A DNA stretch of 64,000 nucleotides from Actinotalea sp. Marseille-Q4924 (lineage in GTDB: Bacteria > Actinomycetota > Actinomycetes > Actinomycetales > Cellulomonadaceae): NCBI RefSeq assembly GCF_916618755.1, contig NZ_CAKAKB010000003.1, positions 372,001 to 436,000 on the forward strand. Direction: 5' to 3'. Position numbers and translations under genes: made by a program. A model generated the notes under the pieces. That model was not told where the DNA came from and made no database searches. It saw nothing but the letters and a program-made list of their open reading frames with translations. The first letter of the stretch is position 1. Every line of letters starts with the position of its first letter. Positions 1 through 64,000 of the stretch are shown in pieces.

Positions 1-282
1 CGTGCCGGCGACGACGTCGACCCGCGCAGCGCCCACGACGTGCCCGACGACGTCGCGCGGCCCGGTGACCTCGTGACGGTGGTGGTCACGCGCGCCGCCC
101 CGCACCACCTCGTCGCCGACTCGGCGGTGGGGGGCGGCCCGTACTCGGTCCGCCGGACCCGTGCCGGCGAGGCCTGGGCCGCGCGCGAGCGTGCCCGCGG
201 CGGCGAGGACGCGCACGGGCACGGCGCCGCTGCCGCGACCACCTCAGGGCCGGTGCTGCTCGGGATGCCCTCCGCCCGCTGA
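1..282 (+). CDS. miaB: tRNA-2-methylthio-N6-dimethylallyladenosine synthase, C-terminal end (partial)
   Basis: The window opens inside this gene; only the last 93 residues are present. The visible part is the C-terminal TRAM-type RNA-binding domain, with the pattern [21 protein letters not shown] followed by [10 protein letters not shown], typical of actinobacterial MiaB, the radical-SAM enzyme that adds a methylthio group to i6A37 of tRNAs. The catalytic radical-SAM and UPF0004 parts lie upstream and cannot be checked. The miaA gene a little downstream makes the i6A substrate, which supports the call. The last 39 bases overlap the 3' end of a convergent YbjN-like gene. Confidence 0.85.
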
Positions 283-765
283 CGCGTCGTCGTCGGGCAC
301 CAGGCCCGCCAGGGCCGCGAAGAACTGCACGCCCGTGCCCAGCCCGCACGCGACGAGCTGCGCGAGCTGGGCGTCCGTGACGCCGTGCTCGAGGTCGACC
401 GACACCTCGGTGTACAGCGCCACCCTCTCGTCCTCCTCGCGCAGGTACACCTTGGGCCAGATGCGCTCGCGGTTCCAGTCGTTCACGGCCAGCAGGGTCG
501 CCGTCCGGCGCGAGGCCGGCAGCGTGCGGTGCCACCGACCGCGGACCTGCAGCACCTCCTCGTCCTCGCCGGTGAGGATGAACCAGAACCGGTCGCCGTC
601 CCACGTGCCGGTCAGGTCGCCGTCGTCGTCGAGGCCGACGGAGTACCCGCGGGAGACCAGGTACGACTGGACGCGGGCGCGGCGCAGGGGCGTCGTCCGC
701 TGCGGCGGTGCGTCAGGGGCGGGGCGACCTCGTGCTGCGGGGCGGCCGCTCGGTCGGGTCGTCAC
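244..765 (-). CDS. YbjN domain-containing protein (second of a tandem pair)
   Basis: A 173-residue protein with a YbjN-like fold: an N-terminal helix, a Gly/Asp-rich turn ([11 protein letters not shown]), a beta strand reading [19 protein letters not shown], then [14 protein letters not shown] and an acidic strand [11 protein letters not shown]. YbjN-like proteins resemble type III secretion chaperones in fold, and their biochemical role in actinobacteria is not established. The GTG start at 765 is chosen because it overlaps the stop of the upstream paralogue in a GTGA arrangement, so the two are probably translationally coupled. The longer in-frame reading back to 1341 would run through the paralogue in another frame and is not credible. 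The 3' end overlaps the miaB 3' end. Confidence 0.8.
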
Positions 766-1355
766 GGCGCCTCGCCCGCGGGGTCCGGGTAGAGCTCGTC
801 GAGCTCGTCGAAGAAGACGCTGGCCGAGCTGAGCCCGCACTGGACGAGCTGGCCGAGCTGGTCGTCGGTCACCCCGTGCTCGAGGTCGGTCGCCACCTCG
901 CACGTCACGTGCACCATGCCGTCGTCCCGGACCCGGACGTACGCCTTGGGCCACAGCCGCTCGCCGTTCCAGACGTTGCAGATCTCCAGGACCTCGGTGA
1001 GCCGCTCGATGGAGAACTCGCGGTTCCACTGACCCCGCACCTGGAGGATCTCGGACCGCTCGCCGAAGCAGAAGAAGTAGAAGAGCCGGCCACGCCACAG
1101 CCCGCCGATGTCGCCGTCGCTGTCCACGAAGTAGGTGTATCCGTGCGCGGCGAACCAGTCGGTCAGCCGCCTCTGCGACAGGGGGGTGGGGACGTCGTCC
1201 GCGACCGTCTGCGCCGGCGCGTTCCGCTGGGGCCCGCCCAGGAGACCTGCGAGGGGGCGACCGGCGGCGCCCGGTGCGCTGCCGGTCCGCGCGGCGACGG
1301 CCGACAGCGGCCCCGTCAGCCCGCCGACCCTGCGCACCCACGCGAGGAAACCCAT
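762..1355 (-). CDS. YbjN domain-containing protein (first of a tandem pair)
   Basis: A 197-residue protein with the same core as its downstream neighbour: LTDWFAAHGYTYFVDSDGDI, FYFFCFGERSEILQVRGQWN, ICNVWNGERLWPKAYVRV and [20 protein letters not shown]. The first 55 residues are Ala/Gly/Arg/Pro-rich and probably flexible. The two genes share the QVRG(Q/R)W, WN(G/R)ER(L/I)WPK and DLEHGVTD(D/A)QL blocks, so they are paralogues from a tandem duplication that has since diverged. A TAAGGT hexamer six bases before the ATG suggests a leaderless transcript. Function unknown. Confidence 0.82.
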   Translation of the reverse strand: MGFLAWVRRVGGLTGPLSAVAARTGSAPGAAGRPLAGLLGGPQRNAPAQTVADDVPTPLSQRRLTDWFAAHGYTYFVDSDGDIGGLWRGRLFYFFCFGERSEILQVRGQWNREFSIERLTEVLEICNVWNGERLWPKAYVRVRDDGMVHVTCEVATDLEHGVTDDQLGQLVQCGLSSASVFFDELDELYPDPAGEAP

Positions 1356-1367
1356 CGGTTCACCTTA
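1356..1367 (-). promoter_or_regulatory. Leaderless-type -10 promoter of the YbjN pair
   Basis: On the minus strand TAAGGT (1367-1362) is followed by six bases and then the ATG at 1355. This spacing would put the transcription start at or next to the start codon. No clear -35 box is visible. It faces a similar element for the divergent gene about 100 bases away. Confidence 0.5.
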
Positions 1368-1462
1368 CCGACCCGCTCTCGGGCCGGACCGCCGGCGCCG
1401 GGGTGAACCGCAGGCCGCCGTCGTCCTGTCGGCCGGGGGCCAGGGGCGCGGGCGCCCGGCGG

Positions 1463-1475
1463 TACCGTTCACGAC
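1463..1475 (+). promoter_or_regulatory. Leaderless-type -10 promoter of the LigB-like gene
   Basis: TACCGT at 1463-1468 lies seven bases before the GTG at 1476, with no ribosome binding site between them. The layout fits a leaderless transcript reading through the LigB-like/miaA/dapF chain. Confidence 0.5.
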
Positions 1476-2246
1476 GTGCTCGTCACCGCCGCGCTCGTGC
1501 CCGAGACCGTGCTCCTCCTGCCCGGGACCGCCGGCGCCGCGACGGTGCTCGATCCGGAGCGCGCCGCGGCGCGCGAGGCCGTGCGGCGGCTCCTGGCGGC
1601 CGGCCCGGAGCGCGTCCTCCTCGTCACCTCCCCGCCGCGCTCCGTGCAGGACGTCGTCCTCCGGCACCCGCTGCGGTCGACGACGACCGCCGCGGGGATC
1701 CCGGACGAGCGGTGGTCCCCGGGCGGGACGGCGGCACCGGGGACGGCGGGTCCGACGACGGCGACCGTGGTCGGCGACCCGGGCGCGTCGGTCGGTCTGG
1801 CCCTCCTGGCCGAGGCGGGGTGGGACGGCGTCACCGACGCGCTGCTCGTGGCTGGCGCCCCGCGCGACCCCGAGGCCCTGCGCGCGCTCGGCGCCGCCGC
1901 CACGGCCGACGGCGCGACGGCCGTGCTGCTCCTCGGGGCGCTCAGCGCCCGTCGGGGACCGGACGCGCCCCTGCCCGACGACCCCCGCGCGCCCGAGACC
2001 GACGAGCAGCTGGAGCGCGACCTCGTCGCCCTCGACGTGGACGCGGTCGCACGGCTGACCGGCCAGGACGGCACGCTCGCGGCCGACCTGGCGATCAGCG
2101 CGTGGGCGCCGTGGCAGGTGCTCGTCGGCGCCGCGGGCGCCGCCGCCGGCGGCCCGGACGGGAGCCCGCTGCTCCACGGCACGCTGCTGCACTCGGCGGT
2201 CCCCCTCGGCACCACCTACCTGGTCGTCCACTGGGCGCCGGTGTGA
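1476..2246 (+). CDS. LigB/MEMO-like protein (extradiol dioxygenase class III fold)
   Basis: A 256-residue protein that, from its position directly before miaA and its sequence, is the actinobacterial protein usually annotated as a class III extradiol ring-cleavage dioxygenase-like family. Visible features are the N-terminal strand LVTAALVPETVLLLPG, a central LLVAGAPRDPEAL, a LLLGALSARRGPDAPLP segment and a C-terminal LGTTYLVVHWAP. I do not see the His pair of an active extradiol dioxygenase, so catalysis should not be assumed. The stop overlaps the GTG of miaA by four bases. The role is unknown. Confidence 0.72.
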   Translation: MLVTAALVPETVLLLPGTAGAATVLDPERAAAREAVRRLLAAGPERVLLVTSPPRSVQDVVLRHPLRSTTTAAGIPDERWSPGGTAAPGTAGPTTATVVGDPGASVGLALLAEAGWDGVTDALLVAGAPRDPEALRALGAAATADGATAVLLLGALSARRGPDAPLPDDPRAPETDEQLERDLVALDVDAVARLTGQDGTLAADLAISAWAPWQVLVGAAGAAAGGPDGSPLLHGTLLHSAVPLGTTYLVVHWAPV

Positions 2247-3190
2247 GCCGGCCGGTGGTCGCGGTGGTCGGACCGACCGCCACCGGCAAGTCCGACCTGG
2301 GGCTGGAGCTCGCCGCGGCGCTGGGCGGCGAGGTCGTCAACGCCGACGCCATGCAGCTCTACCGCGGCATGGACGTCGGCACGGCCAAGCTGCGGCCGGG
2401 TGCCCGCCGGGGCGTGCCGCACCACCAGCTCGACGTCCTGGACGTGGAGCAGGACGCCACCGTGGCCGCGTACCAGCGGCACGCACGGGCAGACGTCGCC
2501 GCCGTGCTGGCGCGAGGGGCGAGGCCGGTCGTCGTCGGCGGGTCCGGCCTGTACGTCCGTGCCCTGCTGGACCGGATCGAGTTCCCGCCCGCCGACCCGG
2601 TCGTCCGCGCCGAGCTCGAGCAGGAGGCTGTCGAGCGGGGCCCCGGGCTCCTGCACGACGAGCTCGCCCGGCTGGACCCGCTGGCCGCCTCCCGCGTGGA
2701 CCGCGCCAACACCCGGCGGATCGTCCGTGCTCTCGAGGTGGTCCGGATCACCGGGCGGCCGTACTCGGCGACGCTGCCCGAGCACCTCTACGCCGTCCCC
2801 GCGGTGCAGATCGGGCTCGACTGCGACCGCGCGGTGCTCGACCAGCGCATCGAGGCCAGGGTCGCGCGGATGTGGCGCGAGGGTCTCGTCGACGAGGTGC
2901 GCGGCCTCGCCCCCCGGCTGGGCCGGACGGCGGCACGGGCCGTGGGGTACGCCGAGGTGCTGCAGGCCCTCCGCGGCGAGACCACCGAGGGGGAGGCCCG
3001 CGCCGCCGTCGTCGTCGGGACGCGGCGCCTCGCGCGCCGGCAGATGAGCTGGTTCGGTCGGGACCCCCGGGTCCACTGGCTGGACGCGCGCGACCCGGAC
3101 CTCGCCGCGCGGGCGCTCCGGCTGGTGGCCGCGGCCGACGACGGCGCGCTCGCCGACCCGGGTCAGCGCGACCGTAGGCTGGGTTCGTGA
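2243..3190 (+). CDS. miaA: tRNA dimethylallyltransferase
   Basis: MiaA transfers a dimethylallyl group from DMAPP to N6 of A37 in tRNAs reading UNN codons; MiaB, encoded just upstream, then methylthiolates it. The 315-residue protein has the P-loop GPTATGKS at residues 10-17, the NADAMQLYRGMDVGTAK block, the VVGGSGLYVRALL motif, and DRANTRRIVRALEV near the middle. Length is normal for the family. The start is the GTG that overlaps the previous stop (GTGA), and the stop overlaps the dapF GTG in the same way. Confidence 0.96.
   Translation: MSRPVVAVVGPTATGKSDLGLELAAALGGEVVNADAMQLYRGMDVGTAKLRPGARRGVPHHQLDVLDVEQDATVAAYQRHARADVAAVLARGARPVVVGGSGLYVRALLDRIEFPPADPVVRAELEQEAVERGPGLLHDELARLDPLAASRVDRANTRRIVRALEVVRITGRPYSATLPEHLYAVPAVQIGLDCDRAVLDQRIEARVARMWREGLVDEVRGLAPRLGRTAARAVGYAEVLQALRGETTEGEARAAVVVGTRRLARRQMSWFGRDPRVHWLDARDPDLAARALRLVAAADDGALADPGQRDRRLGS
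3175..3186 (+). promoter_or_regulatory. Possible internal leaderless promoter for dapF
   Basis: TAGGCT at 3175-3180 inside the 3' end of miaA, then six bases, then the dapF GTG at 3187. dapF could thus be expressed both by read-through from miaA and from its own leaderless start. Confidence 0.4.
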
Positions 3191-4170
3191 CCGCCGCCCC
3201 GGACCCCAGCCGCCGAGCACCCGCCGCGCCGGTGCGGCCGGAGAGGCTCGCGGTCGTCAAGGGCCACGGCACGGAGAACGACTTCGTCCTCGTGGACGAC
3301 CGGGCCGGCGCCCTGGACCTGCTGCCCGCGGACGTGCGCTTCCTCACCGACCGCCGCGCCGGGCTTGGCGCCGACGGTGTCATCCGCCTCGCGCCGAGCG
3401 CGGACCTGCCGGAAGGGCGTGCCTGCCTCGCGGAGGACGCAGCCGCGGTGTGGTTCATGGACTACCGCAACGCCGACGGCACGGCGGCGGAGATGTGCGG
3501 CAACGGCGTCCGCGTGACGGCGCTCTTCGCCGAGCGGCTCGGGGCGTGGGACGGCGCGGGCGAGCTGGTGCTGGGCACGCGGGCCGGCGTGCGGCGCGTG
3601 CGGCGCGTGCTCGACCCCACCGCCCCCGCGGCGGACGCCGTCGGTCCGCCGTGGTACGCGGTCGAGATGGGGGCGTGGCGGCTCGTCGGCGGGGGCACCG
3701 ACACCGCGGGCGACGCCGAGGTCCACGTCCACGGCCTCCCGGTCGCCCGACCCGGTCTGTCGGTCGACGTCGGGAACCCGCACACCGTCGTGGCGCTCGC
3801 CGACGTGCGCGAGCTCGAGGCCGCGGACCTCGCGGCCGCGCCGCAGGTGTCACCGGCCCCCCCGCACGGCACGAACGTCGAGCTGGTCGTCCCGCTCGGG
3901 GAGCACAGCGGCCCCGACGGCCTCGTCGGAGAGGTCCGCATGCGGGTGCACGAACGGGGGGTCGGCGAGACGCGGTCCTGCGGCACGGGGGCGTGCGCGG
4001 CGGCGATGGCCGTGCGCACCTGGGCCGGCGCCGGGGCCCCCGACGCGTGGTGGGTCCACGTGCCCGGCGGGACGGTGCAGGTCACTGCGCTGCCGGGCGG
4101 GCGCGTCGAGCTCGCCGGGCCGGCCGTCCTCGTGGCGGACGCCGTCCTCGCCCTGCCCACCCCGTCCTGA
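3187..4170 (+). CDS. dapF: Diaminopimelate epimerase
   Basis: DapF interconverts LL- and meso-diaminopimelate, the last step before lysine and meso-DAP. The 327-residue protein has KGHGTENDFVLVDD at the substrate-binding N-terminus, the first catalytic cysteine in MCGNGVRVTA (Cys104) and the second in SCGTGACAAAMA (Cys265), the expected pair acting as base and acid. A roughly 20-residue N-terminal extension precedes the usual start of the fold. A leaderless start is possible because of the -10-like hexamer six bases upstream. Confidence 0.96.
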   Translation: MTAAPDPSRRAPAAPVRPERLAVVKGHGTENDFVLVDDRAGALDLLPADVRFLTDRRAGLGADGVIRLAPSADLPEGRACLAEDAAAVWFMDYRNADGTAAEMCGNGVRVTALFAERLGAWDGAGELVLGTRAGVRRVRRVLDPTAPAADAVGPPWYAVEMGAWRLVGGGTDTAGDAEVHVHGLPVARPGLSVDVGNPHTVVALADVRELEAADLAAAPQVSPAPPHGTNVELVVPLGEHSGPDGLVGEVRMRVHERGVGETRSCGTGACAAAMAVRTWAGAGAPDAWWVHVPGGTVQVTALPGGRVELAGPAVLVADAVLALPTPS

Positions 4171-4237
4171 CCGCAGTCGGGCGCCCTGGAAGGTCGTCCC
4201 CGGCCGGCGTCCCGGTCGCCCCGCGCCGCGCCGCGCC

Positions 4238-4852
4238 TCACTCGGCGGAGGCAGGTCGTCCGACGCGCAGCACGCGGAATCCCTTGGCGCTCGCCACCCG
4301 CTCCACCGGGCAGCCCAGCCCGTCGTGCAGCCAGGCGTGCAGGGAGTCGGCGCCGAGGTTGCGCTGCACGACGAGGTGCGCCTCGCCGTCGGGCGTGAGC
4401 CGCGCCAGCCACGTGCCGAGCAGCTCGTGCAGCGCGGCCTTGCCGACCCGGATCGGGGGGTTGGACCAGAGCGCCGTCGGCCGCAGCGCGGGCGGGACGT
4501 CCTGCGGTGCCACGGCCGTGACGTTGTCCACGCCTAGCCGGCGCGCGTTGCGGCGCACGAGGTCCAGCGCACGCTCGTTGACGTCCACGGCCCACACGCG
4601 CGCCGCGGGTGAGAGCAGTGCCATGGTCAGTGCGACAGGTCCCCACCCGCAGCCCAGGTCGACGAGGTCACCGGTCGCCGGTGGCTCGGGGACCGAGCGG
4701 AGCAAGACGCGCGTGCCGAGGTCGACGTGGTCGGGGGAGAAGACCCCGCCCGCCGTCTCGACCTCGAGCTCGCGCCCGGCGAGGACGACGTGCAGGGTCC
4801 GCCGCTCGCCGTCCGACGCGGGGACGGCGGTGAAGTAGTGGTCCTCGGGCAC
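4238..4852 (-). CDS. RsmC-like class I SAM-dependent methyltransferase
   Basis: A 204-residue single-domain methyltransferase. It starts PEDHYFTAVPAS, typical of small RsmC-like proteins, then has the SAM-binding loop VDLGCGWGPVAL, the acidic motif II VWAVDVNERAL, and the catalytic-type WSNPPIRVGK, a variant of the NPP(F/Y) motif of N-methyltransferases. In E. coli RsmC methylates N2 of G1207 in 16S rRNA; this protein lacks the RsmC N-terminal pseudo-domain, so rRNA as substrate is only a guess. The GTG at 4852 is preferred because the upstream in-frame reading to 5074 is low-complexity Arg/Pro and overlaps hflX. Confidence 0.82.
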   Translation of the reverse strand: MPEDHYFTAVPASDGERRTLHVVLAGRELEVETAGGVFSPDHVDLGTRVLLRSVPEPPATGDLVDLGCGWGPVALTMALLSPAARVWAVDVNERALDLVRRNARRLGVDNVTAVAPQDVPPALRPTALWSNPPIRVGKAALHELLGTWLARLTPDGEAHLVVQRNLGADSLHAWLHDGLGCPVERVASAKGFRVLRVGRPASAE

Positions 4853-4971
4853 CGCGGGCCCCTCCTGGCGGGTCGGCACGGCCCCGGCGGGAATGGCCGG
4901 GGCCGGGCTCACGCTATTCGGTCGCGGGGTCCCGGACGTGCGTGCGACCCTGAGGACGACGAGAGGAACCG

Positions 4972-6588
4972 ATGACCCACCCCAGCACCGACGCCGCTCC
5001 GGGCGGCGACACGCAGGACACCCCGACGGCCGGGACGTCCGCCGGGCGCGACGACGCGCACCCGGTGCCGGCACCGACCGACGAGGGAGCCGGCGGCCCC
5101 GGGCGGCGCGACGAGGCCCCCTCGGCGGGACGTCGACTCGTCCCCGACGACGTCGTCGCCCGCGTGCTCGCGCGCGCCGGGACCGCCGTCGACGCGGGGG
5201 AGACGCGCTGGACCGACGACGACGGGGAGCAGCTGGACCGCGAGGAGCGTGCCGCGCTGCGACGCGTCGGCGGCCTGTCGACGGAGCTCGCCGACGTCAC
5301 CGAGGTCGAGTACCGGCAGCTGCGCCTGGAGCGCGTCGTGCTCGCCGGCGTCTGGACCTCCGGGACGGTCGAGGAGGCGGAGCTCTCGCTGCGGGAGCTC
5401 GCGGCCCTCGCCGAGACGGCGGGGTCCCAGGTGCTGGACGGCATGCTGCAGCGCCGCGCCCACCCGGACCCGAGCACGTACTTCGGCTCCGGCAAGGCGG
5501 CCGAGCTCGCCGAGGTGGTGAGCAGCGAGGGCGCCGACACCGTGATCGTCGACGCGGACCTCGCCCCCTCGCAGCGCCGCGCCCTGGAGGACATCGTCAA
5601 GGTGAAGGTCATCGACCGCACCGCGCTGATCCTCGACATCTTCGCCCAGCACGCGAAGTCCAAGGAGGGCAAGGCCCAGGTCGAGCTGGCCCAGCTGGAG
5701 TACCTGCTGCCGCGCCTGCGCGGGTGGGGCGAGTCGATGTCCCGGCAGGCCGGTGGCCGGGTCGCCGGCGGCGAGGGCATCGGGTCGCGCGGACCCGGTG
5801 AGACGAAGATCGAGCTGGACCGGCGCCGGATCCGCGCCCGGATGGCGAAGCTCCGGCGCGAGATCGCCGCCATGGCTCCCTCCCGGGAGACCCGACGCTC
5901 CTCCCGGCGGCGCCACCAGGTGCCGTCCGTGGCGATCGTCGGCTACACCAACGCCGGCAAGTCCAGCCTGCTCAACCGGCTGACCGGAGCGGGCGTGCTC
6001 GTCGAGAACGCCCTCTTCGCGACGCTGGACCCGACGGTGCGGCGCGCGCGCACCCCCGACGGCCGCACCTACACCCTGTCGGACACGGTGGGGTTCGTCC
6101 GGTCGCTGCCGACCCAGCTCGTCGAGGCGTTCCGCTCGACCCTGGAGGAGGTGGCGGAGGCCGACGTGCTCCTGCACGTGGTCGACGTGTCGCACCCGGA
6201 CCCGGAGGGGCAGATCGCCGCCGTGCGGACCGTCCTGGCCGACATCGAGGGTGCGGACGCCCTCCCCGAGATCGTCGTGCTCAACAAGGCCGACGTGGCG
6301 GACCCCGAGACGGTGGCGCGCCTGCGCCGCCGCGAGCCCCGCTCCGTCGTCGTCTCGGCGCACACCGGTGCCGGGCTCGAGGAGCTGACGGAGCAGGTCG
6401 CCGAGGCGCTCCCGCGTCCGCAGGAGACGGTCGACGTCGTCGTGCCCTACGGGCGCGGTGACCTGGTGCACCGGGCTCACATGGAGGGCGAGGTCGACGC
6501 CGAGGAGCACACCGCCGCGGGCACCGTGCTCCGGGCGCGCGTCACCTCGGAGCTGGCGGCGGAGCTCCGCGCCGCCGCCGTCGCCTGA
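4972..6588 (+). CDS. hflX: Ribosome-associated GTPase HflX
   Basis: HflX is a GTPase that binds 50S and 70S ribosomes and splits stalled ones, for example in heat stress or macrolide exposure. The 538-residue protein has an acidic, Gly/Ala-rich N-terminal 75 residues, then the HflX N-domain (SYFGSGKAAEL-like block reading STYFGSGKAAELAEV), a helical linker with RGPGETKIELDRRRI, and a TRAFAC GTPase domain: G1 GYTNAGKSS near residue 324, G3 DTVGFV and G4 NKAD. A GAGAGGA ribosome binding site sits seven bases before the ATG. Confidence 0.95.
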   Translation: MTHPSTDAAPGGDTQDTPTAGTSAGRDDAHPVPAPTDEGAGGPGRRDEAPSAGRRLVPDDVVARVLARAGTAVDAGETRWTDDDGEQLDREERAALRRVGGLSTELADVTEVEYRQLRLERVVLAGVWTSGTVEEAELSLRELAALAETAGSQVLDGMLQRRAHPDPSTYFGSGKAAELAEVVSSEGADTVIVDADLAPSQRRALEDIVKVKVIDRTALILDIFAQHAKSKEGKAQVELAQLEYLLPRLRGWGESMSRQAGGRVAGGEGIGSRGPGETKIELDRRRIRARMAKLRREIAAMAPSRETRRSSRRRHQVPSVAIVGYTNAGKSSLLNRLTGAGVLVENALFATLDPTVRRARTPDGRTYTLSDTVGFVRSLPTQLVEAFRSTLEEVAEADVLLHVVDVSHPDPEGQIAAVRTVLADIEGADALPEIVVLNKADVADPETVARLRRREPRSVVVSAHTGAGLEELTEQVAEALPRPQETVDVVVPYGRGDLVHRAHMEGEVDAEEHTAAGTVLRARVTSELAAELRAAAVA

Positions 6589-6661
6589 CGCGACGCCCGC
6601 GCCTGGCGGTCGGTGCGTCGCCGTCGTGGGGACCGTCCGGGCACCGCCGTGGTGGGCCGAC

Positions 6662-6673
6662 TACCCTGCTCCG
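6662..6673 (+). promoter_or_regulatory. Leaderless-type -10 promoter of the helicase gene
   Basis: TACCCT at 6662-6667, six bases, then the GTG at 6674. No ribosome binding site is present. The element lies in the 85-base gap after hflX. Confidence 0.5.
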
Positions 6674-8832
6674 GTGACCTCCCGGACCGAGTCCCGGACG
6701 CCCCAGGGGTCGGACGGGTCCGACGCCCCTGGGCGGCCCGGCCGGCGCGACCCGGCGGACGCGGACGAGCAGCCCGACGCGCCCGGCGTCGGGACGCTCC
6801 TCGACCGCGCCGTGGCCGCCCTGGGGGGCAGCCCGCGGACCGGCCAGCGCGACATGGCGGAGGCGGTCGACGAGGCTCTCGGTCGCCGTGAGCACCTCCT
6901 CGTCCAGGCCGGGACGGGCACGGGGAAGTCGCTGGGGTACCTCGTGCCCGCCGTGCGGCACGCGGTCCTGACCGGCGAGCGCGTCGTCGTCTCCACCGCG
7001 ACCCTGGCCCTGCAGCGCCAGGTCATGACGCGCGACCTGCCGCTCGTGGCCGAGGCCGTGGCACCGGCGTTGCCCCGTGCCCCGCGGATCGCCCTCCTCA
7101 AGGGCTGGCACAACTACGTGTGCCTGCACAAGGTCGCGGGCGGGTACCCGGACGAGGACCCGGCGCTGTTCGAGCTGCTGCCGACCGACCGCGCCGGGGA
7201 CCACCCACCGGCGACGGGCGCACCCGCCGAGCTCGGGCGCCAGGTGGTGCGGCTGCGGGAGTGGTCCGGGCAGACCCGCACCGGTGACCGGGACGACCTT
7301 GACCCCGGTGTCACGGACAAGGCGTGGCGACAGGTGTCCGTGACGTCGCTGGAGTGCCTCGGCGCGAAGTGCCCCCTGCTGGACGACTGCTTCCCCGAGC
7401 GGGCCCGGACCCTGGCGCGCGAGGCCGACGTCGTCGTCACGAACCACGCCATGCTCGGCATCGCCGCGGGCGGCTCGCCCGGCGTGCTCCCGGAGCACGA
7501 CGTCCTCGTCGTCGACGAGGCGCACGAGCTCGCCGACCGGGTCACCGCGCAGGCGACGGTGGAGCTGTCGGGTGCGTCCGTGGAGCAGGTGGCGCGCACG
7601 GCCCGACGGCACGGGGGCGTCGTCACGGACGACCTGGACGTCGCGGGCCGTGACCTCGCCGCGGCGCTCGAGGAGCTGCCGGAGGGCCGGTTTCCCGGAG
7701 GCCTGCCCGGCGGTGTCGCCCTCGCGGTCGGCGCGGTCCGGGACGCCGCCCGGGGGCTGCTGTCCGCCCTGCGGCCGGCGGAGGGCGCGCCGGCCCCGAC
7801 CGCCGAGGGGGGCGTCAAGATGGCGGCCTCGGCCGTGCTCACCCTCATGGAGGTCGCCGAGCGGATGGTGGGCGACCCGGCACGGGACGGCCGCGACGTC
7901 CTGTGGTGCACGCGGGGGGAGGGGTGGGGTCGCTCGGGCGGTCCACGCCTGCAGGCGGCCCCGCTCGTGGTGTCCGGACTCGTGCGGACCCACCTGCTGG
8001 CCGGCCGGACGGCGGTCCTCACCTCGGCGACCCTCTCCCTGGGTGGGACCTTCGCTCCGCTCGCCCGTGCGGTCGGGCTCGACCCGGCGCGCGGTGACGT
8101 GGCGCCGGAGGGCTCGCGTCGCACGGAGGACGCGAGCTCGGGGGACGAGGACGCGACCTCCGCAGGGCCGTGGCGCGGCATGGACGTCGGCAGCCCCTTC
8201 GACTACCCCCGCCAGGGCATCCTCTACGTCGCTCGGCACCTCCCGCCCCCCGGCCGCGACGGGCTGACGTCGGTGCAGCTCGACGAGATCGCCGAGCTCG
8301 TGCAGGCGGCCGGCGGTGCCACGCTCGGGCTCTTCTCCTCCCGCCGCGCCGCTCAGGTCGCCGCCGAGGAGATGCGCTCCCGGCTCGACGTGCCGGTGCT
8401 GTGCCAGGGCGACGACCAGCTGCCCACGCTGGTGCGGCGCTTCGCCGAGGAGGAGGCGACATGCCTGTTCGGCACCCTGTCGCTGTGGCAGGGGGTGGAC
8501 GTCCCCGGTCCCGCCTGCCGGCTCGTGGTCATCGACCGCGTCCCGTTCCCGCGCCCGGACGACCCCGTGAAGGCAGCCCGGACGGAGGCGGTGCAGTCGG
8601 CCGGCGGCAACGGGTTCATGACCGTGGCGGCCACCCACGCCGCGCTGCTGCTCGCGCAGGGCGCCGGCCGCCTCGTCCGCAGCGTGACGGACCGCGGCAT
8701 GGTGGCGGTCCTCGACCCTCGCCTGGTCACCGCCCGGTACGGCGCCTTCCTGCTGGGGAGCATGCCGCCGCTGTGGCGGACCACGGACCCGGCGGTCGCA
8801 CGGGATGCGCTGCGTCGCCTCGCGGGCACGAC

Positions 8833-8836
<4 letters not shown>
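6674..8836 (+). CDS. ATP-dependent DNA helicase, DinG/XPD type with iron-sulfur cluster cysteines
   Basis: A 720-residue superfamily 2 helicase of the DinG/YoaA/XPD group. It has Walker A GTGTGKSLGYLVPA near residues 80-93, the DEAH box in VVDEAHELADRV, and four cysteines between motifs Ia and II (NYVCLHK, then ECLGAKC and DDCFP) spaced as for a 4Fe-4S cluster. The C-terminal half has GTLSLWQGVDVPG and the arginine finger motif QGAGRLVRS. Such enzymes unwind 5'-tailed DNA, R-loops and other blocked structures. No nuclease domain is present. GTG 6674 is used because upstream starts run inside hflX and a -10 element sits just before this GTG. Confidence 0.92.
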
Positions 8837-9996
<1,160 letters not shown>

Positions 9997-10023
9997 CCGC
10001 ACCCGGGCGACGGGGAGCGGCCC

Positions 10024-10045
10024 CCCGGGCTGCCGGAGGCCCGGG
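10024..10045. terminator. Hairpin between convergent ldh and lexA
   Basis: CCCGGGC at 10024-10030 pairs with GCCCGGG at 10039-10045 across an eight-base loop. It lies in the 79-base gap between two convergent genes and could end transcription on both strands. There is no U-tract, which is usual in such GC-rich genomes. Confidence 0.45.
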
Positions 10046-10075
10046 AGGCTGGCCGGCTCGCCCGGGCGCGCGCCG

Positions 10076-10822
10076 TCAGAGGCTGCGGAGGACGCTCACG
10101 ACGCGGCCGAGGACGACGGCCTCGTCACCGGGGATCGGCTCGTACGCCGCGTTCTGCGGCAGGAGCCACACGTGCCCGTCCGCCCGCCGCAGCGTCTTGA
10201 CCGTCGCCTCGCCGTCGATCATCGCCGCGACGATCTCACCGTTCTCCGCCACCGGCTGACGCCGGACCACGACCCAGTCACCGTCGCAGATCGCGGCCTC
10301 GACCATGGAGTCCCCGGACACCCGCAGCAGGAACAGGTCGCCGTCACCGACGAGCTGGCGAGGCAGGGGGAAGACGTCCTCGACGACCTGCTCGGCGAGG
10401 ATCGGGCCGCCCGCGGCGATGCGACCGACGACCGGCACGTACGACGGCGCCGCGACGTGCGTGGCGTGGTCGCCCGAGTCCTCGGGGGCGACGGGCCGGT
10501 CGTACGGTGCGATCGAGCGGGAGTCGTCGGGGTGGACGACCTCGATCGCCCGGGGCCGGTTCGGGTCCCTGCGGAGGTAGCCCTTGCGCTCCAACGCCGT
10601 CAGCTGGTGCTTGACCGAGGACGGGCTCGTGAGACCGACCGCCTCCCCGATCTCGCGCATGCTGGGCGGGTAGCCACGGCGCTCCACGCTCGAGCGGATC
10701 GTCTCCAGCACGAGGCGCTGCCGGGACGTCAGGCCGTCGGCGTCGCCGGGGCCGTCGGGCAGGGCGTGGACCGTCGCGAGCGGCTCGCCCTCGTCACGGG
10801 TCGGCGGTCGGCTCGGTGCCAC
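10076..10822 (-). CDS. lexA: SOS transcriptional repressor LexA
   Basis: LexA represses DNA-damage genes and cleaves itself when it meets RecA filaments. The 248-residue protein has an extra 28-residue N-terminal tail, a winged helix domain ([30 protein letters not shown]), and an S24 peptidase domain with the cleavage site Ala137-Gly138 in GRIAAGGP, the nucleophile Ser172 in SGDSMVE and the base Lys209 in ATVKTL. All catalytic parts are intact. An AGGAGGA site precedes the ATG. An SOS box overlaps its own -35 box, so autorepression is expected. The LysM gene is divergent. Confidence 0.97.
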
Positions 10823-10913
10823 GTCTCCTCCTGAAGCTCGCTCTGCGCTGGTTCCTGCTCACCGGTGGTGCGGGCCGTGTCAGTGGTGGGTGGTGTGCTC
10901 CTCCACGTCGGCA

Positions 10914-10953
10914 ACCCTAGGACGCCGGACCGCCGGGATCAAACACCTGTTCG
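10914..10953 (-). promoter_or_regulatory. lexA promoter with overlapping SOS box
   Basis: On the minus strand TTGATC (10942-10937), a 17-base spacer and TAGGGT (10919-10914) form a good promoter for lexA. CGAAC-AGGT-GTTTG (10953-10940) matches the Gram-positive SOS box CGAAC-N4-GTTCG with one mismatch and covers the -35 box. This arrangement is the classical one for LexA autoregulation. Confidence 0.72.
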
Positions 10954-11010
10954 ACAGCGTGTCGCCCGGCGTCCGGCGGCCGAGGGCACCGCGAGCCGTA
11001 CCGCCAGCCC

Positions 11011-11070
11011 TGGACGAGCGGCGGCCGGCGTGCTACAACTCGTACAGACGTTCGACGTACAGACGTTCGA
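11011..11070 (+). promoter_or_regulatory. Promoter and tandem SOS-like boxes of the LysM gene
   Basis: TGGACG (11011-11016), 17 bases, then TACAAC (11034-11039) gives a plausible promoter. Directly downstream is an exact tandem duplication of CGTACAGACGTTCGA (11041-11055 and 11056-11070). Each unit reads CGTAC-N4-GTTCG, one base away from the SOS consensus CGAAC-N4-GTTCG. Their position over the predicted transcription start would let a bound repressor block initiation. LexA binding is an inference from similarity. Confidence 0.6.
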
Positions 11071-11126
11071 AGGCCTCCTCCTCGAGAGGACCGCGACGCC
11101 TGGCAGGACCGAACCGGAGGCACACC

Positions 11127-11471
11127 ATGAGCACCACGACGACCGCGAGGATCCCGAGCACCATGCGCCCCGCCACGGCCGGCGCCCTGCGTCTGACCCG
11201 CCGGGGGCGTGCCGCCGTCGTGCTGCTCGCCGGTGGCCTCGCGGCCGGAGGGGTGCTGTCCGCGCAGGCGGCAGCCGCCGGTGGCCCCGGCGGTGCGGTG
11301 CCGGTGACCGCGTACGTCGTCGAGCCGGGCGACACGGTGTGGGAGATCGCCGAGGCGGTGGCGAGGCCGGGCCAGGACGTGCGGGACGTCGTGGCGCGGA
11401 TCGAGGACCTCAACGGCCTGGAGGGCGGGCAGATCCACGCGGGTCAGCGTGTGGTGGTACCCGCGGGCTGA
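11127..11471 (+). CDS. LysM-domain membrane protein, probable SOS cell-division inhibitor (ChiZ/DivS/YneA-like)
   Basis: A 114-residue protein with a polar N-terminus, one membrane segment (about residues 26-48, AAVVLLAGGLAAGGVLSAQA) and a C-terminal LysM domain (AYVVEPGDTVWEIAEAV ... INGLEGGQIHAGQRVVVPAG-like ending). The same layout next to lexA and divergent from it is known for ChiZ (Rv2719c) of Mycobacterium tuberculosis and DivS of Corynebacterium glutamicum, which delay division during DNA damage. A CCGGAGG site lies six bases before the ATG. Sequence alone does not show whether it hydrolyses peptidoglycan; no catalytic domain is visible beyond LysM. Confidence 0.8.
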   Translation: MSTTTTARIPSTMRPATAGALRLTRRGRAAVVLLAGGLAAGGVLSAQAAAAGGPGGAVPVTAYVVEPGDTVWEIAEAVARPGQDVRDVVARIEDLNGLEGGQIHAGQRVVVPAG

Positions 11472-11527
11472 CGTCGCGATCCCGCACGGGCGTGCGCGAG
11501 GACGCCAGGGGCGACAGCGGGGGCTGC

Positions 11528-11557
11528 TTGCCGTCGGTGCGGTGCGCTGCGTAGCGT
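11528..11557 (+). promoter_or_regulatory. Candidate promoter of nrdR
   Basis: TTGCCG (11528-11533) and TAGCGT (11552-11557), 18 bases apart, precede nrdR. The same two hexamers occur before ftsZ with a 17-base spacer, which supports their being the local housekeeping promoter type. Confidence 0.5.
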
Positions 11558-11619
11558 GACGGGGCCGCGACACCAGCCCGGAGCTGGTCGTGCCCTGCGC
11601 GGCACGCTGGGAGGCTGAG

Positions 11620-12162
11620 GTGCACTGCCCGTTCTGCCGCCACGGGGACTCGCGGGTCGTCGACTCGCGCACCTCGGACGACGGCTCCGCGATCCGGCGT
11701 CGCCGTCAGTGCCCGGAGTGCCTCCGCCGGTTCACCACGATCGAGACGGCGAGCCTGTCGGTGGTGAAGCGGTCCGGCGTGACCGAGCCGTTCAGTCGCG
11801 AGAAGATCGTCAACGGCGTGCGGAAGGCGTGCCAGGGCCGGCCCGTGAGCGAGGACGACCTCGCCCTGCTCGCGCAGCGCGTCGAGGAGACGCTGCGCAC
11901 CACCGGGAGCGCCGAGCTCGACGCCCACGAGATCGGGCTGTCGATCCTCGGACCGCTCCGCGAGCTCGACGAGGTGGCGTACCTCCGCTTCGCCAGCGTC
12001 TACCAGGCGTTCGACTCCCTCGAGGACTTCGAGGCCGCCATCACCTCCCTGCGCGCCCGCCGCGAGGCGGAGGCGGCCGACGGCTCCGGCGACGGCCCGG
12101 TCCGCCCGGCCGCGCCGGCGGGCGACCCCGACCAGGACGTGCTCGCCGCGCACCCGTCCTGA
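11620..12162 (+). CDS. nrdR: Transcriptional repressor NrdR
   Basis: NrdR senses ATP/dATP through an ATP-cone and represses ribonucleotide reductase genes. The 180-residue protein begins [16 protein letters not shown] and has a second CPEC pair, together the four-cysteine zinc ribbon, followed by the ATP-cone ([24 protein letters not shown]) and an Ala/Pro-rich C-terminal tail of about 30 residues. GTG 11620 follows a GGAGGCTGAG ribosome binding region. No reductase gene and no clear NrdR box is visible in the window, so its targets lie elsewhere. Confidence 0.95.
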
Positions 12163-12314
12163 CCCCGCCGGTCACGGCGGCCTGGGCGCCCCGGCGCCCG
12201 TGCCCCCGTCCCGCGTGCGCTCGCGGTCCGTCCCCCTGGGTGTGACGCTGGGGCGCACGACGAGCACCGGTGGGGGCGAGGCGTCCCCACCCGGACGACG
12301 CGAGGAGGCACGCC

Positions 12315-12830
12315 GTGGACGAGGCCGACGACGGTAGGCAGCAGGCGCTGGGCGACCTCGGGACCTACCTCAACGACCACCTGGCCGGGTCGGTCGCAGG
12401 GGCGGAGCGGTTCGCCCGACTCGCTGCCGCACTCGGCTCCACGTCCGTCGGTCCCGCGATCTCCCGGGTCGCCGCCGAGGTGGCCGAGGAGAGGGACGAG
12501 CTGCGCAGCATCATCCAGTCGCTCGATCTCGGCCCCCAGAACCGTGCCAAGCAGGCCTCGGCATGGCTCGGCGAGCACGTGTCGCGACTCAAGGCGTCAC
12601 GCCGGAGCCTCCGCCGGCGCCGGACCGACGCGATGCTGGAGGTGGAGCTGCTCCGCAGCGCCCTCGTCGGCAAGCTCGGCGTCTGGCAGGTGCTGGAGGG
12701 CCTCGACGGCGGGCTGGGCATCGACGCGACGCGCATGACGGAGCTGCGCGCCCGGACGTCGGAGCAGGTCGCGACGATGGACGACGTGCACGCACACGTG
12801 CGTGCGAGGGTGATCCGCGCGCTGGTCTGA
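12315..12830 (+). CDS. Hypothetical all-helical protein, possible ferritin-like bundle
   Basis: A 171-residue acidic protein predicted to be helical throughout. The first two helices read YLNDHLAGSVAGAERFARLAA and ISRVAAEVAEERDELRSII, a spacing of His and Glu residues like that of ferritin-like four-helix bundles, but I cannot confirm metal ligands. A basic stretch (SRLKASRRSLRRRRTD) follows mid-protein, and an 18-residue segment ending ALVGKLGVWQVLEGL precedes the C-terminal helices. GAGGAGGC sits six bases before the GTG at 12315. Function unknown; it stands between nrdR and a convergent acyl-CoA ligase. Confidence 0.72.
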   Translation: MDEADDGRQQALGDLGTYLNDHLAGSVAGAERFARLAAALGSTSVGPAISRVAAEVAEERDELRSIIQSLDLGPQNRAKQASAWLGEHVSRLKASRRSLRRRRTDAMLEVELLRSALVGKLGVWQVLEGLDGGLGIDATRMTELRARTSEQVATMDDVHAHVRARVIRALV

Positions 12831-12845
12831 CCGTCGGGGCCGCGC

Positions 12846-14606
12846 TCAGGGCCTCTGCGTGTCGTCGTCGCGGCGGAGCGGGAACCTGTCCATCACCTGC
12901 TCCCGGACGACCCTGCGGAGGACCTTGCCGATCTGCGAGCGCGGCAGGTCGCTGACCACGACGAGCTCGCGCGGGTGGGCGTACCGCGCCAGCCGGTTCT
13001 CGCTCCAGGCGCGGACCGCCGACAGCTCGACCCGCGAGACGCCCTCGGCCAGCACGACGGCGGCCACGACCCGCTCGCCGAGATCGCCGCCGGGGACCCC
13101 GACCACGGCGACGTCCTCGATCTCCGGCATCGCCCGGAGCGCCTCCTCCACCTGGGACGGGTACACGTTGAACCCGCCGGTGATGATGACCTCCTTGATG
13201 CGGTCGACGAGCCGCACGAAGCCGCCGTCCTCGACGACCACGACGTCGCCCGTCCGCAGCCACGTGCGCCCGTCGTGCTCCACCAGGACCTGGGCCGTCT
13301 CGTCGGGGCGCTGCCAGTAGCCGGCGAACACCTGCGGCCCGGCCACCTGGAGCTCGCCGCGCTCTCCCGGACCGACCTCGCGCGTGGGGTCCTCGGGATC
13401 GGTGACGCGCATCCACGTGGACGGGAAGGGCAGCCCGAGCGTGCCCGGCCGTCGCGCCGGCGACAGCGGGTTGCCGAGCGCGACCGGTGACGTCTCGGTC
13501 ATCCCGTACCCCTCGACGAGGAGTCCGCCCGTGACCGACTCCCACGCCTGCGCCGTGCGGGCCGGGAGGGACATGGCCCCGGAGATGCTGTGGCGGATCG
13601 AGGTGAGGTCGACGCCACGGGCGCGCGCGGCCTCGGCGAGCCGCTCGAACATCGGCGGCACCCCGGGCAGGAACGTGGCGGGCCGGCGCCGCTGCGCCTC
13701 GAGGACCGTGTCGACGTCGAAACGGGGGAAGACGACGACCGTCGCCGCGACCCGGACGGCGTACGTCAGGCAGAGCGTCAGGCCGAACGCGTGGAAGAAC
13801 GGCAGGGCGGCGTAGACGGTCTGGGTCGCCTCGGCGTGGCCGGTCCACGCCTGACCCTGCGCCGCGTTGGCCGCGACGTGGCGGTGCAGCAGCACGGCGC
13901 CCTTCGGTACACCGGTGGTCCCACCGGTGTACTGCAGCAGCGCGACGTCGTCGACGGACGGGTGCGGGGCGTCGTCGGGCAGCGGCCGCGCGCGGCCGAC
14001 GAGCCGGTCCCACCGGGGCACGTCGGCGGGGACCGCGGACCGCATCGTCTCGCGGGTCCGGCGGGCGGCGGCCACCGGGAGCCGCAGCGCCAGGCGCTTG
14101 GCGAGGGGCAGGTCCGCGCTGAGGTCGACGGCGACGACGTGGCGCACGTCGGTCCGCGGGCGTGCGGTCAGCACGGCGTCGACCGCCTTCTCCCACGCGA
14201 CGACGACGGTGGCGCCGCTGTCGCGCAGCTGGTGCTCCAGCTCCGCCGCGGTGTAGGTCGGGTTGTGCTCGACGACGACGGCGCCCAGGCGCAGCACGGC
14301 GTAGAAGGCCACCACGTGCGTGGCGCTGTTGGGCAGGACCAGCGCGACGCGGTCGCCCGGCCCGACGCCGAGGTCGCGCAGGGCACCGGCGGCCCGCTGC
14401 ACGCGGCGGTGCAGCGTCGCGTACGTCGTCACCGCACCGAGGAAGTCGGTGGCGATCCGGGAGGGGTGGGCCTGCGCCGCCCGGTCCAGGTTGCGGGTGA
14501 CCGGTTCGGTCACCGCCGCGATGTCGACCGGTACCCCCGGCCCGCACGAGGCGGTCCATGGCCGCAGCGGGTCGGGCTGGGTGCGGGTCGCGTCGTCGTG
14601 GGTCAC
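12846..14606 (-). CDS. Long-chain fatty-acid-CoA ligase (AMP-binding enzyme)
   Basis: A 586-residue member of the ANL superfamily that activates a carboxylate with ATP to an acyl-adenylate and then to the CoA thioester. The AMP-binding P-loop YTGGTTGVPKGA, the A5 motif GYGMTETSPVA, the hinge region YWQRPDETAQV, the A8 motif RIKEVIITGGFNVYPSQVEE and the C-terminal catalytic lysine in RSQIGKVLRR are all present. N-terminal YATLHRRVQRAAGAL and VALVLPNSATHVVAFYAVLRLGA fit FadD-type ligases. Chain length cannot be read from sequence. A perfect 18-base palindrome just upstream indicates control by a dedicated repressor. Confidence 0.9.
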   Translation of the reverse strand: MTHDDATRTQPDPLRPWTASCGPGVPVDIAAVTEPVTRNLDRAAQAHPSRIATDFLGAVTTYATLHRRVQRAAGALRDLGVGPGDRVALVLPNSATHVVAFYAVLRLGAVVVEHNPTYTAAELEHQLRDSGATVVVAWEKAVDAVLTARPRTDVRHVVAVDLSADLPLAKRLALRLPVAAARRTRETMRSAVPADVPRWDRLVGRARPLPDDAPHPSVDDVALLQYTGGTTGVPKGAVLLHRHVAANAAQGQAWTGHAEATQTVYAALPFFHAFGLTLCLTYAVRVAATVVVFPRFDVDTVLEAQRRRPATFLPGVPPMFERLAEAARARGVDLTSIRHSISGAMSLPARTAQAWESVTGGLLVEGYGMTETSPVALGNPLSPARRPGTLGLPFPSTWMRVTDPEDPTREVGPGERGELQVAGPQVFAGYWQRPDETAQVLVEHDGRTWLRTGDVVVVEDGGFVRLVDRIKEVIITGGFNVYPSQVEEALRAMPEIEDVAVVGVPGGDLGERVVAAVVLAEGVSRVELSAVRAWSENRLARYAHPRELVVVSDLPRSQIGKVLRRVVREQVMDRFPLRRDDDTQRP

Positions 14607-14636
14607 GGGATCGACACTACCTACGCCAGCGTAGGT
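14607..14636 (-). promoter_or_regulatory. Leaderless -10 and perfect palindromic operator of the acyl-CoA ligase
   Basis: ACCTACGC-CA-GCGTAGGT at 14619-14636 is an exact palindrome. On the minus strand its last base begins TAGTGT (14619-14614), a -10-like hexamer seven bases before the GTG at 14606. A dimeric repressor bound here would cover the -35/-10 spacer. The shape is typical of TetR-family operators. No regulator gene is adjacent. Confidence 0.68.
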
Positions 14637-14688
14637 TCGCGGCCGTACGGGCGCCGTGACGGGTCCCGGGCGGCGTGACGCGCGTCTC

Positions 14689-15738
14689 TCAGAGGTCGCT
14701 CGACCGGGGCGCCCAGATGTTGATGCCGGCGTCGACGGCGTGCTGGTCGATCCGGCGCAGCTCGTCGTCGCCGAACGCCGGGCCGTGCAGGGCAGCCAGG
14801 TTCTCGTCGAGCTGCTCGGGCGAGCTGGCGCCCACCAGGACCGAGGTGACGCGCGGGTCCCGCAGCGCCCAGGCGAGCGCCATCTGCGCCAGCGTCTGGC
14901 CACGGTCCGCCGCGATCCCGGCGAGCGCGCGCAGGTGCCCGACGACGTCCTCCGTGAGGAAGTCCGGGCGGAACGAGCCGCCCCGCGACGCGCGCGACCC
15001 CTCCGGGACGCCGTCGAGGTACTTGGACGTGAGCATGCCCTGGGCGAGCGGCGAGAACACGACCGCACCGAGTCCAGCGTCCCCGAGCACGTCGAGGAGG
15101 CTCCGACCGTCCGCGTCGTCGTCCGGCTCCTCGATCCACCGGTTGAGCATCGAGTACGAGGGCTGGTGGACGACGAGGCGCAGGCCGATCCGGTCCGCCA
15201 CCTCCAGGGCCTCGGACGTCCGGCGGGCGGAGTAGGAGGAGATCCCCGCGTACACGGCACGGCCGGAGTCGACGGCCGTCTTCAGGGCGCCCAGCGTCTC
15301 CTCCAGGGGCGTCAGGTCGTCGAAGCGGTGGCTGTAGAAGATGTCGACGTGGTCCAGCCCGAGGCGGCGCAGCGACTGGTCCAGGGAGGCGAGGAGGTAC
15401 TTGCGCGAGCCGTACTCGCCGTACGGGCCGGGCCACTGCCGGTAGCCGGCCTTGGTCGTCACGACGAGCTCGTCGCGCAGACCGCGCAGGTCGGTGGCGA
15501 GCATGCGGCCGAAGCTCTCCTCGGCATGCCCCGGCGGTGGCCCGTAGTTGTTCGCCAGGTCGATCTGGGTGATGCCGCGGTCCACGGCGCGCAGGACGAT
15601 CGCGCGCTGCGTCTCGTACGGGTCGGCCGACCCGAAGTTCTGCCAGAGCCCCAGCGACACGGCCGGCAGGTCGAGGCCGGAGCGGCCGGCCCGGCGGTAG
15701 GTCATGGCGTCGTAGCGGTCCTCCGCGGGCACGAACAT
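14689..15738 (-). CDS. Aldo/keto reductase (L-glyceraldehyde-3-phosphate reductase / YghZ type)
   Basis: A 349-residue NADPH-dependent carbonyl reductase with an (alpha/beta)8 barrel. The catalytic tetrad is visible: Asp and Tyr in ITQIDLANNYGPPPG, Lys in VVTTKAGYRQWPGPYGEYGSR and His in DIFYSHRFDD. The long GSRKYLLASLDQSL block after the Lys strand and the C-terminal TSVLVGASSPEQLDENL match the YghZ/Kv-beta-like branch that reduces L-glyceraldehyde 3-phosphate or methylglyoxal. The physiological substrate is not decided by the sequence. Confidence 0.88.
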   Translation of the reverse strand: MFVPAEDRYDAMTYRRAGRSGLDLPAVSLGLWQNFGSADPYETQRAIVLRAVDRGITQIDLANNYGPPPGHAEESFGRMLATDLRGLRDELVVTTKAGYRQWPGPYGEYGSRKYLLASLDQSLRRLGLDHVDIFYSHRFDDLTPLEETLGALKTAVDSGRAVYAGISSYSARRTSEALEVADRIGLRLVVHQPSYSMLNRWIEEPDDDADGRSLLDVLGDAGLGAVVFSPLAQGMLTSKYLDGVPEGSRASRGGSFRPDFLTEDVVGHLRALAGIAADRGQTLAQMALAWALRDPRVTSVLVGASSPEQLDENLAALHGPAFGDDELRRIDQHAVDAGINIWAPRSSDL

Positions 15739-15751
15739 GCCACCGACCGTA
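15739..15751 (-). promoter_or_regulatory. Leaderless-type -10 promoter of the aldo/keto reductase
   Basis: TACGGT on the minus strand (15751-15746), seven bases, then the ATG at 15738. It sits in the 25-base gap after serA, so the reductase can be read separately from serA. Confidence 0.45.
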
Positions 15752-15763
15752 CCCGGGCGGACG

Positions 15764-16963
15764 TCAGCTGAGGACGCGCAGCCGGATGGTCTGGGACATC
15801 GTGCCGAGCGTCGCGCACACGTCGGGGCCGAGGTCGCTGCCGACGTCCGTGACGACGTAGCCCAGGTCGCCGCGGGTGGACAGCAGCTGGGCCTCGATGT
15901 TGACCTCGTGCTCGGCGAGCACCTTGTTGATGCCGGCCAGGACGCCCGGGGTGTTGCGGTGCAGGTGCACGAGCCGGTGGGACCCGGTCCGCTCGTCGAG
16001 GGCCAAGTTCGGCAGGTTCACGCTGAGCGTGGTGGAGCCGTGCGTGACGTACTGGAGCAGCTTGCCGGAGACGAACTGCCCGATCGCCTCCTGCGCCTCC
16101 TCGGTGGAGCCCCCGACGTGCGGGGTGAGGATGACGTTCGGCAGACCGCGCAGGTCGGACTCGAAGGCGTCCCCGCGCCGCTTGGGCTCGTCGGGGAACA
16201 CGTCCACGGCCGCGCCGGCGATGTGGCCCGACAGGACGTGGTCGCGCAGGGCGGCGTAGTCCACGACGAAGCCGCGCGACAGGTTGAGGAAGATCGCGCC
16301 CTCGCGCATCCGGGCGAACTGGGCCGCCCCGAACATCCCCGCGTTGCCGTCCCGGCCGTCGACGTGCAGCGTGACGACGTCGGCGGCCTCGAGCAGCTCG
16401 TCCAGGGTGTGCATGCGCCGCGCGTTGCCGAGCGAGAGCTTCTCGGCGGAGTCGTAGAACACCACCGACATGCCCAGCGCCTCGGCGAGCACCGACAGCT
16501 GCGTGCCGATGTTGCCGTAGCCGACGATCCCCAGCGTCCTGCCCCGCACCTCGTGGGCGCCCTCGGCGGACTTGTCCCAGATCCCCGCGTGCAGCGCCTT
16601 GTCGCGCTCGGTGAGGCGGCGCGTCAGCGCGATGATCTCCGCGAGGGTGATCTCCACGACCGACCGCGTGTTGGAGAACGGCGCGTTGAACGCGGCGACC
16701 CCGCGGTGGGCGGCGGCCGACACGTCGATCTGGTTCGTCCCGATGCAGTACGCACCGACCGCCAGCAGGTCCGGGGCCTGGTCGAGCACCCGCTCGGTCA
16801 CCTGCGTCTTGGAGCGGATGCCCAGCAGGTGCACTCCCTGCAGCGCCTCGGCGAGCTCCGCCTCGTCGAGCGCGCCGTTGCGGGTGATCACCTCGACCCC
16901 GTCGGAACGCAGGATGGAGGTGGCGACGGGGTGGAGGCTCTCGAGGAGCAGGGCACGCAGCAC
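15764..16963 (-). CDS. serA: D-3-phosphoglycerate dehydrogenase
   Basis: First enzyme of serine synthesis, oxidising 3-phosphoglycerate to 3-phosphohydroxypyruvate with NAD. The 399-residue protein has the N-terminal substrate domain, the NAD-binding motif LGIVGYGNIGTQLSVLAE, the catalytic Arg in NLSRGFVVD, Glu in DVFPDEP and His in ILTPHVGGSTEEAQ, and a C-terminal ACT domain (VHLHRNTPGVLAGINKVLAE) for serine feedback. It is the short form, without the intervening domain of the long mycobacterial type. GTG 16963 is the only start giving the canonical beginning LRALLLESLHP; nearby ATGs are out of frame. Confidence 0.94.
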   Translation of the reverse strand: MLRALLLESLHPVATSILRSDGVEVITRNGALDEAELAEALQGVHLLGIRSKTQVTERVLDQAPDLLAVGAYCIGTNQIDVSAAAHRGVAAFNAPFSNTRSVVEITLAEIIALTRRLTERDKALHAGIWDKSAEGAHEVRGRTLGIVGYGNIGTQLSVLAEALGMSVVFYDSAEKLSLGNARRMHTLDELLEAADVVTLHVDGRDGNAGMFGAAQFARMREGAIFLNLSRGFVVDYAALRDHVLSGHIAGAAVDVFPDEPKRRGDAFESDLRGLPNVILTPHVGGSTEEAQEAIGQFVSGKLLQYVTHGSTTLSVNLPNLALDERTGSHRLVHLHRNTPGVLAGINKVLAEHEVNIEAQLLSTRGDLGYVVTDVGSDLGPDVCATLGTMSQTIRLRVLS

Positions 16964-17078
16964 GGCATCATCATCGCGCCATCGCCCACGACGCTCCACA
17001 GCGGTACCGACAGGCGGACCCGGCGGCCGGCGCCGTCGTCGACGGGCGGGGCCGTCCGCGATCGGTGACGATCGAGGG

Positions 17079-17972
17079 ATGAGGACGTGGGAGGGCCCCG
17101 ACGGGCGCCGAGCGCTGCGTCGCTCGAGGCGCGCGCAACGCCGGGCGGAGGGCCGCGGGGTGCGCCGGACCGGTCCGGCGGTGCTGGGCCTCACCGTCGC
17201 GGCGTCGCTCGCTGGTGGCGGCTGGTGGGCCGCGGAGGGCGCCGGCTGGGAGGCGCGCACCGTGACGGACCTGTGGTCCCCGCGCGCGTACGTCGAGGTC
17301 CAGGGCGAAGCCGTCGCCGTGCCGCGCCCGGAGCCGGCGGACGGTCGGCAGCTCCCCGCCGTGCCGGTGACGACGACCGGCTCCTACGCGTTCCTGCACA
17401 CCGACGACGCCGGGGCACCGGTGGGTTACGACCCGTGCCGTCCCGTCCCCTACGTGACGAACACCGCCGGGCAGCCCGCGGAGCTCCCGGGGGTCGTCGA
17501 CGAGGCGGCCCGCATCGTGTCCGAGGCGTCCGGCGTGCTGCTCGTCCACGCCGGCGAGACCGACGAGGCGCCGACGATGGACCGTCCCCTCATCCAGCCC
17601 GACCGCTACGGCGAGGACTGGGCCCCGGTCCTCGTGGCGTGGTCCGACGAGGCGGGGTTCCGCGAGCTCGAGGGCCAGGTCGCCGGGATCGGCGGATCCG
17701 CGGCCGTGCCCGGTCCCACGGGGGAGGGGCGCTGGCTCGCGGCGGGGCGCGTGGTCCTGGACGGCCCCGACCTGGCCGCGATGCTGGACCGCCCCGACGG
17801 CGCGGAGCAGGTGCGGGCCATCGTCGTGCACGAGCTCGCGCACGTCCTGGGCCTGGACCACGTCGACGACACCGGGGAGCTCATGCACCCGCTGACGCGG
17901 GAGCGGAGCGACCTCGGACCGGGCGACCGGCAGGGTCTGGCTCTGCTCGGCCAGGTGACTTGCCGGCCCTAG
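17079..17972 (+). CDS. Membrane-anchored metzincin-type zinc metalloprotease
   Basis: A 297-residue protein with a short, very basic cytoplasmic N-terminus (about 30 residues), one membrane segment (residues 33-50) and an extracellular domain. The zinc site HELAHVLGLDH (residues 251-261) matches the metzincin pattern HExxHxxGxxH with Glu252 as general base, and GELMHP shortly after supplies a Met-turn. Conserved CRPVPYVTNT and a final Cys near TCRP may form a disulfide. The family resembles bacterial matrixin-like (M10-type) peptidases of unknown substrate. It stands alone, convergent with helD. Confidence 0.8.
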   Translation: MRTWEGPDGRRALRRSRRAQRRAEGRGVRRTGPAVLGLTVAASLAGGGWWAAEGAGWEARTVTDLWSPRAYVEVQGEAVAVPRPEPADGRQLPAVPVTTTGSYAFLHTDDAGAPVGYDPCRPVPYVTNTAGQPAELPGVVDEAARIVSEASGVLLVHAGETDEAPTMDRPLIQPDRYGEDWAPVLVAWSDEAGFRELEGQVAGIGGSAAVPGPTGEGRWLAAGRVVLDGPDLAAMLDRPDGAEQVRAIVVHELAHVLGLDHVDDTGELMHPLTRERSDLGPGDRQGLALLGQVTCRP

Positions 17973-17984
17973 GTCCCCGGTCGG

Positions 17985-20279
17985 TCAGCCCACCGTCGGG
18001 AACCCGTCCGGCAGCCCCTCGGCGGCGAGCACGCGCAGCGTCCTCGTCGGCCGGGTCATCGCGACGTAGAGGTCGCCGGGGGACTCCTTGGCGATCCGCC
18101 GCGGCTCCACGAGGACCACGACGTCGAACTCCAGCCCCTTCGTCTGCCGCGGGGTCATGACGGCCACCCGGGCGTCCAGCGGCGACCCGCCGGCCGCGTA
18201 GAGGTACGTCGCGAGGCGGGAGGCCAGGAGCTGCTCGACGACGCCCGGCGCGTCCTGGGCCGCGGCCACGACGACGACGCGCCCGCCCTCCTCGGCGGTC
18301 CCGTCCAGCACCCCGAGCTCCGCGAGCGACGACTCCACCGCGCGCACCAGCGTGCCGTCGTCCACCTCGGTGCCGACGTGGACGCGCAGGGCGTCCGGGA
18401 CGTCCCGCGCCGACGTCTGCGGCGAGACGGGCAGGCCCGCCCGCTGCGCGACCGCCTGGGCCGCGCGGGCGACGACCGCGGGGGTGCGGTAGTTGACGGT
18501 GAGCTCGGCCAGTCGCCACGAGCCCCGCAGCACCGGGTCCAGCGCGGCGGACCAGTCCCGGGCACCGGCCGCAGCAGAGGTCTGGGCGACGTCGCCGACG
18601 ACGGTCATCGACCGGGTCGGGCACCGGCGCAGGAGCATGCGCCACGCCATCGCGGAGAGCTCCTGCGCCTCGTCGACGACGACGTGACCGTACGTCCAGG
18701 ACCGGTCCGCCGCGGCCCGCTCGGCCGTGGTGAGCGCCGGGCCCGCGGGCCCGAACCGCTCGGCGAGCTGCTCGGCGCTCACCATGCCGCGCCCGGCGCC
18801 CGTGGACCGCAGGACCTGGCGCGCGTAGTCCAGCTCCTCCTCGCGGCGCCGGGCGTCGGCCGCCGCCTGCGCCCGCGCGGCCTGGTCGTCCTCGCCCAGC
18901 AGCTCCGCGGCCTCGTCCAGGAGGGGCACGTCGGCCGGCGTCCACGGCGCGTCCGGGCCGCGCAGCAGGAGGTGCCGCTCGCGCGCGGACAGCCGGGGCG
19001 CGGCCGCCTCGAGCCGCGCCGGCCGGGTCAGCAGGTCCGCGACGAGCTTCTGGGGCGTCAGCGGCATCCAGGCGAGGTTGAGCGCGATGCGGACCTCGCG
19101 GGTCGTCCGCAGGTCCTCGACCACCTCGGCGCGGTCCTCGGGGGCCACGGCGAAGCCGAGCTGGGCGACGTACTGGTCCGCGAGGCGCTGGAGCATCTCG
19201 CGGACGAACACCACGCGGGCGAGGTTGTGCGGCCTGCCGGTGCGTCGCGCCTTGCCGATCGCGTCCGCCACGTCCTGCGGTCGGACGACGACGAGGCGGC
19301 CGTCGACGCGGATCTCGACCGGCTCGCGCGGCGTGCGCTGGCGCTGACGGACGGCACGGGCGAGCACCTCCGCCATGACGGCGCGTCCCTTGATCTCGGC
19401 GGCGGCGTCCGGCTCGCTGCCCGTCGCGGTGACGCCCGGGAAGAGCTCCTCGACCGTGGCGGCGACGACGCCCGTCTCGCCCAGCGACGGCAGCACCTGG
19501 TCGATGTAGCGCAGGAACGTGCGGCTGGGCCCGACGACGAGCACGCCGGAGCGCTCGAGAGTGCTGCGGTGCGCGTAGAGCAGGTACGCGGCACGGTGCA
19601 GGGCGACCGCCGTCTTGCCCGTCCCGGGTCCTCCCTGGACGACCAGGGTGCCGCCGAGCTCGGAGCGGATGATCGCGTCCTGCTCCGCCTGGATCGTCGC
19701 GACGATGTCCCCCATGCGGCCGGTGCGGGCCGTGGCGAGCGCCGCCAGCAGGGCGCCCTCGCCCGCGACCGTCCCGACCGACGCGGCGGCTCCGGCGTAG
19801 GCGTCGAGGTCGAGGATCTCGTCCTCCAGCCCGGTGACCGTCCGCCCGCGGGTCACGAGGTGGCGGCGCCGGACGACGCCCTCCGGCCGCGCGGACGTCG
19901 CGCGGTAGAAGGGCCGCGCGGCGGGCGCCCGCCAGTCCGTCATGAGCGACGTCTGGTCCTCGTCGGTGAGGCCGATCCGGCCGATGTAGAGCGTCCCGCT
20001 GGTCCCGCCGGCAGCGTCCGGGGCCGGGGCCGCGTCCTCGGCGAGGTCGAGACGCCCGAAGCACAGCCGCTGCTCCACGGCCTCGAGCTGCGCGATCCGG
20101 TCCTCGTAGAGCGTGGCGAAGGCGTCGCGCTCGGACCGGTTCTGGGGCGAGCCCGACGGTCCCACGCGCCGCGTCTGCGACAGCCGGGCCCGCGTCGTCG
20201 CGCGGAGCCGGTCGAGGCGGGCGTACCGCTCGTCGACGGCGCGCTGCTCGTGCTCGAGCTGGTCGTGCAGGTCAGTCAC
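17985..20279 (-). CDS. helD: HelD-like RNA polymerase recycling ATPase (UvrD/Rep superfamily)
   Basis: A 764-residue superfamily 1 ATPase. An N-terminal coiled-coil (HDQLEHEQRAVDERYARLDRL and following) is the part that in HelD enters the RNA polymerase secondary channel. Then come TLYIGRIGLTDED, the DWRAP motif, Walker A GGPGTGKTAVALHRAAY, Walker B VVVDEAQELS, motif III VVGDVAQTS, motif IV VNYRTP, TKGLEFDVVVL and the arginine finger YVAMTRPTRTL. HelD releases stalled polymerase using ATP, and some actinobacterial relatives give rifampicin tolerance. GTG 20279 is preferred; a GTG seven codons upstream is possible. Confidence 0.87.
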   Translation of the reverse strand: MTDLHDQLEHEQRAVDERYARLDRLRATTRARLSQTRRVGPSGSPQNRSERDAFATLYEDRIAQLEAVEQRLCFGRLDLAEDAAPAPDAAGGTSGTLYIGRIGLTDEDQTSLMTDWRAPAARPFYRATSARPEGVVRRRHLVTRGRTVTGLEDEILDLDAYAGAAASVGTVAGEGALLAALATARTGRMGDIVATIQAEQDAIIRSELGGTLVVQGGPGTGKTAVALHRAAYLLYAHRSTLERSGVLVVGPSRTFLRYIDQVLPSLGETGVVAATVEELFPGVTATGSEPDAAAEIKGRAVMAEVLARAVRQRQRTPREPVEIRVDGRLVVVRPQDVADAIGKARRTGRPHNLARVVFVREMLQRLADQYVAQLGFAVAPEDRAEVVEDLRTTREVRIALNLAWMPLTPQKLVADLLTRPARLEAAAPRLSARERHLLLRGPDAPWTPADVPLLDEAAELLGEDDQAARAQAAADARRREEELDYARQVLRSTGAGRGMVSAEQLAERFGPAGPALTTAERAAADRSWTYGHVVVDEAQELSAMAWRMLLRRCPTRSMTVVGDVAQTSAAAGARDWSAALDPVLRGSWRLAELTVNYRTPAVVARAAQAVAQRAGLPVSPQTSARDVPDALRVHVGTEVDDGTLVRAVESSLAELGVLDGTAEEGGRVVVVAAAQDAPGVVEQLLASRLATYLYAAGGSPLDARVAVMTPRQTKGLEFDVVVLVEPRRIAKESPGDLYVAMTRPTRTLRVLAAEGLPDGFPTVG

Positions 20280-20511
20280 GGGCCCCCCTGGGACGTCCAC
20301 GCGCGCGGAACGGGCCGTCCATTATCCGTCCTGCGGGACGTGGCGACGACGGACCCCGGTCCCTGGCGCGCCGACGCCCGTCCTCGTCGGGCACGAACGG
20401 TCCGTCCGACTAGGATTCGAGCGCAGATCGGCGTCACCAGGGCGCCGGGCCGGCGCGGTCGCCGGGAGCCGGCGCCGGTGACGTGCCGGTACGCAACGAC
20501 GGAGAGGGGTC
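20280..20511. other. Divergent intergenic region helD / signalling operon
   Basis: 232 bases with no credible gene. GATAAT on the minus strand (20326-20321) is a candidate -10 for helD and TAGGAT (20411-20416) a candidate -10 for the signalling operon; neither has a convincing -35. I see no rifampicin-associated inverted repeat of the kind reported for helR genes. Confidence 0.4.
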
Positions 20512-21699
20512 GTGGTGCTGGCAGTCGAGTCCGACCCCCGCTCCCTGCGGGTGCTCCTCGTGGAGGACGACGACGGCGACGCGCTCCTCGTGGAGGAGCT
20601 CTTCAGCGACGCGAACGTGCCGGTGGAGCTCACCCGGGCGCGGAGCCTCGAGGACGCCGCGGAGATGCTCGACGTCGACTGCGTGCTGCTGGACCTCGGG
20701 CTCCCCGACGCCGCGGGCATCGGCGCCCTCGAACGGATCCTCGCCTCGCCCCGCACACCGGCGGTCGTGGTGCTCACCGGCATGGCCGAGTCGGGCGCGG
20801 GGCTGCGTGCCGTCGCGGCCGGCGCCCAGGACTACCTCGTCAAGGGCGACGTGAGCCCCGAGCTGCTGTCGCGCGCGGTCCGCTACGCGATCCAGCGCCG
20901 GCACGCGGAGATCCAGGAGCGCGACCTGTACCGCGCCCAGCTGCGCGCCTCCGAGACCAGCCGCCTCGAACGGGCGCTGCTGCCGACGCCCCTCGTCGCC
21001 GACGGCGCGCTCGAGGTGCTGGTCGGCTACCGCGCCGGCCGGGACGGTCTGCTCGGTGGCGACTTCTACGACGTGGTGGAGCGCTCCGACGGCTCCGTCG
21101 CCGCGATCGTCGGCGACGTGGCGGGGCACGGCCCGGACGAGGCCGCCCTGGGCGCCACCCTGCGGACGGCGTGGCGGACCTCGGTCCTGGCAGGTCTCCC
21201 GGCGGAGCAGGTCCTCGACGTCACCGAGCAGATCCTCGCCGCCGAGCGGGGGCGCCCCGAGATCTTCGCGACGGCGGTCATGGTGGTCATCCAGCCCGAC
21301 CGGCGGTCCCTGGACCTCTTCCTGTGCGGCCACCCGACACCCTTCCTGCTGGGCATCCCGACGGCCCCGCTGCCCAACGACATGCGGGGGCGGGCGCTGG
21401 GCATCCCGGTGCACGGGGGCTGGAGGTCCCAGCGCGTCGAGCTGGGGGACCGCTGGCGCATCGTGCTCTTCACCGACGGCGTCCTGGAGACGACGATCGA
21501 CGGCGGCAGCGGGCGCCTGGGCGAGGAGGGCCTCATGGAGGTCATGGCCGAGCAGGTCCGTGCCGAGGCGCAGGAGCAGCCCCGCGCCGCCCGCCGGCCC
21601 CTGGTCGACCGCATCCTCGAGGCGGTGCGTGCGCGTCACGGCGGTGACCTGGTCGACGACACGGCACTCGTGGTGCTCGGCTGGGGAGCGCAGTCGTGA
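20512..21699 (+). CDS. Response regulator with PP2C-type (RsbU-like) phosphatase output
   Basis: A 395-residue protein. The receiver domain (residues 12-125) has the acidic pair in [10 protein letters not shown], the phospho-acceptor Asp61 in LLDLGLPD, Thr89 in LTGMAES and Lys111 in YLVKGD. A short helical linker ([22 protein letters not shown]) leads to a PPM/SpoIIE phosphatase with the entry [37 protein letters not shown] and DDTALVVLG metal and catalytic motifs intact. Such proteins dephosphorylate anti-sigma-factor antagonists. The stop overlaps the next gene by four bases, and a GGAGAGGGG site precedes the start. Confidence 0.9.
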
Positions 21700-23387
21700 T
21701 GCGCGGCACGGACTCGCTGCGCCGGCGCCTGCAGCTGGCGCTGACCGTCGCCGGGACGGTGCTCGCCCTCATGGTCGCCGGCACGGCGACGGCGCTCGTG
21801 CAGCTGGACCGGAAGATCGAGGACCTGGTCGAGGTGTACTTCGTCGCCATCAACCAGGGGACCTCGGGCTACCTCTCGCTCGTCAACGCCGAGACGGCCG
21901 TCCGTGGCTACGCCCTCACCGGTGACGCTGCGACCCTGGAGCCGTTCGAGCTGCTCGCCTCCGGTGAGGCGGCGGAGCAGACCCAGGAGCCCGACGTGGA
22001 CGCGATCGCTCTGCTGGAGGAGAGGTTCGGTCCCGAGCACCCGGCTCTGATCGAGCTGGAGCCGGCCCGCGTCGCCGCGGTCGAGTGGTACGAGGGCTTC
22101 GCGCTGCCCCTGATCGACCAGGTCGAGTCCGACGGCACGGCCTCGGTGACCCCGGAGCAGGTCGAGGAGGGCAGGCTCCTCTTCGACGAGGTCCGCGTGG
22201 GCGCTGAGGCCTACCTCGACGTGCTGCGGTCCGAGCGGGAGCAGGTGGTCACCGAGCTGGAGACGTGGCGCGGCGTCCTGACCGCCACCCTGGTCCTCCT
22301 CGTCATCTCGGCCGTCGTGGTCGGTGCCCTGCTGTGGGTCTTCCTGCGGCGGTGGATCACCGACCCCCTGACGGTGCTCGCGGCCGATGCCCGGCGCGTC
22401 GCCGACGGCGACCTCGAGCACCGTGTGGGCGCAGGGGGACCGGCCGAGGTGGGCCAGGTCGCCGGCGACGTGGAGCACATGCGCGCCCGGCTGGCCAGCC
22501 TCGTCGCCGAGGCGACGGTCGCGAAGGCGGAGGTCGAGAAGTCCCACCAGCTGCTGCAGGACCAGGCCGAGGACCTGCGCCGGTCCAACCGCGACCTGGA
22601 GCAGTTCGCCTACGTCGCGTCCCACGACCTGCAGGAGCCGCTGCGCAAGATCGCCAGCTTCACGCAGCTGCTCGCCAAGCGCTACGAGGGCCAGCTGGAC
22701 GAGCGCGCGGACCAGTACATCCACTTCGCGGTCGACGGCGCGAAGCGCATGCAGCGCCTCATCAACGACCTGCTGAGCTTCTCCCGGGTCGGGCGGATCG
22801 GCGGCGAGGTCGCGGACGTCGACATGGCCGTCGCGCTGGACCAGGTGCGCGACGACCTCGAGCCGACCATCGAGGAGACGGGCGCGACGGTGGTCGCGGA
22901 GGGCCTGCCCGTGGTGCGCGGCGAGGGTCCGCTGCTCGTCCAGCTCCTGCAGAACCTCGTCGGCAACGCCCTGAAGTTCCGGCACCCCGACCGTCCGCCG
23001 CACGTGCGCATCACCGCCGAGCGCGACGGCGACTGCTGGGAGTTCGCCTGCGAGGACAACGGCATCGGCATCGACGCGCAGTACGCGGACCGCGTCTTCG
23101 TCATCTTCCAGCGGCTGCACCCGAAGGACGTGTACGAGGGCACCGGCATCGGCCTGGCCCTGTGCAAGAAGATCGTGGAGTACCACGGCGGGCACATCTG
23201 GATCGACACCGCGGCCACCGAGGGCACGCGCATCCGGTGGAGCCTGCCGGCCGACCCCGACGTCGCGTCGCACCGTCCCGAGACCGGTGCCGAGACCGGG
23301 ACGTCGACGGACCCGCAGACCGTGCCCGAGGCGGACGCCGCGAGCACACCCCCCACGGTCGCCGCAGGCGCCAGGAAGGACGGCTGA
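21696..23387 (+). CDS. CHASE3-HAMP sensor histidine kinase
   Basis: A 563-residue membrane kinase. Membrane segments lie at about residues 14-36 and 193-217 and enclose an extracellular CHASE3 domain with the signature [17 protein letters not shown] segment ([21 protein letters not shown]) and coiled coil follow, then the HisKA site [11 protein letters not shown] with His310, the N-box [10 protein letters not shown]1 DNGIGI and G2 [11 protein letters not shown]. The H-box and the EYHGGHIWI strand are of the phytochrome-like kinase type. The last 50 residues are Thr/Ala/Pro-rich. It overlaps the PP2C regulator upstream and is followed two bases later by a receiver protein, its likely partners. 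Confidence 0.92.
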
Positions 23388-23388
23388 C

Positions 23389-23826
23389 ATGCCGGACCAG
23401 GCCCCCATCGACGTGCTCCTCGTGGAGGACGACCCGGGCGACGTCCTCATGACCCGGGAGGCGTTCGAGGAGAACAAGGTCGCCAACCGCCTCGCCGTCG
23501 TCAGCGACGGCGCCGAGGCGATGCAGTACCTGCGTCGCGAGGGCGAGTACGCCGACGCCCCGACGCCGGACCTGGTCCTGCTGGACCTCAACCTCCCCCG
23601 CATGGACGGACGCGAGGTCCTGGCGGCGATGAAGTCGGACGACGCCCTGCGGAGCATCCCCGTCGTCGTGCTGACGACCTCGGAGGCGGAGGAGGACGTG
23701 CTGCGGAGCTACTCGTTGCACGCCAACGCGTACGTCACCAAGCCCGTCGACTTCTCGCGCTTCATCGAGGTCGTCCGGCAGATCGACGACTTCTTCGTCT
23801 CCGTCGTCCGGCTCCCGCGGCACTGA
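23389..23826 (+). CDS. Stand-alone Rcp1-like response regulator
   Basis: A 145-residue single receiver domain with no output domain. [12 protein letters not shown] gives the acidic pocket, Asp66 in [11 protein letters not shown] is the phospho-acceptor, Thr97 lies in [10 protein letters not shown] and Lys118 in VTKPVDF. The [15 protein letters not shown] and [14 protein letters not shown] blocks are typical of the Rcp1 family, which pairs with phytochrome-like kinases. Separated from the kinase stop by one base, so it is a phosphotransfer partner or phosphate sink in the same pathway. Confidence 0.9.
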
Positions 23827-23912
23827 GGCGCCGTCCGGCCGGTCCACGGCGGGAATGACGGTGCCCGGGGCGGCGTTCCGACCCGCAGGACCACCCGAGC
23901 CTCGGAGGAGCC

Positions 23913-24851
23913 ATGAACGAGTCCCAGGATCTGTACACGGTGGACGAGGACGTCGCTCGCGAGCTCATCGCCCGGACGGCCGCCGGCGCCCCCGGCCCCG
24001 TGCTCGTCCACATGGTGCGGGGCTTCGTCGACGCGGGGGCCGCGGGCCAGGGAGCCGCTGAGCACCTCACCGAGCGGTTCGGCGCGCAGCGCCTCGTGAC
24101 GTTCGACGCGGACCAGCTCGTCGACTACCGCTCGCGCCGGCCCACCATGACGTTCAGCTCGACGCACTGGTCCGACTACGACGAGCCGACCCTGGCGGTG
24201 GACGTCGTCCGTGACGGTGAGGACGTCCCCTTCCTCCTGCTGCACGGCGTCGAGCCGGACGTGCAGTGGGAGCGCTTCGCGGGGGCGGTGCGCGACGTCG
24301 TCGAGCGGTTCGCCGTCCCCCTCACCGTCGGCGTGCACGGCATCCCGATGGGCGTGCCCCACACGCGACCGCTGGGCATCACCGCCCACGCGACGCGTCC
24401 GGAGCTCGTCGCGGAGCACACCTCGTGGTTCGGGACGGTCCAGGTCCCCGCGAGCGTCAGCGCGCTCCTGGAGTACCGGCTCGGGACGTGGGGCCACGAC
24501 GCCATGGGGTTCGCCGTCCACGTCCCGCACTACCTCGCGCAGTCGGCGTGCCCGCGCGCGTCGCAGGTCGCCCTGGAGCACGTGGAACGCTCGACCGGCC
24601 TCGAGCTGGACACCCCGGGGCTGGAGGAGGCGGCGCGCGACGCGGTGGTGGAGGTCGACCGTCAGGTGGCGGCGTCGGAGGACGTCTCCGCGGTGGTCCG
24701 GGCGCTCGAGGAGCAGTACGACTCGTTCGCCCGCGCCATCGGTCGGACGAGCCTGCTCGCGGAGTCGGCGGACCTGCCGACGGCCGACGAGCTGGGCGAG
24801 CAGTTCGAGCGGTTCCTGGCCCAGCAGGGCGGAGACGGGCCTCGCCTGTGA
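23913..24851 (+). CDS. PAC2 family protein
   Basis: A 312-residue protein of the PAC2 (proteasome assembly chaperone-like) family that is common in actinobacteria. Visible blocks are the N-terminal VLVHMVRGFVDAGAAGQGAAEHL, RLVTFDADQLVDYRSRRPTMTF, FLLLHGVEPDVQWERF, a central GVHGIPMGVPHTRPL and GFAVHVPHYLAQSACP. The C-terminal 60 residues are helical and acidic. The family's role in bacteria is not established, and no proteasome gene is present in this window. GGAGGAGCC lies just before the ATG. Confidence 0.85.
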   Translation: MNESQDLYTVDEDVARELIARTAAGAPGPVLVHMVRGFVDAGAAGQGAAEHLTERFGAQRLVTFDADQLVDYRSRRPTMTFSSTHWSDYDEPTLAVDVVRDGEDVPFLLLHGVEPDVQWERFAGAVRDVVERFAVPLTVGVHGIPMGVPHTRPLGITAHATRPELVAEHTSWFGTVQVPASVSALLEYRLGTWGHDAMGFAVHVPHYLAQSACPRASQVALEHVERSTGLELDTPGLEEAARDAVVEVDRQVAASEDVSAVVRALEEQYDSFARAIGRTSLLAESADLPTADELGEQFERFLAQQGGDGPRL

Positions 24852-24869
24852 CGCTCCGATGACGCGCCC

Positions 24870-26201
24870 GTGAGGCAGCGCGCGACGGCCGTGTGGGGCG
24901 TCGCCGTCGCCGCCTACGTCGTCGCCGTCCTCCACCGGACCTCCTTCGGTGTCGTGGGCGTCGAGGCCGTCGACCGGTTCTCGGTGACGGCGACGGTCCT
25001 CGCGTCGTTCGTCGTCGCGCAGGTGGCGGTGTACGCCGCGCTGCAGGTCCCGATGGGCCTGCTGCTGGACCGGTTCGGCTCCCGCGCCCTCCTCGCGGGC
25101 GGCGGGACGGTCATGGCCGTCGGCCAGCTGCTCCTCGCGGGCGCCGACGACGTCCCGGGTGCGCTGGTGGCGCGCGTGCTCGTCGGGGCGGGGGACGCCG
25201 CGACGTTCATCTCCGTCCTGCGGCTCGTGGCCCTGTGGTTCCCGCCGCACCGCGCGCCGCTGTTCACCCAGCTCACGGGGCTCGTGGGGCAGCTCGGTCA
25301 GCTCGCCGCGGCCGTCCCGCTCGTCGCGGTGCTGCACCTGGCGGGCTGGGCGCCGACCTTCGTGGGTCTCGCCGCCGTGGGGGTCGTCGCAGCGGTGGGC
25401 GCCTGGGCCGGTGTCCGTGACGCGCCGCCGGGGTCCCACGTGGTCCGGGGCACCGCAGGTCTGGACATGCCGCTGCGGGCGGTGGCGCGCGAGCCCGGGA
25501 CCTGGCTCGGCGTCTGGACCCATGCGGCCACCCAGTTCCCCCAGACCGTCTTCGTCCTGCTCTGGGGCTTCCCCTTCCTCACCGTGGCGCAGGGTCTGCG
25601 ACCGACGCAGGCCGGTGCGCTGCTGGCGCTCAACGTGGCCGCCGTCGTGGTCACGGGGCCGGTCATCGGCGTCCTCACCGGGCGGCACCCGCTGCGCCGG
25701 TCCTGGATGGTCCTGACGACGGCGTCCGCGGTCCTCGGCGTGTGGGTCGCCGTACTGGTGCAGCCGGGTCCGAGCCCGCTGTGGCTCCTGGTGCTCCTCG
25801 TCCTCGTCACCGGCGTGGGCGGTCCTGCGTCGGCCATCGGGTTCGACTACGCGCGGACCGCGAACCCGGCGCACCGCCTCGGGACGGCGACGGCGGTCGT
25901 CAACGCCGGCGGCTTCACGATGGCCGTCCTGTCCCTGCTCGTGGTCGGCGTCGTGCTCGACCTCGCCGCCGGGGCCGGGGCGGCCCCTCTGTCGCTCGAC
26001 GCGTTCCGGTGGGGCTTCGGCGTCCTCGGGCTGCCGTGGCTCCTGGCCGTCGTCGGGGTCCTGGTGAGCCGGGCGCGTACACGCGCCCTGCTGCGGTCGG
26101 ACGGCGTCGTCGTGCCACCCCTGCGGGAGGTCCTCGAGCGACGCCGCGAGCGGCGCGCGACCACCGCCGGGCGGCGCCGTCCGGGGCCCCCGGAGGGATG
26201 A
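24870..26201 (+). CDS. Major facilitator superfamily transporter
   Basis: A 443-residue membrane protein with about 12 hydrophobic segments. The loop 2-3 motif is seen in PMGLLLDRFGSRALLAGG, and an AAATF-type helix in VARVLVGAGDAATFISVLRL. The central loop is VRDAPPGSHVVRG and the C-terminal 50 residues are Arg-rich and cytoplasmic (RREVLERRRERRATT-like). Substrate is not recognisable; the 18-base distance to the PAC2 gene suggests one transcript. The only usable start is GTG 24870, since the nearby ATG runs into a stop after four codons. Confidence 0.86.
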   Translation: MRQRATAVWGVAVAAYVVAVLHRTSFGVVGVEAVDRFSVTATVLASFVVAQVAVYAALQVPMGLLLDRFGSRALLAGGGTVMAVGQLLLAGADDVPGALVARVLVGAGDAATFISVLRLVALWFPPHRAPLFTQLTGLVGQLGQLAAAVPLVAVLHLAGWAPTFVGLAAVGVVAAVGAWAGVRDAPPGSHVVRGTAGLDMPLRAVAREPGTWLGVWTHAATQFPQTVFVLLWGFPFLTVAQGLRPTQAGALLALNVAAVVVTGPVIGVLTGRHPLRRSWMVLTTASAVLGVWVAVLVQPGPSPLWLLVLLVLVTGVGGPASAIGFDYARTANPAHRLGTATAVVNAGGFTMAVLSLLVVGVVLDLAAGAGAAPLSLDAFRWGFGVLGLPWLLAVVGVLVSRARTRALLRSDGVVVPPLREVLERRRERRATTAGRRRPGPPEG

Positions 26202-26413
26202 ACCTGCACGTCGGAGCTCTGGCGCCTGACGAGTGGTGCGTGCCACACTGAGCGCCGTTGCAGTGACGTACGGACGCATGACCCAGGGCTCCACGGCCCA
26301 TGTCAGGCCTCTCCCGGGTCCCCGGGGCAGGACGTCGGACCGATTGCGACAGGACGGTCGGGTACAGGGCCCGACCCACGACGTCCCCGGACGGACAGAA
26401 GGACAGGACGAGC
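26202..26413 (+). promoter_or_regulatory. Leader region of the cold-shock gene
   Basis: 212 bases without a credible gene. A long leader would fit a cold-shock gene, whose 5' UTR often acts as a thermosensor, but I find no clear promoter hexamers or a strong hairpin. AGAAGGA at 26397-26403 is the ribosome binding site. Confidence 0.3.
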
Positions 26414-26617
26414 ATGGCGCAGGGTGCTGTGAAGTGGTTCAACGCCGAGAAGGGCTACGGGTTCATCGCCCAGGACGGCGGCGGTGCCGACGTCTTCGTG
26501 CACTACTCGGCGATCGAGACGCAGGGCTACAAGTCCCTCGAGGAGGCCCAGCGGGTCGAGTTCGAGATCACCCAGGGTCCCAAGGGCCCGCAGGCCGAGA
26601 AGGTCCGCCCGCTCTGA
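26414..26617 (+). CDS. Cold-shock protein, CspA family
   Basis: A 67-residue single cold-shock domain (OB fold) with RNP1 KGYGFIA and RNP2 DVFVHYSAI, both intact, and the actinobacterial start [17 protein letters not shown]. It binds single-stranded RNA and DNA and melts RNA structure. Length is standard. A strong hairpin terminator follows 26 bases after the stop, so the gene is monocistronic at its 3' end. Confidence 0.95.
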
Positions 26618-26642
26618 CCGGACGCACCTGAGACCTCGACGG

Positions 26643-26668
26643 AGGCCGCACCCCGAGGGGTGCGGCCT
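26643..26668 (+). terminator. Intrinsic terminator of the cold-shock gene
   Basis: AGGCCGCACCCC (26643-26654) pairs perfectly with GGGGTGCGGCCT (26657-26668), leaving only two unpaired bases on paper, so the top pairs must open. It is followed by TCGTCG rather than a U-tract, the usual GC-rich form. It also faces the end of the convergent spermidine-synthase-like gene. Confidence 0.8.
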
Positions 26669-26711
26669 TCGTCGTCCGGCAGGGAGACCGCTGCGGGGCT
26701 CCCGGGGCGGC

Positions 26712-27596
26712 TCACCGCGCCGTCGGGGGCGTCCAGGTGGCCTCGTCCCGCAGCGGGGCGGCGCCCGCGACGAAGGAGCGCAGCGCGCCACCGCTCAGGA
26801 GGGTCGCCGGGACGGGCAGCGCCCGCAGCGCGCGCGCGAGGGCGGGCTCGTCGAGGGCGGGGCCGTCCTCGCGGGTGCCCACGACGACGAGGTTCCCGTA
26901 GCGCCGGCCCTTGAGCTGACCCGGCTCGGCCACCAGTGCGGTGCGGAACGCCGTGCCGGCCGTCGCGACCTCGGCACGGGCTCGCGCCAGCGGTGGGCGG
27001 TCCGCGCAGTTCGCCAGGTACACGCCCGCCGGGCGCAGGACGCGGTGCACCTCGGCCACGAACTCGACGGTCGTGAGGTGGTCGGGCACCCGGTCCCCGG
27101 CGAAGGCGTCCCGCACCACGACGTCGGCGGAGGCGTCCGGGAGCCCGGCCAGCACCGCGCGCCCGTCGCCGGTCCGCAGGCGCAGGCGCGGCGCCCGGGG
27201 CAGGCCGAACCACTCGCGGGCGAGCCGAAGCAGCTCTGCGTCGACGTCCACGGCGAGCTGGCGGCACCCGGGACGGACGGCCTCGACCCGACGCGGGAGC
27301 GCGCAGGCGGCGGCGCCCAGGTGGACGGCGTCGAGGGGACCGGCCGGCAGGAGGTCGATGACGGCGGCCATGTGCTGCATGTACTCGAACTCGAGCCACG
27401 TGGGGTCCACGAGGTCCAGGTGCGAGCTGGGGACCCCGTTCACCATGACGGTGACGGCGTCGGGCTCTCCCGGGTGGCGCACGATCTCGACGGTCCCCGA
27501 CGACGTCGTGACCGGCCCGACCGGGAGGACCGGTCGCCGCGCCGGCCCGGGTCGCGACGGCGCCGGACCCCGGGAGGTGCGGCGACGGGAGGGCAC
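26712..27596 (-). CDS. Spermidine-synthase-like Rossmann protein
   Basis: A 294-residue protein of the polyamine aminopropyltransferase fold. After a basic N-terminal tail come VMVNGVPSSHLDLVDPTWLEFEYMQHM, an LGAAACALPRRV loop in place of the usual GGGDG, the acidic QLAVDVDAELL, LRLRTGDGRAVL and VVVRDAFAGDRVPDHLTT, ending in LKGRRYGNLVVVGTR. The residues that fix the aminopropyl donor are not clearly conserved, so it may be an S-adenosylmethionine-type methyltransferase relative rather than a true spermidine synthase. The GTG start lies six bases after TACCGT. Confidence 0.75.
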   Translation of the reverse strand: MPSRRRTSRGPAPSRPGPARRPVLPVGPVTTSSGTVEIVRHPGEPDAVTVMVNGVPSSHLDLVDPTWLEFEYMQHMAAVIDLLPAGPLDAVHLGAAACALPRRVEAVRPGCRQLAVDVDAELLRLAREWFGLPRAPRLRLRTGDGRAVLAGLPDASADVVVRDAFAGDRVPDHLTTVEFVAEVHRVLRPAGVYLANCADRPPLARARAEVATAGTAFRTALVAEPGQLKGRRYGNLVVVGTREDGPALDEPALARALRALPVPATLLSGGALRSFVAGAAPLRDEATWTPPTAR

Positions 27597-27608
27597 TCCG
27601 ACACGGTA
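27597..27608 (-). promoter_or_regulatory. Leaderless-type -10 promoter of the spermidine-synthase-like gene
   Basis: TACCGT on the minus strand (27608-27603), six bases, then GTG at 27596. It backs directly on to the SOS-controlled promoter of the divergent operon. Confidence 0.45.
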
Positions 27609-27617
27609 GCCGACGGG

Positions 27618-27646
27618 TTGACAGACACATCGAACACCTGTTCGAT
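27618..27646 (+). promoter_or_regulatory. SOS-box promoter of the HEPN-dinB operon
   Basis: A perfect TTGACA -35 (27618-27623) is followed after 17 bases by TTCGAT (27641-27646). The spacer and -10 contain TCGAAC-ACCT-GTTCGA (27630-27645), an exact match to the Gram-positive LexA box CGAAC-N4-GTTCG with flanking T and A. Repression by LexA, encoded earlier in the window, and induction by DNA damage are strongly implied. Confidence 0.85.
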
Positions 27647-27664
27647 GACGGGAGGAGGTGGATC

Positions 27665-28240
27665 ATGGGCAGCAGGGGACTCGGTTCTCACGTGGCGGGA
27701 CCAGTCGTGCGCACCACGGCGACGGCCGCGACGGCGACGCGGACCCCGACGGCGCCGAGCACCACGACGGCGATGCGCACCGCGACCCCGACCCGCACCA
27801 GGGCGACGGGGGCGACCCCGGCGGTGCGCCCTGCTCGGCCCGCCGCCGTGCCGCCCTCCGTGCTCGAGCTGCTGCGGCGCAGTGACGAGGAGCTGGTCGC
27901 GGCGCAGCTGGCTCAGGACGCCCACGACCGGTTCCGGCACGGCCACCTCGCCGCGCTGCGGGCGGCGGCGGCCGTGCTGCCGGCGGCCCCGGCCCGTCGC
28001 CGCTCGCGACCCCGTCCGGTGTGGGAGCAGCTCGCCGACGTCGCCCCGGAGCTGGCCCCGTGGGCGGCCCTCTTCGCCGACGGCGCTGCGCTGCGCGCCG
28101 CCGTCGAGGCGGGCCGCACCGACGTCGTGACCGCGGAGCGGGCCGAGCGGACCCTGGCCGCTGCGGAGGACTTCCAGGACCTCGTGCGCGAGCGGTGGGG
28201 GCTGCCGCTCACGCTCGTCGGCGTCGCCCGGGCGGGGTGA
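27665..28240 (+). CDS. SAV_6107-family HEPN domain protein
   Basis: A 191-residue protein of the actinobacterial SAV_6107 family, known to sit next to dinB. The folded part starts about residue 63 (PPSVLELLRRSDEELVAAQ) and is all helical: AHDRFRHGHLAALRAAAAVL, VWEQLADVAPELAPWAALFA, AAVEAGRTDVVTAERAERTL and EDFQDLVRERWG. Arg89 to His94 spell RxxxxH, which could be the HEPN ribonuclease motif, but I cannot verify its position in the fold. The first 60 residues are a Thr/Ala/Pro/Arg repeat-like tail. Position under a consensus SOS box points to a DNA-damage role. Confidence 0.78.
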   Translation: MGSRGLGSHVAGPVVRTTATAATATRTPTAPSTTTAMRTATPTRTRATGATPAVRPARPAAVPPSVLELLRRSDEELVAAQLAQDAHDRFRHGHLAALRAAAAVLPAAPARRRSRPRPVWEQLADVAPELAPWAALFADGAALRAAVEAGRTDVVTAERAERTLAAAEDFQDLVRERWGLPLTLVGVARAG

Positions 28241-28289
28241 CCGTGGGGCCGAGGTGGCGTCGGCGATCCCGAGACGCGAGGCTGCCACC

Positions 28290-29555
28290 ATGAGTCGGCG
28301 CTCCGGGGTGGTCGTCCGCCGTGACTGGGGCGACGACGAGGCGGACGTCGGCATCCTCCACGTCGACATGGACGCCTTCTTCGCGTCCGTCGAGCTGGTG
28401 CGCCGCCCTGAGCTGCGGGGGCGCCCCGTCATCGTCGGCGGCGAGGGGCGGTCCGTCGTGCTGGCGGCCACGTACGAGGCCCGCGCCTTCGGGGTCCACT
28501 CGGCGATGCCGATGGCTCAGGCGCGCCGCCTGTGCCCGCAGGCCGTCGTCGTCCCACCGGACCGGCGCGCCTACGAGCAGGCCTCCCGCCGTGCCATGGC
28601 CGTCCTGGGTGAGGTGACGGCGCTCGTCGAGCAGGTGAGCGTCGACGAGGCGTTCCTCGACGTCACGGGCGCGCGGCGTCGTCTCGGTCCGCCCACCGTC
28701 ATCGGCGAGCTCATCCGCCGGCGCGTGCGCGCCGAGGTCGGGGTCACCTGCTCGGTCGGGGTGGCGGCGACCAAGGTCGTGGCGAAGCTCGCCTCCGGCT
28801 TCGCCAAGCCCGACGGGCTGCTGCTGGTGCCACGGGCGGCCACCGTGCCCTTCCTGCAGGCGCTGCCGGTCGCGGCGCTGTGGGGCGTGGGGGACCGGAC
28901 CCGCGAGGCACTGGAGCGCTGGGGCATCACGACGGTCGAGCAGCTGGCGGCGACGGACGTGCGCGTGGTCCAGCGGGCGGTCGGCACGGTCGCGGGCGCC
29001 CACCTGCACGACCTGGCCTGGGGCCGGGACCCGCGGACGGTGGACCCGCAGCGGCCGGAGAAGAGCGTCGGGGCGGAGACGACGCTCGAGCGCGACAGCG
29101 CCGACGTCAGCGAGCTCGAGGGGCACCTGCTGCGGCTCGCGGACCGCTGCGCGACCCAGCTCCGGGCCAAGGGGCACGTGTGCCGCACCGTCAGCCTCAA
29201 GGTCCGGACGGACGACTTCCGCACCCTCACGCGGTCGCGGACGCTGCCCGTGGCGACGGACGTGGGCTGGGAGCTCTACCTCGTCGCCCGGGAGCTCCTC
29301 GCCGCCGCCGACCTGCGGGGCACGCCCGTGCGCCTGGTCGGGGTACGGGCCGAGGGCCTGGGCCCGGCCACCGAACGTCCCCTCACCCTGGAGGAGGCCG
29401 TGGACGAGTCGCCCGTCGCGCACCGCCGGGCCGAGGCGGCGATGGATGCGGTCCGGGCTCGGTTCGGGTCCTCGGCCGTCCGGCCTGCCGCGCTCGTCGA
29501 CCAGCCGGCGCGTCCCGGAGCGCCCGAGGAGAACCTGAGAGACCGGTCCGGGTGA
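28290..29555 (+). CDS. dinB: DNA polymerase IV (Y family)
   Basis: An error-prone translesion polymerase of 421 residues. Catalytic motifs are intact: HVDMDAFFASVE with the first metal-binding Asp, YEARAFGVHSAMP (steric gate region and Arg contact), and SVDEAFLDVTG with the second Asp and Glu. Then come the thumb SVGVAATKVVAKLASGFAKPDG, the helix-hairpin-helix WGVGDRTREALERWGI, and the little finger (SVGAETTLERD to LRGTPVRLVGV). The C-terminus ends without a clear beta-clamp peptide. The ATG at 28290 is chosen; a GTG at 28254 is in frame. It is 49 bases after the HEPN gene in the SOS operon. Confidence 0.94.
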   Translation: MSRRSGVVVRRDWGDDEADVGILHVDMDAFFASVELVRRPELRGRPVIVGGEGRSVVLAATYEARAFGVHSAMPMAQARRLCPQAVVVPPDRRAYEQASRRAMAVLGEVTALVEQVSVDEAFLDVTGARRRLGPPTVIGELIRRRVRAEVGVTCSVGVAATKVVAKLASGFAKPDGLLLVPRAATVPFLQALPVAALWGVGDRTREALERWGITTVEQLAATDVRVVQRAVGTVAGAHLHDLAWGRDPRTVDPQRPEKSVGAETTLERDSADVSELEGHLLRLADRCATQLRAKGHVCRTVSLKVRTDDFRTLTRSRTLPVATDVGWELYLVARELLAAADLRGTPVRLVGVRAEGLGPATERPLTLEEAVDESPVAHRRAEAAMDAVRARFGSSAVRPAALVDQPARPGAPEENLRDRSG

Positions 29556-29593
29556 CGTCCGGCGCTCAACTATCCGGAATGTCGAGGGGGACC

Positions 29594-29599
29594 TATCCT
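29594..29599 (+). promoter_or_regulatory. Candidate -10 of the DUF3040 gene
   Basis: TATCCT at 29594-29599, 38 bases before the ATG, in the 82-base gap after dinB. A GGAGG ribosome binding site sits six bases before the start. No convincing -35 is visible. Confidence 0.35.
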
Positions 29600-29637
29600 G
29601 AGGTGGTCCCCGTCCCACCGGCACCGCGGAGGTAGCG

Positions 29638-30033
29638 ATGCCTCTGTCCGAGTACGAGCAGCGCGTACTGGAGCAGATGGAGCGTCAGCTCTCGTCCGAC
29701 GATCCCAAGCTGGTCAACACCTTCCACGGCCGCGCCTCGAACGGGCTGCGTCGGTGGGTGCTGGTCTCGCTCGGGGCCCTCGTCGGACTCACGGTCCTCG
29801 TCCTCGGCGCGGCCACGAGCAACCCGCTCGTCGGCGTCCTCGGGTTCGTGGTCATGTTCGTGTCCGTCGTGTTCGCCTTCTCCCCACCGCGGCGCAGCGG
29901 ACCGACCGGGGTCGTGGGCGCGGACGGCGGCGTCCGGCGGCCCGCCGCGAAGGCGCGCCCGCCGCGGTCGGGCGGGCTCCTGCAGCGCATGGAGGACCGC
30001 TGGGACAAGCGCCGGGACGAGCGGGGTCGCTGA
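29638..30033 (+). CDS. DUF3040 membrane protein
   Basis: A 131-residue protein that begins MPLSEYEQRVLEQMERQL, the hallmark of the actinobacterial DUF3040 family. Two membrane segments (about residues 39-57 and 62-80) follow, then a basic Pro/Arg-rich C-terminal tail ending RMEDRWDKRRDERGR. The family is common near division clusters; its function is unknown. Confidence 0.88.
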   Translation: MPLSEYEQRVLEQMERQLSSDDPKLVNTFHGRASNGLRRWVLVSLGALVGLTVLVLGAATSNPLVGVLGFVVMFVSVVFAFSPPRRSGPTGVVGADGGVRRPAAKARPPRSGGLLQRMEDRWDKRRDERGR

Positions 30034-30099
30034 CTCCTCGTACGGGTGATGCGGGAGACGACCAGGTAGTCCGGTCAGGACACCACCGCAGTGATGGAC

Positions 30100-30122
30100 G
30101 CCTCCGGCCACGGGCCGGGGGC
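30100..30122 (+). terminator. Hairpin terminator after the DUF3040 gene
   Basis: GCCTCCGGCC (30100-30109) pairs with GGCCGGGGGC (30113-30122) with a single wobble pair and a three-base loop. It lies 66 bases after the stop, followed by GCTTCG. A weaker inverted repeat (CGAGACC at 30146-30152 with GGTCTCG at 30171-30177) follows and may serve the convergent tgpA transcript. Confidence 0.65.
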
Positions 30123-30248
30123 GCTTCGTCGTCGGGACCCTTCGCCGAGACCCCCGGTCTTCGGCAGGTCGGTCTCGCCGTGCCGTCCCTGACGACCAGG
30201 CGGCCAGGCGTTCGGATGCCGTGATCGCGTGATACCCGTGTCGGCGGG

Positions 30249-32480
30249 TCAGCCTCTCGGCCGGCGACCACCGGAGAGCGCTGGCTCTGCGGCCCGCCGG
30301 GCAGCCGCCTTCTCGTCGAACGCCGCGAGCACGTCGGCTGACCACCGCGCGAGGTCCTCCTGGGTCCAGGCCGGCGCGCGTGGTGCGTAGCGGTTCGCCT
30401 CCGCCGTGGTCGCGAGCTGGTGCAGCCCGACCCGCAGCGACTCCGGCGGCTCGTCGCCGTACGCCTCGAGCGTCACGTGGGCGGCACCGCGGAGCGTGGT
30501 CGCGTCGTCCCAGGCGACCCCCCGCTCGGCGAGGGCCGCCCGCAGCCGCTGCCACGTCGCCTCGGGTCCGGTGGGCGCAGGACGGGCCGTGCGCCGCCGG
30601 ACGACGACGACAGCCGCCGCGGTGGCCAGGGCGAGGACGAGCAGCCCGCCGACGGCCGCCACGAGGGGCACCCGCGTCGTCCCGAGGGAGACCTCACCGT
30701 CGGCGATCCCGCCGCCGGGCGCGGCGGGAGCCGGCGCGCTGGACGGTGCCGGTGTGGCGGCCGTGCCCGGCGCGGGCTCCTCCGAGGGCTGCACCGGTGT
30801 CGCGACCGCGGGATCGGCGTAGACGGGTGGAGCGCCCGTCTGCACCGCCGGCGTGGGTTCGAACCGGACCCAGCCGGCCCCGGCGAACCAGATCTCGGGC
30901 CACGTGTGGGCGAGCTGGCCCGTCACGGCGTACTGCCCACCGACCGCAGGACGGCCCGGGAGGAAGCCCACCGCCATCCGGCTCGGCAGGCCCAGGTGAC
31001 GGGCCATCACGGTCATCGCGGTCGCGTACTGCACGCAGTAGCCGGTGCGGTCCGTGAGGAAGTCCCACACCGCGTCGTCGGTCCGCGCGTCCGGCACGTC
31101 CGTGTCGTACCGGAACAGCGAGCCGTCCCGCAGGTAGGACTGGAGGGCAAGCGCCTGGTCGTACGGCGTCACGGTGTCCGCCGTGACCTCGCGCGCCAGT
31201 GCCGCCACGTCCTCCGCGAAGGCGGTCGCGGGGAGGGCGAGGTAGGGCGAGTCCGCGGCGACGGGGGCCACGTCGTCGGCCTGGAGCGTCGGTGCGGACA
31301 GGTCCCGCGGCGCCACGAGGACGTCGTAGCTGAGGCCCCGGGTCGTCGTGCGCGTCGCCGACGCGACCTCGTCGCGCTCGGGGTCGTACCGCCAGTCCCC
31401 GGGCACGGTCACCCGACGGGGCTCCAGCGGCAGGGGCAGGCGGTCCTGGTCGAGGTCACCGACCTCGACGGTCAGGACGCCGACGCCGTCCTGACCCTGC
31501 TCGGCACCCTCCGCCGCTGCCCGCCCGTCCTCGGCCGGCCACAGCCCACCGACGGCGGGCTGCTCCGGGGGCGGCTGGTCCTCCCGCTGCCACTCCGTGC
31601 CGTCGAAGTCGGTCAGCGTGTACAGCCGCAGCGGACCGGGGTCGGCCCCGGTGAGGGTGTAGGTGATGAGCGCGCGGTCGGACCGGTTGCCCAGGCTGGA
31701 CCGCATGTCGAGGTCGAGGGAGAGCTCCACCGGGCCGCTCCCCGCGGATCCCTGGCCCCAGGTGGACGGCAGGGTCACCGTCCCCCAGCCCGGCACCGCG
31801 GCGAGCAGCGGCCCGACGGCGACGGCCACGGCGGTCACCCCGGCCGCCGTGGCTGCCACGAGCCAGCCGTCGCGCCACGAGCGCGTCCGGGACCGCTGGG
31901 GTCGCGTGAGCGCGAGGAGCAGCAGGAACGACGTGCCGCCCGCGAGCATCGGCACGAGCGCCGGCCTCGCCTCGAACACGATCGCCACGGTCCACAGGGC
32001 GGCGAGCGGCACACCCGCCAGGCCGGCGCGCCCGAGGGAGACCGCGAGCGCGTCGGCGACCACGAGCACGAGCAGGGTCCCGGCGACCACGAGCATCTCG
32101 GCGCCCCGGGACGGGGGCAGGGGGATCGAGCCGTCGACGACGGCGCGCGCCCCCGCCTCGGTCACGCGCCGCAGCGCCCGCAGCGTCTCGAGCGTGGGCA
32201 GCGGGACGGTGACCCGGCCGGAGCCCGAGTAGAGGGCGGCCACCGCGACCGCCGACGCGCCGACGCCCCAGAGCGTGGGCGCGACGGGCGACCTGCTGAG
32301 CGACCGCCCGGCCGCCAGGACGACGCCGACGAGCACGGCGGTGACCGTCGTGGTGGCGAGCCAGGGACCGGGAGCGAGCACGGCCCGGAGCGTCCAGACC
32401 CCCGCCAGCACACCGACGACGACCAGCCCGGTGGCGAGCGCCGCGCGACCGCCCGTGGGCGGCACCGGACGTCGGTTCAT
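30249..32480 (-). CDS. Transglutaminase-like membrane protein (TgpA family)
   Basis: A 743-residue protein with about six N-terminal membrane segments (residues 14-235), then a large extracellular part. The transglutaminase core has Cys in DRTGYCVQYATAM (about residue 481) and His in LAHTWPEIWFAGAGW (about 525), with RFEPTPA where the third catalytic residue is expected. A Pro/Ala-rich linker, one more membrane helix (LVAAVGGLLVLALATAAAVVVV) and a cytoplasmic DUF4129-type helical tail follow. Third gene of the moxR operon, overlapping DUF58 by four bases (ATGA). The substrate is unknown, but TgpA proteins are linked to the cell envelope. Confidence 0.88.
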   Translation of the reverse strand: MNRRPVPPTGGRAALATGLVVVGVLAGVWTLRAVLAPGPWLATTTVTAVLVGVVLAAGRSLSRSPVAPTLWGVGASAVAVAALYSGSGRVTVPLPTLETLRALRRVTEAGARAVVDGSIPLPPSRGAEMLVVAGTLLVLVVADALAVSLGRAGLAGVPLAALWTVAIVFEARPALVPMLAGGTSFLLLLALTRPQRSRTRSWRDGWLVAATAAGVTAVAVAVGPLLAAVPGWGTVTLPSTWGQGSAGSGPVELSLDLDMRSSLGNRSDRALITYTLTGADPGPLRLYTLTDFDGTEWQREDQPPPEQPAVGGLWPAEDGRAAAEGAEQGQDGVGVLTVEVGDLDQDRLPLPLEPRRVTVPGDWRYDPERDEVASATRTTTRGLSYDVLVAPRDLSAPTLQADDVAPVAADSPYLALPATAFAEDVAALAREVTADTVTPYDQALALQSYLRDGSLFRYDTDVPDARTDDAVWDFLTDRTGYCVQYATAMTVMARHLGLPSRMAVGFLPGRPAVGGQYAVTGQLAHTWPEIWFAGAGWVRFEPTPAVQTGAPPVYADPAVATPVQPSEEPAPGTAATPAPSSAPAPAAPGGGIADGEVSLGTTRVPLVAAVGGLLVLALATAAAVVVVRRRTARPAPTGPEATWQRLRAALAERGVAWDDATTLRGAAHVTLEAYGDEPPESLRVGLHQLATTAEANRYAPRAPAWTQEDLARWSADVLAAFDEKAAARRAAEPALSGGRRPRG

Positions 32481-33753
32481 CGCGACATCACCGCCCGGTC
32501 GTCGGACCCGAGCAGACGCTCCCAGCACGCCGCCATGTCCTCGCCGACGCGCACCAGGCACACCGCCCAGCCGGCGCGCCGCAGGCTCGTCGCGGTCGCC
32601 TCGGCGGCCGCGGTGGCGACGGCCCCGCCCGTCTCGGACGTCCGCACCATCGCCCACCCGTGCGTGGACTCGCCCGTCCGGGCCAGGGCGGCGAGCGAGC
32701 CGCGGTCGAGCGCACCGACGAGGGCGAGGACGAGCTCGCTGCCGCCGGCGTCCGCCTGGAGCGTGTCCACGGCGGTCCGCAGCCAGGCGCGGCGCTCGCC
32801 GGGGTCGGCGGGCATCGTGAGGTCGACCGTCTGGTCCAGGAGCGCGGCCACCGCCGCACCGCTCGCGTCGGGACGGTGGTGGTCCCTGGCCGCGTCGAGG
32901 ACGTCGCCGCCGAGGAGGCGGACGTGGTGGCCCGAGACGACGAGCGCGACGGCCACCGACGCGGCGAGCCGGATCGACCACTCCCCGGCGTCGGCGTCCT
33001 GCGGAAGGTCCAGCAGCACGCTCGCCGGTCGCCGCCCGGACCGCTCGTCCTGACGGACCACGAGCTCGCCGCGCCGTGCGCTCGTGGGCCAGTGCACCCG
33101 GCGCAGGTCGTCCCCGGCCCGGTAGTCCCGCAGCGCCGTGTCGTCGGGGGAGGGGCTGCGCGCACCCAGCAGGGCGCGGTCCGCGTCGCTGGACATCGCC
33201 GTCGAGCTGACGCTCAGCGGCGTCGTGCGCGGACGCACCGCGACCAGGGCGGGCTCGCCGAGCGGGCCGGACCACCGCGCGACCCCGAACGGGTCGGCAC
33301 GGTGCAGCTGCACCGGCCCCACGCCCCACCGGCCGCGGACCGTCGGGCTGATCGGGTACGTCAGCCGCAGCACGTGCCGTCCCCGGCTCACCCTCGCCCG
33401 CAGGGGTGCCCCGCCGGAGAGCTCGCGCGCGGCCCGCTCGGCGATCTCCAGCCTGTCGACGCGGGGTGCGGTCGGGCCGCTCCGTCCCGACGTCAGCTCG
33501 ACCTCGACCGTCGCCGGGTCGCCCTCCGTGACGGGGTGGGGCGTCACCCGACGCGTGAGCTGCAGACCGCCACGTTCCTGGTGGCGTGCCTGGAGGAACA
33601 GCAGCGCGATGCTCGACCCGACGGTGACGAGCAGGAGGAGCGCCACCTGCACCAGGGCCGGCACGCCGAGCAGCACGCCCGCGACCAGCCCCACCGAGCC
33701 GAGCCCGAGCAGCGCGGTGCCTCGGGCGGTCAGACGCAGGCGGCGGGTGTCCA

Positions 33754-33754
<1 letters not shown>
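32477..33754 (-). CDS. DUF58 domain protein
   Basis: A 425-residue protein with two adjacent membrane helices (about residues 13-53) and a cytoplasmic or surface part with the DUF58 core: GVGPVQLHRADPFGVARW, then SPDDTALRDYRAGDDLRRVHWPTSARRGELVVRQDE, the family signature. The following segment VLLDLPQDADAGEWSIRLAASVAVAL resembles a von Willebrand A fold. DUF58 proteins are the usual partner of MoxR ATPases. The start overlaps the moxR stop by one base and the stop overlaps tgpA. Confidence 0.9.
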
Positions 33755-34752
<998 letters not shown>

Positions 34753-34791
34753 GGTCACCTCTTCGTCGGCCTGGACGAAGCCTAGGTGACC
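34753..34791 (-). promoter_or_regulatory. Long inverted repeat covering the moxR start region
   Basis: GGTCACCT and CTTCGTC (34753-34767) are matched by GACGAAG (34774-34780) and AGGTGACC (34784-34791), a 15-pair stem with a 3-base bulge and 6-base loop that ends at the base next to the ATG. In a transcript that includes both arms, the AGAGGTG ribosome binding site is fully paired. However TAGGCT on the minus strand (34784-34779) is a -10-like hexamer; if used, only one arm is transcribed and the repeat would act as a DNA operator. Confidence 0.65.
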
Positions 34792-34821
34792 GCGCCGGGG
34801 ACCGCGACGACCAGCCGGGCT
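34792..34821. other. Short unexplained stretch
   Basis: Thirty bases between the moxR inverted repeat and the first CTCC element. I see no recognisable -35 box for the moxR operon here. Confidence 0.3.
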
Positions 34822-35191
34822 CTCCTCAGCGTCCTCCGCGGACGCTCCACGCCGCTCCCACCGGCTCCGGTGCCGCGGCCGTGGACGCGCCCTCCACCGC
34901 GCTCCCCGGGTCGCCGGGCACCGCACTCCGCGTGACGCCCTCCGCATCGCTCCCGGCAGGCCCTCCACATCGCTCCCCGGCGCTCTCCCCGAGGCTCCCG
35001 AGAGGGTCCGACGGCGGGGACGGCGGTGTCAGGACGACGGACCTCCAGCGGCACATGCGGCCATCGCTGCAGGTCAGAGGGCCGCGACCCCGGAGGGCCC
35101 GAGCGTGCACGGACCGCGTCACCGGGCGGGTGCCCGGCCCGGCGCGACGCGCGGGGCCCGGTCAGCTCCGTGGCCCTCCACCACGCTCCCC
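34822..35191 (-). repeat. Phased array of CTCC-core elements, candidate MraZ boxes facing moxR
   Basis: Eighteen CTCC cores lie on the + strand, starting at 34822, 34834, 34845, 34855, 34865, 34892, 34902, 34926, 34940, 34950, 34963, 34973, 34985, 34995, 35043, 35166, 35176 and 35186. Eight of the 17 steps are exactly 10 bases. The clearest units read CTCCAC-N4-CTCC(C/A), that is GGGGAG-N4-GTGGAG towards moxR. The hexamer is the reverse complement of the boxes before mraZ. No gene fits this 549-base region: its open frames have no family features. Confidence 0.7.
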
Positions 35192-35252
35192 ACCCACTGA
35201 CCTGCGACGACGCCCGACACGCACCGCGTTCACCCGCGTGGTCGATGGGCGA

Positions 35253-35278
35253 GTGGAGGGTAGTGGAGTAATGTGGCG
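35253..35278 (+). promoter_or_regulatory. MraZ boxes and -10 of the mraZ/dcw promoter
   Basis: Three direct repeats GTGGAG (35253-35258), GTGGAG (35263-35268) and GTGGCG (35273-35278) are spaced exactly 10 bases apart. TAATGT (35269-35274), a fitting -10 hexamer, lies across the gap between boxes 2 and 3, so a bound MraZ ring would block the promoter. MraZ is known in other bacteria to bind three or four short direct repeats with this period upstream of its own gene. Confidence 0.85.
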
Positions 35279-35340
35279 CGCACTGGACCGGCCGGGAGGG
35301 CATCGGGGCAGGACCGGGACGGGTCGGACGGGGGTACGGG

Positions 35341-35802
35341 ATGTCGGACACGCTGGGCCACGACGGCCCGCTGTTCCTCGGCACCTACACGCCCCGGCTG
35401 GACGAGAAGGGCCGCCTGATCCTTCCCGCGAAGTTCCGCGGCCAGCTCGCGACCGGCCTCGTCATGACCAAGGGCCAGGAGCGGTGCCTCTTCGTCTTCC
35501 CGGTCGGCGAGTTCCGCCGGATGCACGACCAGCTCCGCCAGGCACCGGTCACGAGCCGTCAGGCCCGCGACTACCTGCGCGTGTTCCTGGCCAGCGCGCA
35601 CGACGAGGTCCCCGACAAGCAGGGCCGGCTCTCCATCCCCGCCGGGCTCCGCGGCTACGCGGGGCTCGACCGCGAGGTCGCCGTCATCGGCGTCGGCACC
35701 CGCGTCGAGATCTGGGACGCGGCGGCGTGGGAGACGTACCTCGAGGAGCAGACGCCCAGCTACGCGCAGACCGCCGAGGAGGTGATCCCCGGTGCCTTCT
35801 GA
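35341..35802 (+). CDS. mraZ: Transcriptional regulator MraZ
   Basis: MraZ is a ring-forming DNA-binding protein of the AbrB-like fold that represses the dcw operon. The 153-residue protein has the two repeated halves: [22 protein letters not shown] and [23 protein letters not shown], each with the DxKGRxxxPAxxR motif that contacts DNA (Lys is replaced by a second D-K pair in the expected place). An 11-residue N-terminal extension precedes the usual start. Candidate MraZ boxes lie about 65-90 bases upstream. Confidence 0.96.
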
Positions 35803-35878
35803 GTGACACCTCCGCGGACGCGCCCCGGCGTCGTCCGGTCGCGGACCGCACCGCACGGTGAGGTCTCCTCCCGCCCTT

Positions 35879-35905
35879 CTCTGACGCACTTCCCCGGCGT
35901 CAGAG
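35879..35905 (+). repeat. Perfect inverted repeat between mraZ and rsmH
   Basis: CTCTGACGC (35879-35887) and GCGTCAGAG (35897-35905) form a 9-pair stem with a 9-base loop in the 238-base gap after mraZ. It may attenuate read-through into the division genes or serve as a protein site. The rest of the gap shows no gene; AGGAGGAGG precedes rsmH. Confidence 0.55.
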
Positions 35906-36040
35906 GGGCCGCGGAGGGGGACCTGGTCGGGCGGTGGAGGGCCGCCCGACCGCACACGGCACCGCTGCCGTCCGCACCGCAGCACACGTACGTCCCCCGT
36001 CCCCCGCACCACCGGCACGACCGCACGAGGAGGAGGTGCC

Positions 36041-37042
36041 ATGGCAGCCGCGGCCGACCGTCCCGCCGCCGAGCGGCACGTCCCGGTGCTGCTCGACCGC
36101 TGCGTCGAGCTCCTCGCACCCGCGCTGGCCGCGTCCCCCGACGGCCCCGCCGTCCTCGTCGACGCGACGCTCGGCATGGGCGGGCACACGGAGGCCTTCC
36201 TGGACCGCGTGCCGGGGCTCGTCGTCGTCGGCCTGGACCGCGATGCGCAGGCGCTCGCGCTCGCGGGCGAGCGCCTCGCCCGCTTCGGGGACCGGTTCGT
36301 GCCGGTCCACACGGTGTACGACCGGATCGACGACGTCGTCGACGAGCGGGTCGGGCACCCCGTCCAGGCCGTCCTCATGGACCTCGGCGTCTCCTCGCTC
36401 CAGCTCGACGAGGTCGAGCGAGGCTTCTCCTACGCCCACGACGCCCCGCTGGACATGCGCATGGACGCCTCGACGGGGCCGACCGCCGCCGACGTCCTCA
36501 ACACCTACGCCGAGGCCGACATCACGCGGGTGCTGCGGGAGTACGGCGAGGAGCGGTGGGCGGCCCGGATCGCGCAGCGGGTCGTGCGGCGCCGGGAGCA
36601 GGCGCCGCTGCGGCGGACCGCTGAGCTCGTGGACCTCGTCCGCGGCGCGATCCCCGCCGCGGCGCGCACCACGGGGGGCAACCCCGCCAAGCGGACCTTC
36701 CAGGCGCTCCGGATCGAGGTCAACGGCGAGCTGGCGGCGCTCGAGCGGGCGCTCCCGGCGGCCGTCGACAGCCTCGCGGTCGGCGGCCGGATCGCCGTCA
36801 TGGCCTACCAGTCGCTGGAGGACCGCATGGTCAAGCGGACCTTCGCCGCCGGCGCGACCGTGAGCACCCCGCCCGGCGTCCCGGTCGTGCGGGACGAGGA
36901 CCAGCCGTACCTGCGACTCCTCACCCGGGGCGCGGAGCGCGCCTCGCAGGAGGAGACCGAGCACAACCCCCGATCGACCCCCGTCCGTCTGCGCGCCGCC
37001 GAGCGGCTGCGCGCGACCCCCCGCCGCAGGAGGACAGCATGA
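36041..37042 (+). CDS. rsmH: 16S rRNA (cytosine-1402-N4)-methyltransferase
   Basis: RsmH methylates N4 of C1402 in the ribosomal P site. The 333-residue protein has the start [16 protein letters not shown], the SAM loop [15 protein letters not shown], acidic GLDRDAQAL, the [19 protein letters not shown] motif that is specific to the family, [18 protein letters not shown] and [11 protein letters not shown]. The C-terminal 40 residues are Arg-rich. The stop overlaps the ftsL start by four bases. Confidence 0.96.
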
Positions 37043-37494
37043 GCGCCACCGCACCCGCCGTCGCCCCGGCGGTCCCGTCGCGCCGCGTCGCACCGACCAC
37101 GACCACGACGACGCCCGGACGGGAGCGCCGGCCGGCGGCGACGCCGCCGCGCCCGCGCCTGCACGTGGTGCGGGCACCGGAGCACGCACGCACCCGCACG
37201 CCGTTCGTCGTGCTGTGCATGGGTGTGCTCGCGGCGTCGCTGCTGGGCACGCTGCTGCTCAACACCGCGATGGCGCAGGGCGAGTACGACCGCTTCGCGC
37301 TGCAGACGGAGCTGACCCGCGCGGCGCAGGAGGAGCAGCGGCTCGCGGGCGAGCAGGCGCAGCTGGAGTCCCCGGCGCAGATCGCCGCCGAGGCGGCGGC
37401 CATGGGCATGGTCCCGTCCACCGGCGGCGGGTACCTGCGGCTGTCCGACGGCGCCGTCCTGGGCAACCCGACGCCGGCCGGGGCCGACCGGTGA
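37039..37494 (+). CDS. ftsL: Cell division protein FtsL-like
   Basis: A 151-residue bitopic protein: a 52-residue Pro/Thr/Arg-rich cytoplasmic part, a membrane helix at about residues 54-77 and an extracellular coiled coil ([29 protein letters not shown]) typical of the FtsL/DivIC type. It joins FtsQ and FtsB-like proteins in activating FtsI and FtsW. Sequence identity in this family is low, so the call rests mainly on topology and position between rsmH and ftsI, with four-base overlaps at both ends. Confidence 0.85.
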
Positions 37495-39638
37495 AGCCCG
37501 GCCGGCCCGAGGACCAGCCGGTCCGCCGCCGCCGGCCGACGTCCGTCCGGGGGAACGCCGCGGGTCCTGGGCGCGTCGCGCCGACGGCGCGACCGGTGGC
37601 GAGCACCATCACTGCCATGCCCACCCGCGGGACGACCGAGCGGTCCGGGGCCTCCCGGCCCGGCACGGCCGGTCCCCGACGCGCTCCCGGGGCGCCCGAC
37701 GTCACGCCCGGACGCCCGGCGCGTCAGGCGGGGCACGCGGGGCACGCGGGCCGGCGGGCCCCGTCCGCCGCAGGGGCCGGCGGGGAGGGCGCGGTGCCCG
37801 ACCACCGCACCACGGTCGGGGCACGGGCCTCGTCGCCGCCGCGCGCGGTCGGCGCCACGGCCGGGACGCCGTCGGGCACGGGCACGGTCCTGCCGCCCGC
37901 CCGCACCGGCACCCCGCGCGAACGGCAGCGGATCGCGCTCGTGGTCGTCCTGGTCCTGCTCGCGGTGCTGGCGGGTCGGCTCGTGCACATGCAGGTCGTC
38001 GCCGGACCGGCACTGGCCGCCGAGCACACCGCGAAGCGGCTCCACACCCAGGAGATCCCCGGCCCGCGCGGGGAGATCCTCGACCGGAACGGGGTGGCGC
38101 TCGCCACGTCCGTCGAGCGGTGGAACATCGTGGTGAACCAGCAGCAGCTCGTCGAGGCGCTCGGCACGCCCGAGAAGGTGGCGCAGGAGGCGGAGCGGCT
38201 CGCGCCCGTCCTCGGCGTGCCGGCCGCCGAGCTGGGCGCCGAGCTGTGGGGAGGCGCGGAGAAGCGGGGGTTCGTCTACCTCGCCAAGGGCGTCGTCCCG
38301 GAGGTGTACGACCAGGTCCGCGACCTGCGCATCCCCGGGATCTCCGGCGAGCACGCCACCGACCGCGCGTACCCCGCGGGGAACACGGCCGGCAACATCC
38401 TCGGCTTCGTCGGTGCGGAGGGCTTCGGCCAGGCCGGCATCGAGATGATCTACGAGGAGGTCCTCGAGGGCACACCGGGCCAGCTGACCTACGAGCGCGG
38501 TGCGCGCGGACAGCGCATCCCGGGTCGCGAGCAGGAGAGCGTCCCGGCCGTCCCCGGTCGCGACGTGCAGCTGACCATCGACCGGGACGTGCAGTACATG
38601 GCGCAGCGCGCGCTGGACCAGAAGGTCGCCGAGAGCGGCGCCCAGTGGGGGGCGGTGCAGGTCGTCGACGTCCGCACGGGGGAGATCCTCGCCCTGGTGG
38701 ACTCCGGAGCCGTCGACCCCAACGAGCCCGGCGCCACGCCGGCCAGGGACCGCGGCAGCCGGGCGATCGAGGCGGTCTACGAGCCCGGGTCCACCGCGAA
38801 GGTCATCTCGATGGCGGCCGCCCTGGAGACGGGGACGGCGACCCCCGAGTCGCGCTTCACCGTCCCGTACCTGTACACGACGCCGAACGGTCAGACGTTC
38901 AAGGACGCCCACGAGCACCCGACCCTGCAGCTCACGCTCGCCGGGGTGTTCGCCGAGTCGTCCAACACCGGGACGATCATGGCCGGGGAGGCCATCCCGG
39001 AGCAGGTCCGGCACGACTACCTGCGCAAGTTCGGCTTCGGCGAGCCGACCGGCGTCGGGCTCCCGGGGGAGTCCGGCGGGATCCTGTGGCCGGCGGACAC
39101 CTGGGACGGACGCTCCGGGTACGCGGTCCTGTTCGGTCAGGCGGTCAGCTCGACGGTCATGCAGAACACCCAGGTCTTCTCGACCGTCGCCAACGGCGGC
39201 GTCCGGGTGCAGCCGCACCTCGTCAAGGGCACGACCGGCCCGGACGGCCGGCTCGTCCCCACCGAGCTCGAGGAGCCGGAGCGGGTCATCGCCGAGGAGA
39301 CGGCGCAGACCCTCATGCGCATGCTCGAGACGACCGTCGTCGAGGGCACCGGCTCCAACGGCGCCATCCCCGGCTACCGCGTCGGCGGCAAGACCGGCAC
39401 GGCGCAGGCGTTCGAGGGCGCGGGCGTCATCAAGCACGTCGCCTCGTTCATCGGGGTGGCCCCCGTGGACGACCCGCGGATCGCCGTCAACGTCGTCCTG
39501 TACGACCCCAAGACCTCGATCTACGGCGGCGCCGTGGCCGCCCCGGTGTTCCGCGACGTGACGTCGTTCACCCTCCAGCACCTGGGCATCCCGCCCACCG
39601 GCACACCGCCGGAGCTGTACCCGACCACCTGGGAGTGA
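37491..39638 (+). CDS. ftsI: Septal peptidoglycan transpeptidase (penicillin-binding protein 3/FtsI)
   Basis: A 715-residue class B penicillin-binding protein. The first 145 residues are a long Gly/Ala/Pro/Arg cytoplasmic tail, followed by one membrane helix (IALVVVLVLLAVLAGRL). The dimerisation domain starts at IPGPRGEILDRNGVALA. The transpeptidase has the serine motif in EPGSTAKV, the SSN motif in FAESSNTGT and KTGTAQ. All three catalytic motifs are intact. It cross-links septal peptidoglycan with FtsW. The tail is longer than usual; ATG codons further down (for example MPTRGTTERSG) are alternative starts. Confidence 0.94.
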   Translation: MKPGRPEDQPVRRRRPTSVRGNAAGPGRVAPTARPVASTITAMPTRGTTERSGASRPGTAGPRRAPGAPDVTPGRPARQAGHAGHAGRRAPSAAGAGGEGAVPDHRTTVGARASSPPRAVGATAGTPSGTGTVLPPARTGTPRERQRIALVVVLVLLAVLAGRLVHMQVVAGPALAAEHTAKRLHTQEIPGPRGEILDRNGVALATSVERWNIVVNQQQLVEALGTPEKVAQEAERLAPVLGVPAAELGAELWGGAEKRGFVYLAKGVVPEVYDQVRDLRIPGISGEHATDRAYPAGNTAGNILGFVGAEGFGQAGIEMIYEEVLEGTPGQLTYERGARGQRIPGREQESVPAVPGRDVQLTIDRDVQYMAQRALDQKVAESGAQWGAVQVVDVRTGEILALVDSGAVDPNEPGATPARDRGSRAIEAVYEPGSTAKVISMAAALETGTATPESRFTVPYLYTTPNGQTFKDAHEHPTLQLTLAGVFAESSNTGTIMAGEAIPEQVRHDYLRKFGFGEPTGVGLPGESGGILWPADTWDGRSGYAVLFGQAVSSTVMQNTQVFSTVANGGVRVQPHLVKGTTGPDGRLVPTELEEPERVIAEETAQTLMRMLETTVVEGTGSNGAIPGYRVGGKTGTAQAFEGAGVIKHVASFIGVAPVDDPRIAVNVVLYDPKTSIYGGAVAAPVFRDVTSFTLQHLGIPPTGTPPELYPTTWE

Positions 39639-39666
39639 CCGGCGTGGCGGCCCCCGCCCCGGACGG

Positions 39667-39679
39667 TACATTCGAGCGC
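39667..39679 (+). promoter_or_regulatory. Internal leaderless-type promoter for murE
   Basis: TACATT at 39667-39672, seven bases, then GTG 39680. It would allow the mur genes to be transcribed independently of the mraZ promoter inside an otherwise overlapping gene chain. Confidence 0.45.
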
Positions 39680-41257
39680 GTGACGTCCCCCCACGGTCGG
39701 ATGCGACCGCAGCAGCGCGCCGCACGTCACCTCGGCGACCTCGCGGCGGAGCTCGGCGCCACGCTTCCCGCGAGCGCCGCCTCCGTCGTCCTCACGGGCA
39801 TCGCCGTCGGCTCGGCGGACGTCGAGCCGGGCGACGTGTTCGCCGCCCTCCCGGGCGCCCACGCCCACGGCGCGGACTTCGTGGAGCAGGCCGCTGCCGC
39901 CGGGGCGGTCGCCGTCCTCACCGACGACGACGGCGCGGCCCGTGTCCGCGCGGTCGACGGCGTCGCGGCGGACCTCCCGGTCCTCGTGGTGGACGACCCG
40001 CGAGCCCGCCTGGGGGAGGCGTCCGCCTGGGTGTACGGCCGACCGGCGCGCGACGTGACCACGGTGGGGGTCACCGGCACGAACGGCAAGACGACCACGA
40101 GCTACTTCGTCGACGCCGCGCTGCGGGCCGTGCACGAGCGCACCGCCGTCGTCGGCACGGTCGAGCTGCGCGTCGCCGACGAGGCGATCGAGAGCCCGCG
40201 GACCACCGTCGAGGCGCCCGTGCTGCACGGGCTCTTCGCCCTCATGCGTGAGCGCGGCGTCACTGCCTGCTCGATGGAGGTGTCCTCCCACGCCCTGGCC
40301 CTCGGACGCGTCGGCGGGCTCGAGCTGGACGTGGCGGGCTTCACGAACCTGCAGTGGGACCACCTCGACTTCCACGGCGACATGGAGGGCTACTTCGCCG
40401 CCAAGGCGAGCCTCTTCGCGCCCGGACGCACCCGGCACGCCGTCGTCTGCGTGGACGACGCGTGGGGCACGCGGCTCGCCGCGCAGCTGCGGGCCGACGG
40501 CGCCGTCCCCGTCGACGCGGTGGCGACGCGTGCCGACGCGGCGGGCGCGTCCGAGGCGGACTGGCTGGTCACGGACGCGAGCATCGGGCTGGACGGCGTC
40601 GGCTCGTCGTTCACCCTCACCGGACCGGACGGCTCGGCGACCCCCGCCGCCAGCCCCCTGCCCGGACTGGTCAACGTCTCCAACGCGGCGCTCGCCGTCG
40701 TCATGGCGCACCGCGCGGGCGTGCCGCTCGACGTCGCCGCCACGGCGGTCGCCGGCGCCTCCGCGATCCCCGGCCGCATGGAGCGGGTGGTGGAGCGCGA
40801 CGGGTCGCGTCCGCTGTGCCTCGTGGACTACGCGCACACCCCGGACGCCCTGACGCTCGCGCTCGAGGCGGTCCGTCCGATCACTCCGGGCCGGCTCCTC
40901 CTCGTCCTCGGCTCCGACGGCGACCGGGACCGCGGCAAGCGCCCGGTCATGGGGCAGATCGCCGCCCGCCTGGCCGACGTCGTCGTGGTCACGGACGAGA
41001 ACCCGCGGTCCGAGCCGCCGGAGGAGATCCGCGCCGCCATCCTGGCCGGGGTCCGTCAGGAGCGGCCGGACGGGCGCGACGTGCACGAGTCCGACTCCCG
41101 GGCGGCCGCCATCCGGCTCGCCCTCGACCTCGCCCGACCGGAGGACACGATCATCGTCACCGGCAAGGGCCACGAACCGACGCAGGAGATCGCCGGGGTG
41201 TTCCACCGCTACAACGACAGGGACGTCTTCCTCGCCGCCACGGGCACCCACGCATGA
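39680..41257 (+). CDS. murE: UDP-MurNAc-tripeptide ligase MurE
   Basis: MurE adds the third amino acid of the peptidoglycan stem. The protein has the ATP loop VTGTNGKTTTSYFVD, TTVEAPVLHGLFALMRERG, the MEVSSHALALGRV block, YAHTPDALTLALEAV and the substrate motif DENPRSEPPEE. The NPR triplet is the type linked to meso-diaminopimelate. Two starts compete: GTG 39635 overlaps the ftsI stop (GTGA), giving 540 residues, whereas GTG 39680 lies seven bases after TACATT (39667-39672) and gives 525. The latter is preferred because the stretch before it carries the rare codon ACA and a -10 element; both may be used. Confidence 0.93.
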   Translation: MTSPHGRMRPQQRAARHLGDLAAELGATLPASAASVVLTGIAVGSADVEPGDVFAALPGAHAHGADFVEQAAAAGAVAVLTDDDGAARVRAVDGVAADLPVLVVDDPRARLGEASAWVYGRPARDVTTVGVTGTNGKTTTSYFVDAALRAVHERTAVVGTVELRVADEAIESPRTTVEAPVLHGLFALMRERGVTACSMEVSSHALALGRVGGLELDVAGFTNLQWDHLDFHGDMEGYFAAKASLFAPGRTRHAVVCVDDAWGTRLAAQLRADGAVPVDAVATRADAAGASEADWLVTDASIGLDGVGSSFTLTGPDGSATPAASPLPGLVNVSNAALAVVMAHRAGVPLDVAATAVAGASAIPGRMERVVERDGSRPLCLVDYAHTPDALTLALEAVRPITPGRLLLVLGSDGDRDRGKRPVMGQIAARLADVVVVTDENPRSEPPEEIRAAILAGVRQERPDGRDVHESDSRAAAIRLALDLARPEDTIIVTGKGHEPTQEIAGVFHRYNDRDVFLAATGTHA

Positions 41258-42786
41258 TCCGGCTCACGGCCGCCGAGGTGGCGGCGCTCGTCGGCGGCGA
41301 CGTCGTCGGCGACGGTGAGGCGGCGGTGACCGGTGACGTCGTCGTCGACTCGCGTCTCGCCGCGCCGGGCGCCCTGTTCGTGGCGCTGCCGGGGGAGAAC
41401 GTCGACGGGCACGACTTCGCCGCCCGCGCGGTCGCGTCCGGTGCCTCTGTCGTGCTGGCGTCCCGCCGCGTCACCGCCGACGATGGCGCCACGCTGCCGT
41501 CGGTGGTGGTCGTGCCCGACGTCGTCGAGGCCCTGGGTGCACTGGCGCGCGCCGTGCTCGGCCGCCTGCGCCGCACCGGCGAGCTCAAGGTCGTCGCGGT
41601 CACGGGCTCGGTCGGCAAGACGACGACGAAGGACCTCCTCGCGCAGGTGCTGGCGGCCTCCGGGCCGACGGTGTGGCCGGAGAAGTCCTTCAACAACGAG
41701 ATCGGCCTGCCGCTGACCGTCCTGCGCACCGACGCGCGGACCCGGTTCCTCGTCCTGGAGATGGGCGCGAGCGGCCTCGGCCACATCAGCTACCTTACGG
41801 ACATCGCCGCGCCCGACGTCGCCGCCGTGCTCGTGGTGGGTTCGGCGCACCTCGGCGAGTTCGGCGGCGTGGAGGCGATCCAGCGCGCGAAGAGCGAGAT
41901 CGTCACCGGGCTCGTCCCGGGCGGCACCGCCGTCCTCAACGCCGACGACCCGCGCGTGCGCGCGATGGCGCCGCTGTCACCCGGCTCGGTGGTGCTGTTC
42001 GGTGAGGGCGACCGCGCCGACGTCCGCGCCACCGACGTCCGGGTGGACGGGGAGGGGCGCGCGAGCTTCCGGCTCGTCGTCGGGTCGCTGCCGGAGGGCG
42101 CTGCGGACGTGGCTCCCGGCGCCGCCGGCCCGGCCGAGGCGGACGTGCACCTGCGGCTCGTCGGGGAGCACCACGTCAGCAACGCGCTCGCCGCGGCGGC
42201 CTGCTGCCTGTCCCTCGGCCTGACCGTCGGGGAGGTGGCCGAGCGCCTCGGCGAGGCCGAGGCGCTGAGCCCGCACCGCATGCAGGTCGTCGAGCGCCCC
42301 GACGGCGTGACGGTCATCGACGACTCGTACAACGCCAACCCCGACTCGGTCCGGGCCGCGCTCAAGGCGCTCGCCGTGCGTGCGCGGGCCGGTCGTCGCA
42401 GCATCGCCGTCCTGGGCGAGATGCTCGAGCTCGGCGACGAGCACGTCGAGGCGCACGACGCCGTCGGCCGGCTCGCCGTGCGGCTGGACATCCACCGCCT
42501 GGTCGTCGTCGGCGACGGGGCGCGCGCGATGCACACCGGCGCGCTCCAGGAGGGCTCCTGGGGCGAGGAGTCCCGCCTGCTGCCCGACGTCGACGCGGCG
42601 TACGCCTGGCTCGAGGAGGAGATGCGTCCGGGCGACGTCGTCCTCGTGAAGTCCTCGCACGGCTCGGGCCTGTGGCGCCTCGGTGACCTCCTCACCGGTG
42701 CCGACGTCGCGGCCGACGCCGGTCCCCACGGCATGACGGAGCTCGACGCCGACGACGACGGTCGGCCCGCGGGGGCGCCTCGATGA
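41254..42786 (+). CDS. murF: UDP-MurNAc-pentapeptide synthetase MurF
   Basis: MurF adds D-Ala-D-Ala to complete the pentapeptide. The 510-residue protein has the N-terminal [25 protein letters not shown], the ATP loop [30 protein letters not shown], the [13 protein letters not shown] motif, [17 protein letters not shown] and [10 protein letters not shown]. It overlaps murE and mraY by four bases each. The ddl gene that makes its D-Ala-D-Ala substrate is not in the window. Confidence 0.96.
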
Positions 42787-43865
42787 TCGCCGTCCTCCTG
42801 TCGGGCGGGCTGTCGCTGGTCATCGCGCTGCTCGGCACCCCGTTGTTCATCCGCTTCCTCGTGCGACGGCAGTACGGCCAGTTCATCCGGCAGGACGGAC
42901 CGACCGCGCACTTCACCAAGCGCGGCACGCCGACGATGGGCGGCGTCGTCATCATCGCGGCCACCCTGCTCGGGTTCGCCGGGTCGAGCATCATCACCGG
43001 GAACCTGCCGAGCGCCTCGGCGCTCCTGCTGCTCTTCCTCATGACCGGGCTCGGCTTCGTCGGCTTCCTCGACGACTACATCAAGATCTCCCGCCAGCGC
43101 AGCCTCGGGCTGCGGGCCCGGTGGAAGATCGTGGGCCAGGGCCTCGTGGGCGTGACCTTCGCGGTGGCGGCGCTGCAGTTCCCCAACGCGAACTTCCGGA
43201 CGCCGGCCTCGACGAAGGTCTCCTTCATCCGGGACACGAACATCGACCTGGCGTTCGCCGGCGCGACGCTCGGCCTCGTCCTCTTCGTGCTCTGGGCGAA
43301 CTTCCTCATCACCGCCTGGTCGAACGCGGTCAACCTCACCGACGGCCTCGACGGGCTCGCGACGGGCACCTCGCTCATCGTCTTCGGGGCCTACGTCATC
43401 GTCGGCGTGTGGCAGTTCAACCAGCGCTGCTCCTCGCTCGCGTCGGCGGGGCCCCGCTGCTACGAGGTCCGCGACCCGCTCGAGCTCGCCGTGGTGGCGG
43501 CCGCCATCACGGGCGCGTGCTTCGGGTTCCTGTGGTGGAACGCCTCGCCCGCCAAGATCTTCATGGGCGACACCGGCTCCCTCGCGCTCGGTGGCGCCCT
43601 GGCGGGGCTCTCCATCCTGTCCCGGACCGAGATCCTGGCCGCGATCATCGGCGGCCTGTTCGTCCTCGTCGTGCTCTCCGACGTCATCCAGATCGGCTTC
43701 TTCAAGATGACCGGTCGACGGGTGTTCAAGATGGCGCCGCTGCACCACCACTTCGAGCTGTCCGGCTGGGGCGAGGTCACGATCGTCATCCGGTTCTGGA
43801 TCATCGCCGGCCTGTTCGTCGCGGCCGGCATCGGCGTGTTCTACGCCGAGTGGGTGGCCGGCTGA
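42783..43865 (+). CDS. mraY: Phospho-MurNAc-pentapeptide transferase MraY
   Basis: MraY moves phospho-MurNAc-pentapeptide to undecaprenyl phosphate, making lipid I. The 360-residue protein has about 10 membrane segments and the catalytic motifs GFLDDYIKI (Asp pair), [17 protein letters not shown] with the nucleophilic Asp region and [14 protein letters not shown], plus the APLHHHFE signature near the end. Length is normal. It overlaps murF by four bases, and its stop overlaps the murD ATG (TGATG). Confidence 0.97.
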
Positions 43866-45307
43866 TGGTCGCGGCCACCGACCCCGTCGACCTCGACGGG
43901 GCGCGCGTCCTCGTGGCCGGGCTCGGCGTGTCCGGTCGCGCCGCCGCACGCGTGCTGCGCGAGCGAGGCGCCGTCGTCACGACGCTCGACGCCTCGGCCG
44001 AGGACGCGGACCTGCGCGACGCGGCGGACGTCGACCTGACGCTCGTGGACCTCGTCGTCGCCTCCCCCGGGTGGGCACCGGACCACCCGGTCCTCGCTGC
44101 CGCGGTGCAGCGGGGCGTACCGGTGTGGAGCGAGGTCGAGCTCGCGTGGCGCGTCCGCGTGGACCGCGCGGCGGGCGGCGGTCCCGCGCCCTGGCTCGTC
44201 GTCACCGGGACGAACGGCAAGACGACGACGGTGAGCATGCTCGCCGCCGTCCTGGCGGCCGCCGGCCTGGACGCCCCCGCTGTCGGCAACGTCGGCACGC
44301 CCGTGGTCGAGGCCGCCACGGACCCGGTCCACGACGTCCTGGCGGTCGAGCTGTCCAGCTTCCAGCTGCACTTCACGCACACCATGGCCGCGCGGGCGGC
44401 GGCCGTGCTCAACGTCGCCGAGGACCACCTGGACTGGCACGGCTCGTTCGAGCAGTACGCCGCGGCCAAGGCCCGCATCTACGAGCGGGTCGAGGTCGCC
44501 TGCGTGTACGGCACCGCGGACCCGCTGCTGGAGCGCATGGTCGAGCAGGCCGACGTCGCCGACGGCGCCCGGGCGGTGGGAGTCACCCTCGGTGCGCCCG
44601 GCCCGGGACAGCTCGGCGTGGTCGACGGGATCCTCGTGGACCGCTCGTTCCACCTGCCCCTCGCCGACCCCGCGCGGCAGCGCTCGGCGGCCGAGCTCGG
44701 CACCCTCGAGGACCTGCGCCACCTCGCCGGGCCCGACGGCGAGCTCGCGCCGCACGTCGTCGGCAACGCGCTCGCCGCCGCCGCGCTCGCGCGGGCTCAG
44801 GGCGTGCCCGCGTCCGCCGTCCGGGACGGCCTGCGGGCGTACCGGCCGGGCGCGCACCGGCGCGAGGTGGTCGCCGTCGTCGACGGCGTCGCCTTCGTGG
44901 ACGACTCCAAGGCGACCAACGCGCACGCCGCGGCCGCGTCGCTCGGTCCCGCGGCGCCCGGCACGGTCGTGTGGATCGCGGGCGGCCTCGCGAAGGGCGC
45001 CCGGTTCGACGACCTCGTGGCGCAGCGCGCCGACCGCCTGCGGGCAGTCGTGCTCATCGGGACGGACCAGGAGCCGTGGACGGACGCACTGGCCCGACAC
45101 GCGCCCGGAATCCCCGTGTCGATCGTGGACCCGGCACACACTGGCACCGTGATGACCCGCGCCGTGAGGCAGGCCCGCCGGCTCGCCCGGCCGGGCGACA
45201 CGGTGCTGCTCGCCCCGGCGTGCGCGTCCATGGACCAGTTCGACTCCTACGCGCACCGCGGCGAGGCCTTCGCCACCGCGGTCCGCGCGTCGGCCGCGAC
45301 CGGCTGA
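43865..45307 (+). CDS. murD: UDP-MurNAc-L-alanine:D-glutamate ligase MurD
   Basis: MurD adds D-glutamate as the second residue of the stem peptide. The 480-residue protein has the N-terminal Rossmann loop VAGLGVSGRAAARVL, the ATP loop VTGTNGKTTTVSMLAAVL, GNVGTPVVEA, VELSSFQLHFTHTM, VLNVAEDHLDWHGSFEQYAAAKARI, VDDSKATNAHAAAASL and ACASMDQFDSYAHRGEAF. Every diagnostic MurD block is present. Confidence 0.96.
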   Translation: MVAATDPVDLDGARVLVAGLGVSGRAAARVLRERGAVVTTLDASAEDADLRDAADVDLTLVDLVVASPGWAPDHPVLAAAVQRGVPVWSEVELAWRVRVDRAAGGGPAPWLVVTGTNGKTTTVSMLAAVLAAAGLDAPAVGNVGTPVVEAATDPVHDVLAVELSSFQLHFTHTMAARAAAVLNVAEDHLDWHGSFEQYAAAKARIYERVEVACVYGTADPLLERMVEQADVADGARAVGVTLGAPGPGQLGVVDGILVDRSFHLPLADPARQRSAAELGTLEDLRHLAGPDGELAPHVVGNALAAAALARAQGVPASAVRDGLRAYRPGAHRREVVAVVDGVAFVDDSKATNAHAAAASLGPAAPGTVVWIAGGLAKGARFDDLVAQRADRLRAVVLIGTDQEPWTDALARHAPGIPVSIVDPAHTGTVMTRAVRQARRLARPGDTVLLAPACASMDQFDSYAHRGEAFATAVRASAATG

Positions 45308-45315
45308 GGCGAGCG

Positions 45316-46557
45316 ATGCCAGCCGGGGTCCGGACCCACGACGTCGAGGCCGCCCCACGGCGCCGCAGCATGGGCGGCGTCTGGGACAGCGCGGTGACGA
45401 GCTACTACCTCATCGCCGGAGCCACCGCGCTCCTGCTCACCATCGGCCTGGTCATGGTGCTGTCGAGCTCGAGCGTCGACTCCCTCAGCGCCACGGACGG
45501 CCGGTCGCCCTACGCGATCTTCGTCAACCACGCGCGGTTCGCGCTGGTGGGCGTCCCGGTCGCCGTCGTCGCGAGCCTGCTGCCGGTGCGGTTCTACCGG
45601 CGGCTCGCCTGGCCCGCGCTGGGGGTGGCCGTCGCCCTCCAGCTCCTCGTCATCCCGCTCGGCTACGAGGTCGGCGGGAACAGGGCCTGGATCCGGGTGG
45701 GCGGCATCACGGCGCAGCCGTCCGAGGCCGCGAAGCTCGCCCTGGCCGTCTGGCTCGGGGCGGTGCTCGCCACCAAGCGCCACCTCCTGCACCAGTGGCA
45801 GCACGTCGTCGTGCCCGCCGTCCTCGGCGCGGGCGCCGTCCTGGGCCTCGTGCTCTACGGCCGGGACCTCGGGACGGCCATCGTCGTCATGGTGCTCGTC
45901 GCGGGGGCGCTGTTCGTGGCGGGCGTGCCGCTGCGGATGCTCGTCGGGGCGGGCCTCGTCGCAGCGGGAGGGGTCGCCGCGCTCGCGATCACGAACGCGA
46001 ACCGCGTCGCGCGCATCACGGCGTTCTTCTCCGGTGACTGCGACACCCAGGGTGCCTGCTACCAGCCCTACCGGGGAGCCATCGCGCTCGGGTCCGGGGG
46101 ATGGACCGGCGTCGGGCTGGGGGAGAGCACGGAGAAGTGGTCCTACCTGCCCGAGGCCCACAACGACTTCATCTTCGCGATCATCGGCGAGGAGCTCGGG
46201 CTGCCCGGCACGCTCCTCGTCGTGGCGCTCTTCGGCGTGCTGGCGGTGGCGGTGACGCGGGTGGTCCGCCGGCACACCGACCCGTTCGTCCAGATCGCCG
46301 CCGCCGGGATCGGCACCTGGGTGCTGGGTCAGGCGGTCATCAACATGGGCGTCGTCGTCGGCCTCCTCCCGGTCGTCGGCGTGCCGCTCCCGCTCGTCTC
46401 GGCCGGTGGATCGGCGCTCGTCACCACCCTGCTCGCCCTGGGCGTGCTCCTGGCGTTCGCCCGCAACGAGCCGGGCGCCGCCGAGGCGCTGTCCGCGCGC
46501 GCCGTCACCGTCCGCCGGTCCCTGGCGGTCCTGTCCCGCAGAGGTTCCCGTGGTTGA
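45316..46557 (+). CDS. ftsW: Peptidoglycan glycosyltransferase FtsW
   Basis: A SEDS-family lipid II polymerase acting with FtsI at the septum. The 413-residue protein has about 10 membrane helices and the SEDS blocks RAWIRVGGITAQPSEAAKLALAVW, YGRDLGTAIVVM, GGWTGVGLGESTEKWSYLPEAHNDFIFAIIGEELG (with the catalytic Asp region) and VVGVPLPLVSAGGSALV. A GAGCG stretch rather than a strong ribosome binding site precedes ATG 45316, 8 bases after murD. Its 3' end overlaps murG by eight bases. Confidence 0.95.
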   Translation: MPAGVRTHDVEAAPRRRSMGGVWDSAVTSYYLIAGATALLLTIGLVMVLSSSSVDSLSATDGRSPYAIFVNHARFALVGVPVAVVASLLPVRFYRRLAWPALGVAVALQLLVIPLGYEVGGNRAWIRVGGITAQPSEAAKLALAVWLGAVLATKRHLLHQWQHVVVPAVLGAGAVLGLVLYGRDLGTAIVVMVLVAGALFVAGVPLRMLVGAGLVAAGGVAALAITNANRVARITAFFSGDCDTQGACYQPYRGAIALGSGGWTGVGLGESTEKWSYLPEAHNDFIFAIIGEELGLPGTLLVVALFGVLAVAVTRVVRRHTDPFVQIAAAGIGTWVLGQAVINMGVVVGLLPVVGVPLPLVSAGGSALVTTLLALGVLLAFARNEPGAAEALSARAVTVRRSLAVLSRRGSRG

Positions 46558-47680
46558 GTCCGTCCTCCTCGCCGGTGGGGGCACCGCCGGCCACGTCAAC
46601 CCGCTGCTCGCGGTCGCCGACGAGCTGCGGCTCCGGGACCCCGGCACGGCCATCACCGTGCTCGGCACGGCCGAGGGCCTCGAGGCGGAGCTGGTGCCGG
46701 CCCACGGCTACGAGCTCGTGCCCGTGCCGCGCGTGCCGCTGCCGCGGCGTCCCACGCCCGACTGGTTCCGGCTCCCGGGGCGGCTGCGCGACGCCGTCGA
46801 CGCGGCCGACGCGGCGATCGAGGCGAGCGAGGCGCAGGTCGTCGTCGGCTTCGGCGGCTACGTCGCGACGCCCGCGTACCTCGCCGCCCGACGGCGCCGC
46901 GTCCCGGTCGTCGTCCACGAGCAGAACGCCCGACCGGGGCTGGCCAACCGCCTGGGCGCCCGGTGGGCGGCCGCGGTCGCCGTCACGTTCCCCGGCACCC
47001 CGCTGCGCGGCGCCCAGGTGACGGGCCTGCCGCTGCGGCCGGACATCCTGGCGCTCGCCGTGGCCCGTGCGGAGGACGCCGCCGGGGAGCGGCGCCGTGC
47101 GGCCGCGGAGCTGGGACTCGACGCCGACCTGCCCACGCTGCTCGTCACCGGGGGGTCCCTCGGGGCGCAGAGCCTCAACGCCGCCGTCGCCGGCGCCGCT
47201 ACGGACCTCCTGCGCGCCGGCGTGCAGGTCCTGCACCTGACGGGCAAGGGCAAGGCCGAGCCCGTGCGCGCGGCCGTGGCGCAGGCCGCGCGCGGAGGTT
47301 TGATCGCCCAGGCCGGGCGGTACCAGGCGCGCGAGTACCTCACCCGGATGCAGCTCGCCCTGGCGGTCGCCGACCTGGTCGTCGCGCGTGCCGGCGCCGG
47401 CACGGTCTCGGAGCTCGCCGCACTGGGCATCCCGGCCGTCTACGTCCCGCTGCCGATCGGCAACGGCGAGCAGCGGCTCAACGCCCGTCCGGTGGTCGAC
47501 GCCGGGGGCGGCCTGCTCGTGGCCGACGCCGACATGACGCCCGAGCGTGTCCGCGACGAGGTGCTCCCGCTCCTGACGGACCCCGACCGGCTCGACGCCA
47601 TGGCCGACGCCGCGGCGTCCGTCGGGGTGGTCGACGCCGCCGCGCGGGTCGCCGACCTCGTCGAGGAGGCTGCCCGGTGA
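46550..47680 (+). CDS. murG: Lipid II synthase MurG (N-acetylglucosaminyltransferase)
   Basis: MurG adds GlcNAc from UDP-GlcNAc to lipid I on the inner membrane face. The 376-residue GT28 protein has LAGGGTAGHVNPLLAVADEL, VVGFGGYVATPAYLAA, VVHEQNARPGLANRL, LLVTGGSLGAQSLN, the UDP-binding RAGAGTVSELAALGIPAVYVPLP and EQRLNARPVVDAGGG. GTG 46550 is chosen by the AGAGG site seven bases upstream. It overlaps murC by four bases. Confidence 0.96.
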   Translation: MVESVLLAGGGTAGHVNPLLAVADELRLRDPGTAITVLGTAEGLEAELVPAHGYELVPVPRVPLPRRPTPDWFRLPGRLRDAVDAADAAIEASEAQVVVGFGGYVATPAYLAARRRRVPVVVHEQNARPGLANRLGARWAAAVAVTFPGTPLRGAQVTGLPLRPDILALAVARAEDAAGERRRAAAELGLDADLPTLLVTGGSLGAQSLNAAVAGAATDLLRAGVQVLHLTGKGKAEPVRAAVAQAARGGLIAQAGRYQAREYLTRMQLALAVADLVVARAGAGTVSELAALGIPAVYVPLPIGNGEQRLNARPVVDAGGGLLVADADMTPERVRDEVLPLLTDPDRLDAMADAAASVGVVDAAARVADLVEEAAR

Positions 47681-49215
47681 CCGAGGCCGGGCCGGGTGGG
47701 GAGCCGACGCCGGAGGCGCTGGGTCGCGTGCACCTCGTCGGCATCGGCGGCGCCGGGATGTCGGCGGTGGCGGCCCTGCTCCGCGCCCGGGGGCTGACGG
47801 TCTCCGGCTCGGACGCCAAGGAGGGTCCCGCCCTGGCGGCGCTGCGCGCGGTCGGCGTGACCGTCCACGTCGGCCACGACGCCGCGCACGTCGCGGACGC
47901 CGACACGCTCGTGGTCTCCACGGCGATCCGCCCGACCAACCCCGAGCTCGTCCGCGCGCGGGAGCGGGGCATCCGGGTCCTCCACCGGTCGGAGGCACTG
48001 GCCGCACTCATGGCGGACCGCCGCGCCGTCGCGGTCGCCGGTGCGCACGGCAAGACGACCACCTCGGCGATGGTCGCGGTGACGCTGCTGCACGCCGGCC
48101 TGGACCCGTCGTGGGCCATCGGCGGCACCGTGAGGTCCGCGGAGCCCGCCGGCGAGAGCGGCCCGGGCGCGTCCGGGGACGAGACCGACGTCCGCGCCTC
48201 GGCCGCCCCCGCCGCTCCCGGGGACGCGCTCCGCGGGGCCCTGGCCGGTGCCCGCCACGGCACCGGCGACGTCCTGGTCGCGGAGGCGGACGAGTCGGAC
48301 GGCTCCTTCCTCGCGTACCGGCCGAGCGTCGCGGTCGTGACGAACATCGAGCCCGACCACCTCGACCACTACGGCACCCGTGAGGCCTTCGAGGAGGCCT
48401 TCGTGCGGTTCGCGGACCGGGTCGAGGCGGGTGGCTGGCTCGTCGCGTGCGCGGACGACGCCGGCTCCCGACGCCTCGCGGAGACCGCCCGCGCCGCCGG
48501 TGTGCAGGTGCGCACCTACGGGACGGCGGCGGACGCCGACGTCCGCGTCGGCCCGTGGACCGCGACGGCCGACGGCGGCTCGACCACGGTCACCGGACCG
48601 GACGACGACCACGCGGACCTGCGGCTCGCCGTGCCCGGCGCCCACAACGGTCTCAACGCCGCCGGCGCCTGGACGGCGGCGCGGCTGCTGGGCGTCCCCG
48701 CGGACGTCGCGGCGGAGGGACTGGCCCGCTTCCGCGGGACGGGTCGCCGGTTCGAGGACCGCGGGACGGCGCACGGCGTGCGGGTGGTCGACGACTACGC
48801 CCACCACCCGACGGAGGTCGCGGCCCTGCTCGCCGCGGCACGCGCGGTCGCGGGCGACGGTCGCGTCCTCGTGCTGTTCCAGCCGCACCTGTACTCCCGC
48901 ACGCGCACGTTCGCGGCGGCGTTCGCGACCGCCCTGGCCGCGGCGGACGTCGTCGTCGTCACGGACGTGTACGCCGCCCGGGAGGATCCCGACCCGGCCG
49001 TCACCGGCGCCCTCCTCACCGACGGCCTCGACGCCGCCGGTCACCCCGCGGCGTCCTTCGTCGCCGACCGGGAGGAGGCCGCGCGCATCCTCGGGGCGCT
49101 CGCGCGCCCCGGTGACCTCGTCCTGACGGTCGGCGCCGGTGACGTCACCGAGCTGGCGCCCGTGGTGCTCGCCGCCGTCGGTGCCGCCGGGCCTGCGGGA
49201 GGCGAGCAGCGATGA
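47677..49215 (+). CDS. murC: UDP-MurNAc:L-alanine ligase MurC
   Basis: MurC starts the stem peptide by adding L-alanine. The 512-residue protein has VHLVGIGGAGMSAVAALL, the ATP loop AGAHGKTTTSAMVAVTLL, VAEADESDGSFL, NIEPDHLDHYGT, VPGAHNGLNAAGAW, DYAHHPTEVAALLAAAR and LFQPHLYSRTRTF. A roughly 35-residue Gly/Ala/Ser-rich insert sits after GGTVRSAEPA, an expanded loop rather than a new domain. Its GTG overlaps the murG stop, and its stop overlaps the ftsQ ATG. Confidence 0.96.
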   Translation: MTEAGPGGEPTPEALGRVHLVGIGGAGMSAVAALLRARGLTVSGSDAKEGPALAALRAVGVTVHVGHDAAHVADADTLVVSTAIRPTNPELVRARERGIRVLHRSEALAALMADRRAVAVAGAHGKTTTSAMVAVTLLHAGLDPSWAIGGTVRSAEPAGESGPGASGDETDVRASAAPAAPGDALRGALAGARHGTGDVLVAEADESDGSFLAYRPSVAVVTNIEPDHLDHYGTREAFEEAFVRFADRVEAGGWLVACADDAGSRRLAETARAAGVQVRTYGTAADADVRVGPWTATADGGSTTVTGPDDDHADLRLAVPGAHNGLNAAGAWTAARLLGVPADVAAEGLARFRGTGRRFEDRGTAHGVRVVDDYAHHPTEVAALLAAARAVAGDGRVLVLFQPHLYSRTRTFAAAFATALAAADVVVVTDVYAAREDPDPAVTGALLTDGLDAAGHPAASFVADREEAARILGALARPGDLVLTVGAGDVTELAPVVLAAVGAAGPAGGEQR

Positions 49216-50312
49216 GGCCCCCGGCCCGGCCCCGGCGGGTGGCGCCGGTCCGGCCCGGTCCGGGGGAGCCCCGCCCCGCGGCCCCCGGCGCCGGACCCGG
49301 GCCCACCGGCACGCGCCCGACGCGCCCGGCGCCCGGCGGGACGCCCGCGCCGGCACGGCCCGGAGCAGGGAGCCACGACGACGGCACGGCGGCTCAGGCG
49401 GACCCACGCGAGGGCGTCGAGGGGGCGCTGCGTGCGGCGGTGCGCGCCACGGCCGGCCTGCCGACGCCGGACGCCCGTGGTGCGGCGGACCTGCCCGCCC
49501 AGGTACCCGGCCCCCGGTCCGCCGGTGCCTCGCTGCGCGCGGGCTGGCAGCCCGTCCGCCCCGCCGTGGTCTCCAGCAGGTCCGCGGAGCGCTTCGCCGA
49601 GCGCGTGCGCATGCGCCGCCGGCTCACGCGGCGACGCCTCCTCCTCGCGGGCTCGGCGCTCGTGGTGGTCGGCACGCTGGCGTGGGTGCTGCTCGGCTCG
49701 TCCCTGCTGGCCCTGGACCTGACCCAGCTGCGTGTCGAGGGCCAGGGGACCGTCGTCGAGCCCGCGGCTGTCGAGGCCGTGGTCGAGCCGTACGGCGGGG
49801 TGCCCCTGCCGCGGCTGGACACGGTCGGCCTGCGCCGGCAGATCCTCGAGGTCCCCGGGGTGCGGGCCGCGGAGGTGACGCGGGAGTGGCCGCACGGTCT
49901 CCGGGTCGCGCTCGTGTCCCGCGAGCCCGTCGTGGCGGTGCCCGACCCCGACAGCGGCTTCGCCCTGCTCGACACGGAGGGCGTCCGGGTCGGCAGTGCG
50001 CCGGCGCCGCCCGCCGGCCTGCCGGTGGTGCAGGTGCCGCTGGACGACCCGCAGGCGCGGGCCCTCACCGCGGTGCTCACGGTGCTGGAGCAGCTGCCGG
50101 ACGACCTCGCGGCGCAGGTGACCGCGGTCGCCGCGGAGACGAGGGACGCCGTGGAGCTCGAGCTCGTCGACGGGGTGCTGGTCGAGTGGGGGAGCGCGGA
50201 CCGCACGGCACTCAAGGCGCGCGTGCTGCAGACCCTGCGGACCGCCGAGACCAGCCGCGGTGCCCGCGTGTTCGACGTCTCGGCGCCCGAGCTGCCGATC
50301 ACGAGCTCCTGA
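49212..50312 (+). CDS. ftsQ: Cell division protein FtsQ
   Basis: FtsQ is the bitopic scaffold that links early and late divisome proteins. The 366-residue protein has a long Pro/Gly/Ala/Arg-rich cytoplasmic tail (about 130 residues), a membrane helix at about residues 139-160, a POTRA domain (LTQLRVEGQGTVVEPAAVEAVVEPYGGVPLPRLD to VPGVRAAEVTREWPHGLRVALVSREPVV) and the FtsQ beta domain ending IDVSAPELPITSS-like. The tail is longer than in enteric bacteria but normal for actinobacteria. ftsZ follows after 162 bases. Confidence 0.92.
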   Translation: MRPPARPRRVAPVRPGPGEPRPAAPGAGPGPTGTRPTRPAPGGTPAPARPGAGSHDDGTAAQADPREGVEGALRAAVRATAGLPTPDARGAADLPAQVPGPRSAGASLRAGWQPVRPAVVSSRSAERFAERVRMRRRLTRRRLLLAGSALVVVGTLAWVLLGSSLLALDLTQLRVEGQGTVVEPAAVEAVVEPYGGVPLPRLDTVGLRRQILEVPGVRAAEVTREWPHGLRVALVSREPVVAVPDPDSGFALLDTEGVRVGSAPAPPAGLPVVQVPLDDPQARALTAVLTVLEQLPDDLAAQVTAVAAETRDAVELELVDGVLVEWGSADRTALKARVLQTLRTAETSRGARVFDVSAPELPITSS

Positions 50313-50365
50313 CGCCACGACGCAGGCACCGGCACGACGAGTCCGCCGACACGCCCGCCAGATGT

Positions 50366-50394
50366 TTGCCGGGGCACGGACCGGCACCTAGCGT
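50366..50394 (+). promoter_or_regulatory. Promoter of ftsZ
   Basis: TTGCCG (50366-50371), 17 bases, TAGCGT (50389-50394). The transcription start should fall near 50401, leaving a leader of about 75 bases. The same hexamers precede nrdR. A dedicated ftsZ promoter in the ftsQ-ftsZ gap is usual in actinobacteria. Confidence 0.6.
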
Positions 50395-50425
50395 CATGCC
50401 TCGACAGCACATCTGACATAACTCT

Positions 50426-50450
50426 AACCCTCTACCTGAACTTGAGGGTT
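50426..50450 (+). repeat. Inverted repeat in the ftsZ leader
   Basis: AACCCTC (50426-50432) and GAGGGTT (50444-50450) are exact complements separated by 11 bases, ending 25 bases before the ftsZ GTG. This AT-richer patch stands out from the surrounding GC-rich sequence. It may be an mRNA hairpin or a binding site. Confidence 0.55.
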
Positions 50451-50474
50451 GCGGGTCCGACGGAAGGCACCGAC

Positions 50475-51791
50475 GTGGCAGCACCCCAGAACTACCTGGC
50501 GGTCATCAAGGTGGTCGGCATCGGCGGCGGCGGCGTCAACGCCGTCAACCGCATGATCGAGGTCGGCCTCAAGGGCGTCGAGTTCATCGCGATCAACACC
50601 GACGCGCAGGCCCTGCTCATGTCCGACGCCGACGTGAAGCTGGACGTGGGTCGTGAGCTCACCCGTGGTCTCGGCGCCGGGGCGGACCCCGAGGTGGGCC
50701 GGAGCGCGGCGGAGGACCACTCGGAGGAGATCGAGGACGTCCTGCGCGGCGCCGACATGGTGTTCGTCACCGCGGGCGAGGGCGGTGGCACCGGCACCGG
50801 CGGCGCTCCGGTCGTGGCGCGGATCGCGCGCTCGCTGGGCGCACTGACGATCGGTGTCGTCACGCGCCCCTTCACGTTCGAGGGTCGCCGGCGCTCCCTG
50901 CAGGCAGAGACCGGCATCGAGGCGCTGCGCGCCGAGGTCGACACCCTCATCGTCATCCCCAACGACCGCCTGCTGTCGATCTCCGACCGCTCGGTCTCGG
51001 TGCTGGACGCGTTCCACTCCGCGGACCAGGTGCTGCTCTCCGGCGTCCAGGGGATCACCGACCTCATCACGACGCCGGGTCTCATCAACCTCGACTTCGC
51101 CGACGTCAAGAGCGTCATGCAGGGGGCCGGCTCCGCGCTCATGGGCATCGGCTCGGCGCGCGGCGACGACCGGGCGGTCCAGGCAGCCGAGCTCGCGATC
51201 TCCTCGCCCCTGCTCGAGGCGAGCATCGACGGCGCCCACGGCGTGCTGCTCTCCATCCAGGGCGGCTCGGACCTCGGCCTCTTCGAGATCAACGAGGCCG
51301 CGCGACTCGTCCAGGAGGCGGCGCACCCGGAGGCCAACATCATCTTCGGCGCGGTCATCGACGACGCCCTCGGCGACGAGGTGCGGGTGACCGTCATCGC
51401 CGCCGGCTTCGACAGCGGCTCGCCGACCCAGCGGGTCGACGCCCGCGCGCTCGGCCAGGTGAGCGCCGGGCGCTCGCCCTCGCCGGAGCCGCACCCCGCC
51501 CGTCCGGCCGCGGCCGACCTCCCGCCGTCGGTGCCGAGCCCGTCCGTCGGGCAGGAGCCGTGGCGGACGGCCGACGCGCCCGGGCACGCGCCGGAGCGGC
51601 GCCCCACGCCCGTCACGGAGGAGCCGCAGCCGCGCGAGGCCGTCCCGTCCTTCCTCGCGGAGGAGCGCGAACCGGGGCCGGCCCACGCGTCCGACACCGG
51701 GCGCGTCGAGGTCCCGCGCGTCTTCGAGGACCGTCCCTCCCGCCGCACGGACGACCTGGACCTGCCGGACTTCCTCAAGAACACGCCGTGA
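50475..51791 (+). CDS. ftsZ: Cell division GTPase FtsZ
   Basis: The tubulin-like GTPase that forms the Z ring. The 438-residue protein has [17 protein letters not shown], the GTP signature [24 protein letters not shown], the T7 loop [11 protein letters not shown] with the catalytic Asp pair, and [11 protein letters not shown] 90-residue Pro/Ser/Arg-rich linker leads to the C-terminal peptide [11 protein letters not shown], which binds SepF and other anchors. GGAAGG lies seven bases before GTG 50475. The stop overlaps pgeF by four bases. Confidence 0.97.
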
Positions 51792-52582
51792 GCGCCGCGG
51801 ACGCCCCGCCCGTCGTCCCCGTGGACCTCGGGCGGGGCGTCCGCGCGGTGCTCACCACGACCGCCACGGGGAACCTGGGCAGCGCGGTCGGGGACGACCC
51901 GGCAGAGGTGGCGCGCGTGCGCGCCCGCGTCGTCGGCGTCATGGGCGTGCCCGTGGTCTACGCGCGCCAGGTGCACGGTGCCGACGTCCACGTCGTCGAG
52001 CCGTCGACGCCGGGAGCGCGCCCCACGCGGCACGCCGTCCCGGGCGACGACGCGTCCGACCCCGACGTCGTCGCGGTCGCCGACGCGCTGGTCACCCGCC
52101 GGACGGACGTGGCCCTCGGCGTGGTCGTGGCCGACTGCGTCCCGGTCCTGCTCGCGGACGCGGTCGGTGGCGTCGTCGGCGTCGCGCACGCCGGACGCCG
52201 CGGTCTCGTCGACGGCGTGGTCGCCGCGACCGTGGCCACCATGGTGGGACAGGGTGCACGGCCCGAGCGGCTGCGCGCGTTCGTGGGTCCCGCCGCCTGC
52301 GGCCGCTGCTACGAGGTGCCGGTCGAGCTGCGGGACGAGGTGGCTGCCGCCGTGCCCGCCGCCTCCTCCACGACCTCCTGGGGGACACCGGCCGTGGACC
52401 TCCCTGCCGGTGTGGCGGAGGTGCTGCTCGCCTCGGGCGTGCAGGACGTCGTGCACCACGGCGGGTGCACCATCGAGGACGGCACGTGGTTCTCCCACCG
52501 CGCCGCGACGGGCGGCCGACGCCCGCCCCATGCCCCCGACCGGCGGGTCGGCAGGATGGCCGGAGTCGTCCACCTCCTGTGA
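51788..52582 (+). CDS. pgeF: Peptidoglycan editing factor PgeF (YlmD/YfiH, laccase-domain purine hydrolase family)
   Basis: A 264-residue protein of the DUF152 family. Blocks seen are [15 protein letters not shown], the zinc-binding [13 protein letters not shown] (His), [11 protein letters not shown] (Cys) and [18 protein letters not shown] (His), then [15 protein letters not shown]. The three metal ligands are all present. In E. coli the relative corrects peptidoglycan precursors that carry L-Ser; other members act on purine nucleosides. It overlaps ftsZ by four bases. Confidence 0.9.
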
Positions 52583-52722
52583 CGTGCGGCGTGTCGTCGC
52601 GGGGCCCCTCGGGCGGCTGGGTTAGCGTGACGATCGACCGGATCACGGTCCGCGGGACGCCTCGGCGAGGCCGGCCGCGGGGGGTGGTCCACCGGAGCGG
52701 TAGTCGGTGGGATGGAGGCCTC

Positions 52723-53220
52723 ATGGCCGGAGCGCTGCGCAAGACGATGCTGTACCTCGGCCTGGCCGAGGAGGACCGCCATGCGGGTCATGAGCGTGCT
52801 GGTCACCAGGGTCACGGTGACGAGTACGACGACCACTTCGACGCCGAGGAGTACGACGTGGTGCACGAGTACCAGGCCGAGGTCACCCCGTTGCGCCGTG
52901 CCCCCCTGCCGGCGCCGGTCGCGCCCGCACCGGAGCTGCGTCGGATCACGACGATCCACCCCCGGTCCTACAACGACGCGCGTGTGATCGGCGAGGCCTT
53001 CCGCTCCGGCACCCCGGTCATCATGAACCTCTCCGAGATGACCGACGCCGACGCCAAGCGTCTGGTCGACTTCTCCGCCGGTCTCATCTTCGGGCTGCAC
53101 GGTGCCATCGAGCGGGTGACCTCCAAGGTCTTCCTGCTCTCGCCCGAGCACGTCGAGGTCGCCGGTGAGGAGCAGGTCGCCGCACCCGAGGACCGCTCGG
53201 GCTTCTACAACCAGAGCTGA
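52723..53220 (+). CDS. sepF: Cell division protein SepF
   Basis: SepF anchors FtsZ to the membrane in Gram-positive bacteria that lack FtsA. The 165-residue protein has an N-terminal amphipathic start ([18 protein letters not shown]), a His/Asp/Glu-rich linker, and the SepF core [58 protein letters not shown] lies five bases before the ATG. TAGCGT at 52623-52628 may be a -10 of its own. The usual PLP-binding yggS gene between pgeF and sepF is missing. Confidence 0.94.
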
Positions 53221-53222
53221 CG

Positions 53223-53519
53223 GTGGGCCTCGTCTTCGGCGTCCTCGCGTTCGTCGTCTTCCTCTTCCTCATCCTGCTCTTCGTGCGGCTCGCCCTGGAC
53301 TGGGTCCAGGTCTTCGCCCGGGAGTGGCGTCCGCGCGGGGTGGTCCTCGTCGTCGCCGAGGTCACGTACACGATCACGGACCCGCCCCTGCGCGCGGTGC
53401 GGCGCGTGGTGCCGCCGCTGACGCTCGGGAGCATCCGGCTGGACCTCGCGTTCCTCATCGTGTTCTTCGCCACCTCGATCCTCTTCAACGTCCTGCAGAA
53501 CCTCGCCGCCCAGTTCTGA
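53223..53519 (+). CDS. YggT family membrane protein
   Basis: A 98-residue protein with two membrane segments (about residues 4-25 and 72-92) flanking a loop with RPRGVVLVVAEVTYTITDPPLRAVRRVVPPL, the YggT family signature. It lies two bases after sepF, as in most actinobacterial clusters. Role in division or osmotic tolerance is suggested in other species but not shown. Confidence 0.92.
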   Translation: MGLVFGVLAFVVFLFLILLFVRLALDWVQVFAREWRPRGVVLVVAEVTYTITDPPLRAVRRVVPPLTLGSIRLDLAFLIVFFATSILFNVLQNLAAQF

Positions 53520-53707
53520 GGTCCCCCGCGACGGGGGGACGGCCGACGCCGACGGCACCGCCGCGGAGGGCCGGGCACGTCCGGCACTCGACACGCCGGA
53601 GGGCCGTGGACCGGGGCGGCGTGCACCGGTCGCGATCTCCGCTACCGTGAGGCGAGGCGGTCGGCGGACTGCCGGGCCCGACCAGCACGAACAACCGAGG
53701 TGACAGC
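53520..53707 (+). promoter_or_regulatory. Region before wag31 with candidate promoter
   Basis: 188 bases without a gene. TACCGT at 53643-53648 is a candidate -10, giving a leader of about 50 bases; the -35 is not clear. CCGAGGTGACAGC before the ATG contains the ribosome binding site. Confidence 0.35.
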
Positions 53708-54403
53708 ATGGCTCTGCTGACGGCAGACGACGTCCTGAACAAGAAGTTCCAGGCGACCAAGTTCCGCGAGGGCTACGACCAGGACGAGGTCGACGACTTC
53801 CTCGACGAGGTCGTCAACACGCTGCGCGCGGTGACCGCCGAGAACGAGGACCTCAAGAGCAAGCTGGCCGCCTCCGAGCGCCGCGTCGCCGAGCTCTCGC
53901 GGGCAGGCGCCGCTCCGGCGCAGCAGGCCGCACCGGAGCCCGCTCCCGAGCCCGTCCGCCAGCCGGAGCCCACCCCGGCCCCGGCACAGGCACAGGCACC
54001 GACCCCCGCGCCCGCCGCCGTCGCCGCAGCAGCGCCCGCGCAGCAGCGCGTCAGCGAGCCCGAGTCCGCCACCGGCATGCTCCAGCTGGCCCAGAAGCTG
54101 CACGACGACTACGTGCGCAGCGGCCAGGAGGAGGGCGAGCGGATCATCGGCGAGGCCAAGTCCCAGGCGACGCGCATCGTCCGGGAGGCCGAGGAGACGT
54201 CGAACCGCACCCTCACCGCCCTGGAGCAGGAGCGCAGCCTCCTCGAGCGCAAGATCGACGAGCTCCGGGTCTTCGAGCGCGACTACCGCACCCGGCTCAA
54301 GAGCTACCTCGAGAACCTCCTCGGTGACATCGACGCCCGCGGTGCGAGCGTCGCCCCGCGGCCGAGCGGTCAGGGCGAGCAGGGCCTGCAGTTCAACGGC
54401 TGA
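53708..54403 (+). CDS. wag31: Polar growth protein DivIVA/Wag31
   Basis: DivIVA marks poles and septa by membrane curvature and recruits cell-wall enzymes. The 231-residue protein has the N-terminal lipid-binding domain LLTADDVLNKKFQATKFREGYDQDEVDDFLDEV, a Pro/Ala/Gln-rich linker (about residues 74-122), and a long C-terminal coiled coil (MLQLAQKLHDDYVRSGQEEGERIIGEAKSQA onward). The Phe in KKFQ and the Arg in KFRE match the membrane-inserting and polar contact residues of the family. A perfect 15-pair terminator follows. Confidence 0.95.
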   Translation: MALLTADDVLNKKFQATKFREGYDQDEVDDFLDEVVNTLRAVTAENEDLKSKLAASERRVAELSRAGAAPAQQAAPEPAPEPVRQPEPTPAPAQAQAPTPAPAAVAAAAPAQQRVSEPESATGMLQLAQKLHDDYVRSGQEEGERIIGEAKSQATRIVREAEETSNRTLTALEQERSLLERKIDELRVFERDYRTRLKSYLENLLGDIDARGASVAPRPSGQGEQGLQFNG

Positions 54404-54462
54404 CCGCAGCGTCGGCCGGCCCGCGCCGGGTCGGTCCGACACGCGGTCCCACCAGCACCACG

Positions 54463-54493
54463 ACGCACCACACCGGGTCCCGGTGTGGTGCGT
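54463..54493 (+). terminator. Intrinsic terminator after wag31
   Basis: ACGCACCACACCGGG (54463-54477) and CCCGGTGTGGTGCGT (54479-54493) form a perfect 15-pair inverted repeat around a single base, so the top pairs open as the loop. It is followed by TGTGCGTG. It marks the 3' end of the division cluster. Confidence 0.82.
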
Positions 54494-54516
54494 TGTGCGT
54501 GCGGCACGCGGAGGTC

Positions 54517-54522
54517 TAGTCT
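54517..54522 (+). promoter_or_regulatory. Candidate -10 of the zinc-finger gene
   Basis: TAGTCT at 54517-54522 predicts a start near 54529, which is downstream of the GTG at 54526 but leaves a 20-base leader with GAGGAG before the ATG at 54550. Confidence 0.45.
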
Positions 54523-54549
54523 CGCGTGACCTTCACACCGAGGAGCACC

Positions 54550-55017
54550 ATGGCGATCGACGACGCGGCCGGCCTGACCAGGGTGACGGCCGTCCCCGAC
54601 ACGCGGCGACTGGCCGACGTCGTGGACTCCTTCCCCGTCCGCGAGGGCGAGGAGCCGTGGACGGTGGACGAGGTGCAGGAGATCGCCGGGGAGATCACCG
54701 TCGAGATCGACCGGCTCCGCACGGAGCTGGCGGCGGCCGACGCGGAGCTCTCCTCGCTCCTGCGCAACTCCGGTGAGGGTGCGGGCGACGACCAGGCTGA
54801 CTCGGGGTCGAGCGCCCTGGAGCGGGAGCAGGAGCTCACGCTCGTCAACAACACCCGCGACCTGCTCGCGCAGAACCTGCACGCCCTCGAGCGGCTCGGC
54901 TCCGCGGGCTTCGGCACGTGCGAGTCGTGCGGGCTGGCGATCGGCAAGGCGCGGCTCCAGGCGTTCCCGCGCGCGACGCTGTGCGTCACGTGCAAGGCCC
55001 GCCAGGAACGTCGCTGA
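54550..55017 (+). CDS. TraR/DksA-type zinc-finger protein
   Basis: A 155-residue protein. The first half is acidic and helical (VDEVQEIAGEITVEIDRLRTELAAADAELSSLL), the second has ALERLGSAGFGTCESCGLAIGKARLQAFPRATLCVTCKA, a C4 zinc finger of the DksA/TraR type with all four Cys. It may bind RNA polymerase, but the DksA acidic tip is not evident. ATG 54550 has a GAGGAG site; the in-frame GTG at 54526 would be three bases after the -10. lspA starts two bases downstream. Confidence 0.85.
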   Translation: MAIDDAAGLTRVTAVPDTRRLADVVDSFPVREGEEPWTVDEVQEIAGEITVEIDRLRTELAAADAELSSLLRNSGEGAGDDQADSGSSALEREQELTLVNNTRDLLAQNLHALERLGSAGFGTCESCGLAIGKARLQAFPRATLCVTCKARQERR

Positions 55018-55019
55018 GC

Positions 55020-55652
55020 GTGCGTCCAGGACGTCCCCTCGTCGCCCTGCTCGGAGCCGTCGCCCTGGTCGTGCTCGTCGTCGACCAGCTGACCAAGGTC
55101 TGGGCCGTCGCCACCTTCACCGAGGGTGAGCGGGTCCCCGTCGTCGGTGACCTCCTCGGGCTGACCCTGCTGTACAACCCCGGCGCCGCCCTCAGCCTCG
55201 CCACCGGGATGACGTGGATCTTCACCCTCGCGGCGATCGGCGTCAGCATCGTCGTCGTCCGGATCGCCGCCCGGCTCGGCTCCCGGACGTGGGCGGTGGC
55301 GCTCGGGCTCCTCCTCGGTGGTGCCGTGGGCAACCTCGTCGACCGGCTGGTGCGCGAGCCCGGTCTCGCGGTCGGTCACGTCGTCGACTTCATCGCCTAC
55401 GGCGACCTCTTCGTCGGCAACGTCGCGGACATCGCCATCGTCGCGGCGGCCGGTCTCATCATCCTGCTGTCGGTGCGCGGGGTGGCGGTGGACGGCACCC
55501 GGGAGGGCGCCGCGGCCGGCGGCGGTCCGGCCGAGGGCGGTCCTGCCCTCGGCGCTCCGGCCGACGGTGCGGCGGACGGGGGCTCCGCCGACGGCGGCGC
55601 GGACCGGTCGGTCACCGACGCCGACCCGGCGGGACGGCGCGAGACGCCGTGA
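55020..55652 (+). CDS. lspA: Lipoprotein signal peptidase
   Basis: LspA removes signal peptides from prolipoproteins after lipidation. The 210-residue protein has four membrane helices, [33 protein letters not shown], and the two catalytic aspartates in [13 protein letters not shown] and [11 protein letters not shown]. After about residue 155 there is a Gly/Ala/Asp-rich tail with repeated ADG units, longer than in most LspA and probably disordered. It overlaps rluD by four bases. Confidence 0.94.
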
Positions 55653-56584
55653 GCACGCGGTCCATGCCCGTCCCCGACGGGCTGGCGGGCGAGCGCGTCG
55701 ACGCCGCCCTGTCCCGGCTCCTCGGGGTGTCCCGGACGCGCGCCGCCGAGCTCGCGGCCGCGGGTGCCGTCGTCGTCGACGGCCGGGCGGTCGGGAAGTC
55801 GGACCGCCTCGCAGCGGGCGGATGGCTCGAGGTGGACCTCACGGCGCTCGACGAGCCCGCCACGCCGGCCGCCCCGCCGGAGCCCGTGCCCGGCATTCGG
55901 ATCGTCCACGACGACGCGGACGTCGTCGTCGTCGACAAGCCCGTGGGGGTGGCGGCCCACCCGTCCCCGGGCTGGACCGGCCCGACGGTCGTCGGCGCGC
56001 TGGCCGCGGCGGGCTTCCGGGTCGCGACGTCCGGTGCGGCCGAGCGCCAGGGCGTCGTGCACCGCCTCGACGTGGGCACGTCGGGCCTCATGGTGGTCGC
56101 CAAGAGCGAGCACGCGTACTCGGTGCTGAAGCGCGCCTTCAAGGAGCGAACGGTCGACAAGATCTACCACGCGGTCGTCCAGGGGCACCCCGCACCGACG
56201 ACGGGCACGGTCGACGCACCGATCGGACGCCACCCGTCCGCCGACTACAAGTTCGCCGTGACGGCCGACGGCAAGCCGTCGGTCACGCACTACGAGGTGC
56301 TCGAGATGGTGCCCCAGGCCTCCCTCGTGGAGGTGCACCTGGAGACGGGGCGCACGCACCAGATCCGTGTCCACATGGCCGCGCTGCGACACCCCTGCGT
56401 CGGGGACCTCACGTACGGCGCCGACCCGACGCTCGCCGCGCGGCTGGGGCTGACCCGGCAGTGGCTGCACGCGATGCGGCTCGGGTTCGACCACCCCGCG
56501 ACCGGGGCGCGGCTGGAGCTGTCGAGCACGTACCCGCAGGACCTCGCGCACGCCTGGGAGCTGCTCAGCGCGGGCCACCGCTGA
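55649..56584 (+). CDS. 23S rRNA/tRNA pseudouridine synthase, RluD type
   Basis: A 311-residue protein. The N-terminal S4 domain reads [30 protein letters not shown], and the synthase core has [16 protein letters not shown], the catalytic Asp in [29 protein letters not shown], and [23 protein letters not shown]. In E. coli RluD modifies U1911, U1915 and U1917 of 23S rRNA; the exact target here is not decided. It follows lspA, the usual order in actinobacteria. Confidence 0.92.
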
Positions 56585-56666
56585 CCGACACGCCGGGCGC
56601 GCCGGTGCGGCCTGGGCGGACGCCCGACGACGGGCCGTCGTGGCCGGACGTGTCGGTCCGCCGACC

Positions 56667-56679
56667 TAGACTTCCCCTC
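56667..56679 (+). promoter_or_regulatory. Leaderless-type -10 promoter of dnaE1
   Basis: TAGACT at 56667-56672, seven bases, then ATG 56680, in the 95-base gap after rluD. Confidence 0.5.
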
Positions 56680-59600
56680 ATGTCGGCACCTGGATCGGAC
56701 TTCGTCCACCTCCACGTGCACACCGAGTACTCGATGCTCGACGGCGCGGCGAAGCTCGACCAGCTCTTCGCGGAGACCGCGCGGCTCGGCCAGACCGCCA
56801 TGGCGACCACGGACCACGGCTACCTCTTCGGCGCGTTCGAGTTCTGGAGCAAGGCCCGTGCCGCCGGGATCAAGCCCATCATCGGCGTGGAGGCGTACGT
56901 CACGCCGGGCACCAGCCGCTTCGACCGCTCCCTGGTGCGGTGGGGCGACGCGCACCAGAAGGACGACGACGTGTCGGCGCGCGGCGCCTACACCCACCTG
57001 ACGATGTGGGCCCGGAACAACACCGGGCTGCACAACCTGTTCCGCGCGAGCTCGCTGGCGTCGCTCGACGGGCAGATGGGCAAGTGGCCCCGGATGGACC
57101 GCGAGCTGCTCCAGACCTACTCCGAGGGCCTCATCGTGTCCTCCGGGTGCCCGTCCGGGGAGATCCAGACGCGGCTGCGCCTCGGGCAGTACGAGGAGGC
57201 CCGGCGGGCCGCCGGGGAGCTGCAGGACGTCTTCGGCCGCGAGAACTTCTACGTCGAGCTGATGGACCACGGCATCGACATCGAGCGCCGGGTCCAGAAG
57301 GAGCTCCTGCAGCTGGCGGAGGAGCTGGGCGCGCCGCTCGTGGCGACGAACGACCTGCACTACACGAAGCGGGAGGACGCGACCTTCCAGGACGCCCTCC
57401 TGTCGATCAACTCCGGCTCGCGCCTGACGGACCCGGACCGGTTCACGTTCGACGGCGACGGCTACTACGTGAAGTCGGCCCAGGAGATGCGGGAGGTGTG
57501 GCGGGAGCTGCCCGAGGCCTGCGACAACACGCTCGTCATCGCCGAGCGCTGCGAGGTCTCCTTCGACACGGGCGCGAACTTCATGCCGCGGTTCCCCGTC
57601 CCGGCCGGCGAGGACGAGACCAGCTGGTTCGTCAAGGAGGTCGAGCGGGGGCTGCACAAGCGGTACCCCACGGGCATCCCGGACGCGGTCCGCAAGCAGG
57701 CGGACTACGAGGTCGGCGTCATCACCCAGATGGGCTTCCCGGGGTACTTCCTCGTCGTGGCGGACTTCATCAACTGGGCCAAGGACAACGGCATCCGGGT
57801 CGGTCCCGGGCGCGGGTCCGCGGCCGGCTCGATGGCGTCCTACGCCATGGGCATCACCGAGCTCGACCCCATCGAGCACGGACTCATCTTCGAGCGCTTC
57901 CTCAACCCGGAGCGCGTGTCCATGCCCGACGTCGACATCGACTTCGACGAGCGCCGCCGCGGCGAGGTCATCCGGTACGTGACCGAGCGGTACGGCTCGG
58001 AGCGGGTCGCGCAGATCGTCACCTACGGCACCATCAAGGCCAAGCAGGCGCTCAAGGACTCCTCCCGTCTGCTCGACTTCCCCTTCGCGATGGGGGAGAA
58101 GCTGACCAAGGCGATGCCCCCGGCGGTGATGGGCAAGGACATCTCCCTGGCGGGCATCTTCGACCCGAAGGACCCGCGGTACGCGGAGGCGGAGGAGTTC
58201 CGGCAGCTGCACGCGACGGACCCGGACGCCCAGCGCGTCGTCGAGCTGGCGCAAGGGATCGAGGGGCTGAAGCGGCAGTGGGGTGTGCACGCCGCCGGCG
58301 TGATCATGTCGAGCGAGCCGCTCATCGACATCATCCCGATCATGAAGCGCCCGCAGGACGGCGCCATCATCACGCAGTTCGACTACCCGACCTGCGAGGG
58401 CCTCGGCCTCATCAAGATGGACTTCCTGGGGCTGCGGAACCTCACGATCCTCGACGACGCGCTGGTCAACATCGAGGCCAACGGCAAGCCGCCCATCGAG
58501 ATCGAGACGCTCCCGCTCGACGACCGGCCCACGTACGAGCTGCTCGGTCGCGGCGACACCCTGGGTGTCTTCCAGCTCGACGGCGGGCCGATGCGCGCCC
58601 TGCTGCGCCAGATGCGTCCGGACACCTTCGAGGACATCTCGGCCGTCATCGCCCTGTACCGCCCCGGCCCGATGGGCATGAACTCGCACACGAACTACGC
58701 CCTGCGCAAGAACGGTCTGCAGAAGATCGCCCCGATCCACCCCGAGCTCGCCGAGCCGCTGGCGGAGGTGCTGGACGAGACGTACGGCCTCATCGTCTAC
58801 CAGGAGCAGGTGCAGCGCGCCGCCCAGATCCTCGCCGGCTACTCCCTCGGCCAGGCGGACCTGCTGCGCCGCGCGATGGGCAAGAAGAAGAAGGAGATCC
58901 TCGACAAGGAGTTCGTGCCGTTCCAGGCGGGCATGCGCGAGCGCGGGTACTCCGACGCGGCGATCCAGGCGGTCTGGGACACGCTGGTCCCGTTCGCCGG
59001 GTACGCGTTCAACAAGGCCCACTCGGCCGCATACGGCGTCGTGTCGTACTGGACCGGCTACCTCAAGGCCAACTACCCCACCGAGTACATGGCCGCGCTG
59101 CTCACCAGCGTGCGCGACGACAAGGACAAGTCGGCCCTGTACCTCGGCGAGTGCCGCCGGATGGGCATCACCGTCCTGCCCCCGGACGTCAACTCCTCCG
59201 CCGCCAACTTCGCCGCCGTCGGCACGGACATCCGGTTCGGCCTCGCCGCGGTCCGCAACGTGGGCGCCAACGTCGTCGACGCGATCGTCGCTGCACGGGA
59301 GGAGAAGGGCGCCTTCACCTCGTTCCAGGACTTCCTCGACAAGGTCCCCGCGGTCGTGTGCAACAAGCGGACGATCGAGTCCCTCATCAAGGCCGGGGCC
59401 TTCGACCTCCTGTCCCCGAGCCGGCGCGCCCTGCTGCTCATCCACGAGCAGGCGGTCGACGCGGTCGTCGGCGTCAAGCGGCGCGAGGCCGAGGGCCAGT
59501 TCGATCTCTTCGCCGGCCTCGGCGGCGGGCAGGACGACGGGCTGTCGTTCAGCGTCGAGGTCCCCGACGTGCCGGACTGGGACAAGAAGCAGCGCCTCGC

Positions 59601-60216
59601 GTTCGAGCGGGAGATGCTCGGGCTGTACGTCTCGGACCACCCGCTGTCGGGGCTGGAGCACGTGCTGGCCTCGACCGCCGACTGCTCGATCGCCACGCTC
59701 ATGGCGGACGACGCCCGCGCCGAGGGCTCGATGGTGACCGTGTGCGGCCTGGTGACCTCGCTGCAGCGGAAGATGTCCAAGAACGGCAACCCGTGGGCCG
59801 CCGTCACGCTGGAGGACATGGACGGGTCCGTCGAGGTGATGTTCTTCGGCGAGACCTACCTCGCCTACTCCACGGTCCTGTCCGAGGACGCCGTCGTGAC
59901 CATCCGCGGCCGGGTCCGGCGCCGGGACGAGACGCTCCAGCTCCAGGCCGTCGAGGTGTCCCTGCCGGACGTCTCCGCGGTGGAGACGGCGCCCGTGACG
60001 ATCACCCTGCCGGTCTCCCGCTGCACGCCGCCGGTCGTGGAGCGGCTCCGGGAGATCCTGGCGACGCACCCCGGGGTGACCGAGGTGCACCTGCGCCTCA
60101 CGCAGCCAGGCCGGTCGACGGTCATGCGTCTGGAGGAAGGTCTGCGCATCGAGCGGTCGCCGGCGCTGTTCGGCGACCTCAAGGCCCTCCTGGGGCCTGC
60201 CTGCCTCGCCGTCTGA
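56680..60216 (+). CDS. dnaE1: DNA polymerase III alpha subunit DnaE1
   Basis: The main replicative polymerase, 1178 residues. An N-terminal PHP domain (FVHLHVHTEYSMLDGAAKL, ATTDHGYLFG and VEAYVTPG) keeps the metal ligands needed for Mn-dependent 3'-5' proofreading, as in mycobacterial DnaE1. The C-family palm has VGPGRGSAAGSM and the catalytic aspartates in MPDVDIDFDERRR, then LPLDDRPTYELL, LYRPGPMGMN and FNKAHSAAYG. The clamp-binding region and an OB fold (VTVCGLVTSLQRKMSKNGNPWA) follow. No second polymerase (dnaE2, imuB) is in the window. Confidence 0.97.
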   Translation: MSAPGSDFVHLHVHTEYSMLDGAAKLDQLFAETARLGQTAMATTDHGYLFGAFEFWSKARAAGIKPIIGVEAYVTPGTSRFDRSLVRWGDAHQKDDDVSARGAYTHLTMWARNNTGLHNLFRASSLASLDGQMGKWPRMDRELLQTYSEGLIVSSGCPSGEIQTRLRLGQYEEARRAAGELQDVFGRENFYVELMDHGIDIERRVQKELLQLAEELGAPLVATNDLHYTKREDATFQDALLSINSGSRLTDPDRFTFDGDGYYVKSAQEMREVWRELPEACDNTLVIAERCEVSFDTGANFMPRFPVPAGEDETSWFVKEVERGLHKRYPTGIPDAVRKQADYEVGVITQMGFPGYFLVVADFINWAKDNGIRVGPGRGSAAGSMASYAMGITELDPIEHGLIFERFLNPERVSMPDVDIDFDERRRGEVIRYVTERYGSERVAQIVTYGTIKAKQALKDSSRLLDFPFAMGEKLTKAMPPAVMGKDISLAGIFDPKDPRYAEAEEFRQLHATDPDAQRVVELAQGIEGLKRQWGVHAAGVIMSSEPLIDIIPIMKRPQDGAIITQFDYPTCEGLGLIKMDFLGLRNLTILDDALVNIEANGKPPIEIETLPLDDRPTYELLGRGDTLGVFQLDGGPMRALLRQMRPDTFEDISAVIALYRPGPMGMNSHTNYALRKNGLQKIAPIHPELAEPLAEVLDETYGLIVYQEQVQRAAQILAGYSLGQADLLRRAMGKKKKEILDKEFVPFQAGMRERGYSDAAIQAVWDTLVPFAGYAFNKAHSAAYGVVSYWTGYLKANYPTEYMAALLTSVRDDKDKSALYLGECRRMGITVLPPDVNSSAANFAAVGTDIRFGLAAVRNVGANVVDAIVAAREEKGAFTSFQDFLDKVPAVVCNKRTIESLIKAGAFDLLSPSRRALLLIHEQAVDAVVGVKRREAEGQFDLFAGLGGGQDDGLSFSVEVPDVPDWDKKQRLAFEREMLGLYVSDHPLSGLEHVLASTADCSIATLMADDARAEGSMVTVCGLVTSLQRKMSKNGNPWAAVTLEDMDGSVEVMFFGETYLAYSTVLSEDAVVTIRGRVRRRDETLQLQAVEVSLPDVSAVETAPVTITLPVSRCTPPVVERLREILATHPGVTEVHLRLTQPGRSTVMRLEEGLRIERSPALFGDLKALLGPACLAV

Positions 60217-60319
60217 CGCCGGCCGGCGCGCCGCGCCCCGACCTCCCGGCGCACGCCGGCGAACGCCCGGAGCCCTGAGGCCGTGCTGGTCGGTCGGCCC
60301 GCAGGCGGGTGACGCTCCC

Positions 60320-60331
60320 TAGACTGCGCGG
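60320..60331 (+). promoter_or_regulatory. Leaderless-type -10 promoter of the PPOX gene
   Basis: TAGACT at 60320-60325, six bases, then GTG 60332. The remaining part of the 115-base gap after dnaE1 shows no clear terminator. Confidence 0.5.
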
Positions 60332-60739
60332 GTGATCCACCTGACGCCGGAGCAGCACGTGTTCGTCACCGAGCGTCATCTGGCGACCCTCACCACGCTG
60401 CGCCCGGACGGGACGCCGCACGTCGTCCCCGTCGGCTTCACGTGGGACCCGGAGCAGGGCGTCATCAGGATCACGACGCGGTTCACCTCGGCCAAGGTCA
60501 GGAACATCGAGACGCGGGCCGGGTCCGGCAGCGAGGTGCGGGCAGCGGTGTGCCAGGTCGACGGCGGCCGGTGGCTCACCCTGGAGGGCACGATCGCCGT
60601 CGTGCGGGACCGCGACGAGGTGCTCGAGGCGATGCGGCGGTATGCGGTGCGGTACCGCACGCTCACGGAGGACCCACGGCGCGTGGTCCTGCGGCTGACG
60701 GTCGACCGCATCATGGGCTCCGCCTACATGACCCGCTGA
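60332..60739 (+). CDS. PPOX-class (F420/FMN-type) oxidoreductase
   Basis: A 135-residue split-barrel protein of the pyridoxamine 5'-phosphate oxidase superfamily. It begins HLTPEQHVFVTERHLATLTTLRPDGTPHVVPVGFTWD, then ITTRFTSAKVRNIETR, a nucleotide-phosphate-binding stretch, and RWLTLEGTIAVV. Actinobacterial relatives use F420H2 or FMN. Its substrate is unknown. The absence of a PNPOx C-terminal RxxW motif argues against true pyridoxine phosphate oxidase. Confidence 0.82.
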   Translation: MIHLTPEQHVFVTERHLATLTTLRPDGTPHVVPVGFTWDPEQGVIRITTRFTSAKVRNIETRAGSGSEVRAAVCQVDGGRWLTLEGTIAVVRDRDEVLEAMRRYAVRYRTLTEDPRRVVLRLTVDRIMGSAYMTR

Positions 60740-60771
60740 CCGTCGTCCGGTCGGGAGCGCGGGCGCTCGAC

Positions 60772-60993
60772 TCACCGGAGGCGGACGGTCTCCTCGCCAC
60801 CGGGCAGGTCGACCACGACGACGTCGCCCCGCAGGATCCGGCGTCCGCGTCGGCCCTCGGGCTCGCCGTTGACCGTGACCTCGCCCTCGTCGAGCAGCGC
60901 CCGGGCGTGGCCGCCGCTCTCCGCGACGCCGGCGAGCTTGAGGAGCTGGCCGAGCCGGATGCCGTCCTCGGCGTCGACGATCCGTGGTTCCAC
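60772..60993 (-). CDS. S4-domain RNA-binding protein
   Basis: A 73-residue protein made of a single S4 fold: IRLGQLLKLAGVAESGGHARALLDEGEVTVNGEPEGRRGRRILRGDVVVV. It resembles YbcJ/YaaA-type small S4 proteins that bind RNA, perhaps stalled 50S subunits. GTG 60993 is preferred; CAGACT six bases upstream resembles the leaderless -10 elements of its neighbours. It is divergent from hisD, the usual actinobacterial arrangement. Confidence 0.86.
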   Translation of the reverse strand: MEPRIVDAEDGIRLGQLLKLAGVAESGGHARALLDEGEVTVNGEPEGRRGRRILRGDVVVVDLPGGEETVRLR

Positions 60994-61064
60994 CCCGCCA
61001 GTCTGGCGCACCGGAGCCGCTGAGAACGCACGGACGTCCCCGCCGCGGCCCGGGGGCGGCGACC

Positions 61065-61077
61065 TAGGATCGAGGGC
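61065..61077 (+). promoter_or_regulatory. Leaderless-type -10 promoter of hisD
   Basis: TAGGAT at 61065-61070, seven bases, then GTG 61078. No T-box or attenuator is seen in the short gap before it. Confidence 0.5.
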
Positions 61078-62418
61078 GTGACGACCACCTCGACGACGAT
61101 CGCCCGCATCGACCTGCGGGGCAGGACGCTGACCCCGCGGGAGCTCGCGCAGGCCCTGCCGCGCCCCGAGCTCGACGTCGAGGGGGCGCTGCAGCAGGTG
61201 GCGCCTCTCGTGGAGGACGTGCGGCACCGCGGCGCCGCCGCCCTGCGCGATCTCGCCGAGCGGTTCGACGGCGTGCGGCCGGAGCGGCTCCGCGTCCCCG
61301 CCGACGAGCTGGCCCGTGCCGTCGAGACGCTCGACCCGACCGTCCGCGCCGCCCTGGAGGAGGCGATCCGACGGGTGCGTGTCGTGCACCGCGCGCAGGT
61401 GCCGGCGGACCTGGTCGTCGACGTCGCGCCCGGCGCGCAGGTGCGCCAGCGCTGGCTGCCCGTGCGCCGCGTCGGTCTGTACGTGCCGGGCGGCCTGGCC
61501 GTGTACCCGTCGTCGGTGGTCATGAACGTCGTCCCGGCGCAGGAGGCGGGCGTCCGCTCCCTCGTCGTGACGAGCCCGCCCCAGAAGGAGCACGGGGGCC
61601 TCCCGCACCCGACGATCCTCGCGGCGTGCCACCTGCTCGGTGTGGAGGAGGTGTACGCCGTGGGCGGTGCGCAGGCCGTCGCGATGCTCGCCTACGGCGC
61701 AGCGGGGGAGTCCGAGGCGGACGGCGACGTGCTGTGCGAGCCCGTCGACGTCGTCACCGGGCCGGGCAACCAGTACGTCACGGCCGCGAAGCGGCTGGTG
61801 CGCGGGGTCGTCGGGATCGACTCGGAGGCGGGCCCGACGGAGATCGCGGTGCTCGCCGACGACACGGCGGACCCCCGGCACGTCGCCGCCGACCTGGTCT
61901 CGCAGGCCGAGCACGGCCCGACGTCGGCCTCCGTGCTCGTCACGGCGTCCGCCGCCCTGGCGGACGCCGTCGAGGCGCTCCTGCCGGACGTGGTGGGCGC
62001 CACGCGGCACGCCGAGCGGGTCGCCACAGCGCTGTCGGGGCCGCAGTCGGCCATCGTGCTCGTCGACGACCTCGAGCACGGGCTCGCCGTCGTCAACGCG
62101 TACGGCGCGGAGCACCTGGAGATCCAGACGGCCGACGCGTCGGCCGTGGCGGACCGGGTCACGAGCGCGGGGGCGATCTTCGTCGGGGCGTTCTCGCCCG
62201 TGTCCCTGGGCGACTACATGGCGGGGTCCAACCACGTGCTGCCGACCGGAGGGTGCGCGCACTTCTCGAGCGGGCTCGGCGTCCACAGCTTCCTGCGTCC
62301 GGTCCAGGTCGTGGAGTACGGCGCCGACGCGCTGGCCGAGGTGGCGGACCGCCTGGTCGCACTCGCCGGCGACGAGGACCTGCCCGCGCACGGCGAGGCA
62401 GTCCGCGCCCGCTTCTGA
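61078..62418 (+). CDS. hisD: Histidinol dehydrogenase
   Basis: HisD oxidises L-histidinol to L-histidine in two NAD-dependent steps. The 446-residue protein has [40 protein letters not shown], the [14 protein letters not shown] block, [31 protein letters not shown], the zinc ligands in [10 protein letters not shown] and AEHLEI, and [18 protein letters not shown]. Length is normal. The other his genes are not in the window; in this group they usually follow downstream, but here recQ is convergent at once. Confidence 0.96.
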
Positions 62419-62454
62419 GGCGCGCAGCAGGGCCGAGGCGTCCCGAGGGGCCGC

Positions 62455-64000
62455 TCACCCCACCGCGAGGGCGAAGGGCAGGACCTGTGCCGCGCCGAGC
62501 CGACGGAGCAGGCGTGCGCCGACGGTCATCGTCCAGCCGCTGCCGACCCGGTCGTCCACGAGCAGGACGGTCCGCCCGGGGAGCCCGGCCAGCGCGGCGT
62601 CGCCGAGGTCCGGCGTCAGCCGCCGGGCGACCCCGGCGAGGCGCTGCGCGGAGTTGACGTCGTGGCGACCGGACGGCACCCGCTGGTCCGGCACGAGAGC
62701 GCCGACGAGGGGCACGCCGAGGTGGCGTGCCGTGCCGGACGCGAGGTGCTGGACGAGCTCCGGTCGGCTGTCGGAGGCGATGACGACGACGCCGTCGACC
62801 CGAGGTGCCCACGCGTCGAGCACCGCCGTGACGGCTGCGCGCAGGGCCGGCGGCACGGGTCCGTCGACGGCGTGACCGTCGGACGACGTGGCGAGCACCT
62901 CCCGCAGCGCGTTGCCCCAGCCGAGGGCGTCCAGCCGCCCCACGACGCGCCCCGTGCCGGCCTGCTCGTCGGCGGGGATCCGCCCCGTCAGGGGCACGTC
63001 GAGGGCCGCCATCCCGGTGGGCCACTGGCGCCGGGGCTCGAGCTCCTCGCCGGGGACCGACAGCGCGGACCGCGCGGCACGGACCGCGTCGTCGTCCGGG
63101 ACCGCCCAGGGGGCGTCCGGAGCGCACCGGTCGCACCGACCGCACCGCCAGGTGTCCGGCGCCGACCCCGCCCGCACCCACCCCTCCAGCTCCGGGTCGT
63201 CGAGCACCGACCGCAGGAAGGCCATCCGGCACCCTGGTGCGGTGACGTACTCGGTCATGAGGCGTTCCTCGGCCTCGCGCGCTGCCTGCACCCGGGCGTA
63301 CCGCTCGGCGTCGTAGGTCCACGGCCGGCCCGTCGCGGTCCAGCCGCCGGGCACGCGCCGGACCGCGCCGTCCACGTCGAGCACCTTGAGCAGCAGCTCC
63401 AGCCGTGAGCGCCGCAGCTCCACCCGCGGTTCCAGGGCCGCGGTCGACAGCGGGCGGCCCGCACCCTCGAGGGCCGCCAGGGTGGCCCGCACCTGGTCCT
63501 CCGCAGGGAAGGACATCGCGGCGAACCAGTCCCAGACCGCCCGGTCCTCGCGCCCGGGCAGCAGCACCACCTCGGCGCGTTCGGTCGCGCGACCGGCGCG
63601 GCCCACCTGCTGGTAGTAGGTGATGGGCGACGCCGGGGCACCGAGGTGCACGACGAAGCCGAGGTCCGGCTTGTCGAACCCCATGCCCAGCGCCGAGGTG
63701 GCGACCAGCGCCTTGACCCGGTTGGCCAGCAGGTCGTCCTCCGACACGGTCCGCTCGGCCGGCTCCGTGCGTCCGGTGTAGCTGCGGACGGCGATCCCGG
63801 CGGTGCGCAGGTGGGCGGCGACCTGCTCCGCCGCGGCGACGGTCAGGCAGTAGACGATGCCCGACCCCGGCAGTCGCGGCAGGGTCGTCGCGAGCCACGC
63901 CAGTCGCGCGGCCTGGTCCGGCAGCTCCAGCACGGCGAGGCGCAGGCTCTCCCGGTCCAGGCCGCCGCGGAGCACCAGCACCTCACCGTCGTGCCCGGCG
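62455..64000 (-). CDS. RecQ-family DNA helicase with C-terminal phosphoribosyltransferase-like domain (5' end missing)
   Basis: Partial: the gene runs off the right edge, so the first helicase lobe (Walker A, DEAH) is missing. The 515 visible residues start in the linker (VLVLRGGLDRESLRLAV), then give lobe 2 with GIVYCLTVAAAEQVAAHL, the ALVATSALGMGFDKPDLGFVVHL and the motif VI QQVGRAGR, a zinc-type cysteine group (APGCRMAF, WRCGRCDRCAP), and a final region of about 150 residues ending VDGVVVIASDSRPELVQHLA ... VLLVDDRVGSGWTMTVGARLL, a PRPP-binding loop pattern. Frame and domain order are unbroken. Confidence 0.88.
   Translation of the reverse strand, partial: AGHDGEVLVLRGGLDRESLRLAVLELPDQAARLAWLATTLPRLPGSGIVYCLTVAAAEQVAAHLRTAGIAVRSYTGRTEPAERTVSEDDLLANRVKALVATSALGMGFDKPDLGFVVHLGAPASPITYYQQVGRAGRATERAEVVLLPGREDRAVWDWFAAMSFPAEDQVRATLAALEGAGRPLSTAALEPRVELRRSRLELLLKVLDVDGAVRRVPGGWTATGRPWTYDAERYARVQAAREAEERLMTEYVTAPGCRMAFLRSVLDDPELEGWVRAGSAPDTWRCGRCDRCAPDAPWAVPDDDAVRAARSALSVPGEELEPRRQWPTGMAALDVPLTGRIPADEQAGTGRVVGRLDALGWGNALREVLATSSDGHAVDGPVPPALRAAVTAVLDAWAPRVDGVVVIASDSRPELVQHLASGTARHLGVPLVGALVPDQRVPSGRHDVNSAQRLAGVARRLTPDLGDAALAGLPGRTVLLVDDRVGSGWTMTVGARLLRRLGAAQVLPFALAVG

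Follow-up and report, generated by a model that had tools for sequence, protein, structure and literature searches.

Inverted, helically phased MraZ-type box pairs upstream of mraZ in Actinotalea sp. Marseille-Q4924 and other actinobacteria

Many actinobacteria carry, as judged from sequence, extra MraZ-type boxes upstream of mraZ, which are inverted relative to those at the promoter and in step with helical turns. They were studied here from a 64,000-nucleotide stretch of Actinotalea sp. Marseille-Q4924 (referred to as the window). We read them as a distal portion of the mraZ operator, inverted and face-matched, which probably acts by bridging or looping of DNA; we place the probability of this reading at approximately 0.55. 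MraZ is a ring-forming AbrB-like regulator, which is widely conserved in bacteria and heads the dcw cluster.

MraZ-type boxes between moxR and mraZ

The mraZ gene (35341..35802, plus strand; start at 35341) matched PF02381 (1e-34) over two stretches, and is followed on the same strand by mraW. The solved relatives of its product by sequence were 1n0e, 9qlg, 9sx6, and 9qlr; the predicted structure had a mean pLDDT of 48.7, and this model was too poor for use. The minus strand carries moxR (AAA_3), a DUF58 gene, and a TgpA/transglutaminase gene, and the moxR-mraZ intergenic region was 589 bases. Long open reading frames cross this region; a coding function seems unlikely, the region being mostly unalignable with four relatives except for both ends and the A pair (see below). 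A promoter/terminator consensus scan detected neither a sigma-70-type promoter nor a terminator here. The features are as follows, with pairs scored out of 12 against GTGGAG-N4-GTGGAG.

33754..34752, minus strand: moxR (AAA_3), divergent neighbour of mraZ and an unlikely target; start taken as 34752
34822..34839, minus strand: two outermost boxes (GAGGAG and GCGGAG), degenerate, steps of 12 and 11
34845..34870, minus strand: three-box run (GTGGAG, TGGGAG, and CCGGAG), period 10, best pair 10/12
34892..34907, minus strand: B-type pair, 11/12, 284 bases from A and out of phase with A
34940..34955, minus strand: B-type pair, 9/12, 23 bases above B and close to B phase
34963..34978, minus strand: B, distal inverted pair, 11/12, 213 bases above A
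34985..35000, minus strand: B-type pair, 9/12, 22 bases below B and close to B phase
35166..35171, minus strand: third box, degenerate (ACGGAG), period 10 with A
35176..35191, minus strand: A, conserved inverted box pair, GGGGAG-N4-GTGGAG, 77 bases above F
35253..35278, plus strand: F, putative mraZ-proximal MraZ-type operator, GTGGAG (35253), GTGGAG (35263), and GTGGCG (35273), exact period 10
35269..35274, plus strand: TAATGT, candidate -10 of the presumed mraZ promoter, between F boxes 2 and 3

The initial annotation had described three GTGG(A/C)G hexamers exactly 10 bases apart in the mraZ promoter, and these were borne out (35253, 35263, and 35273). A recount also returned its 18 CTCC cores in 34822-35278, with 8 out of 17 successive steps of 10 bases (12, 11, 10, 10, 27, 10, 24, 14, 10, 13, 10, 12, 10, 48, 123, 10, and 10). 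When the 589-base intergenic region was dinucleotide-shuffled (n = 2000), the mean CTCC count was 5.9 and the maximum 13, and none reached 18; the chance expectation of "about two" was therefore too low, but the conclusion of an excess beyond chance still stands. In the same 2000 shuffles, lag-10 CTCC pairs had a mean of 0.06 and a maximum of 2, and none reached 8. The cores had been taken as the reversed core of the MraZ hexamer: the motif matched, but full GTGGAG on the minus strand was found in 4 of the 18 only, the remainder being GGGGAG, CGGGAG, GCGGAG, and similar. The proposed extended array was broken into a distal block (34822-34998), a lone core at 35043, and then 35166/35176/35186.

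Above F, CTCCAC-N4-CTCCAC pairs numbered five at a score of at least 10/12 (shuffle mean 0.19, maximum 3, 0/2000) and three at 11/12 or more (shuffle mean 0.02, maximum 2, 0/2000); 13 and 1, respectively, were found in the window outside the intergenic region (63.4 kb, both strands). Short GTG-core repeats with a period of approximately 10 bases, the form of an MraZ operator, were thus present at this locus. The upstream boxes are MraZ-type by sequence, and an extended MraZ-type array appears to be the best reading: the operator motif, the period of 10, and the recurrence of the pairs in relatives were retained from the initial annotation, but not service to the moxR-DUF58-tgpA operon.

The window's A and its two stronger B pairs include the weaker box GGGGAG. 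The distal pairs at 34985, 34963, and 34940 follow each other at 22-23 bases and lie close to the A-relative phase of the class, and the boxes at 34845 and 34855 fit the A phase only roughly. TAGGCT at 34779-34784 (minus strand) is a possible moxR -10, and was also seen upstream of moxR in several relatives. Elsewhere in the own genome, an exact GTGGAG-N4-GTGGAG was present only once, far from mraZ (contig 3, 869860-869875, minus strand).

Inverted pairs and their phasing in relatives

Of 319 loci from the matches listed, 306 were entered, forming 239 sequence clusters of mraZ-upstream regions. Twelve of the 319 lacked the MraZ anchor motif and were left out (L002, L095, L187, L188, L299, L300, L315, L318, L328, L330, L334, and L355), as was one more with too little upstream sequence; the pattern matches L118-L153 were also excluded from the 239-cluster set. 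Besides the loci given by the search, 160 regions were taken from part of the genomes, one being only 294 bases (contig end). Counts are lower bounds where regions contain N, and the clusters, being defined by sequence, do not amount to independent events; a sister-pair test (below) guarded against kinship. The main cut-off was a score of at least 11, and an A site was defined by this score at 60-104 bases above F.

F scored at least 11/12 in 224 out of 239 clusters, and TGGNG-TANN(G/A)T was found in 237, TANN(G/A)T probably being the mraZ -10, which MraZ would cover. This candidate -10 is inside F, and A and B are 77-400 bases upstream, away from the promoter. Above F, 313 GTGGAG-N4-GTGGAG pairs (score of at least 11) were detected in 178 of the 239 clusters, all on the opposite strand, versus 0 in the forward orientation and 13 with the reversed control. 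An A site was present in 140/239 clusters, and A or B in 176; 2 more contained inverted sites of at least 11 solely outside the A and B ranges. At the cut-off, 63/239 clusters lacked both A and B, so the layout is not a universal requirement. Most Promicromonospora loci were without A and B despite a divergent moxR, the inverted pairs being lost or decayed to a single box in L077, L082, and L089. In the Micromonospora clusters listed, A was kept and B was not seen; the divergent gene of L098 has a Mur ligase domain.

In a scan of periods from 6 to 25, a period of 10 was by far the highest, with smaller peaks at 12-13 and 22-23 (37-45 matches each), which were taken to come from arrays. Among 30 distinct permutations of the hexamer, rotations scored through overlap (CCTCCA 186, TCCACC 126, and CCACCT 46), and the best non-rotation scored 25 (median 3). 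In the genus set of 19 genomes (the own genome and 18 others), 35 out of 41 exact GTGGAG-N4-GTGGAG matches were within 600 bases of the mraZ start. Since the reversed pattern gave 26 exact matches genome-wide in the same genomes (positions not listed) versus 41, the motif is not rare by itself, and its concentration at mraZ is the evidence. At the class level, the combined A and F pattern was found in 46 out of 296 genomes, some of which look like chance, versus 12 matching the reversed control.

The A-F distance was mostly 75-78 bases (approximately 77), with smaller groups at 65-68, 85-90, and 97-101. In 18 moxR-type clusters (e.g. L175 and L243), A was located at -96 to -101, approximately two turns beyond the usual position, and 16 of these 18 were without B. 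B was mostly 90-250 bases above A. In 104 loci with A of at least 10 and B of at least 11, the distance from A to the nearest B ranged from 48 to 276, and fell into groups of 103-106, 113-116, 123-127, 135-138, 144-150, 155-161, and 165-172, followed by a tail. For the 102 loci with distances of less than 260 bases, R was 0.64 at a period of 10.95 bases, which was equalled by none of 2000 jittered sets, and the signal was kept when each of the 50 distinct distances was counted once (0/2000). A stricter A cut-off (90 loci) gave a bootstrap period range of 10.64-11.27. The best period differed by neighbour class, 11.0 (moxR) versus 10.55 (DUF3040), and the lags of single CTCCAC boxes were fitted best by 11.4 among the periods tried. 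The operator spacing follows the helical repeat, as expected of looping operators.

An artefact from the choice between boxes 10 bases apart was rejected as the source of this phasing: R at a period of 10.0 was 0.345, below that at 10.95, and the same period was obtained from 88 B pairs that had no third box next to them. Among disjoint nearest locus pairs, 34 out of 45 differed by more than 3 bases, and these differences favoured multiples of 10.95 (5/5000 uniform and 3/5000 jittered sets were as good); therefore, kinship is not the whole cause of the phasing. It could partly reflect the decay of an older continuous array, to which the best fit of 11.4 for single-box lags would point.

Alternative explanations and the extended distal block

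The inverted boxes might instead serve the divergent moxR-DUF58-tgpA operon as operators and so link it to MraZ, as the initial annotation had proposed. They are indeed located upstream of moxR and point towards it, with B beginning 48 to 298 bases from the start of moxR in the loci listed. However, the layout was kept where moxR was absent. The upstream neighbour was a divergent moxR in 161 of the 239 clusters, a DUF3040 gene co-directional with mraZ in 57 (PF11239 in the five example proteins used), and neither in 21; A and B were found in 106 and 89 of the first class, 28 and 36 of the second, and 6 and 2 of the third, respectively. In the DUF3040 class alone (24 loci), B was phased to A with an R of 0.68 at the best period of 10.55 (0.54 at 10.95). 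Among 65 moxR-divergent clusters with both A and B, the position of B kept phase with A (R 0.73; sd 32 bases), but neither phase nor a fixed distance linked it to the start of moxR (R 0.21; sd 77). Furthermore, of 29 moxR-like loci found at other places in genomes of the DUF3040 type, none had a pair of at least 11 within 600 bases upstream, and 5 had one pair at 10 (three facing moxR); the start of these loci was set 150 bases before the Walker motif (1 out of 30, without this motif, was left out), and their orthology is unproven, 14 being 55-63% identical to the window's moxR and the others possibly paralogues. From the DUF3040 class, the phasing, and the moxR-like loci, we therefore assigned the boxes to mraZ and rejected moxR as the target; operators dedicated to moxR are quite unlikely. 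A side effect on moxR may occur in the own genome.

The refuting outcome named in the initial annotation, loss of the phasing in orthologous regions where the mraZ-proximal boxes persist, was seen in part: F, A, and a single B pair are retained by the two closest relatives, but the extended array was absent from both. At the strict cut-off (at least 11), A was accompanied by two B sites in the own genome, but by a single B in MAG-52 (again 213 bases above A) and in A. ferrariae CF5-4 (203 bases). By this comparison, the distal block is apparently a local expansion of the own genome relative to its two nearest relatives. Six non-overlapping pair units of this array shared a spacer and flank identity of 0.456 versus 0.33 for random windows (2/2000), which suggests that they are diverged duplicates, and three near-copies of a 19-base unit were found in it. 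The looser 18-base form, GCCCTCCRCNNCGCTCCC, occurred four times in the own genome, all here, ruling out a dispersed genome repeat, and once each in 2 out of the 18 other genus genomes. Seven out of 239 clusters, with either neighbour, had at least three B sites at 11 or more (L157, L269, L314, L344, L349, L351, and L352); in multi-pair B zones, steps of 22-23 bases were the commonest (14 out of 37 successive B-B steps). The longest inverted array seen was that of L349 (G245), with 13 matches of at least 10 (A included, some overlapping).

The extension at 34822-35000 may be neutral, because it is absent from the two nearest relatives: it would have grown by short repeats from B, and only F, A, and one B would matter. 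Its diverged 22-23 base units and the out-of-phase pairs are consistent with such growth, whereas the units keep their cores while their flanks differ (a partly circular argument, since units were picked by core), and multi-pair arrays arose in other lineages too. We regard neutral growth as possible, although doubtful on balance; it is compatible with the main explanation for F, A, and one B. If the distal boxes were instead decoys soaking up MraZ and setting its free level, with copy number as a dial, the wide variation in box number between lineages and the recurrence of multi-pair arrays would be explained, but the strong strand rule and helical phase to A are not needed by a decoy, which makes this unlikely. 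Binding of the inverted pairs by a factor other than MraZ seems very improbable: their box and spacing are those of F, as are the spacer letters in many cases, and exact pairs are concentrated at mraZ. Other factors do appear to act at this position, judging from the parts of a report (PMC9602371) in which MtrA binds the mraZ promoter in Dietzia, and TGACCTGC, at 35198-35205 (plus strand) directly after A in the window, was found at most 110 bases above F in 130 out of 239 clusters, mostly beside A.

Proposed operator and known systems

According to the preferred reading of the pairs as a distal part of the mraZ operator, the MraZ ring would bind the forward boxes of F, straddling the likely mraZ -10, and also the inverted pairs A and B upstream. 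Near whole-turn spacing would place the rings at F, A, and B on matched faces, where they may contact each other or share DNA, and the region would fold, tightening the autorepression of mraZ and the dcw operon. An inverted distal site would fit DNA that turns back to run antiparallel to the promoter segment, or two rings that face one another. In the own genome, the B zone may have grown by short diverged duplications to approximately four further pairs (9-11/12). The sequence itself shows the motif, its spacing, the strand bias, the phasing, the recurrence in relatives, and the independence from moxR; from these patterns we infer that MraZ binds, represses, and bridges or loops the DNA, and that box number may matter. 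A tentative extension, for which we hold only limited expectation, is a multi-ring folded MraZ complex over some 300-450 bases above dcw in this actinobacterial order, occupying forward boxes at the promoter and inverted ones above them along one helical face, with box number having been amplified repeatedly as a dial for division genes. Inverted distal operators near whole turns, across families, offer a direct handle on the question of DNA bridging by MraZ rings; were bridging to occur, a folded complex would control the dcw promoter, not a single promoter-blocking ring.

Looping repressors of the lac, ara, and gal systems use distant operators spaced by whole helical turns. The present arrangement shares the whole-turn spacing, but differs in having a ring-forming AbrB-like protein and tandem boxes, with looping suggested by spacing across species. 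A MraZ site is also known in C. glutamicum. According to the available parts of two papers (PMC7761207 and PMC8475190), the dcw promoter is under the control of MraZ, which binds tandem repeats with a GTG core, and such short repeats occur upstream of mraZ in E. coli, Mollicutes, and Burkholderia cenocepacia (Eraso 2014 and Fisunov 2016, via those papers); B. cenocepacia has four 7-base repeats with 3-base spacers, which give a period of 10. The boxes here are alike in their GTG core, tandem repetition, and position above mraZ, and in the period of 10 of B. cenocepacia. As far as those sources go, the known boxes form a single array at the promoter, whereas the extra pairs here are found 77 to 400 bases further up, in inverted orientation and in phase, with amplification in some cases. 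Since, in the part of PMC7761207 available, B. cenocepacia MraZ shifted a fragment from -250 to -1 but not one from -386 to -136, distal binding does not appear to be general to MraZ, and would be a lineage trait if real. Control by MtrA in Dietzia (PMC9602371) is alike in acting at an actinobacterial mraZ promoter, but involves another protein, and no such box pairs were seen in the parts of that report available. In the open-licence PMC literature, no paper was found that deals with actinobacterial MraZ boxes in an inverted or distal position, or with control of moxR by MraZ.

Two short sequences accompany the boxes. The copy of TGACCTGC was placed 54-56 bases above F in 102 out of the 130 clusters. 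TTCACCC is at 35229-35235 of the window, with GGGTGAA at a like place in other loci, and is possibly a half-site of another regulator; one or both of these were found at most 60 bases above F in 83 out of 239 clusters, versus 2 in one mononucleotide shuffle each.
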